Positions 1-29,730 of a stretch of 29,730 nt of DNA are shown here, in pieces. The position numbers and the translations under genes were made by a program. Source of the DNA: a virus. Each line of letters opens with the position of its first letter. Positions within the stretch are counted from its first letter, which is position 1. Where the stretch lies: positions 1 to 29,730 of IMG/VR virus record IMGVR_UViG_3300017769_000080. One strand, written 5' to 3'. The notes below the pieces were generated by a model that saw nothing but the letters and a program-made list of their open reading frames with translations, was not told the origin of the DNA and ran no database searches.

Positions 1-135
1 CCATATCCAGGAAATATCGTCACTATAACTCCAACCAACCCTGAAGTCTTTCCTATTGGGTTTGACTCAAATGCTATAGCTGCTGGCGGTGGTGGTGGTG
101 GCGGTGCTGCTGCTGATCCAGAATCATGGAGTTAA
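1..135 (+). CDS. C-terminal end of a structural protein (partial)
   Basis: Frame 1 is open from the window edge to TAA at 133-135 and encodes the last 44 residues of a protein. The tail has a run of seven glycines followed by three alanines and ends in DPESWS. Gly-rich C-termini also occur in the small fibre-like protein at 5537-5956, which ends SSGGGGF. The gene runs directly into the fibre-like gene at 139, whose Shine-Dalgarno GGAG (128-131) lies inside this reading frame, so the two are probably co-transcribed. The missing N-terminus prevents family assignment; virion or tail-fibre protein is an inference from context. Confidence 0.6.
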   Translation, partial: PYPGNIVTITPTNPEVFPIGFDSNAIAAGGGGGGGAAADPESWS

Positions 136-138
136 TCC

Positions 139-2202
139 ATGACCAAAGTAAGAGATATCGCAGCATTCCTTGGTAAGACCGAAAGTTTAAACACAACAAA
201 TAAAACTTTAGCATTTGATAGCAGTGCTGTTACAACTATTACTCCAGCAGTTGTTAGCACTTTAGCTGGCGCAGGTGGGACAATAGTTTATGATTCTGTT
301 GGTCTTTTACCTGCAAGTCCAAGTGACGGTGATCGCGCATGGGTGACAAGTAACAATCGTTTTTATGTAGCAGATAGTTCTTGGCATAATTCTCTTCTTA
401 TCAATATTCCTCCAACAATTAATATTGCAAACTACGACAGTGTTCTAACTGATAGTCAAAGTTTAACAATGACTATTCAAGTAACAGATAGTTTTGAAAA
501 TCCTGATATTATTTCGTTTAATGCTGTTCTTTCGCCCCCAAATATTACCGATAGTGCTATAGCAACTTTTTCACGCGACTCAAGTGTTATTGCTATTGCA
601 ATGAGTCCTGACTCCACAAATGACGCAACATCATTTACGATTACATTTAGTGCAAATGATCAAGTGAATTTATCTACATCTGTAAAAAGTTTTACGATTG
701 ATAAGGGGTTTGTATTAGAACCATTATCACAAATTATCAGTTTATCTGGTTCTACTATAATAAATGCAGATAGTGATCTTGCTGGCGGTACTTTTTCGTT
801 GGGGAGTGGTGATACTTTATCTGACTCTGCATCTTCTATTGAAGCAACTGTTGCAAGTGCTACATTCTTAGATAATACCCAACAAAGTAGAACATCTGCT
901 GGTAATACGACGGGTGTTGACGTTGGTGCAGGAAAAGTTGCAATTCCAACTGGCACTATCGATAGCAGTTATATCGGATGGATATGGTCAGGAACGAGCA
1001 GTGAAACAACAACTGCATCTTATTTTAGAACTGGAAATTCTTCTGGTGGTCAAACCATAGCGCACTTGAGTGAACAACCCGCAACATGGGCGGCAAACTC
1101 GGGAGCAAACAATTTAAGTGCTATGCGTGTTCACGGTGCTGTAGGAGGTAGTTATTACAGAAGTTATTCAGGAGTGGTCTGTACACAATATACGTTAACA
1201 ACAAATGGTGGTTCCACTAGAAAAGGAACTATCCCTATGTATCATTCAGGGAATAGTTTTAAAACCTTTTCTCCATATGCTGATGGTAAAAAATCTGGTT
1301 CAGATCATTTTATTACAATGAAGGTTGATGGATTAACCAGTGGAAATCAGGGAGCAAATTATAATTGGCCAATACCAAGTTGGCAATCTAACTGGAATTA
1401 TAGAAATGTGACCATTAGAGCAAATAACACAAGCTATTTTGGCGGCGGCACGAGTATGCAAACATCTTTTGTATTGGATGGCAACCAATCAAGCAATTTC
1501 CAAGCTGGCGGTGTACTTCACATTGGAGAAAATTCTGGATATAATCAACCAACAAATCAAGAGGTTTATGAAGGTAAATTCTTTACAATCTTAGCGGTAT
1601 GTTATTTTAGTAATTATGGAAACGCATCGCCTTTTAATATGACTACATCATATGGTGGAGGCACTGTAAGTATGTGGTCTGGAGCAAATAATAGTTTATA
1701 TTTTGGAGTAAGAGCAAATCGTTATCAAACAGGAATTATTATATCTGGGAACATGGGATATAACCAAAATACTATGTGGGGTACAACGCTTCAAACATCA
1801 ACATACGCAAACGGAATAAATCAAAATATTCCAATGTATACTCGTAATGCAAATCTATGCAACGAAGTTCATATAATATCGCCAGATTATCCCCTCTTTA
1901 ACAGCAATCATAATTTTGTCACTTCTGGTTATGGTACAGATTTAAGACCAAGTTATTCTGAATGGTCAAGTACAAATAACGCTAGCGGTTCTGCAAACGG
2001 TGCTGCCACCTATCCAATATACACGCGATCATCTGATGCTTATACTCAATTAGAATTAGATCCAAGTCCAGCAGGTGACGGGACTGAGGTTGATATAGGA
2101 ACATCTGTTGTAGGATCATACGTTTGGAAAAATGGCACTAAAATTACAGTGGATGATAATACTGGATTCACTGCAGGCAAATTTTTACAGAAGAAAACAT
2201 AA
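139..2202 (+). CDS. Large tail-fibre/adhesin-like structural protein
   Basis: 687 aa, probably a virion surface protein used in host attachment. Residues 1-95 form an N-terminal module (RDIAAFLGKTE near the start, then a GDxAWV...NRFYVADSSWH segment) that recurs as the whole of the next two genes. About residues 95-195 look like a beta-rich, Ig/cadherin-like domain starting PPTINI, with many Asp-Ser pairs. The rest (about 200-687) is rich in Gly, Asn, Ser, Thr and Tyr, has almost no charge, and resembles beta-structured receptor-binding domains. The start ATG follows GGAG at 128-131. It sits upstream of the gp13-gp15 neck genes. No close family is recognised; the fibre role is inferred from composition, length, the shared anchor-like module and position. 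It could instead be a head or neck whisker protein. Confidence 0.65.
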   Translation: MTKVRDIAAFLGKTESLNTTNKTLAFDSSAVTTITPAVVSTLAGAGGTIVYDSVGLLPASPSDGDRAWVTSNNRFYVADSSWHNSLLINIPPTINIANYDSVLTDSQSLTMTIQVTDSFENPDIISFNAVLSPPNITDSAIATFSRDSSVIAIAMSPDSTNDATSFTITFSANDQVNLSTSVKSFTIDKGFVLEPLSQIISLSGSTIINADSDLAGGTFSLGSGDTLSDSASSIEATVASATFLDNTQQSRTSAGNTTGVDVGAGKVAIPTGTIDSSYIGWIWSGTSSETTTASYFRTGNSSGGQTIAHLSEQPATWAANSGANNLSAMRVHGAVGGSYYRSYSGVVCTQYTLTTNGGSTRKGTIPMYHSGNSFKTFSPYADGKKSGSDHFITMKVDGLTSGNQGANYNWPIPSWQSNWNYRNVTIRANNTSYFGGGTSMQTSFVLDGNQSSNFQAGGVLHIGENSGYNQPTNQEVYEGKFFTILAVCYFSNYGNASPFNMTTSYGGGTVSMWSGANNSLYFGVRANRYQTGIIISGNMGYNQNTMWGTTLQTSTYANGINQNIPMYTRNANLCNEVHIISPDYPLFNSNHNFVTSGYGTDLRPSYSEWSSTNNASGSANGAATYPIYTRSSDAYTQLELDPSPAGDGTEVDIGTSVVGSYVWKNGTKITVDDNTGFTAGKFLQKKT

Positions 2203-2486
2203 TGGGTAGAACAAGAGACATCGCGGCAATATTGGGTAAGACAGAAATTACCAACTCGAATAATGATCGTATCCTCACAATTGATGATAATGGATTTATA
2301 CAAGATTCGAGTTATATAACGGCACTGGCAAGTGCTTCTGGGTTGTCTTTTTTTGAAACAGTTGATTCATTACCAACATCATCACTAACAGCGGGAGATG
2401 AAGCATTTGTTGCTGACTCAAATAAATACTATATTTCAAACGGTTCAGTTTGGTATGGTCGTGTAATGGTAGATAGTTTAGGATAA
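2202..2486 (+). CDS. Short paralogue of the fibre N-terminal module (copy 2)
   Basis: 94 aa. The start ATG shares its A with the TAA stop of the upstream gene (TAATG), so translation is probably coupled. The protein lines up end to end with residues 1-95 of that gene: RDIAAILGKTE at 5-15, a central DSLPTSSLTAGDEAFV stretch, then KYYISNGSVWYG. It lacks the adhesin part completely. The ORF is intact, with no sign of frameshift from a longer gene. It may be a free-standing anchor or cap protein that forms a complex with fibres, or a relic of fibre exchange. Function unknown. Confidence 0.7.
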   Translation: MGRTRDIAAILGKTEITNSNNDRILTIDDNGFIQDSSYITALASASGLSFFETVDSLPTSSLTAGDEAFVADSNKYYISNGSVWYGRVMVDSLG

Positions 2487-2490
2487 GGCA

Positions 2491-2763
2491 ATGGGAAGAT
2501 CGCGTGACATAGCAGATATGCTCAGTAATACTGAGATCTCTAATACTGAAAATAAAAGACTTCTTAATGAGGCATCAAATGTTGGTGTTGATTCAGCATA
2601 TGTTGACGGAGTTGTTGGACAATCATTATCATTTCTTTCTACTCTTGATTCTTTGCCGATTACTTCTCTTCAAGTCGGTCAGCAAGCATATGTAAGTTCA
2701 AATAATCGTTTATACATATCTGATGGTTCTGGTTGGTATCATACATCAGAGTTTGAAGTATAG
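2491..2763 (+). CDS. Short paralogue of the fibre N-terminal module (copy 3)
   Basis: 90 aa, four bases after the previous stop. It is a third copy of the same module: RDIADMLSNTE at 5-15, DSLPITSLQVGQQAYV in the middle, NRLYISDGSGWYH near the end. It also carries the DSAYVDG motif, related to the DSAYV repeats of the protein at 5537. It is clearly homologous to copies 1 and 2 but well diverged, so the duplication is not recent. It is the last gene before the late promoter of the neck operon. Role unknown; probably a virion component. Confidence 0.7.
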   Translation: MGRSRDIADMLSNTEISNTENKRLLNEASNVGVDSAYVDGVVGQSLSFLSTLDSLPITSLQVGQQAYVSSNNRLYISDGSGWYHTSEFEV

Positions 2764-2768
2764 AAACA

Positions 2769-2776
2769 TATAAATA
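2769..2776 (+). promoter_or_regulatory. T4-type late promoter (TATAAATA) for gp13
   Basis: A perfect TATAAATA octamer lies 32 bases before the gp13 start. In T4, gp55-directed late promoters consist of this -10 element alone, with transcription starting about six bases downstream, here near 2782. The resulting short leader keeps the GGAG ribosome site at 2797-2800. Confidence 0.75.
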
Positions 2777-2808
2777 GTCAAAAGACTTTTTAACTTGGAG
2801 ACTATTTT

Positions 2809-3564
2809 ATGGCAGTTCCATCATCTAGACAAGATTTAATAGATTACTGTAAGCGAAGATTAGGTGATCCTGTTATCGAAATAAATGTAGACGATGATCA
2901 GATAGAAGATCGCGTTGATGAAGCATTACAATATTATCAAGAGTATCATGTAGATGCTACCGTCCGCACATATTTGAAACACCTCGTTACTTCTACAGAT
3001 GTTGCAAACGAATATATCCCCCTTTCTAGTAATGTTCTCACAGTAACTAAGATGTTTCCTATATCATCTTCTTTTAATTCTTCTTTTAATTTTTTCGATA
3101 TAAAATATCAAATGATGCTTAATGATATTGCTGACCTGCAAAACTTCGCAGGGGATTTAGCATATTATGAGCAGATGCAACAATACTTATCTTTATTAGA
3201 CGTAAAATTAAACGGAACGCCACAAGTTCAGTTTTCGCGGCATCAGGACAGACTACATGTATTCGGTGATTTTAAAGATGGTGATGTTAAAGCAGGTGAA
3301 TATATCATCGCAGAGATTTATACGATTATAGATCCAGATGAACATACTTCAATTTATAACGACTTATGGTTAAAGGAATACACAACCGCACTGATCAAAC
3401 AACAGTGGGGTGCTAACTTAATCAAATTTGAAGGTGTCCAACTTCCTGGTGGAGTAACATTTAATGGTCGTCAAATTTATGACGATGCTACAACTGAAAT
3501 TCAACAACTAAGAGAAAGAATTAGGTTAGAGTTTGAAATGCCACCTGATTTCTTCTTAGGATAA
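2809..3564 (+). CDS. 13: Neck protein gp13
   Basis: 251 aa, recognised as the gp13 head-completion/neck protein of T4-like phages, which with gp14 forms the ring joining the DNA-filled head to the tail. The N-terminus (MAVPSSRQDLIDYCKRRLG) and the acidic motif DDDQIEDRVDEALQYY at about 27-42 are typical of marine T4-like gp13. It is shorter than T4 gp13 (about 309 aa), as is usual in this group. The ribosome site GGAG at 2797-2800 fixes the start. It heads a 13-14-15 gene run behind a late promoter, as expected for a structural gene made late. Confidence 0.9.
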   Translation: MAVPSSRQDLIDYCKRRLGDPVIEINVDDDQIEDRVDEALQYYQEYHVDATVRTYLKHLVTSTDVANEYIPLSSNVLTVTKMFPISSSFNSSFNFFDIKYQMMLNDIADLQNFAGDLAYYEQMQQYLSLLDVKLNGTPQVQFSRHQDRLHVFGDFKDGDVKAGEYIIAEIYTIIDPDEHTSIYNDLWLKEYTTALIKQQWGANLIKFEGVQLPGGVTFNGRQIYDDATTEIQQLRERIRLEFEMPPDFFLG

Positions 3565-3568
3565 TTTT

Positions 3569-4723
3569 ATGGCGAGAAATTTTTACTTTTCAGAAAAAGT
3601 AAGATCTGAAATGAATCTCTATGAAGATCTAGTCATAGAGGCACTGAAGATATATGGGCAAGACCTGTACTATCTACCAAGACATATCGTTAATGAAGAT
3701 ACGTTACTTGGTGATGATCCTACTTCTAAATTTTCTTCTTCCCATAAAATTGAAATGTATATTGATAATGCCGAAGGTTTTGATGGAGAGGGTGATCTCT
3801 TCACTCGTTTTGGTGTAGAGATACGTGACGAAGTTACTCTGGTTGTTTCTAAGTCTAGATTTGAAACCCAAGTCCGTAGAATGACAACTAGCGGTATTAC
3901 TATAGATCGTCCTGCCGAAGGTGATTTAATTTGGATGCCTTTAACAAATAAAATGTTTGAGATCAGGCATGTAGAACATGAACAACCTTTTTATCAGATT
4001 GAAAATTTACCAGTCTATAAAATGCGTTGTACTTTATTTGAATACACTGGCGAAGACTTCGATAATCAAATTGATGATATTCAAGATATCGAAAAGAACT
4101 TCTCATATCTTTATAAAGTATCACTTGCTGCGCCAAAGAAAGCAACTGCTTCACTGATACAAGATAGCAATGGGGTCGCTTCTATAAGTCTAACTCAGGG
4201 TGGAACTTATTATACAACTCCTCCTACGATTGCATTTATTGGTGGCACAACTTCTGACTCTGCTAATGCAACCGCGACAGTCAGTGGCGGTGCGGTAACA
4301 AGTATCACCCTTACAGATAGTGGGACTTATACAACTGACTCTGCAATCACGATTCAGTTTATCGGTGGATCTGCTATTGATAGTGCTTACAGTATTGGTG
4401 ACAGCGTTGGTCAGACTATCGCTGGTGGCGTGAAGATGAGTGGTGAAATACAAAGAATACAACTAGATTCTTCCGGTGATTCAAGCGTTCACTTATTCCT
4501 ATCAAATGTTGGTGCTGACGATGGTAAGTTCCATACATTTGTCGTTGATGCCGATATTATAAATAACACGCTCGGAGCAGTTACAGGATTATCAGCGAAT
4601 GCGGTCAGTGAAATAAATAATATATCTGCTACAGAGCAAAACGATGAATTCACAAAACAATATGTAGATGATTTTATCGACTTTACTGAAAACAATCCTT
4701 TTGGTGATCCGGAGAATCAATAA
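3569..4723 (+). CDS. 14: Neck protein gp14 with an inserted repeat domain
   Basis: 384 aa. The first 185 residues (MARNFYFSEKVRSEMNLYED..., YLPRHIVNEDTLLGDD, then a FEYTGEDFDNQIDDIQ segment) match gp14, the neck protein that works with gp13 in head completion and head-tail joining. T4 gp14 is about 256 aa; the extra length comes from an insert of about 70 residues (202-272). The insert holds two diverged copies of a GGTYYTTPPTIAFIGG-type unit, then a Ser/Asp-rich linker. The stretch after the insert (about 285-384) ends in DDFIDFTENNPFGDPENQ, a plausible native gp14 C-terminus. The stop overlaps the gp15 start (TAATG). Confidence 0.88.
   Translation: MARNFYFSEKVRSEMNLYEDLVIEALKIYGQDLYYLPRHIVNEDTLLGDDPTSKFSSSHKIEMYIDNAEGFDGEGDLFTRFGVEIRDEVTLVVSKSRFETQVRRMTTSGITIDRPAEGDLIWMPLTNKMFEIRHVEHEQPFYQIENLPVYKMRCTLFEYTGEDFDNQIDDIQDIEKNFSYLYKVSLAAPKKATASLIQDSNGVASISLTQGGTYYTTPPTIAFIGGTTSDSANATATVSGGAVTSITLTDSGTYTTDSAITIQFIGGSAIDSAYSIGDSVGQTIAGGVKMSGEIQRIQLDSSGDSSVHLFLSNVGADDGKFHTFVVDADIINNTLGAVTGLSANAVSEINNISATEQNDEFTKQYVDDFIDFTENNPFGDPENQ
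4172..4385 (+). repeat. Two-copy repeat domain inside gp14
   Basis: Codons 202-238 and 241-272 of gp14 encode two related units: SISLTQGGTYYTTPPTIAFIGG and SITLTDSGTYTTDSAITIQFIGG (quoted here by their cores GGTYYTTPPTIAFIGG and SGTYTTDSAITIQFIGG). Such GxxYxxxPxIxFxGG beta-strand repeats are known in phage virion proteins as surface decorations. The DNA copies are diverged, so the duplication is old. Confidence 0.65.
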
Positions 4724-5523
4724 TGTTTGGTACATACTATTATCATGAAAAGATCCGGAAAACAGTTTCTATATTTGGTAGATTGTTTAATAACCTTTAT
4801 GTCGTTAGATTAGATTCTAATGGAACGGTTTTAAATCAGCAAAAAGTTCCTTTGGCATATGCGCCAAGACAGAAGTATCTTGATAGAATCCGTACAAATC
4901 CAGACCTATTAGAAAATTCTCAGGTTGCTCTTAAACTTCCTAGAATGTCGTTTGAGATTACTAGCATAGCATATGACAACACTCGTCAATTGACGAAAGT
5001 AAGTAATTTTAAAGCACTCGGATTAACTAGCAACGATAGACAAAAGTTTTATTCACCTGTTCCTTACGAAATTGGATTTCAGTTGAACATTATGGCGAAG
5101 AATCAAGATGATGCTTTGCAACTTGTAGAACAGATTTTACCAACTTTTAATCCGCAGTACACACTAACGATCAAACCATTTTCTACTGAATATCCAAATT
5201 TTACTGAAGATATTCCAATTATTATACAAGGTGTTTCTTTCTCTGACGATTTTGATGGAGACCTATCTACTCGAAGAACTATTATATACACTTTAGATTT
5301 TCAAATGAAAGTTTCGTTTTATGGTAATATTTCTTCTGGTGGTATTATTCGTTCTTCTATAGCAGATGTATTCTTAATGGATCAAGGTGCTGGTCAAGAT
5401 TCTGACGTAAAGATTGAAACAATTACGGTTACTCCAAACCCAACTGCTACGATAGGGTTGGATGATAGTGACTTTGGTTTCACCACAGATATAGATTTAA
5501 CATATGATAGTGGTCTATCATAA
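4723..5523 (+). CDS. 15: Tail-sheath stabiliser / tail terminator gp15
   Basis: 266 aa, close to T4 gp15 (272 aa), the hexameric protein that caps the finished tail and connects it to the neck. The N-terminus MFGTYYYHEKIRKTVSIFG and the segment KVPLAYAPRQKYLDRI at about 42-57 are hallmarks of the family. The last 45 or so residues are Asp/Ser-rich (DQGAGQDSDVK..., LDDSDFGF) and look like an added flexible tail. The start codon overlaps the gp14 stop, which implies translational coupling within the neck operon. Confidence 0.92.
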   Translation: MFGTYYYHEKIRKTVSIFGRLFNNLYVVRLDSNGTVLNQQKVPLAYAPRQKYLDRIRTNPDLLENSQVALKLPRMSFEITSIAYDNTRQLTKVSNFKALGLTSNDRQKFYSPVPYEIGFQLNIMAKNQDDALQLVEQILPTFNPQYTLTIKPFSTEYPNFTEDIPIIIQGVSFSDDFDGDLSTRRTIIYTLDFQMKVSFYGNISSGGIIRSSIADVFLMDQGAGQDSDVKIETITVTPNPTATIGLDDSDFGFTTDIDLTYDSGLS

Positions 5524-5536
5524 CAGGAGATAAGAA

Positions 5537-5956
5537 ATGACTATCATACTAAGGTCATCTAAAGGTTCTACATTAACGCATGCAGAAATGGATAACAACT
5601 TTGATGAGTTGTCAAATAGAGTGCTTTTGGGTGCTCCTCAAGTCGAAGCGTTAATAGATTCAGCATATGTACAAGCAAGACAAACAGATGTGGGTTTAGA
5701 TTCTGCTGCAACAATCAATCTGATTGATTCAGCATATGTAACTAATATTGTTCAAACAGCACCAGCATCACCAGTTTTACAAGCATTCAATGCTGCAGAT
5801 AGTGCGACATATAATCAGTTCGGTGCGGGAACAGTAATATTCTTAAATGATGGGGATAACGGTTCTGCTTGCCTTGCTGTTAAAGATAGTGCTAATGGAG
5901 ACTTCAAAATTGTGTCATTTGGAGTAGCGCCATCATCAGGTGGTGGAGGTTTCTAA
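5537..5956 (+). CDS. Small fibre-like structural protein with DSAYV repeats
   Basis: 139 aa, preceded by AGGAG. The N-terminus (ILRSSKGSTLTHAEMDNNFDEL) resembles the short N-terminal motif found on many phage tail-fibre and appendage proteins (R-S/T-x-K-G-x-x-L-T-H-x-E-x-D-x-N-F). Two DSAYV motifs follow (LIDSAYVQARQ and LIDSAYVTNIV), then a mixed region and a Gly-rich end (SSGGGGF). It lies between gp15 and the terminase, where T4 has no gene. Likely a minor virion protein; no precise role can be given. Confidence 0.65.
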   Translation: MTIILRSSKGSTLTHAEMDNNFDELSNRVLLGAPQVEALIDSAYVQARQTDVGLDSAATINLIDSAYVTNIVQTAPASPVLQAFNAADSATYNQFGAGTVIFLNDGDNGSACLAVKDSANGDFKIVSFGVAPSSGGGGF

Positions 5957-5962
5957 TTTATT

Positions 5963-6319
5963 ATGAGTGAAGATAGTAATGTAAAAAATGATTACGATTA
6001 TTCTCGGGACACTTACTACGAATTAATTGAAAAAGGTAAAGAGTCTCTTGAGATGATGGTAGAGGTTGCGCGTGAAAGTGAACATCCTCGTGCTTATGAA
6101 GTGCTATCAGGTATGATAAAAAATATATCAGACGTCAATGATAAATTGATGGATCTGAATAAAAAACAAAAAGATATAAACAAAAGCGAAGACGTGAAAC
6201 AAGTCGAAAATCAGCAGAATAATTATTTCCTTGGATCTACTGCTGACATTCAAAAACTTTTACAAGAAGATGATGCTATAGATGTTGAACCAGAAAGAAT
6301 CGTATCTCGGGAATCCTAA
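5963..6319 (+). CDS. 16: Terminase small subunit gp16
   Basis: 118 aa, shorter than T4 gp16 (164 aa). The small terminase forms a ring that recognises viral DNA and stimulates the gp17 motor during packaging. The sequence is highly charged and helical. The segment DTYYELIEKGKESLEMM and the long helix ending KLMDLNKKQKDINK (about 50-73) fit the central coiled-coil oligomerisation region of gp16. It directly precedes gp17 and overlaps it by 38 bases in another frame, the usual 16-17 arrangement. Identification rests on this position as well as sequence. Confidence 0.82.
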   Translation: MSEDSNVKNDYDYSRDTYYELIEKGKESLEMMVEVARESEHPRAYEVLSGMIKNISDVNDKLMDLNKKQKDINKSEDVKQVENQQNNYFLGSTADIQKLLQEDDAIDVEPERIVSRES

Positions 6320-7889
6320 TGTAAAACGTGACGGTGTTCTTCAACAATGGACACCTGATTTACTCAAGGAATATAAGAGATGCATGAAAGACCCAGCATA
6401 TTTTTGTGAGGAATATGTAAAAGTAATTGCACTTGATTCGGGTCTTGTTCCTTTTAAATTATATGATTATCAAAAAAATATGTTCACCCAATTTGAGGAG
6501 AATCGTTTTAATGTTGTTCTCGCATGTCGTCAATCTGGCAAGTCAATATCCGCCTGCGCGTACCTCCTCTGGTACACACTATTCCACTCTGAAAAAACGG
6601 TCGCAATCCTCGCTAACAAAGGTGCCACTGCGAGAGAAATGTTATCGCGTATTACGCTCATGTTGGAAAATATCCCGTTCTTTCTTCAACCAGGATCCAA
6701 AGCACTCAATAAAGGTTCTTTGGAATTTAGTAATAACTCACGGATCCTTGCGGCTGCAACAAGTGGTAGCTCTATTCGTGGTATGTCAGTTAATCTTCTA
6801 TACTTGGATGAGTTTGCTTTCGTAGAACGTGCTGCAGAGTTTTACACTTCTACATATCCCGTTGTATCATCAGGTAAAGACACTAAAGTTATTATCACCT
6901 CAACTGCTAATGGTATTGGTAATCAATTCCATAAAATATGGGAAGGTGCTGTACAAAACGTAAACGAATTCAAATCGTTTCGTGTTGACTGGTGGGACGT
7001 TCCTGGACGTGATGATGGATGGAAAAAACAAACTATTTCAAACACGTCACAGTTGCAGTTTGATCAAGAGTTTGGTAATACATTCTTTGGGACAGGTGAT
7101 ACACTTATCAATGCCGAAACTTTATTAGGATTGAGAGCAACAAATCCGAAAAAAATATCAGAAGGTGGGAATTTTTTATTATATGAAGAACCCATAAAAG
7201 GTCATGATTATATAATGACTGTTGATGTAAGCAAGGGAAGAGGTCAGGACTATTCTACTTTTAATTTGATCGATATTAGCGTTCGCCCATTTGAACAGGT
7301 TGCTGTATATCGCAATAACACTATCTCGCCATTGCTCTTCCCTAATTTTATTTATAAGTATGCGAAATTATACAATGATGCATACGTCGTGATTGAGGCA
7401 AATGATCAGGGTGGTGTTGTATGTAATGGATTATATCATGATTTAGAATATGAAAATGTTCATGTAGAATCTTCTATAAAAGCAAATGCTATTGGTATTG
7501 AAATTAACAGAAAAACTAAAAGACTCGGTTGCAGTGCCTTTAAAGATCTAATAGAAAATAACAAAATAAAGGTAGTAGACGAGCAAACGATTTTAGAAAT
7601 ATCAACATTTGAAGCAAGGGGTCAATCATATCAGGCATCAGATGGTAATCACGATGACCTTGTTATGAATTTTGTTTTGTTTGGTTATTTTGTTTCTACC
7701 CAATATTTTAGTGATATGACTGATATCAATTTAAAAGATATGATCTTCAGACAAAAGATGAAAGAAATAGATGATGACATGGTTCCATTCGGCATTATAG
7801 ATGACGGAAGCAGTTATATCAATCAAATAGAACAAGAGGATAGAGATGATCGTTGGGCAACGACGGTAGTTTTTGACCCTAATCTTTAA
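6282..7889 (+). CDS. 17: Terminase large subunit gp17
   Basis: 535 aa packaging motor that uses ATP to pump DNA into the prohead and cuts concatemers. Visible motifs: Walker A CRQSGKS at 82-88, Walker B LLYLDE at 172-177 with D176/E177, coupling segment IITSTANG at 204-211, and RNase H-like nuclease residues D315 (TVDVSKGRGQDYS), E372 (VVIEAND) and D458 (NHDDLVMNF). The start at 6282 gives YLGNPNVKRDG...QQWT, which lines up with T4 YMGLPNLKRA...TQWT. The N-terminus is shorter than in T4 (610 aa), as in marine relatives. It overlaps the gp16 gene by 38 bases. No intein or intron interrupts it. Confidence 0.97.
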   Translation: MLNQKESYLGNPNVKRDGVLQQWTPDLLKEYKRCMKDPAYFCEEYVKVIALDSGLVPFKLYDYQKNMFTQFEENRFNVVLACRQSGKSISACAYLLWYTLFHSEKTVAILANKGATAREMLSRITLMLENIPFFLQPGSKALNKGSLEFSNNSRILAAATSGSSIRGMSVNLLYLDEFAFVERAAEFYTSTYPVVSSGKDTKVIITSTANGIGNQFHKIWEGAVQNVNEFKSFRVDWWDVPGRDDGWKKQTISNTSQLQFDQEFGNTFFGTGDTLINAETLLGLRATNPKKISEGGNFLLYEEPIKGHDYIMTVDVSKGRGQDYSTFNLIDISVRPFEQVAVYRNNTISPLLFPNFIYKYAKLYNDAYVVIEANDQGGVVCNGLYHDLEYENVHVESSIKANAIGIEINRKTKRLGCSAFKDLIENNKIKVVDEQTILEISTFEARGQSYQASDGNHDDLVMNFVLFGYFVSTQYFSDMTDINLKDMIFRQKMKEIDDDMVPFGIIDDGSSYINQIEQEDRDDRWATTVVFDPNL

Positions 7890-7900
7890 TTTAAGAATAT

Positions 7901-7908
7901 TATAAATA
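7901..7908 (+). promoter_or_regulatory. T4-type late promoter (TATAAATA) for gp18
   Basis: A perfect TATAAATA octamer 58 bases before the gp18 start. The surrounding 18 bases (AATATTATAAATAAAGGT) are identical to those around the box at 12241, so the conserved late element here may extend beyond the octamer. Expected transcription start near 7914. Confidence 0.78.
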
Positions 7909-7966
7909 AAGGTAAATTGACTGAAATCGTATTATTGAACATATAATTTAACAGAGGAAGATAAAA

Positions 7967-9724
7967 ATGGCACTTTCAACACCGTCTGCTTCACCAGCGG
8001 TTGTCGTCAAAGAAATAGATCTGACTGGTGGCGTTCCAAACGTTCAGTCAACTACAGGCGCAATCGTAGGGAACTTTCGCTGGGGACCTGCTGAACAAAG
8101 AGTATTAATTGATAACGAGACAAATCTCGCTAATACCTTTGCATCTCCAGACTCAGCAAACACAATAGATTGGCATTCCGCATCTTATTTCCTACGCTAC
8201 TCAGGATCACTCCAAGTCGTAAGAGAAGTAACAAGCGATGCATTAAACGCTCGTTCGTCTACAGGACAACTTGCAACAGATTCTGACGGTGGTCTAGGCA
8301 CTCCCGTCGTTAAAAACGAAACAGATTTCTTAGGACAAGAAGCCGCATTAGCAGCAGCAAGTCATACATTTGTCGCAAAATATCCTGGCGAATTAGGAAA
8401 TGGAATTAAAGTTTCTATATGCCCACCAGACGCAACTGCGTTTAGTACATGGGCATATAAAGACGAGTTTGATACTGCTCCTGGCACATCAAATTACGCA
8501 ACAGATGCTGGTGCTCTTAATGACGAAGTTCACGTTGTTATTGTAGACTCAGGTGGTGAGTTTACAGGTTCACGTGGTACAGTACTAGAAAGATATCCTT
8601 TCATGTCTGTCGGTACAAATGCTAAGAACACCGATGGAACAACTAACTATGTTATTGATGCAGTCAACACTCGTTCAGACTATGTTTGGATGACAGGTTT
8701 TGATTCTGATTTCAGCGCAGCTGGTGCAGGAACAAATATCGACAATGGTGATAATTTTGATCCATCCGCTCTAACTACTGCTTCAAACTATAAGTTCACT
8801 AAAGGTGCTAATTCAGCTGCATTAGGAACTTCAGAGTTTCTTTCAGGTTTTGATCTTTTCGAAGATAAAGATATCGTAGAAGTTGATTTCTTGATTGCTC
8901 CTGGTATGGCTTCTCGTGAAAATCAAGCAACTGTGGTAAACGATTTGATCACTACCGCACAATCACTTCGTAAAGATTGTGTTGTTGCGGCATCACCTGC
9001 TAGATCAGATATGGTAAACCTAACAAACACTGCTACAATGACAACTAATATTGTCACCACAGCAAATATGTTTACAAACTCATCTTATCTTGTGACAGAT
9101 GCTAACTATCTGAAGATCTATGATAAGTTCAACGATCAGTATATCAATATTCCTGCGTCATCATCTACAGCAGGTATCATGGCAGCAACCGATTTGAATC
9201 GTGCTCCATGGTTCTCTCCTGCAGGTTCACGTCGTGGTCAATATCTTGGTATTACTGCGATATCATATTCACCAACAAAATCACAGCGTGATACGTTGTA
9301 TAAAGCAGGGGTGAATCCAATCGCTAATATTCCTGGTCAGGGTGTGTTACTGTTTGGTGACAAAACTAAACTTGGTCGTCCGTCAGCATTTGATCGTATC
9401 AACGTTCGTCGCCTATTCTTGGTGCTAGAACGTGCGATTGGTCGTGCTGCTGAACAAGTTATGTTTGAATTCAACGATGAGTTCACTCGTGCAGAGTTTG
9501 TCAACATTGTAGAACCAGTCCTTCGTGAAGTAAGGGGTCGTCGTGGTATTACGGATTTCCGTGTAGTATGTGACGAAACTAATAATACTCCAGCGATCGT
9601 TGATCGTAATGAGTTTATTGCAAATATCTTCATTAAGCCTGCTCGGTCGATTAACTACGTCACATTGAACTTTGTGGCAGTTAGAACTGGTGTTGACTTC
9701 GAAGAAGTCGTAGGCACGGTGTAA
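7967..9724 (+). CDS. 18: Tail sheath protein gp18
   Basis: 585 aa contractile sheath subunit (T4: 659 aa). The N-terminus (TPSASPAVVVKEIDLTGGVPNVQSTTGA, quoted as SPAVVVKEIDLT at about 9-20) and GNFRWGPAEQRVLIDNE at about 35-51 are typical of myovirus sheath proteins. The conserved C-terminal domain includes FDRINVRRLFLVLERAI near 475-491 and FIKPARSINYVTLNF near the end, which forms the core that packs on the tube. The middle is the variable, surface-exposed part. A strong GAGGAAG ribosome site precedes the start. It is followed after 11 bases by the tube gene, the classic 18-19 pair. Confidence 0.96.
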   Translation: MALSTPSASPAVVVKEIDLTGGVPNVQSTTGAIVGNFRWGPAEQRVLIDNETNLANTFASPDSANTIDWHSASYFLRYSGSLQVVREVTSDALNARSSTGQLATDSDGGLGTPVVKNETDFLGQEAALAAASHTFVAKYPGELGNGIKVSICPPDATAFSTWAYKDEFDTAPGTSNYATDAGALNDEVHVVIVDSGGEFTGSRGTVLERYPFMSVGTNAKNTDGTTNYVIDAVNTRSDYVWMTGFDSDFSAAGAGTNIDNGDNFDPSALTTASNYKFTKGANSAALGTSEFLSGFDLFEDKDIVEVDFLIAPGMASRENQATVVNDLITTAQSLRKDCVVAASPARSDMVNLTNTATMTTNIVTTANMFTNSSYLVTDANYLKIYDKFNDQYINIPASSSTAGIMAATDLNRAPWFSPAGSRRGQYLGITAISYSPTKSQRDTLYKAGVNPIANIPGQGVLLFGDKTKLGRPSAFDRINVRRLFLVLERAIGRAAEQVMFEFNDEFTRAEFVNIVEPVLREVRGRRGITDFRVVCDETNNTPAIVDRNEFIANIFIKPARSINYVTLNFVAVRTGVDFEEVVGTV

Positions 9725-9735
9725 GGAGATAAAAA

Positions 9736-10263
9736 ATGGCAATTCTCGGAGTAGATGATTTTAAAGCAAAACTAAGAGGTGGCGGTGCTCGTCCTAACCT
9801 CTTTCAAGTAACAATTAACTATCCTGGGTATGCAAACGGTGACGCAGAACTTACATCATTTATGGTGTCTGCAGCATCTTTGCCTGCTTCAGCGATGGGT
9901 GAGATTGTTGTACCATTCCGTGGTCGTCAGTTAAAGATGGCAGGGGATCGTACGTTTGATCAGTGGACAACAACTATCGTTAACGATACTGACTTCGCTG
10001 TTCGTAATGCACTTGAAAGATGGATGAACGGTATCAATGCTCATAGTGCGAATACAGGTCTAGAAGCACCTATCGCATATGAAGCAGATCTCAAAGTAGA
10101 ACAACTCGATCGTTCTGGTGTAGTTCTCAAGACCTATACCTTCCGTGGAGCATATCCAGCAAATATTTCAGAAATTGCGTTGGACTTCTCTTCAAATGAT
10201 GCGATTGAAAACTTCACTTGCACATGGTCGTATCAGTATTATGAGTCTGATACAACCACCTAA
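9736..10263 (+). CDS. 19: Tail tube protein gp19
   Basis: 175 aa (T4 163 aa). Forms the inner tube that DNA passes through. GGGARPNLFQVTINYP at 16-31 and the later VVPFRGRQLKMAGDRTFDQW stretch are characteristic. The conserved WMNGIN at about 96-101 and a final beta-strand with WSYQYYE are also present. GGAG ribosome site at 9724-9727. It belongs to the same fold family as the protein at 15673. Confidence 0.95.
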   Translation: MAILGVDDFKAKLRGGGARPNLFQVTINYPGYANGDAELTSFMVSAASLPASAMGEIVVPFRGRQLKMAGDRTFDQWTTTIVNDTDFAVRNALERWMNGINAHSANTGLEAPIAYEADLKVEQLDRSGVVLKTYTFRGAYPANISEIALDFSSNDAIENFTCTWSYQYYESDTTT

Positions 10264-10266
10264 ATA
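10259..10266 (+). promoter_or_regulatory. Possible variant late promoter (CCTAAATA) before gp20
   Basis: CCTAAATA differs from TATAAATA at the first two bases only and overlaps the gp19 stop codon. Transcription would begin near 10272, one base before a strong stem-loop. Moderate to low confidence because the octamer is imperfect. Confidence 0.4.
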
Positions 10267-10272
10267 ACTATG

Positions 10273-10313
10273 GAACGGCAGGGTTGATTTTAGTCCTTTC
10301 TCCCCTGCCGTTC
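10273..10313 (+). other. 11-bp perfect stem-loop between gp19 and gp20
   Basis: GAACGGCAGGG (10273-10283) pairs perfectly with CCCTGCCGTTC (10303-10313) around a 19-base loop. No U-run follows, so it is not a standard intrinsic terminator. It could be a transcript-end stabiliser for the 18-19 mRNA, or a 5'-end hairpin for a transcript starting at the CCTAAATA box. Confidence 0.75.
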
Positions 10314-10337
10314 ACAATAACAGTTTAAGGAATTGAA

Positions 10338-11927
10338 ATGGCAGATGAAGCAGGATCAGGATCAGAGGGATTAAGTCTCTTTGGTTTTCAGATAAGTCGT
10401 AAGAAGAAAAAGGAAGACGAAAAAGAACGTCCTTCCATCGTCCCTGCACGTGATGACGAAGGTGGTAGTTATACCACCGCCAGTGGTTCACATTATGGAC
10501 AATATTTAAATCTAGACGGAAACGACTCTAAAGACAATTATCAGTTGGTAATGAAATATCGTGGAAACGCAATGCATCCTGAAGTAGATGCTGCGATCGA
10601 AGATATCATCAATGAGTCGGTTAGCTCAAGCGAACTTAAACAAAACCTAGACATCAATCTTGATGGGGTAAAAGTTCCTGATAGAATTAAAAAACTAATT
10701 AAAGAAGAATTTGATGGAATTTATGGCATGCTCAATTTTAAAGAGTTGGGGCATGATATTTTCCGTCGTTGGTATGTAGACGGACGTTTATACCACCATC
10801 TTGTAGTCGATGAAGATAATCCCAAGGACGGTATCAAAGAAATCAGACCTATAGATTCTGCTAAGATGCGGAAGGTCAAAAAAGTAAAATATAAAAAAGA
10901 TCCAGTCACTGGAGCAAAAGTTGTAGAGAACACTGATGAGTTTTTCGTATTTCAAGAAAAACCAGGACAGTCTACCTCTGGCGTTAAAATGACAAACGAC
11001 TCTGTTAGTTATGTGACCTCAGGTTTACTATCAGAAGATCGTAAAAAGATTGTATCGCATTTACATAAAGCATTGAAACCTATCAACCAGTTGCGTATGA
11101 TGGAAGATGCTTTGGTTATCTACCGTTTATCTCGCGCACCAGAACGTCGTATCTTTTATATTGATGTTGGTAACTTGCCTCGTGGTAAGTCCGAGCAGTA
11201 TATGAAAGACATCATGGCGAAGTATCGTAACAAACTTGTTTACGACGCTCAAACTGGTGAGATCCGTGATGACCGTAAACACCAATCAATGTTGGAAGAC
11301 TTTTGGTTGCCTCGTCGTGAAGGTGGTCGTGGTACTGAAATCACTACACTTCCTGGCGGTGAAAACTTAGGACAGATTGATGATATCGTATATTTTCAAA
11401 AGAGAATGTATCGTTCATTGAATGTTCCGATTAGTAGATTAGAACCAGATGCAGCAGCAGGTATTCTTGGTCGTTCTACTGAAATCAATCGTGATGAATT
11501 AAAGTTCCAAAAGTTTATTGACAGACTTCGTACTCGATTCTCACACCTCTTTTATGGTATCTTGAAAAAACAATTAATTTTAAAAGGTTTGATAACAGAA
11601 GAAGATTGGGAATCATGGAAAAATGATATTACGATTGATTATCAAAAAGATAATCATTTTGCAGAACTTCGTGATGCCGAAATATTAACTAATAGATTAC
11701 AGACTTTAGACCAAGCAGCAAACTATGTTGGTGAATATTACTCTAAAGAATGGGTAATGAAAAACGTCCTTATGCTTTCTGATGAAGATATAGAAGAAAT
11801 GAAAAAGCAAATGGACGATGAAGAAAATAGTGGTGAAATAGATAATGAAGAACCACCTGAGCAAAATGTTCCTGATGAAGAACCACAGGATGAAGAAGAA
11901 CCTCAAGGAGAAATTGAAGATGAGTGA
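10338..11927 (+). CDS. 20: Portal protein gp20
   Basis: 529 aa (T4 524 aa), the dodecameric portal through which DNA enters and leaves the head. Recognised by RRWYVDGR at 143-150, RAPERRIFYIDVGNLP at 266-281, the DFWLPRREGGRGTEI segment (about 326-340) and LNVPISRLEPD (about 371-381), all strongly conserved in T4-like portals. The N-terminus (1-45) is charged and probably disordered. The C-terminus is very acidic (EEPQDEEEPQGEIEDE). Its stop overlaps the gp67 start by eight bases. It opens the head-assembly gene run 20-67-68-21-22-23. Confidence 0.96.
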   Translation: MADEAGSGSEGLSLFGFQISRKKKKEDEKERPSIVPARDDEGGSYTTASGSHYGQYLNLDGNDSKDNYQLVMKYRGNAMHPEVDAAIEDIINESVSSSELKQNLDINLDGVKVPDRIKKLIKEEFDGIYGMLNFKELGHDIFRRWYVDGRLYHHLVVDEDNPKDGIKEIRPIDSAKMRKVKKVKYKKDPVTGAKVVENTDEFFVFQEKPGQSTSGVKMTNDSVSYVTSGLLSEDRKKIVSHLHKALKPINQLRMMEDALVIYRLSRAPERRIFYIDVGNLPRGKSEQYMKDIMAKYRNKLVYDAQTGEIRDDRKHQSMLEDFWLPRREGGRGTEITTLPGGENLGQIDDIVYFQKRMYRSLNVPISRLEPDAAAGILGRSTEINRDELKFQKFIDRLRTRFSHLFYGILKKQLILKGLITEEDWESWKNDITIDYQKDNHFAELRDAEILTNRLQTLDQAANYVGEYYSKEWVMKNVLMLSDEDIEEMKKQMDDEENSGEIDNEEPPEQNVPDEEPQDEEEPQGEIEDE

Positions 11928-12234
11928 TATGGCAAGAGAATTGATTCAACAAGCATTGGATCAAGATTATAATGGTGCAAATAAAACTTTCGGTGAAATC
12001 ATGACTGCAAAACTCGATGATGTTTTAAATCAAGAGAAAGTTCGTATGGCTGACGCAGTTTATAACGGAGGGGAACCTGATGATGAAGATGACGTCTTGG
12101 GGGATGAAGATGGTGATCAACTCGAGCTTGACCTTGAGACAGAAGGTGACGATGAAGAACAAGAAGAAACTGAAGAAGAGTCGGAAATCTTTGACGCCGA
12201 TGATGATGAACTCCCTTTAGATCCTGAAGAATGA
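11920..12234 (+). CDS. 67: Prohead core protein gp67
   Basis: 104 aa, very acidic. Residues 1-50 (ARELIQQALDQDYNGANKTFGEIM, then LNQEKVRMADAVYNGGEPDDED, quoted in parts) have the same layout as T4 gp67: a short helical region followed by GEEP-type and long Asp/Glu runs. The position directly after gp20 is the same as in T4. gp67 is an essential internal core component cleaved by gp21 during head maturation. The start at 11920 (ATGAGTGATATG) is chosen over longer in-frame starts because AGGAG (11905-11909) precedes it and the upstream extension would read through the gp20 gene. Confidence 0.85.
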   Translation: MSDMARELIQQALDQDYNGANKTFGEIMTAKLDDVLNQEKVRMADAVYNGGEPDDEDDVLGDEDGDQLELDLETEGDDEEQEETEEESEIFDADDDELPLDPEE

Positions 12235-12240
12235 TAATAT

Positions 12241-12248
12241 TATAAATA
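12241..12248 (+). promoter_or_regulatory. T4-type late promoter (TATAAATA) inside the head operon
   Basis: A perfect TATAAATA between gp67 and gp68, with the same 18-base context as the gp18 box. The predicted start near 12254 leaves a leader of about 13 bases containing AAAGG (12255-12259) before the gp68 start at 12267. Confidence 0.75.
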
Positions 12249-12266
12249 AAGGTTAAAGGTAAATAA

Positions 12267-12479
12267 ATGAAAACATTTCAACAAATTCGTGAATTAGCAG
12301 GAAGAAAACCTTCGGGAAAATCTGTTGCTAGTAAAAAGATCGGCAAGATCAAAATTGAGGTCTATAAAGAACCCACCGGATTTGTTGCATACGTTGATGG
12401 CGACAGACTAGACAAATATAAGAATGAAAAAGAAGCAGTCAAAGCTGCTGAAGAATTTGTAAAGGTATATAACAAATGA
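12267..12479 (+). CDS. 68: Prohead core protein gp68-like
   Basis: 70 aa, basic and lysine-rich. It lies between gp67 and gp21 exactly where T4 carries gene 68, whose product (141 aa in T4) is a minor prohead core protein influencing head shape. Visible features: N-terminal MKTFQQIRELAG, GKIKIEVYKEPTGFVAYVDGD at about 26-46 suggesting a small beta-sheet, then a helix (EKEAVKAAEEFVKV). The stop overlaps the gp21 start (ATGA). Assignment relies mostly on position. Confidence 0.62.
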   Translation: MKTFQQIRELAGRKPSGKSVASKKIGKIKIEVYKEPTGFVAYVDGDRLDKYKNEKEAVKAAEEFVKVYNK

Positions 12480-13132
12480 AACTTATTTCTGAATTTCTTG
12501 AGCAAGATCTACAGTTTGTCACCGAAGCGGATGATAAGGGTGAAAAGAAATACACTATCGAAGGTGTTTTCGCTCAAGCAAATGTTAAAAATAGAAACGG
12601 TCGTGTTTATCCTATGGAGACTATGTCTAAGGCATTGGGTAAGTACAACACCGAACAGGTTACTAAAGGTCGAGCAGTTGGTGAATTGAATCACCCTGCA
12701 GGTCCGACCGTAAATTTAGATAAAGTTTCCCACAAGATCGAATCTCTTAAATTTGAGGGTAATGATGTTGTGGGCAAGGCGACTATATTGGACACACCAA
12801 TGGGTAATATTGTAAAAGGTTTACTTGATGGCGGTGTTGGTCTAGGCGTTTCGACTCGTGGTATGGGAAGTTTGAAGAACAATAATGGCGTGATGGAGGT
12901 TCAGAAAGATTTTATGCTGAATGCAATCGACATCGTACAGGATCCATCTGCACCCTCAGCATTCGTTAATGGGGTTATGGAAGGTGTAGAGTGGGTATGG
13001 AACAACGGCATTATTGAGGCACAAACTATTGAAAAAATTGAGACTGAAATTAAAAAAGCATCTCGCACCGATCTTTATGAGACACAGGTTCGTGAGTTTA
13101 AGAATTTCCTCTCGTTGCTTAAATCAAATTAA
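12476..13132 (+). CDS. 21: Prohead core protease gp21
   Basis: 218 aa (T4 212 aa), serine protease that matures the prohead by cleaving scaffold, core and gp23, then itself. H73 in VGELNHPAGP and S126 in GLGVSTRGMGSL match the catalytic His and Ser of the T4 family. NVKNRNGRVYP at about 36-46 is another family signature. It follows the gp68-like gene with an ATGA overlap and precedes the scaffold gene by 11 bases, so protease and substrate are made together. Confidence 0.95.
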   Translation: MKLISEFLEQDLQFVTEADDKGEKKYTIEGVFAQANVKNRNGRVYPMETMSKALGKYNTEQVTKGRAVGELNHPAGPTVNLDKVSHKIESLKFEGNDVVGKATILDTPMGNIVKGLLDGGVGLGVSTRGMGSLKNNNGVMEVQKDFMLNAIDIVQDPSAPSAFVNGVMEGVEWVWNNGIIEAQTIEKIETEIKKASRTDLYETQVREFKNFLSLLKSN

Positions 13133-13143
13133 AGGAGTCAATA

Positions 13144-14238
13144 ATGACTGATGAAAATCAAATAGAAGATCAGGACATTGAACTCCATGACGAAGTAACA
13201 GATGACGGAATCATGGAAAAAGCAGGTCACGATCCTAAAAATGCACCAGCTCAAGCAGTCGCTGCGACTGATAAAGCAGGTGATGCAACAGGTGATGCAA
13301 AAGATCGCCCGACAGACAATACTACACAAGATCCAATGCCTAAAACGAAGGCAGGAATGATCAACGCAATGACATCAATGATGGTGTCGTCTAAGAAAAT
13401 GGATGTTCAATCCATGTATCAAAGTGTCATGAAGCCAAAAGAGGGAAGCATGCCTCCTGGTCTTGGTCTTGAAAGCGTTGAGTCAGATGATCAACCACAA
13501 CTGGTTGAGTATCAGGCAGATTTCGAAGAAGATCTAAATGCTCTTGTCGAGTCAGAAGCAACACTTTCAGATGAATTTAAGGGTAAGGCAGGAATCATTT
13601 TTGAAACTGCTATCCGTACAAAGTTATCTGAGGAAATCGATCGGTTAGAAACTAAGTACAACGAAGAACTTGCTGAGGAAGTTGAATCAACTAAATCAGA
13701 CCTCGTTGAAAAAGTTGACAATTATCTTAACTACGTTGTCGAGCAGTGGATGGATGATAACAAGGTAGCAGTTCAAACTGGATTGCGTACTGAGATCGCT
13801 GAGAAGTTTATGGGCAATCTGAAAGATTTGTTCGTAGAGTCTTATATCGAAGTGCCTGAGTCAAAAGTCGACCTCGTTGACCAACTCGCTGAAGAAGTTG
13901 CTGAATTAGAAGCAGCTTCAAACGAAGCGATCGCAAAGAATCTTTCGATGATGGAAGAATTAGAAACATACAAGCGTGATGCAATCATCCGTGAGCATGC
14001 TTCTGGTCTTGCAGAAACACAAGTCGAAAAATTAAAAGATTTGGTAGCAGAAGTAGATTTTGATGACGAAGAAACATTTGCAGAAAAGGTTTCAACTGTC
14101 AAAGAATCATACTTTACCAAAAAAGCATCTGAGTCTGCTGACATTACAGAAGAGTCCGACGATGGCGATGCCGTTGTAGAATCTACTGGATCTATGGCTC
14201 AGTATCTTCAAGCAATCCAACGCACAAATAAGAAATAA
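13144..14238 (+). CDS. 22: Prohead scaffold protein gp22
   Basis: 364 aa, longer than T4 gp22 (269 aa). Highly acidic and helical: from about residue 120 to 345 the sequence is almost continuous heptad-like helix (for example ETKYNEELAEEVESTKSDLVEK and LVDQLAEEVAELEAASNEA, both shortened in description). The first 100 residues are low complexity. gp22 builds the internal core around which gp23 assembles and is degraded by gp21. Multiple L/I-x-E tripeptides that could serve as gp21 sites are visible. AAAGGAG ribosome site at 13132-13138. Confidence 0.9.
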   Translation: MTDENQIEDQDIELHDEVTDDGIMEKAGHDPKNAPAQAVAATDKAGDATGDAKDRPTDNTTQDPMPKTKAGMINAMTSMMVSSKKMDVQSMYQSVMKPKEGSMPPGLGLESVESDDQPQLVEYQADFEEDLNALVESEATLSDEFKGKAGIIFETAIRTKLSEEIDRLETKYNEELAEEVESTKSDLVEKVDNYLNYVVEQWMDDNKVAVQTGLRTEIAEKFMGNLKDLFVESYIEVPESKVDLVDQLAEEVAELEAASNEAIAKNLSMMEELETYKRDAIIREHASGLAETQVEKLKDLVAEVDFDDEETFAEKVSTVKESYFTKKASESADITEESDDGDAVVESTGSMAQYLQAIQRTNKK

Positions 14239-14255
14239 TTTGGGAGTCCAAAAAA

Positions 14256-15599
14256 ATGAGTAATCAAGTATCCTACGATCAATTGATGGAAAAGTGGGCA
14301 CCTGTACTGAACGAAGAGTCAGCAGGCGCAATCACCGATAACCATCGTAAAGCAGTTACAGCTGCTATCCTAGAAAACCAGGAAATCGCACTTCGCGAAG
14401 AAGGTCTTCTTAACGAAACAAACAACACAACTGCAGTAACATCTGGTGTGACAAATAACTGGAATCCAGTTCTTATCGCACTTGTACGTCGTGCAATGCC
14501 AAACCTAATGGCATACGATATCTGTGGTGTGCAGCCAATGTCTGGTCCAACTGGTCTGATCTTCGCAATGAAGTCAACATTCCAGAAGACAAAATCAGGC
14601 ACTTCAGACGGTGCAGAAGCATTGTTCAACGAAGCAAACATCAACTTCTCTGGTGATTCAGGTACAACTGCTATGACTGCAGATCCATCAGGCATGGGTT
14701 CTGCACTAGACGGTGACGGCGATTCAACAATTGCTGACTCACTGGGTGATCCACTTGCTAACCTTGATCTGTACTCAACTGCAGAAGCAGAAGCACTTGG
14801 CGTAACAGGTGGCGAGCAGTTTGCTGAAATGGGTTTCACCATTGAAAAAGCAACAGTGACTGCAAAGTCACGTGCGCTGAAAGCAGAATACACGCTAGAA
14901 CTAGCACAAGACCTTAAAGCAATTCATGGTCTGGATGCAGAAACAGAACTAGCAAACATTCTGTCAACTGAAATCATGGCAGAAATCAACCGTGAAGTTG
15001 TGCGTACAATTAACTCACAAGCAAAACTCGGTGCTGCTACAAACAACACAGCAATCAACGGTATCTTCAATGTTCAGACAGATGCAGACGGTCGCTGGTC
15101 AGTAGAAAAGTTCAAGGGTTTGATCATGCAGATCGAACGCGAATCAAACACAATCGCACAGGAAACACGTCGCGGTAAGGGTAACTTCATCATCTGTTCA
15201 TCAGATGTTGCATCATCACTTGCTGCTTCTGGTATGCTTGACTATGCTCCTGCAATGTCAACAAACCTGAATGTTGATGACACAGGCAATACATTCGCTG
15301 GTGTACTTAACGGTCGTACACGTGTTTACATCGACCCATATGCAACAACAGACTATGTAAACGTCGGTTATAAGGGTACAAACCCATATGACGCAGGTCT
15401 GTTCTATTGCCCATACGTTCCATTAACAATGGTTCGTGCGGTTGGTGAGAACACATTCCAGCCGAAAATCGGATTTAAGACTCGCTACGGCATGGTCTCA
15501 AACCCATTCGTTGGCGGTTCACCATCAAACGGTCTTGCAACTGCAAAGACCAACCAGTACTATCGCATCATGCGTGTTGACGATATTCTTGGTAGCTAA
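14256..15599 (+). CDS. 23: Major capsid protein gp23
   Basis: 447 aa precursor of the HK97-fold capsid subunit (T4 521 aa; marine relatives are shorter). VRRAMPNLMAYDICGVQPM (about 77-95) is the classic gp23 signature. A likely gp21 cleavage site, consensus L/I-x-E, is LNE at 52-54, which would remove a 54-residue propeptide, comparable to cleavage after E65 in T4. Codon choice differs from neighbours, with mostly C-ending Asn and Phe codons, as expected for the most abundant protein. It ends the head operon, directly before a strong terminator. Confidence 0.97.
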   Translation: MSNQVSYDQLMEKWAPVLNEESAGAITDNHRKAVTAAILENQEIALREEGLLNETNNTTAVTSGVTNNWNPVLIALVRRAMPNLMAYDICGVQPMSGPTGLIFAMKSTFQKTKSGTSDGAEALFNEANINFSGDSGTTAMTADPSGMGSALDGDGDSTIADSLGDPLANLDLYSTAEAEALGVTGGEQFAEMGFTIEKATVTAKSRALKAEYTLELAQDLKAIHGLDAETELANILSTEIMAEINREVVRTINSQAKLGAATNNTAINGIFNVQTDADGRWSVEKFKGLIMQIERESNTIAQETRRGKGNFIICSSDVASSLAASGMLDYAPAMSTNLNVDDTGNTFAGVLNGRTRVYIDPYATTDYVNVGYKGTNPYDAGLFYCPYVPLTMVRAVGENTFQPKIGFKTRYGMVSNPFVGGSPSNGLATAKTNQYYRIMRVDDILGS

Positions 15600-15614
15600 G
15601 AATAAAGCAATAAT

Positions 15615-15646
15615 AAAGGGGGCGATCTTCGGATCGCCCTTTTTTT
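15615..15646 (+). terminator. Strong intrinsic terminator after gp23
   Basis: Stem GGGCGATC (15620-15627) with GATCGCCC (15632-15639) closes a C(UUCG)G tetraloop (15628-15631). It can be lengthened by flanking G-U and A-U pairs and is followed by a run of T (15640-15646). All features of a very efficient Rho-independent terminator. Confidence 0.95.
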
Positions 15647-15659
15647 AACTTTAAAACAT

Positions 15660-15667
15660 TATAAATA
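15660..15667 (+). promoter_or_regulatory. T4-type late promoter (TATAAATA), start at the ATG
   Basis: A perfect TATAAATA directly after the gp23 terminator. Its -13/-6 placement in T4 puts +1 at about 15673, which is the A of the next gene's ATG, so the message would be leaderless. Confidence 0.75.
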
Positions 15668-15672
15668 GTATC

Positions 15673-16224
15673 ATGGCAGAACTAACTCAAAATATAAATT
15701 ATTTACAACCGACTAGTTTTAAACTGTCGATAGATAGAACAAATTATCCTAATTTAGAATTCTTTGTTCAGAACTTTACGCATCCTGGTCTTATGATGCC
15801 AGCGTCTGAAATGCCTATACGAAGATTACAATCTATCCCATATCCTGGTGAATCATTAACAATTAATGAATTATCAGCAACTATCCTATTAGATGAAGAT
15901 ATGGAAAGTTATTCTGAAATGTATAACTGGATTCGTAGAATACAGGTTACAGATATGAATGGAAATCAAAACACCCAAAGGGGTAATACAACGAACCCTC
16001 ATGCTGATATCACACTTTCAATATTATCGAGTCATAATAACTTATCAAAGCAAGTGCGATATGTGGATGCAATACCTACGTCTCTAGGAGATATTTCGTT
16101 TGAAGCAACTTCTTCTGGTGCGGAATATATAACTTTTCAGGCAGGGTTCCGATTCAGTTACTTTGAATTGATGAAGGTTTCGACAGCAGGTTCAATATCA
16201 AATTCTTTTACGGTTTCTACATAA
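15673..16224 (+). CDS. Second tail-tube-fold (gp19-like) structural protein
   Basis: 183 aa. Its layout parallels gp19: an N-terminal FKLSIDRTNYPNLEFFVQ strand pair, a P-x-x-MPIRRLQSIPYPGE loop, a DED...MYNWIRRIQV helix in the middle, and a C-terminal strand set ending FQAGFRFSYFELM. Conserved proteins of this type follow gp23 in marine T4-like phages. It probably belongs to the tail-tube or baseplate-tube-initiator family (as gp19, gp48 and gp54 in T4) or to tail completion (gp3 lies near this place in relatives). The exact role is not certain. No ribosome site is visible before the ATG, and a late promoter lies only five bases upstream. Confidence 0.65.
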   Translation: MAELTQNINYLQPTSFKLSIDRTNYPNLEFFVQNFTHPGLMMPASEMPIRRLQSIPYPGESLTINELSATILLDEDMESYSEMYNWIRRIQVTDMNGNQNTQRGNTTNPHADITLSILSSHNNLSKQVRYVDAIPTSLGDISFEATSSGAEYITFQAGFRFSYFELMKVSTAGSISNSFTVST

Positions 16225-16230
16225 TAAATA
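16223..16230 (+). promoter_or_regulatory. Possible late promoter variant (AATAAATA) before uvsY
   Basis: AATAAATA fits the looser NATAAATA pattern reported for T4-like cyanophages. It overlaps the stop codon of the tube-like gene and lies immediately before the sigma70-like promoter at 16233, so uvsY may be read both early and late. One mismatch to the box used elsewhere here. Confidence 0.35.
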
Positions 16231-16232
16231 GC

Positions 16233-16261
16233 TTTACTTTTATAATAAAATATGATATAAT
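16233..16261 (+). promoter_or_regulatory. Sigma70-like promoter for uvsY/uvsW
   Basis: TTTACT (16233-16238), a 17-base spacer and TATAAT (16256-16261) with extended -10 TGA (16253-16255). One of five promoters of the same design in the window. Predicted +1 at about 16268, the A of the uvsY ATG. Confidence 0.75.
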
Positions 16262-16267
16262 ATAATT

Positions 16268-16714
16268 ATGCTTGATTTGAAAACAGTACATGAAATGTGG
16301 GCAAAAGATTGTGTAATCAGTCCCATGAAACTAGATGATGCTTCTCGTGAAGCACCTGCTATGCACGCAAAATATCTAGAACTACTTTCCACTGCAAAAC
16401 TTCAACTCAAAAGAACAGAAGCATCTCAAAAGGTGCTACTGAAGGACAAATGGTTATATTATAATGGTAAGATGTCTCAGGAGGATATCGTTGAAAAAGG
16501 TTGGGATCCCGACCCATTTGACGGTTTAAAAATCCTTAAAGGCGAAATGGAATACTATTATGGTGCCGATCCTGAGATTCAAAAGTCTGAGGAAAAGATA
16601 CAATACTATAAAACTCTGGTAGAGACGTTATCAGAGATTATAGATAATATCAAATGGCGTCACCAAACGATTGGGAATATAATTAAGTGGAAACAATTCG
16701 AGTCCGGAAACTAA
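16268..16714 (+). CDS. uvsY: Recombination mediator UvsY
   Basis: 148 aa (T4 137 aa). UvsY loads the UvsX recombinase on gp32-coated single-stranded DNA in recombination-dependent replication. Matching features: an acidic N-terminal EMWAKDCVISPMKLDDAS, then KVLLKDKWLYYNGKMSQED (T4: KVALKARLDYYSGR), and a final IKWRHQTIGNIIKWKQFESG similar to T4 IKSRGFAIKHIQDMRAFEAG. There is no Shine-Dalgarno sequence before the ATG; the promoter's -10 hexamer ends six bases upstream. The 3' end overlaps uvsW by 28 bases. Confidence 0.88.
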   Translation: MLDLKTVHEMWAKDCVISPMKLDDASREAPAMHAKYLELLSTAKLQLKRTEASQKVLLKDKWLYYNGKMSQEDIVEKGWDPDPFDGLKILKGEMEYYYGADPEIQKSEEKIQYYKTLVETLSEIIDNIKWRHQTIGNIIKWKQFESGN

Positions 16715-18177
16715 ACCACGCAAATCTTGAGATAACTTCCGATTCAGGTATAGCACAGGAACTGAATGAATTTTTCAGTTTCTTCGTTCCTGGTTATAAG
16801 TTCATGCCTGCATTTCGTAATAGGATGTGGGATGGTAAGATACGACTTTTTGCTTTACGAGATCGTACACTTCCTGCTGGTTTATTTTACCATTTAAAAG
16901 AATTTTCGGAAAATCGCGGCTATATACTAGACTCTGAAACGAACAATTATGGATCCCCAGATGACAGAAATATTATTAAACCCGACGATCTTAAGCATTT
17001 TCTTATCGGTCTTAATCTTCCTTTCAATCTTCGGGACTATCAGTTTGGATGCGTGGGTGAAGCGATCACGAGAAAAAGAGCAATCCTCCTCAGTCCAACA
17101 GGATCAGGAAAATCCTTAATCATATATGCTATTATTCGTTATTGGTTACAAAGATTGACCAGTGGTACAAATTATCCTAAAGCAGGTAGAGTCCTTATTA
17201 TCGTACCAACTACTTCGCTCGTTGAACAGATGCACGCAGACTTCATTAACTATGGTTGGAATGAAGGTGCTATGCACAAAATTTATTCTGGTAAAGATAA
17301 AAATATTCAAAATGCTTCCTGCGTTATTACTACTTGGCAAAGTGTACATAGACTACAAAAGGATTGGTTTCAACAGTTCGGTTGCGTCATAGGTGATGAG
17401 TGTCATGGTTTTAAATCAAAGTCTTTGATGTCTATCATGAATAAATGTACCGAAGCAGAATATCGTTTCGGTGCTACTGGTACATTAGATGGATCGCAGA
17501 CGCACGAACTTACACTCCAAGGATTGTTCGGTAAAACCTATAGAGTAACAACTACCAAAAAATTACAAGACGATAATACACTCGCTCCTTTGACTATCAA
17601 TAGGATCGTACTGAACTATGGCGATAAAGTTAAAAAGGATTTCGGTAAACAAACATATCAAGAAGAAATCGACTTTATAGTGAGTCATGAGAAAAGAAAT
17701 AATTTCATACGAAACCTTGCCCTCGATTTAAAGGGAAACACATTGGTACTATATAATTATGTGGAAAAACATGGGAAACCTTTGTACAACTTAATAAGGG
17801 ATAAAGCAGATGAAAATCGCAAAATATTTTTTGTGTCTGGTGATGTCGCTACCTCCGACCGTGAAGCAATACGAGGAATTGTGGAAAAAATGTCAGACTC
17901 AATCACTGTTGCTTCATTAGGAACTTTCTCTACAGGGATTAATATTAAGAACCTACATAATATCATATTTGCCTCACCAAGTAAAAGTCAAATCCGTGTA
18001 CTACAGAGTATCGGTAGAGGATTAAGAAAAAGCGATAGGAAAACTATGCTCTATGATATATCCGACGATATCAGTTGGGGGCAACGAAAAAACTTCTCTC
18101 TTATTCATGCTTGGGAACGTGCCAAGATTTATGAGAAAGAACAATTTGAAACTAAAAAGATAGTGGTAGATCTATGA
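16687..18177 (+). CDS. uvsW: DNA/RNA helicase UvsW
   Basis: 496 aa (T4 503 aa), SF2 helicase that unwinds branched DNA and R-loops and helps switch from origin- to recombination-dependent replication. N-terminal domain with FRNRMWDGKIRLF at 43-55; helicase core with Walker A PTGSGKS at 137-143, IIVPTTSLVEQM at 171-182, DECH at 237-240, motif III GATGT at 262-266, GTFSTGINIKNLHNIIFA near 420 and motif VI QSIGRGLRK near 447. The start is GTG at 16687, inside the end of uvsY. The stop overlaps the next gene (ATGA). Confidence 0.96.
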   Translation: METIRVRKLNHANLEITSDSGIAQELNEFFSFFVPGYKFMPAFRNRMWDGKIRLFALRDRTLPAGLFYHLKEFSENRGYILDSETNNYGSPDDRNIIKPDDLKHFLIGLNLPFNLRDYQFGCVGEAITRKRAILLSPTGSGKSLIIYAIIRYWLQRLTSGTNYPKAGRVLIIVPTTSLVEQMHADFINYGWNEGAMHKIYSGKDKNIQNASCVITTWQSVHRLQKDWFQQFGCVIGDECHGFKSKSLMSIMNKCTEAEYRFGATGTLDGSQTHELTLQGLFGKTYRVTTTKKLQDDNTLAPLTINRIVLNYGDKVKKDFGKQTYQEEIDFIVSHEKRNNFIRNLALDLKGNTLVLYNYVEKHGKPLYNLIRDKADENRKIFFVSGDVATSDREAIRGIVEKMSDSITVASLGTFSTGINIKNLHNIIFASPSKSQIRVLQSIGRGLRKSDRKTMLYDISDDISWGQRKNFSLIHAWERAKIYEKEQFETKKIVVDL

Positions 18178-18662
18178 ACCTGAAACAATTCAAGTTAACA
18201 AACAATGACGAAATTATCTGCGAAGTTGTAGATCGCGAAGATGCTAGTGATGACGATGATGGTATCGTTGTCAGGAAAGCACTGCGAATTATTACTTCAG
18301 AAGATTTTGAGTCATCAATTAGATATTATTCTTTTAAACCATTAGTTTCCTTTCAAGATAATATAGATGAGTTGGTTGTTATGAACGTTGGGCATATAAT
18401 ATGTGAAACTCTCCCTTCGAAAACATTGGTTATTCATTATGCAAAAGCAATAAAAGAAGTTGAAGAAAATGAAACCAAAAAAGCAAGTTTGATGCTTGAT
18501 GATTTTATCGATGAAATTGAAGGCATGGACCAAGAAGAACTTTCGGACTGGATACATAATAAAATGTTAGAATTAACTAAGGAAGAAGAAGAAATAATAA
18601 TTGATTCTGATACTCCTGGTAATATCATTGAATTTAAACCGAAGGGCGGAACATACCACTAA
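18174..18662 (+). CDS. Conserved acidic protein of unknown function
   Basis: 162 aa, strongly acidic. Residues 1-80 look like a small beta-barrel (FKLTNNDEIICEVVDRED..., IVVRKALRIIT), a pattern that brings to mind Sm-like/SH3-like barrels, but no firm family can be claimed. Residues 95-150 are helical and Glu/Asp-rich (KKASLMLDDFIDEIEGMDQEELSDWI, shortened here as LDDFIDEIEGMDQEE). The start overlaps the uvsW stop by four bases. Proteins of similar look occupy the gap between uvsW and gp55 in marine T4-like phages. It is the last gene before a terminator. Confidence 0.75.
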   Translation: MNLKQFKLTNNDEIICEVVDREDASDDDDGIVVRKALRIITSEDFESSIRYYSFKPLVSFQDNIDELVVMNVGHIICETLPSKTLVIHYAKAIKEVEENETKKASLMLDDFIDEIEGMDQEELSDWIHNKMLELTKEEEEIIIDSDTPGNIIEFKPKGGTYH

Positions 18663-18683
18663 AAAAGGGTATTCCCCTTTTCC
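18661..18683 (+). terminator. Intrinsic terminator after the uvsY-uvsW run
   Basis: AAAAGGG (18663-18669) pairs with CCCTTTT (18675-18681) around a five-base loop, starting inside the stop codon. The stem has few G-C pairs, so efficiency may be moderate. The A-run and T-run make it usable in both directions. Confidence 0.65.
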
Positions 18684-18770
18684 CGACGATAGCTCTATTA
18701 TACTATACTTTTATAGTTTAGTAAAGCCCTAAAATAAAATAAATTTTTGATTAAGAATAAAATATATTCC
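18684..18770 (+). other. Gene-free AT-rich leader region with a small palindrome
   Basis: This stretch between the terminator and the gp55 promoter holds no ORF. Its one structured element is ACTATA (18702-18707) facing TATAGT (18712-18717) across four bases, within CTATTATACTATACTTTTAT. An operator for a regulator of the gp55 promoter, or simple AT-rich DNA, are both possible. Confidence 0.4.
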
Positions 18771-18799
18771 TTTACCTTTATTGGGATATATGATATAAT
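18771..18799 (+). promoter_or_regulatory. Sigma70-like promoter for gp55-gp47-gp46
   Basis: TTTACC (18771-18776), 17-base spacer, TATAAT (18794-18799) with extended -10 TGA. Predicted +1 about 18806, leaving a short leader with AAGGAAG before the gp55 ATG. Confidence 0.75.
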
Positions 18800-18819
18800 A
18801 GTAATGAAAGGAAGTGAAC

Positions 18820-19407
18820 ATGGCACGCACTAAAAGAGCAAGTATCCATTATGTAAATAATGCAGACTTCTCACAGGCAGTTGTTGACTATGTAAAAACA
18901 GTCAATGAAGCAACAGAAAATAAACAAAAACGTCCGACTGTACCTGACTATATTGCTCGGTGTTTCTTACGAATCGCTGAAGGTTTGTCTCACAAATCTA
19001 ATTTTATTCGCTACACATATCGCGAAGAGATGGTTATGGACGGAGTTGAAAACTGTTTGAAAGCAATCGAAAATTATAATATTGAAGCAGCGACTCGTAC
19101 TGGTAAACCAAATGCCTTTGCATATTTTACTCAGATCACGTGGTATGCCTTTCTTCGCAGGATTGCAAAAGAAAAGAAACAGCAAGAAGTAAAGTTGAAG
19201 TATCTAACTCAATCTGGTATTGAGAACTTCATTGATAATGATCTTGGTGATGACATGTCACAGCAAGTTGCTGGTGCATTTGTTGATACATTGAGACATA
19301 GAATCGATAAAATTAAAACTGCAGATACTGAAATAAAAGAGTATGTTAAGTTAGAAAAGAAAAAACGTAGAAGAACAGTAGACTCAGACCTTTCGGAATT
19401 TATGTAA
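18820..19407 (+). CDS. 55: Late-transcription sigma factor gp55
   Basis: 195 aa (T4 185 aa), a small sigma70-family protein that directs host RNA polymerase to TATAAATA late promoters, working with the clamp gp45. Shared features with T4: early YVNNADFSQAVVDYV, IAEGLSHKSNFIRYTYREEMVMDGVE (in parts) at about 49-75, an aromatic FAYFTQITWYAFLRRI helix near 110-125, and a basic C-terminal region. The start ATG at 18820 is preferred over GTG at 18814 because AAGGAAG ends six bases upstream. The stop directly abuts the gp47 ATG. Its presence explains the late boxes in this window. Confidence 0.93.
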   Translation: MARTKRASIHYVNNADFSQAVVDYVKTVNEATENKQKRPTVPDYIARCFLRIAEGLSHKSNFIRYTYREEMVMDGVENCLKAIENYNIEAATRTGKPNAFAYFTQITWYAFLRRIAKEKKQQEVKLKYLTQSGIENFIDNDLGDDMSQQVAGAFVDTLRHRIDKIKTADTEIKEYVKLEKKKRRRTVDSDLSEFM

Positions 19408-20469
19408 ATGAAGATAGCGATATTGAATGATACCCATTGTGGTATTAGGAACTCGTCTGAAATATTTTTGAAAAATGCCGCAGACTTTTATGATAATGTG
19501 TTTTTTCCTGAGTGTGAAAAACAAGGTGTGAAACAAATTGTGCATCTGGGTGATTATTATGATCATCGCAAGTTTGTAAACTTCAAGGCACTTAACCATA
19601 ATCGCAAAAACTTTTTAGACCCTATGCGTAGAGCAGGTATGTCTATGGATATTATTCCTGGCAACCACGATACGTTTTATAAAAATACAAACGACCTCAA
19701 CAGTTTGAAAGAACTGCTTGGTTATTACATGAATGAAGTCAACATCATTATGGAACCAAAGGTGATGGAATATGGTTCTTTGAAGATGGCGTTGCTTCCA
19801 TGGATTAATCAGGAAAACTTTGATTCTTCTATGAAATTTATTCGTGAGTGTAAAGCAGACTGGTTGGGTGCGCATTTAGAACTTGATGGGTTTGAACTTT
19901 TGCGTGGGGTTAAGTCACACGGTGGTTTAGATCCTAAACTTTTTGATAAGTTTGAACTGGTCATGACTGGACATTACCATTGTTCATCAAGGCAGGATAA
20001 TATATGGTATCTTGGAAGTCAACTAGAATTTTCATGGAACGATGCACATGATAACAAATATTTTCATATCGTAGATACCGAAACTCGTGAAGTTCAAAAG
20101 ATAAAAAATAATTACACTTTATATGAGAAAATACTTTACGACGACAGCAAAATAGAGTATAATAGTATGGAACTCCAACATCTTGATAAGAAGTTTGTTA
20201 AGGTCGTGGTTGTTAATAAAAAAGATCAGTTTGTATTTGATCGGTTCGTTGATCGTATTCAAAACCGTGACATATACGAACTTAAAATTGCTGAAAACTT
20301 TACCGAGTTTCTTGGTGAGAATGTAGAAGATACGGAAATGAATTTTGATGATACATCAGAAATCGTTGAAACCTATATAGACGCAGTTGACACGGATCTT
20401 GATAAAGAACGTATAAAGAGTCAGTTCAGAGAACTTATGACTGAAGCACAGGCATTAGAAGTTGCATGA
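19408..20469 (+). CDS. 47: Recombination nuclease subunit gp47 (Mre11/SbcD type)
   Basis: 353 aa (T4 339 aa). Metallophosphoesterase that with gp46 resects DNA ends for recombination-dependent replication and degrades host DNA. Metal-binding motifs in order: DTH at 8-10, HLGDYYDH at 46-53, PGNHD at 84-88, GAHLE near 153-157 and GHYH at 187-190. The C-terminal 100 residues are the acidic cap/gp46-binding part. It follows gp55 with no gap (TAAATG) and overlaps gp46 by four bases, so the two subunits are coupled. Confidence 0.95.
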   Translation: MKIAILNDTHCGIRNSSEIFLKNAADFYDNVFFPECEKQGVKQIVHLGDYYDHRKFVNFKALNHNRKNFLDPMRRAGMSMDIIPGNHDTFYKNTNDLNSLKELLGYYMNEVNIIMEPKVMEYGSLKMALLPWINQENFDSSMKFIRECKADWLGAHLELDGFELLRGVKSHGGLDPKLFDKFELVMTGHYHCSSRQDNIWYLGSQLEFSWNDAHDNKYFHIVDTETREVQKIKNNYTLYEKILYDDSKIEYNSMELQHLDKKFVKVVVVNKKDQFVFDRFVDRIQNRDIYELKIAENFTEFLGENVEDTEMNFDDTSEIVETYIDAVDTDLDKERIKSQFRELMTEAQALEVA

Positions 20470-22178
20470 TTTTATTTAAGACTATTCGTTATAAAAACTT
20501 TCTATCTACTGGTGACAAGTTTACCGAGATAGATCTAATCAAAGAAAAGTCCACGCTTGTCGTTGGGCAAAATGGTGCTGGCAAATCTACTATGCTTGAT
20601 GCTATTTCATTTGCTTTGTTTGGTAGAGCACATCGTAATATCAATAAGAGGCAACTAATCAATTCTATCAATAACAAAGCATGTGTGGTAGAAGTTGAGT
20701 TTACTGTAGGACAAAGTAAATTCAAAGTGATACGTGGTATCAAACCAAACGTGTTTGAGATATGGAAGAATGGTACTATGATAAACCAATCTTCCCATTC
20801 AAAAGAATATCAAAAGATTCTTGAAACTAATATCTTAAAGTTGAATCATAAAACCTTTCATCAGGTAGTTGTGCTTGGTTCATCTTCGTTTATTCCTTTT
20901 ATGCAATTACAAGGAGGTCATCGCCGAGAGGTAATTGAGGATCTTCTTGACATTAACGTATTCAGTTCCATGAACACCATACTCAAGGAAAAAACTAACA
21001 CTCTTAAAGAAACTCTCAAAGAACTTAACTACAGCATAGAAATACAAAACAATAAGATTGATGCTCAAGATAAGTATATACGAGATGTCGCTGCTTTGAC
21101 TGAGGAAAGTAAAAAGGAATATGAATCTAGGATATCAGAGTCGCAGAATAACATCGATGACCTACAAACTAAGAACTCAGAGCTTAGCGTGGGTCTCGAA
21201 GAAGATCTACGAAGCACCGAGGAAGAGTTATCGACTTTACATGATCAACGCCAAACCCTTATGCTCAGAGGTCAAGATCTTCAAACGAGGTCAAAGGAAG
21301 TTGCCAAACGTGCAATGTTTTTTGAGGAGAATGAGGTATGTTCCGTATGCGACCAAACCATCTCAGACTCGCATAAACATGACATTCTCGAAGATGCGAA
21401 GCAAGAAGCAAGGACGCTCAAATCACAGAGCCGTGAGGTCGGTTCAGAAGGCACCACTGTGGAGGAAAAGATTGAGTCGACCAGCAGCATACTTCGAGAG
21501 ATTCGATCTAAAGTATCTGAACTCAGTCAGAACAACGTCAAGATCGATGGACTCCAGAAACAAATAACGGAGTATCAAAACTCATTAGAAAAAAATGTTG
21601 GTGCTGATTTGACTCTAGCGAAAACTGACCGCGAGCAAATGAAACTCGAAAAGGATAAGATGCTAGAGAAAAAGATTAACTCCTCCGAGCAGTTTAACTA
21701 CAATACGGTTGTCGCTGAAATGCTCAAGGATACTGGTATCAAAACTAAAATCATTAAACAATATTTGCCTGCAATCAATAAACTCGTTAATCAACATTTG
21801 CAGGTACTAGATTTCTTTGTACACTTCAACTTAGACGAATCGTTTCAAGAAACTATCCGTTCTCGGCATAGGGATGAGTTTACATACGACTCGTTCAGTG
21901 AAGGTGAAAAGCAAAGAATAGATTTGGCGTTATTGTTTACTTGGCGGCAGATCGCGAAGATGAAGAATAGTGTAGCAACTAATCTTCTTATTCTTGATGA
22001 AACATTCGACTCATCACTAGACCATGAAGGTGTAGATAATCTTCTTAAGATATTATACACACTTGATGATGATACGAATGTATTTGTTATTTCCCATAAA
22101 GGTGAGATCCTTGACGGTAAATTCAAAAGCAAGATTGAGTTCAAAAAAGAAAAAAACTTTAGCAAAATGGTTGCTTAG
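20466..22178 (+). CDS. 46: Recombination nuclease subunit gp46 (Rad50/SbcC type)
   Basis: 570 aa (T4 560 aa). SMC-like ATPase partner of gp47. Walker A GQNGAGKST at 34-42, a long coiled coil (about 170-410) broken by a zinc hook CSVC at 292-295, ABC signature FSEGEKQRIDLALL at 477-490 and Walker B LLILDE at 507-512 followed by TFDSSLD. The zinc-hook cysteines let two complexes join at the tip. All catalytic elements are present, so the protein looks functional. A promoter for gp45 begins immediately after its stop. Confidence 0.96.
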   Translation: MILFKTIRYKNFLSTGDKFTEIDLIKEKSTLVVGQNGAGKSTMLDAISFALFGRAHRNINKRQLINSINNKACVVEVEFTVGQSKFKVIRGIKPNVFEIWKNGTMINQSSHSKEYQKILETNILKLNHKTFHQVVVLGSSSFIPFMQLQGGHRREVIEDLLDINVFSSMNTILKEKTNTLKETLKELNYSIEIQNNKIDAQDKYIRDVAALTEESKKEYESRISESQNNIDDLQTKNSELSVGLEEDLRSTEEELSTLHDQRQTLMLRGQDLQTRSKEVAKRAMFFEENEVCSVCDQTISDSHKHDILEDAKQEARTLKSQSREVGSEGTTVEEKIESTSSILREIRSKVSELSQNNVKIDGLQKQITEYQNSLEKNVGADLTLAKTDREQMKLEKDKMLEKKINSSEQFNYNTVVAEMLKDTGIKTKIIKQYLPAINKLVNQHLQVLDFFVHFNLDESFQETIRSRHRDEFTYDSFSEGEKQRIDLALLFTWRQIAKMKNSVATNLLILDETFDSSLDHEGVDNLLKILYTLDDDTNVFVISHKGEILDGKFKSKIEFKKEKNFSKMVA

Positions 22179-22181
22179 TGC

Positions 22182-22210
22182 TTTACTTTTTTGACGAAAT
22201 ATAGTATAAT
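22182..22210 (+). promoter_or_regulatory. Sigma70-like promoter for gp45
   Basis: TTTACT (22182-22187), 17-base spacer, TATAAT (22205-22210). Unlike the other four, TAG rather than TGA precedes the -10. Predicted +1 about 22217, giving a leader of about 20 bases with GGAG at 22228-22231. Confidence 0.72.
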
Positions 22211-22237
22211 ATATAAAATGAATCCACGGAGAATATA

Positions 22238-22915
22238 ATGGAATTGAATGAAAATACCGTTGATATTCTGAAAAACTTTTCAGGTATCAACCAAAACCTT
22301 CTTGTCCAAGAAGGTAATAATATTAAAACAATCAGCGAAGCACGTAATGTAGTTGCTACTGCTGTTGTTGGTGAAGAGTTTCCTAACAAATTTGGTATCT
22401 ATGACTTGAATGAGTTTATCGGTGTGCTTGGTCTTATGGATAAACCACACCTCAAGTTTGATGATGAGTTTGTAACGGTAAGTGACCATAGTGGTCGTTC
22501 AAAGATTAAATACTTCTTCTCTCCCGAAGAAACTTTGACTTCACCAACTAAAGATATCAACATGCCATCTGCGGATGTACAGTTTACGTTTGATGCTGAT
22601 ACTATCAGTAAAATTAAACGTGCTGCATCTACACTTGGTCATAGTGAAATGTCCATCACAGGGAAAGATGGTGCACTCGTATTATCCGTTGTGGATAATG
22701 CTAACTCAACATCAAATGTTTACTCGATCGAAACTGCTGGTGAGTTCCCAACCGATTCTCAATTTAATTTCGTTATTAATATTGGCAATCTAAAATTGAT
22801 TCCTGGTGATTATGAGGTAAGCATTTCCTCAAAGTTAATCTCAGAATTCAAACATAAAGAAATGAACGTTCGTTATTGGATTGCATTAGAAAAATCCTCA
22901 ACCTTTGGAGCATAA
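22238..22915 (+). CDS. 45: Sliding clamp gp45
   Basis: 225 aa (T4 228 aa), trimeric ring that tethers the DNA polymerase and also couples late transcription to replication by contacting gp55/gp33. The N-terminal LNENTVDILKNFSGINQNLLV and DLNEFIGVLGLMDKPHLKFDDE (in parts) match T4-like clamps, as do the two-domain beta-rich pattern and the ending MNVRYWIALEKSSTFG, comparable to the T4 clamp C-terminus. A good ribosome site (GGAG, 22228-22231) supports the start. It is followed by a small gene and then the clamp loader. Confidence 0.94.
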   Translation: MELNENTVDILKNFSGINQNLLVQEGNNIKTISEARNVVATAVVGEEFPNKFGIYDLNEFIGVLGLMDKPHLKFDDEFVTVSDHSGRSKIKYFFSPEETLTSPTKDINMPSADVQFTFDADTISKIKRAASTLGHSEMSITGKDGALVLSVVDNANSTSNVYSIETAGEFPTDSQFNFVINIGNLKLIPGDYEVSISSKLISEFKHKEMNVRYWIALEKSSTFGA

Positions 22916-22919
22916 AGAA

Positions 22920-23129
22920 ATGTCGACAGAAAATCAAGATGAACTAATGAAACTTGCTAATCAGGTTTCACGTTCAACAGTAGCAGTAGTTGATGCTGTT
23001 ACACAACGTGGTGGTTTTAAGGGTGAAGAACTCTCAACCATTGGTACACTTCGTGATCAAGCGATCCAAGTGATTTCCCTTGTGGAAGAAATGCAGCAAG
23101 AAGCAGCAATGGAAGATGACGAAGAATAA
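22920..23129 (+). CDS. Small acidic protein between clamp and clamp loader
   Basis: 69 aa, start ATG at 22920 with GGAG at 22907-22910 inside the end of gp45. A longer version using TTG at 22905 is less likely. Predicted almost all helical (DELMKLANQVSRSTVAVVDAV, then LRDQAIQVISLVEEMQQEA), with an acidic tail EDDEE. No family recognised. The position, with the clamp on one side and the loader on the other, suggests a replisome-associated or RNA polymerase-associated role, by analogy with the small rpbA gene next to 45 in T4, but there is no sequence support for that identity. Confidence 0.7.
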   Translation: MSTENQDELMKLANQVSRSTVAVVDAVTQRGGFKGEELSTIGTLRDQAIQVISLVEEMQQEAAMEDDEE

Positions 23130-23131
23130 AC

Positions 23132-23160
23132 TTTACTTCCCTAAAGATTTATGATATAAT
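23132..23160 (+). promoter_or_regulatory. Sigma70-like promoter for gp44 and downstream genes
   Basis: TTTACT (23132-23137), 17-base spacer, TATAAT (23155-23160) with extended -10 TGA. The -35 hexamer starts two bases after the upstream stop codon. Predicted +1 about 23167; GGAG at 23174-23177 serves the gp44 ATG. Confidence 0.75.
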
Positions 23161-23184
23161 TATGTTTTGTTATGGAGTTTGTGA

Positions 23185-24123
23185 ATGTCTAATGAATTTT
23201 TATGGGTTGAAAAATACCGTCCGCGAAAGATTGCTGATTGTATTCTTCCACCAAAACTGAAAAACACTTTTCAGAAAATTGTTGATGGGGGAGAAGTTCC
23301 AAATATGCTTCTCACTGGATCAGCAGGTCTCGGTAAGACTACTGTAGCACGAGCAATATGCAATGAACTTGATCTCGACTATATTGTCATCAACAGTTCG
23401 GAGGATGGCAATATTGACACTCTCCGTGGTAAGATCAAGCAGTTTGCTAGTACTGTCTCGCTTCAAGGTGGCGTGAAAGTCGTCATCTTGGACGAGGCAG
23501 ATTACTTAAATCCACAATCTACTCAACCAGCACTTCGTGCTTTTATTGAAGAGTTTTCTAACAACTGTAGATTTATCCTTACATGTAATTTCAAAAATCG
23601 TATCATTGAACCACTTCATTCTCGTTGTGGTGTGTACGAGTTCAACAATGGTGATAAGGCAACATTATGCGGTGAGTTTATGACTCGTTGTCAGCAGATC
23701 TTACTTGATGAAGGTATTACCTGCCACAATCAACAAGTGCTTGCTGATATCATTATGAAACACTTTCCTGATTGGAGACGTGTACTTAATGAACTTCAGA
23801 GGTATGGTATCGCCAACGGTTCTATAGATGAAAACATCCTAGTCAATATGGCAGACGGGAACTTCAATAATCTTTTTGATAATTTAAAAAATAAAGATTT
23901 CAAAAAGATGCGTAAATGGGTCGTTGATAATATAGATACTGATGCGAGTGCTATCTTTAGGGGTATGTATGATCGCATGAGTGATAAAATCGCACCACAT
24001 TCTATTCCGCAGTTAGTTTTGATTCTTGCCGATTATCAGTATAAGAATGCCTTTGTTGCTGACCACGAACTGAATGTTGTTGCCTGTATGACGGAGGTAA
24101 TGGCAAATGTCGAATTCAATTAA
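23185..24123 (+). CDS. 44: Clamp-loader large subunit gp44
   Basis: 312 aa (T4 319 aa), AAA+ ATPase that with gp62 opens gp45 and places it on primed DNA. WVEKYRPRKIADCI at 7-20, Walker A GSAGLGKT at 45-52, Walker B VVILDEAD at 99-106, sensor 1 region ILTCNFKNRI at 131-140 and the arginine-finger SRC motif at 146-148 are all present. Its last 17 bases overlap the glutaredoxin gene, which separates it from gp62, its partner gene. Confidence 0.96.
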   Translation: MSNEFLWVEKYRPRKIADCILPPKLKNTFQKIVDGGEVPNMLLTGSAGLGKTTVARAICNELDLDYIVINSSEDGNIDTLRGKIKQFASTVSLQGGVKVVILDEADYLNPQSTQPALRAFIEEFSNNCRFILTCNFKNRIIEPLHSRCGVYEFNNGDKATLCGEFMTRCQQILLDEGITCHNQQVLADIIMKHFPDWRRVLNELQRYGIANGSIDENILVNMADGNFNNLFDNLKNKDFKKMRKWVVDNIDTDASAIFRGMYDRMSDKIAPHSIPQLVLILADYQYKNAFVADHELNVVACMTEVMANVEFN

Positions 24124-24394
24124 ACTATACACTCAGGATAATTGTCCATATTGTGTAATCATGAAAGATAAATTAGATTCTTGGGGAGTAAACTATGAAA
24201 CTGTTAATGTCAGTTATGATAGAGATGCTAAATTATTCTTAAAAGAAAATGGGCATAGGACTGTTCCACAAGTGTATTATGATACTATTCACCTCAACAA
24301 AGTGGACACCGAAGAATTTACTCAGAGATTGATGTTTCTAGAAATGCAACTTCATTGTGATGGTCAGGATTGGGGTTGTGAAAGTTTTGCGTAG
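24107..24394 (+). CDS. Glutaredoxin
   Basis: 95 aa thioredoxin-fold oxidoreductase. Active site CPYC at 13-16, cis-proline segment TVPQVYY at about 52-58 and the helix after the active site (VIMKDKLDSWGVNYE) are typical of class I glutaredoxins. Phage glutaredoxins usually reduce ribonucleotide reductase for dNTP supply. Two additional cysteines near the C-terminus (HCDGQDWGCESFA) are unusual and could bind metal or form a second disulphide. It overlaps gp44 by 17 bases, so expression is tied to the replisome operon. Confidence 0.93.
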   Translation: MSNSIKLYTQDNCPYCVIMKDKLDSWGVNYETVNVSYDRDAKLFLKENGHRTVPQVYYDTIHLNKVDTEEFTQRLMFLEMQLHCDGQDWGCESFA

Positions 24395-24557
24395 AGCATG
24401 GACTTTATGGGCAAGACATCTAGGTCAAAAGGTTGGTGACAGTGATACCGATGCAAATATAGTTGCTGTTATCAGAACCTTTTGGTGGGTGTTACATGTT
24501 GTTGCTTGCTTTATGATTATTATACATAATGGTGCTAAACTTGGATGGTGGTTATGA
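24378..24557 (+). CDS. Small single-span membrane protein
   Basis: About 59 aa from GTG at 24378, with AGGA at 24366-24369; GTG 24357 or ATG 24360 would add seven or six residues. Basic N-terminus (KVLRRAWTLWARHLGQ), a middle segment DSDTDANIVAVIRTFWW, then one hydrophobic helix WWVLHVVACFMIIIH (about 38-52). It overlaps the glutaredoxin gene by 17 bases and gp62 by four (ATGA). No family named; the tight packing at both ends argues that it is real. Confidence 0.65.
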   Translation: MKVLRRAWTLWARHLGQKVGDSDTDANIVAVIRTFWWVLHVVACFMIIIHNGAKLGWWL

Positions 24558-24931
24558 ATCCCTTTGAATATGTAAATGCTATTAATATGACTAAGAAAGA
24601 TATCATGGTAGATGATCTTGCTGAAAAGTCATACAACTCTTATATGGTCAACAGATCTTTATCGTATTTTCCCGATACAGTTATGATGGCAAATGAAATG
24701 AATATCTACCACCACCTTGATAACCGTTTGAAATTTGACTTTCTTATAAATATAGTACGAAAGAAAAAACGGTTCTCGAAATGGATAAAACCTGAAACCG
24801 TCAGTGAAGTGGAAGTTGTTAAGGAATATTATGGTTACAGCAATGAAAAAGCTAAATCTGCCTTATCCCTTCTCACATCAGATCAGATTAATGAATTGAA
24901 GAAGAAGGTTTATAAAGGTGGAAGAAAATAA
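24554..24931 (+). CDS. 62: Clamp-loader small subunit gp62
   Basis: 125 aa (T4 187 aa; marine relatives are shorter). Recognised by NRSLSYFPDTVMMANEMN at about 33-50 (T4: NALSQFPECMPAVYAMN) and HLDNRLKFDFLINIVRKKKRFSKW (in parts), where T4 has FNYLMAAVPRGKRYGKW. gp62 bridges the gp44 tetramer. Start ATG at 24554 overlaps the preceding stop by ATGA and is preferred to the in-frame ATG at 24545 because homologues begin MNPF. It overlaps regA by 14 bases. Confidence 0.88.
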   Translation: MNPFEYVNAINMTKKDIMVDDLAEKSYNSYMVNRSLSYFPDTVMMANEMNIYHHLDNRLKFDFLINIVRKKKRFSKWIKPETVSEVEVVKEYYGYSNEKAKSALSLLTSDQINELKKKVYKGGRK

Positions 24932-25328
24932 AATCGTAGAATGGACACCTAATTCTATGCTAGAGATATCTCTCAACGAACCAGATGATTTTCTAAAAGT
25001 TCGTGAGACTTTAACTCGCATTGGTGTTGCATCCCGTAAAGATAAAAAACTATTTCAATCGTGCCATATCTTGCATAAGCAAGGTAGATATTTCATTGTA
25101 CACTTTAAAGAGTTATTTCTACTAGACGGAAAGAAATCTAATCTAGAAGAAAATGATGTTGCACGACGTAATACGATTGCACAACTTATGAGTGATTGGG
25201 GTTTGATTAGTATAGCAACAGAAAATGCTATAGAACCGCTCGCACCCATGAGACAAATAAAAATTATCCCATTCAAAGAAAAGAATGATTGGGAACTTTG
25301 TCCGAAGTATAATATCGGAAGTAAATAA
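24918..25328 (+). CDS. regA: Translational repressor RegA
   Basis: 136 aa (T4 122 aa). RegA binds start regions of many early mRNAs and blocks translation. The segment MLEISLNEPDDFLKVRETLTR from residue 14 matches the T4 start MIEITLKKPEDFLKVKETLTR, followed by SCHILHKQGRYFIVHFKE and a final PKYNIG (T4 PKYTIG). The listed start is GTG at 24918 with AAGAAGG upstream; ATG at 24957 would give a T4-length protein, and either is plausible. The stop touches the next ATG (TAATG). Confidence 0.93.
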   Translation: MEENKIVEWTPNSMLEISLNEPDDFLKVRETLTRIGVASRKDKKLFQSCHILHKQGRYFIVHFKELFLLDGKKSNLEENDVARRNTIAQLMSDWGLISIATENAIEPLAPMRQIKIIPFKEKNDWELCPKYNIGSK

Positions 25329-25759
25329 TGTATAGGGTAACAGGTTATTTCAGCAATACAAAGGTCGTGCAAACATTCTATAATGTTTACGATGCTATTG
25401 AGTTTAAAGATATTGTTGATGCAAATTATCCTATAAAAGTGACATTTGAAAAGGGAGTATATCCTATGAGAACATTTATAGTAAATTCGTGGAATCATGT
25501 TATGAATCATGAATTAAATCCACTTAGACACATTCCAGACTTACAGACACGACATGTTGTCATGCAGTTTCTTGCATGGATGTGGTGTATTATTTTTTCT
25601 ATGAGTCTTGGATCAATTACCGTCTTCGGTGTAAGTGCAGTTGCCCATGCTCTGTTAATTGCAGGCATTGTAGTAACTGTGGGTACATTTGAAACTGCTA
25701 AACGCAAACCACAGTATTTTGGTGGATTGGGTCGTGCCAATGGCGGTGAACACGAATAA
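25328..25759 (+). CDS. Two-span membrane protein with a possible internal start
   Basis: 143 aa. Residues 1-47 are a small soluble region (RVTGYFSNTKVVQTFYNVYDA). From M48 the sequence reads like an independent protein: MRTFIVNSWNHVMNHELNPL, then two hydrophobic helices (about VVMQFLAWMWCIIFSMSL and VSAVAHALLIAGIVVTVGTF) and a short polar tail. GGGAG lies about eight to ten bases before the internal ATG at 25469. The gene may encode two products, or may be a fusion of two small genes. It starts at the regA stop. Function unknown. Confidence 0.7.
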   Translation: MYRVTGYFSNTKVVQTFYNVYDAIEFKDIVDANYPIKVTFEKGVYPMRTFIVNSWNHVMNHELNPLRHIPDLQTRHVVMQFLAWMWCIIFSMSLGSITVFGVSAVAHALLIAGIVVTVGTFETAKRKPQYFGGLGRANGGEHE

Positions 25760-25762
25760 AAT

Positions 25763-25770
25763 TATATATA
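25763..25770 (+). promoter_or_regulatory. Possible variant late promoter (TATATATA) before hsp20
   Basis: TATATATA differs by one base from the TATAAATA box. The -13/-6 rule puts transcription start at 25776, the first base of the adjacent stem-loop. Supported mainly by this spacing and by a similar arrangement at two other sites. Confidence 0.35.
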
Positions 25771-25775
25771 GTAAT

Positions 25776-25805
25776 AGAGACGCCGAATAATCGGGTCTCT
25801 TTATT
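25776..25805 (+). terminator. Stem-loop before hsp20, terminator or 5' hairpin
   Basis: AGAGAC (25776-25781) pairs with GTCTCT (25795-25800), and CCGA with TCGG continue the stem with one bulged G; the loop is about five bases. TTATT follows, a weak U-tract. It can end the replication operon transcript, or form the 5' end of an hsp20 mRNA. Confidence 0.65.
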
Positions 25806-25831
25806 AACCTTGCAAGTCATTGGAGGTACAT

Positions 25832-26308
25832 ATGACTGGATTAGTTTACCCACGCAGTGGGTTCATCGGTTTCGACCACATTTTCGATCAGCTTGAAAAC
25901 ATTCACAAGCATGCGAAAGATACCTATCCCCCACACAACGTAGTAAAAGACGATGAGTTTAGATTCTGTCTAGAACTAGCAGTGGCAGGATTCAAACAAG
26001 ATCATATTGACATTGAAGTTAAGGATCATGTCCTTACCATCAAAGGTGACCGTCCTCAGCGTCGGCAACCGGACAAGTATGTTCACAAAGGTATCAGTGC
26101 GAGAAACTGGAAAAAGTCGTTTAGACTGTCGGAATATACCGAAGTAATCGGAGCAGATCTGCAGGACGGAATCTTGACTGTCGACTTAGAAGTCGTCCTT
26201 CCTAAAGAAAAGCAGCCTCGTAAAATCACAATTGGTCAAAACGAGGAAAACGAAAATGACAACAATAGCAATAAACGTGGGTTTTTCAATAGCCCAAGCA
26301 ATCGCTGA
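25832..26308 (+). CDS. Small heat-shock protein Hsp20
   Basis: 158 aa ATP-independent chaperone of the alpha-crystallin family. The N-terminus (GFDHIFDQLENI) resembles IbpA/HspA-type proteins. The alpha-crystallin domain spans about 36-125 with LAVAGF at 49-54, ISARNWKKSFRLS at 88-100 and ADLQDGILTVDL at 108-119. A C-terminal IxI motif (I132-T-I134) that docks between subunits is present, then an Asn/Glu-rich tail. The start ATG 25832 has GGAGG at 25822-25826; a TTG at 25820 is rejected. Hsp20 genes are common in marine T4-like phages, where they may aid folding of virion proteins. First gene of a coupled operon with the pseudoazurin. Confidence 0.94.
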   Translation: MTGLVYPRSGFIGFDHIFDQLENIHKHAKDTYPPHNVVKDDEFRFCLELAVAGFKQDHIDIEVKDHVLTIKGDRPQRRQPDKYVHKGISARNWKKSFRLSEYTEVIGADLQDGILTVDLEVVLPKEKQPRKITIGQNEENENDNNSNKRGFFNSPSNR

Positions 26309-26468
26309 TTTCTTTTCAGGAATCGGTAAGTCAATGGTTATGGCACGTGGTGCGCATGCTAACTATGAAGTTGCCCAGCATCTTCAGCATGAGTATCCCA
26401 ATATGTCACAAGCAGAGATCGCACATATGCTCAACGATCGTTTACGCAAGGAGGTTTATGGTGCTTAA
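26256..26468 (+). CDS. Small protein of unknown function in the hsp20 operon
   Basis: 70 aa. Start ATG 26256 is preceded by GAGG near 26243; the gene overlaps the last 53 bases of hsp20 in another frame. The N-terminal 25 residues are amphipathic to hydrophobic (IAINVGFSIAQAIADFFSGIG), the rest is polar and helical, with NYEVAQHLQHEYPNMSQAEIAHML. No family recognised. The coding overlap at both ends (with hsp20 and with the next ORF) and good ribosome sites argue for a translated gene. Confidence 0.65.
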   Translation: MTTIAINVGFSIAQAIADFFSGIGKSMVMARGAHANYEVAQHLQHEYPNMSQAEIAHMLNDRLRKEVYGA

Positions 26469-26589
26469 TTTTATTAAAAAACTATTTACTCCTTCGGATC
26501 CTGTTCAAAATTACCTAGCAAATGCACATGATGTGTATGATCTAGAAAACCGTTTGAAAGAACTCCGTCGTAAAGGAATCTGGCTATGA
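26458..26589 (+). CDS. 43-residue protein, DUF3563-like
   Basis: 43 aa from ATG 26458 with AAGGAGG at 26448-26454; GTG at 26461 has the better spacing (six bases) and would shorten it by one residue. The sequence NYLANAHDVYDLENRLKELRR resembles the short DUF3563 family of proteobacteria (pattern YL..a.d..DLE.Rlr.L), a similarity judged by eye only. It overlaps the previous gene by 11 bases and the pseudoazurin gene by four (ATGA). Function unknown. Confidence 0.6.
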   Translation: MVLNFIKKLFTPSDPVQNYLANAHDVYDLENRLKELRRKGIWL

Positions 26590-27014
26590 AGTCGCTTGCA
26601 TTCTACTTAGCACTATTCGGCATTGCATTTGTAGTTAGTTCTGCCAATGCAATGACTATCGAAATGCTAAACAAAGACGACGCTGGAAATAAAATGATTT
26701 TCAGTGAAGAATTAGCAAAAGTAGATGTAGGGGAAACGGTTACTTGGTTGCCAACATCAAAGGGACATAATGTCGAAATGATCGCAGGTCCTGATGGTGC
26801 TGAACTTCCTAAGAAATCCAAAAATGGAAAAGAAGTTTCTATCACATTTGAAGTGCCAGGAATCTATTACTATTGGTGCACACCACATAAAGGCATGGGC
26901 ATGATTGGTCTTGTCGTGGTTGGTGATGATACCAGTAATAAAGATGATATTGCCAAAGCAAAGGCACTTGGTAAATCAAAGAAGAAACTGAAAGCATTGC
27001 TTGGAAATCTGTAA
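26586..27014 (+). CDS. Pseudoazurin (periplasmic blue copper protein)
   Basis: 142 aa. A Sec signal peptide is clear: MK, a hydrophobic core to about residue 18, then SSANA and cleavage near 22/23. The mature part matches pseudoazurin along its length: IEMLNKD...GNKMIF near the start, PTSKGHNVE with H61, and YYYWCTPHKGMGMIGLVVVGD with C98, H101 and M106. These are the four type 1 copper ligands with the correct C-x2-H-x4-M spacing. Pseudoazurins carry electrons in the periplasm, classically to nitrite or nitrous oxide reductase. The C-terminal tail is Lys-rich (AKALGKSKKKLKALLGNL), a possible docking surface. The start overlaps the previous stop (ATGA), with AAAGGA at 26572-26577, so it is translated with hsp20. 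A proteobacterial gene type, unusual in a phage. Confidence 0.92.
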   Translation: MKSLAFYLALFGIAFVVSSANAMTIEMLNKDDAGNKMIFSEELAKVDVGETVTWLPTSKGHNVEMIAGPDGAELPKKSKNGKEVSITFEVPGIYYYWCTPHKGMGMIGLVVVGDDTSNKDDIAKAKALGKSKKKLKALLGNL

Positions 27015-27027
27015 GTTGAAGCGTTAA

Positions 27028-27035
27028 ACTAAATA
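27028..27035 (+). promoter_or_regulatory. Possible variant late promoter (ACTAAATA) before the Cys-rich gene
   Basis: ACTAAATA lies just after the pseudoazurin stop and resembles the CCTAAATA at 10259. Predicted start 27038-27041, at the foot of the adjacent hairpin. Low confidence, two mismatches to TATAAATA. Confidence 0.35.
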
Positions 27036-27037
27036 GG

Positions 27038-27059
27038 TGGGAGCAGGTGACTGCTCCCA
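27038..27059 (+). other. 9-bp perfect hairpin with GTGA tetraloop
   Basis: TGGGAGCAG (27038-27046) pairs with CTGCTCCCA (27051-27059) around GTGA, a GNRA-type stable loop. No U-run follows. It may protect the 3' end of the pseudoazurin operon mRNA or the 5' end of the next transcript. Confidence 0.8.
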
Positions 27060-27078
27060 TTAACTATAGGAGGATAAT

Positions 27079-27249
27079 ATGATGAGTCAAGAGCGTACAT
27101 GTGGAACTTGTGGACACCGTTGTCATTGTTATCAACCAGAATGTGAAGAATCAATAGGTGTTGGTATGACAGATAAATATCAGCGTTGCGGTTGTAAAAA
27201 CTGTGATTGTAAAAAAGACATACCAAACAGTTTTACGAGAAGGAACTAA
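27079..27249 (+). CDS. Cysteine-rich mini-protein, metallothionein-like
   Basis: 56 aa from ATG 27079 (a second ATG follows at 27082), with a perfect AGGAGG at 27068-27073. Nine cysteines: C8, C11, C15, C17, C22 in CGTCGHRCHCYQPEC, and C37, C39, C42, C44 in CGCKNCDCKK; also H13 and H16. The CxCxxCxC cluster is the spacing seen in metallothioneins; the N-terminal half could equally be a zinc knuckle. There is no signal peptide, so a cytoplasmic metal-binding role is likely. It lies between pseudoazurin and lysozyme. Family not identified; the metal-binding call is an inference from Cys spacing. Confidence 0.75.
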   Translation: MMSQERTCGTCGHRCHCYQPECEESIGVGMTDKYQRCGCKNCDCKKDIPNSFTRRN

Positions 27250-27252
27250 ACT

Positions 27253-27693
27253 ATGAATATAGATGAACTCAGGGAACAATTAAAAATTGATGAAGGAGTT
27301 AAACATGAAATATATCTTGATCATCTCGACTTGCCTACTTTTGGCATCGGTCATCTCATTAGGGATGATGATCCAGAATGGGGCGAACCCGTCGGAACAG
27401 AAATTTCAGAAGAACGAGTCAACGAGTGTTTTGCCAGAGACGTCGAAATCGTGCTAGATGACTGCAGGATTTTGTATCCAGACTTTGATGATTTACCAGA
27501 AGAAGTCCAACAGATTGTAGCGAACATGATGTTTAACATGGGTCGACCTCGCCTTTCTAAATTCAAAGGAATGAAACGTGGAGTAGACGCAAAAGATTGG
27601 AATGCTGCGGCAGATGAAATGGTTGACAGTGCATGGTATCGGCAGGTTACAAATCGTGCTGACCGTCTAGTAGAAAGAATGCGCAATATTTAA
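27253..27693 (+). CDS. e: T4-type endolysin (lysozyme)
   Basis: 146 aa (T4 164 aa), muramidase that breaks peptidoglycan at lysis. The catalytic triad is present with T4 spacing: E14 in IDEG, D23 in IYLDH and T29 in LPTFGIGHLI, against E11, D20 and T26 of T4 lysozyme. Later conserved parts: VANMMFNMGRPRLSKF (T4 LINMVFQMGETGVAGF), KDWNAAADEMVDSAWYRQVTNRADRLV. There is no signal sequence, so a holin must be encoded elsewhere. AAGGA lies ten to twelve bases before the ATG. It starts three bases after the Cys-rich gene, so they share a message. Confidence 0.94.
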   Translation: MNIDELREQLKIDEGVKHEIYLDHLDLPTFGIGHLIRDDDPEWGEPVGTEISEERVNECFARDVEIVLDDCRILYPDFDDLPEEVQQIVANMMFNMGRPRLSKFKGMKRGVDAKDWNAAADEMVDSAWYRQVTNRADRLVERMRNI

Positions 27694-27713
27694 ATTAATT
27701 AAAAATAAAATGG

Positions 27714-27742
27714 TTTACTTATTACTGCAAATATGATATAAT
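27714..27742 (+). promoter_or_regulatory. Sigma70-like promoter for gp43
   Basis: TTTACT (27714-27719), 17-base spacer, TATAAT (27737-27742) with extended -10 TGA. Predicted start at 27748-27749, i.e. the gp43 ATG itself, leaving no room for a leader. Confidence 0.75.
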
Positions 27743-27747
27743 ACTGT

Positions 27748-29730
27748 ATGTCTTTTTATACCTCAGTTACACGTTTCGGTAATTCTTTCCTCTATCGCGG
27801 ATATGATGATAGAGGAAAGCAAGTATCGAAAAAAGAATACTTCAAACCTAAACTATTTGTTCCATCTAAAGAGGATACAGGTTGGCGTGGACTTGACGGC
27901 ACTATGATTGGTGCTGTTGAGTTTGACGATATGCGTCAAGCAAAAAACTGGATGGAACAATATTCTGATGTGTCCAGTTTTAATATCTATGGGCATACTA
28001 ATTTCACTCACCAGTACATCACATCTAAGTTTCCTAGAGATATAGAATTTGATCGTGATATAATTAATGTCACGACTATCGATATTGAAACTGAATACAA
28101 TGATGGATTTCCTGAACCTAAAAACGCAGATCAAAAAATTACTGCTATCACTATCAAAAATAATATTGATGGTGTGTATCGTGTATTTGGTTATGGTGAT
28201 TATGATGTAGAGAAAGCACTTATCCAACCTGTAAAATATTATAAGTTTGATGACGAGTATCAACTGCTCTTAAAGTTCTTGGACATCTGGCAAGCATATA
28301 TGCCTGACGTGGTTACAGGTTGGAATGTACGTTTCTTTGATATTCCCTATCTTGTCAATCGCGTTGCTAAAATACTTGGTGTAGATCAGGCAAAGAAGTT
28401 CAGTCCTTGGGGTATGATTGATTATCGTGAAGTCACACGTATGAATAAAAAGGATATGACCTATGAGATTCAAGGTGTTGCCACTCTTGACTATCTTGAA
28501 CTGTTTCAAAAATATGGATATGCTTATGGTAAGCAGGAATCATATTCACTGAACCATATCTCGTATGTCGTGCTTGGTGAAAAGAAACTTTCCTATGAAG
28601 AAAGTGGTTCACTCAAAAACCTTTATGTTGATGACTTCCAAAAGTATATTGACTATAACATGAAAGATGTGCAACTCGTCGATCGTATTGAAGATAAGAT
28701 GGGTTTGATTACATTGATCATGACCGTGGCATATAAGGGTGGTGTAAACTACAGAGATGCTTTCGGTGTAACAGGTATATGGGAATCTATCATCTATCGT
28801 AAACTAAATCGTGATAAGATTGCTCCACCTGCAGGTAAGTCTGACTCTGTAAAGGGTGGACAGTTTGCTGGTGGTTATGTTAAAGAACCTATGGTCGGTT
28901 CTCATGATTGGGTTGTTTCGTTTGACTTAAACAGTCTATATCCTAATATCATTGTACAGTGGAATATGTCCCCAGAAACTTTGAAAAGGGAAAACACTAC
29001 AACCAGTGGTGTAGACCATTATCTACAGTTCTTCGATACAGATAGCGATCCTATTCATCCTGTTGCTCGTCAAAAGGATTTGGCAGTTGCGACCAACGGT
29101 TCTACATACAGCAAAGAAAAAGATGGCGTTATCCCTAATCTGATTATCGAATATTATGATGATCGTCGGTCTGCTAAGAACCAAATGCTTGCCGCAGAGC
29201 AGGCATATGAAAAACAAAAGACGTATGAACTAGAGAAAGAAATTAATCGACTACAAAATCAACAGATGGCGATTAAGATTCTTATGAACTCTTTGTATGG
29301 TGCACTTGGTAACCAATATTTTAAATATTTTGATCTACAGATTGCAGAGGGTGTAACTCTTACTGGTCAGATGGTAATTCAGTGGGCAGAACGTGCCATG
29401 AACAAAGCAATGAATGAGGTATTGAAAACCAATGGAAAAGATTACGTTATTGCTATTGATACCGATTCTCTTTATGTTAATTTCGCTCCCCTTGTAAAAC
29501 AACTCAATCCTAAAGACCCTGTGAAGTTTCTTGACAAGATATGTCAGGAACACTTTGAACCTATCATCGGTAATTCATATAAAGATCTGTACAGTAAATT
29601 TAATTGTCACAAACCACGTATGGAAATGGGTCGTGAGGTTATCGCGGATCGCGGTATATGGACTGCAAAAAAACGATATATTTTAAATGTGCATAATAGT
29701 GAAGGTGTGCAGTATGCTGAACCGAAACTC
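27748..29730 (+). CDS. 43: DNA polymerase gp43 (partial, 3' end cut by window)
   Basis: 661 codons are open to the window edge; T4 gp43 is 898 aa, so the thumb region and clamp-binding tail are missing. Family B polymerase with proofreading exonuclease. Exo I D112-I-E114, the same numbers as T4; Exo II around GWNVRFFDIPYL (D198); Exo III YNMKD (Y304, D308); motif A DLNSLYPNII from D393; motif B with K510 and NSLYGALGN from 514; motif C DTDSLYV with D571 and D573; WTAKKRYILNV further on. The start at 27748 gives FYTSVTRFGNSFL, comparable to T4 FYISIETVGNNIV. No Shine-Dalgarno sequence is visible. Not split by an intein or intron in this part. Confidence 0.97.
   Translation, partial: MSFYTSVTRFGNSFLYRGYDDRGKQVSKKEYFKPKLFVPSKEDTGWRGLDGTMIGAVEFDDMRQAKNWMEQYSDVSSFNIYGHTNFTHQYITSKFPRDIEFDRDIINVTTIDIETEYNDGFPEPKNADQKITAITIKNNIDGVYRVFGYGDYDVEKALIQPVKYYKFDDEYQLLLKFLDIWQAYMPDVVTGWNVRFFDIPYLVNRVAKILGVDQAKKFSPWGMIDYREVTRMNKKDMTYEIQGVATLDYLELFQKYGYAYGKQESYSLNHISYVVLGEKKLSYEESGSLKNLYVDDFQKYIDYNMKDVQLVDRIEDKMGLITLIMTVAYKGGVNYRDAFGVTGIWESIIYRKLNRDKIAPPAGKSDSVKGGQFAGGYVKEPMVGSHDWVVSFDLNSLYPNIIVQWNMSPETLKRENTTTSGVDHYLQFFDTDSDPIHPVARQKDLAVATNGSTYSKEKDGVIPNLIIEYYDDRRSAKNQMLAAEQAYEKQKTYELEKEINRLQNQQMAIKILMNSLYGALGNQYFKYFDLQIAEGVTLTGQMVIQWAERAMNKAMNEVLKTNGKDYVIAIDTDSLYVNFAPLVKQLNPKDPVKFLDKICQEHFEPIIGNSYKDLYSKFNCHKPRMEMGREVIADRGIWTAKKRYILNVHNSEGVQYAEPKL

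Follow-up and report, generated by a model that had tools for sequence, protein, structure and literature searches.

A T4-like marine phage carries an intact gene for a pseudoazurin-family blue-copper protein. Pseudoazurin appears to be previously undescribed in phages, and nothing on a phage pseudoazurin was found in full-text searches of an open-licence collection of papers, the surveys of auxiliary metabolic genes consulted there included. The gene, here called PAz, has kept all of its copper ligands, is under strong purifying selection, is predicted to adopt the pseudoazurin fold and lies in phage DNA at a site for which an empty allele exists; its ancestry and genomic context lead to marine Alphaproteobacteria. 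With a probability of roughly 0.6, we take it to be a working periplasmic blue-copper carrier of SAR116-type origin that sustains aerobic respiration during infection.

The PAz gene and its product

The window, i.e., the whole 29.7-kb stretch of DNA analysed (29,730 nucleotides, a virus record), contains the gene at the following position:

26586–27014, plus strand: PAz, pseudoazurin-family cupredoxin (PF00127, TIGR02375, ligand conservation, dN/dS, tree, AlphaFold model)

The reading frame starts with ATG and encodes 142 residues, which matched PF00127 in a Pfam search (E 1.2e-16, 61 bits). Its type 1 copper ligands are H61, C98, H101 and M106, with the C-X2-H-X4-M spacing of pseudoazurins. 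This site, which an earlier note on this DNA had called complete, proved to be unchanged in every one of the 56 distinct viral homologues and was kept in 29–30 of 30 distinct bacterial ones. Many residues distant from the copper are also invariant in phage and bacteria, among them K126, G129, K130 and K132–K134 in the lysine-rich C-terminal tail. The N-terminus reads MKSLAFYLALFGIAFVVSSANA followed by M, and its first 22 residues, judged by eye, resemble a Sec-type signal with a charged part, a hydrophobic part and an A-X-A pattern. Pairwise dN/dS (Nei-Gojobori, pairs with unsaturated dS) was approximately 0.05–0.15, the window and locus L005 copies differing by a dN of 0.040 and a dS of 0.523, and PAz is thus under strong purifying selection. 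Since relatives occur on about 80 viral contigs (80 viral loci were retrieved) and the substitutions are overwhelmingly synonymous, the frame did not arise by chance; it is an intact, strongly conserved and real gene. The earlier note had also taken the product to be a functional periplasmic protein, and the intact ligands, the signal-like N-terminus and the selection suggest that it is.

Family assignment and fold

The top NCBIfam model for PAz was pseudoazurin TIGR02375, at 106 bits over model positions 1–114 of 116, compared with 40 bits for amicyanin and 39 bits for plastocyanin. This score lies 4 bits below the curated equivalog cut-off of 109.85 bits, where most SAR116 homologues also fall just short, and “pseudoazurin-family” or “pseudoazurin-like” is therefore the safe label. 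Pseudoazurins likewise ranked first among the solved structures nearest to PAz by sequence (best 1bqk, E 9e-26). An AlphaFold (AF2) model, built on 39 aligned sequences from the window and the loci (mean pLDDT 90, pTM 0.80), predicts the cupredoxin strands followed by two C-terminal helices, 119–123 and 130–140, as in pseudoazurins. In target-normalised TM-score the model reached 0.86–0.89 with the pseudoazurins 1paz, 2jkw, 1adw and 3tu6, and 0.63–0.75 with solved plastocyanins; a comparison with a viral structure library gave no close equivalent.

In length and tree position PAz departs from plastocyanin, and the cyanophage plastocyanin PetE falls far outside with 100/100 support. PAz is far nearer to the classical pseudoazurins than to PetE, yet forms part of a separate marine branch in a tree of few columns. 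A plastocyanin or amicyanin identity was ruled out by the NCBIfam scores together with the tree, in agreement with the earlier proposal of a pseudoazurin-type protein. For marine blue-copper matches in viromes, plastocyanin should not be the default label.

A gene-exact cassette among phage replication genes

The window encodes T4-like gp17, gp18, gp20, gp23, uvsY, uvsW and gp55, and further gp46/47, gp45, gp44, gp62, regA, hsp20 and gp43. Among sequenced phages C48C1 (OQ984149, Kyanoviridae) comes closest, its terminase being 73% and its major head protein 70% identical; at the same place this phage has hsp20, then two ORFs, then the DNA polymerase, without PAz. The neighbours of PAz in the window are:

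25820–26308, plus strand: Hsp20 small heat-shock protein, the upstream anchor (PF00011, E 7e-19; phrog_432)
26256–26468, plus strand: small ORF between hsp20 and the DUF3563-like ORF (relatives in T4-like loci)
26458–26589, plus strand: DUF3563-like ORF of 43 residues (PF12086, E 5e-5, under the Pfam cut-off), its stop overlapping the PAz start (ATGA)
27015–27032, plus strand: remnant (VEALN-stop) of the MWPYTEEE micro-ORF, its start lost in the window (intact in relatives, e.g., L005, just 3′ of PAz)
27079–27249, plus strand: cysteine-rich ORF of 56 residues, the first gene past a hairpin (reading frame)
27253–27693, plus strand: phage lysozyme or endolysin-like gene (PF00959, phrog_7, phrog_13211)
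27748–29730, plus strand: gp43-like DNA polymerase, the downstream anchor, open at the window end (open frame, synteny, DNA polymerase annotation in C48C1)

The cysteine-rich ORF (CGTCGHRCHCY..., CGCKNCDCKK), which lies past the hairpin and ahead of the lysozyme gene, is shorter than the 60-residue limit of the ORF list and is possibly metal-binding.

The slot regA-hsp20-PAz-lysozyme-gp43 is kept in about 30 of the 80 viral loci, and three other contigs encode PAz at 100% protein identity. By gene content, the remaining viral loci make up several further groups, in some of which phage primase, exonuclease and ribonucleotide reductase families occur. When Gp23 was searched for over 26 PAz contigs it was found in only 2, because the contigs are fragments. 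The earlier note, which regarded PAz as phage-encoded, had itself raised the doubt that a piece of host DNA might have been joined by misassembly. The identical copies on three contigs and the hsp20-PAz-gp43 arrangement in about 30 remove that doubt, and the shared slot together with a matching empty site rules out assembly error and host contamination as the source: PAz is phage DNA, set among DNA-replication genes.

The empty site was reached with the MWPYTEEE micro-ORF, which lies 3′ of PAz in relatives and which, used as a query, led to contigs with the same surroundings and without PAz. In one of these (L302) the DUF3563-like ORF leads directly into the micro-ORF, and the window flanks, joined without PAz, could be aligned to this contig along 1013 bp at 77%; the DUF3563-like ORF is also found directly upstream at the empty-site loci. 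At occupied sites the stop of the upstream gene overlaps the PAz start; at the other end of the gene, in L005 and similar relatives, the stop of PAz and the start of the micro-ORF share bases (TAATG). The empty allele and these start and stop overlaps therefore identify PAz as a gene-exact, exchangeable cassette, an accessory one that is absent from many near relatives. By its origin, fixation and selection, as read from the flanks, the empty site, the tree and dN/dS, PAz is a candidate phage auxiliary metabolic gene. Neither this empty site nor the spread of PAz over several phage groups, nor the sox-operon link treated below, figured in the earlier note.

At least 119 contigs of marine viruses (loci L193–L311) carry the micro-ORF, which encodes 13–20 residues; its start often overlaps the preceding stop. 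It mostly stands behind small ORFs linked to hsp20, and PAz is usually absent, for which reason it was rejected as a PAz partner. At that query length it matched nothing in the phage collection. In other phage groups the gene immediately 3′ of PAz encodes a DoxX-family membrane protein (L044, 8429–8830; L075, 8423–8827; also L020, L034, L054 and L071), and in L044 and L075 its start overlaps the PAz stop. The DoxX family is linked to thiosulfate oxidation.

Putative transcription signals

Two features frame the presumed transcription unit of PAz:

23122–23161, plus strand: promoter-like repeat (TTTACT...TATAAT) ahead of gp44, closest to PAz among the upstream copies and a possible promoter of its unit
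27038–27059, plus strand: hairpin downstream of PAz, a putative transcription unit boundary (−22.3 kcal/mol, z −3.9)

The 40-nt promoter-like repeat (CTTTACT...TATGATATAATA) occurs in five copies, at 16223, 18761, 22172, 23122 and 27704, which precede uvsY, gp55, gp45, gp44 and gp43 and look like a common early or middle promoter. The hairpin is kept in position in relatives with differing stem sequences, and the T-run that follows it there is absent in the window. Because such repeats stand before gp44 and gp43 and a stable hairpin follows PAz, the gene was assigned, by position, to a putative unit starting at gp44. The same presumed unit includes a glutaredoxin gene (24107–24394; PF00462, E 3e-14) between the clamp-loader genes. 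The motif CTAAATA at 27029–27035, just before the hairpin, was not relied on as a late promoter, its 2 matches in the window being below chance.

Ancestry and likely host

The bacterial relatives of PAz belong mostly to SAR116, with some from roseobacters and other marine Alphaproteobacteria; they were retrieved by short peptide patterns, which favours near relatives. In the tree, phage PAz is nested among the marine alphaproteobacterial proteins, the classical denitrifier-type pseudoazurins form a branch of their own (97/92), and a sox-linked SAR116 clade stands beside the viral clade with moderate support (~81/71). A focused tree gave a clade (100/95) of viral sequences and six bacterial ones. 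Since the alignment offers about 145 columns, many forks are unresolved; a single clade of all viral PAz was weakly rejected (AU p 0.028). The source of PAz was apparently a marine alphaproteobacterium, either of the SAR116 type or a close relative.

Three roseobacter sequences (L082–L084, Ascidiaceihabitans / Rhodobacteraceae) lie inside the viral clade with the viral L043 and L073, and the Ascidiaceihabitans copies stand beside L043, a phage with Gp23. This nesting may reflect a transfer from phage to bacterium or, as a recent phage capture, the reverse.

PAz had been put forward as the best host clue in the window, which was too strong, as another gene is at least as good:

25328–25759, plus strand: small membrane protein, a host clue (residues 47–143 are 65–72% identical to a SAR116 protein)

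Over 385 genomes of the class, its best two matches (68% and 65%) were both from the SAR116 order and the next stood at 48%; the phage protein has extra N-terminal residues, 1–46, relative to that of SAR116. The SAR116 homologue adjoins PAz in L093, L097 and L102, and is adjacent or near in four SAR116 genomes. Because this adjacency is limited to a few SAR116 genomes, a functional gene pair was rejected and the protein was kept as a host clue only. No tRNA host clue was found within the window. On account of the PAz ancestry and the membrane protein, SAR116 is the likeliest host group, although not proven: the host call draws on a pair of genes, relatives from roseobacters stand close as well, and some bacterial copies from outside SAR116 nest in the viral clade. 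The broader proposal of a marine heterotroph as host is supported, the nearest bacterial genes being those of marine Alphaproteobacteria, chiefly SAR116.

Respiratory setting and proposed role

To our knowledge, the cases in which phages are known to support electron transport mostly concern photosynthesis. The setting in which PAz might act was surveyed in 81 genomes of the SAR116 order, where TIGR02375 matched in 35 and strongly (E below 1e-26) in 28. The aa3-type CoxB was present in 74 of the 81, and the cbb3 oxidase (ccoN) in two, neither with PAz, so that cbb3 was rejected as a partner. Although cupredoxins are known best from denitrification, aerobic cytochrome c oxidase may also need one in order to function (PMC12423496).

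As we infer it, PAz would be made alongside the early or middle replication genes, then exported and loaded with copper by the host machinery. It would add an electron shuttle running from bc1 and/or, where present, SoxCD to the host aa3-type cytochrome c oxidase, and this extra carrier capacity would benefit the phage by maintaining respiration and ATP supply during its replication. The gene and its apparent origin suggest that such phages sustain aerobic, possibly sulfur-fed, respiration during infection much as cyanophages support photosynthesis.

A narrower and tentative reading is that PAz specifically serves Sox, passing electrons from SoxCD (sulfane/thiosulfate oxidation, SAR116) to the oxidase, and would be a sulfur-oxidation auxiliary gene like soxYZ, soxC and soxD. 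In the SAR116 lineage neighbouring the viral clade, PAz is flanked by soxD and soxB, the order being soxY..soxC-soxD-PAz-soxB (L086, L087, L088, L091, L092), and a flavocytochrome c sulfide dehydrogenase gene adjoins these loci where the contig is long enough; in two further SAR116 genomes PAz and soxY are ~0.7 kb or less apart. SoxY was found in 20 of the 28 strong-PAz genomes versus 15 of the 53 others (Fisher p 3e-4, uncorrected for kinship). The DoxX-family gene directly after PAz in several other phage groups also favours this reading, as do the phage soxC, soxD and soxYZ already described (PMC8190135). Sox pathways have been reported from SAR116 (PMC12262181, PMC8547437), and PAz is not named in those two papers. 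Against the Sox reading, SoxY is missing in 8 of the 28 strong-PAz genomes, possibly through incompleteness, no sox genes were found in the viral PAz loci, and most SAR116 PAz genes are not beside sox. It would be a speculative step further to propose that several large marine phage lineages, infecting SAR116 and related heterotrophs, use a virus-held family of blue copper carriers to divert, during infection, the aerobic electron flow that sulfur feeds (SoxCD to aa3 oxidase) and have returned copies to bacteria; we consider this doubtful.

That PAz is instead a copper or redox buffer of the infected cell, binding released copper or quenching periplasmic oxidants, seems improbable. The complete copper site would be compatible with such a use, the phage also encodes the glutaredoxin, and DoxX sits beside PAz in other groups. 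The conservation far from the ligands, including the invariant residues of the C-terminal tail, suits a docking protein better than a sink, however, and in the loci read the bacterial PAz sits with redox enzymes, not with copper-resistance genes.

Support of denitrification, with PAz as the donor to NirK or NosZ, is very unlikely. Classical pseudoazurins do act in this way, and in S. meliloti the gene is close to nirK and nap, so that the link to denitrification drawn in the earlier note stands for the classical branch, from which the marine branch is separate in the tree. Because NirK above its cut-off was found in 0 of 81 SAR116-order genomes, its weak matches looking like generic multicopper oxidases, and NosZ likewise in 0 of 81, the suggested electron flow to nitrite or N2O was not supported.

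Although PAz is accessory, the reading that it is host DNA carried along or joined on during assembly, without a role for the phage, can be dismissed, given the same slot in about 30 contigs, its presence in several other phage groups, its gene-exact insertion and the strong purifying selection.

Comparison with known systems

Close counterparts of PAz are the SAR116 and other marine alphaproteobacterial proteins (L086–L104), which reach up to 77% identity over the mature protein and have the same length, ligands and tail; theirs are chromosomal genes, in one lineage inside a sox cluster, whereas the phage gene lies inside a replication region. The classical pseudoazurins (A. faecalis 1paz, Achromobacter 1bqk/2jkw, P. 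pantotrophus 1adw, S. meliloti 3tu6) share with PAz the ligand set and its spacing, the barrel, the two C-terminal helices and a signal-like N-terminus, at ~36–46% identity in the structural alignment. PAz differs from them as a member of a marine subfamily, with a shorter loop after GHNVE and a GKSKKKLK tail, and in being phage-borne, on a separate tree branch, with candidate hosts that lack NirK and NosZ.

Among phage genes, the sulfur auxiliary genes soxYZ, soxC, soxD, dsrA and dsrC have been described in a paper in which the words azurin and plastocyanin are absent (PMC8190135). These would belong to the same pathway as PAz if the Sox reading is right, but they encode enzymes or sulfur carriers, unlike the electron carrier PAz. 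The phage-borne blue copper carrier already known is cyanophage plastocyanin PetE (phrog_515). Both it and PAz are type 1 copper carriers of T4-like marine phages and are presumed to maintain host electron flow. PetE differs in its ~30–35% identity, its 107 residues, its lack of C-terminal helices and its very distant position in the tree; it serves photosynthesis from another genome location, whereas PAz belongs to a different branch and a different host.
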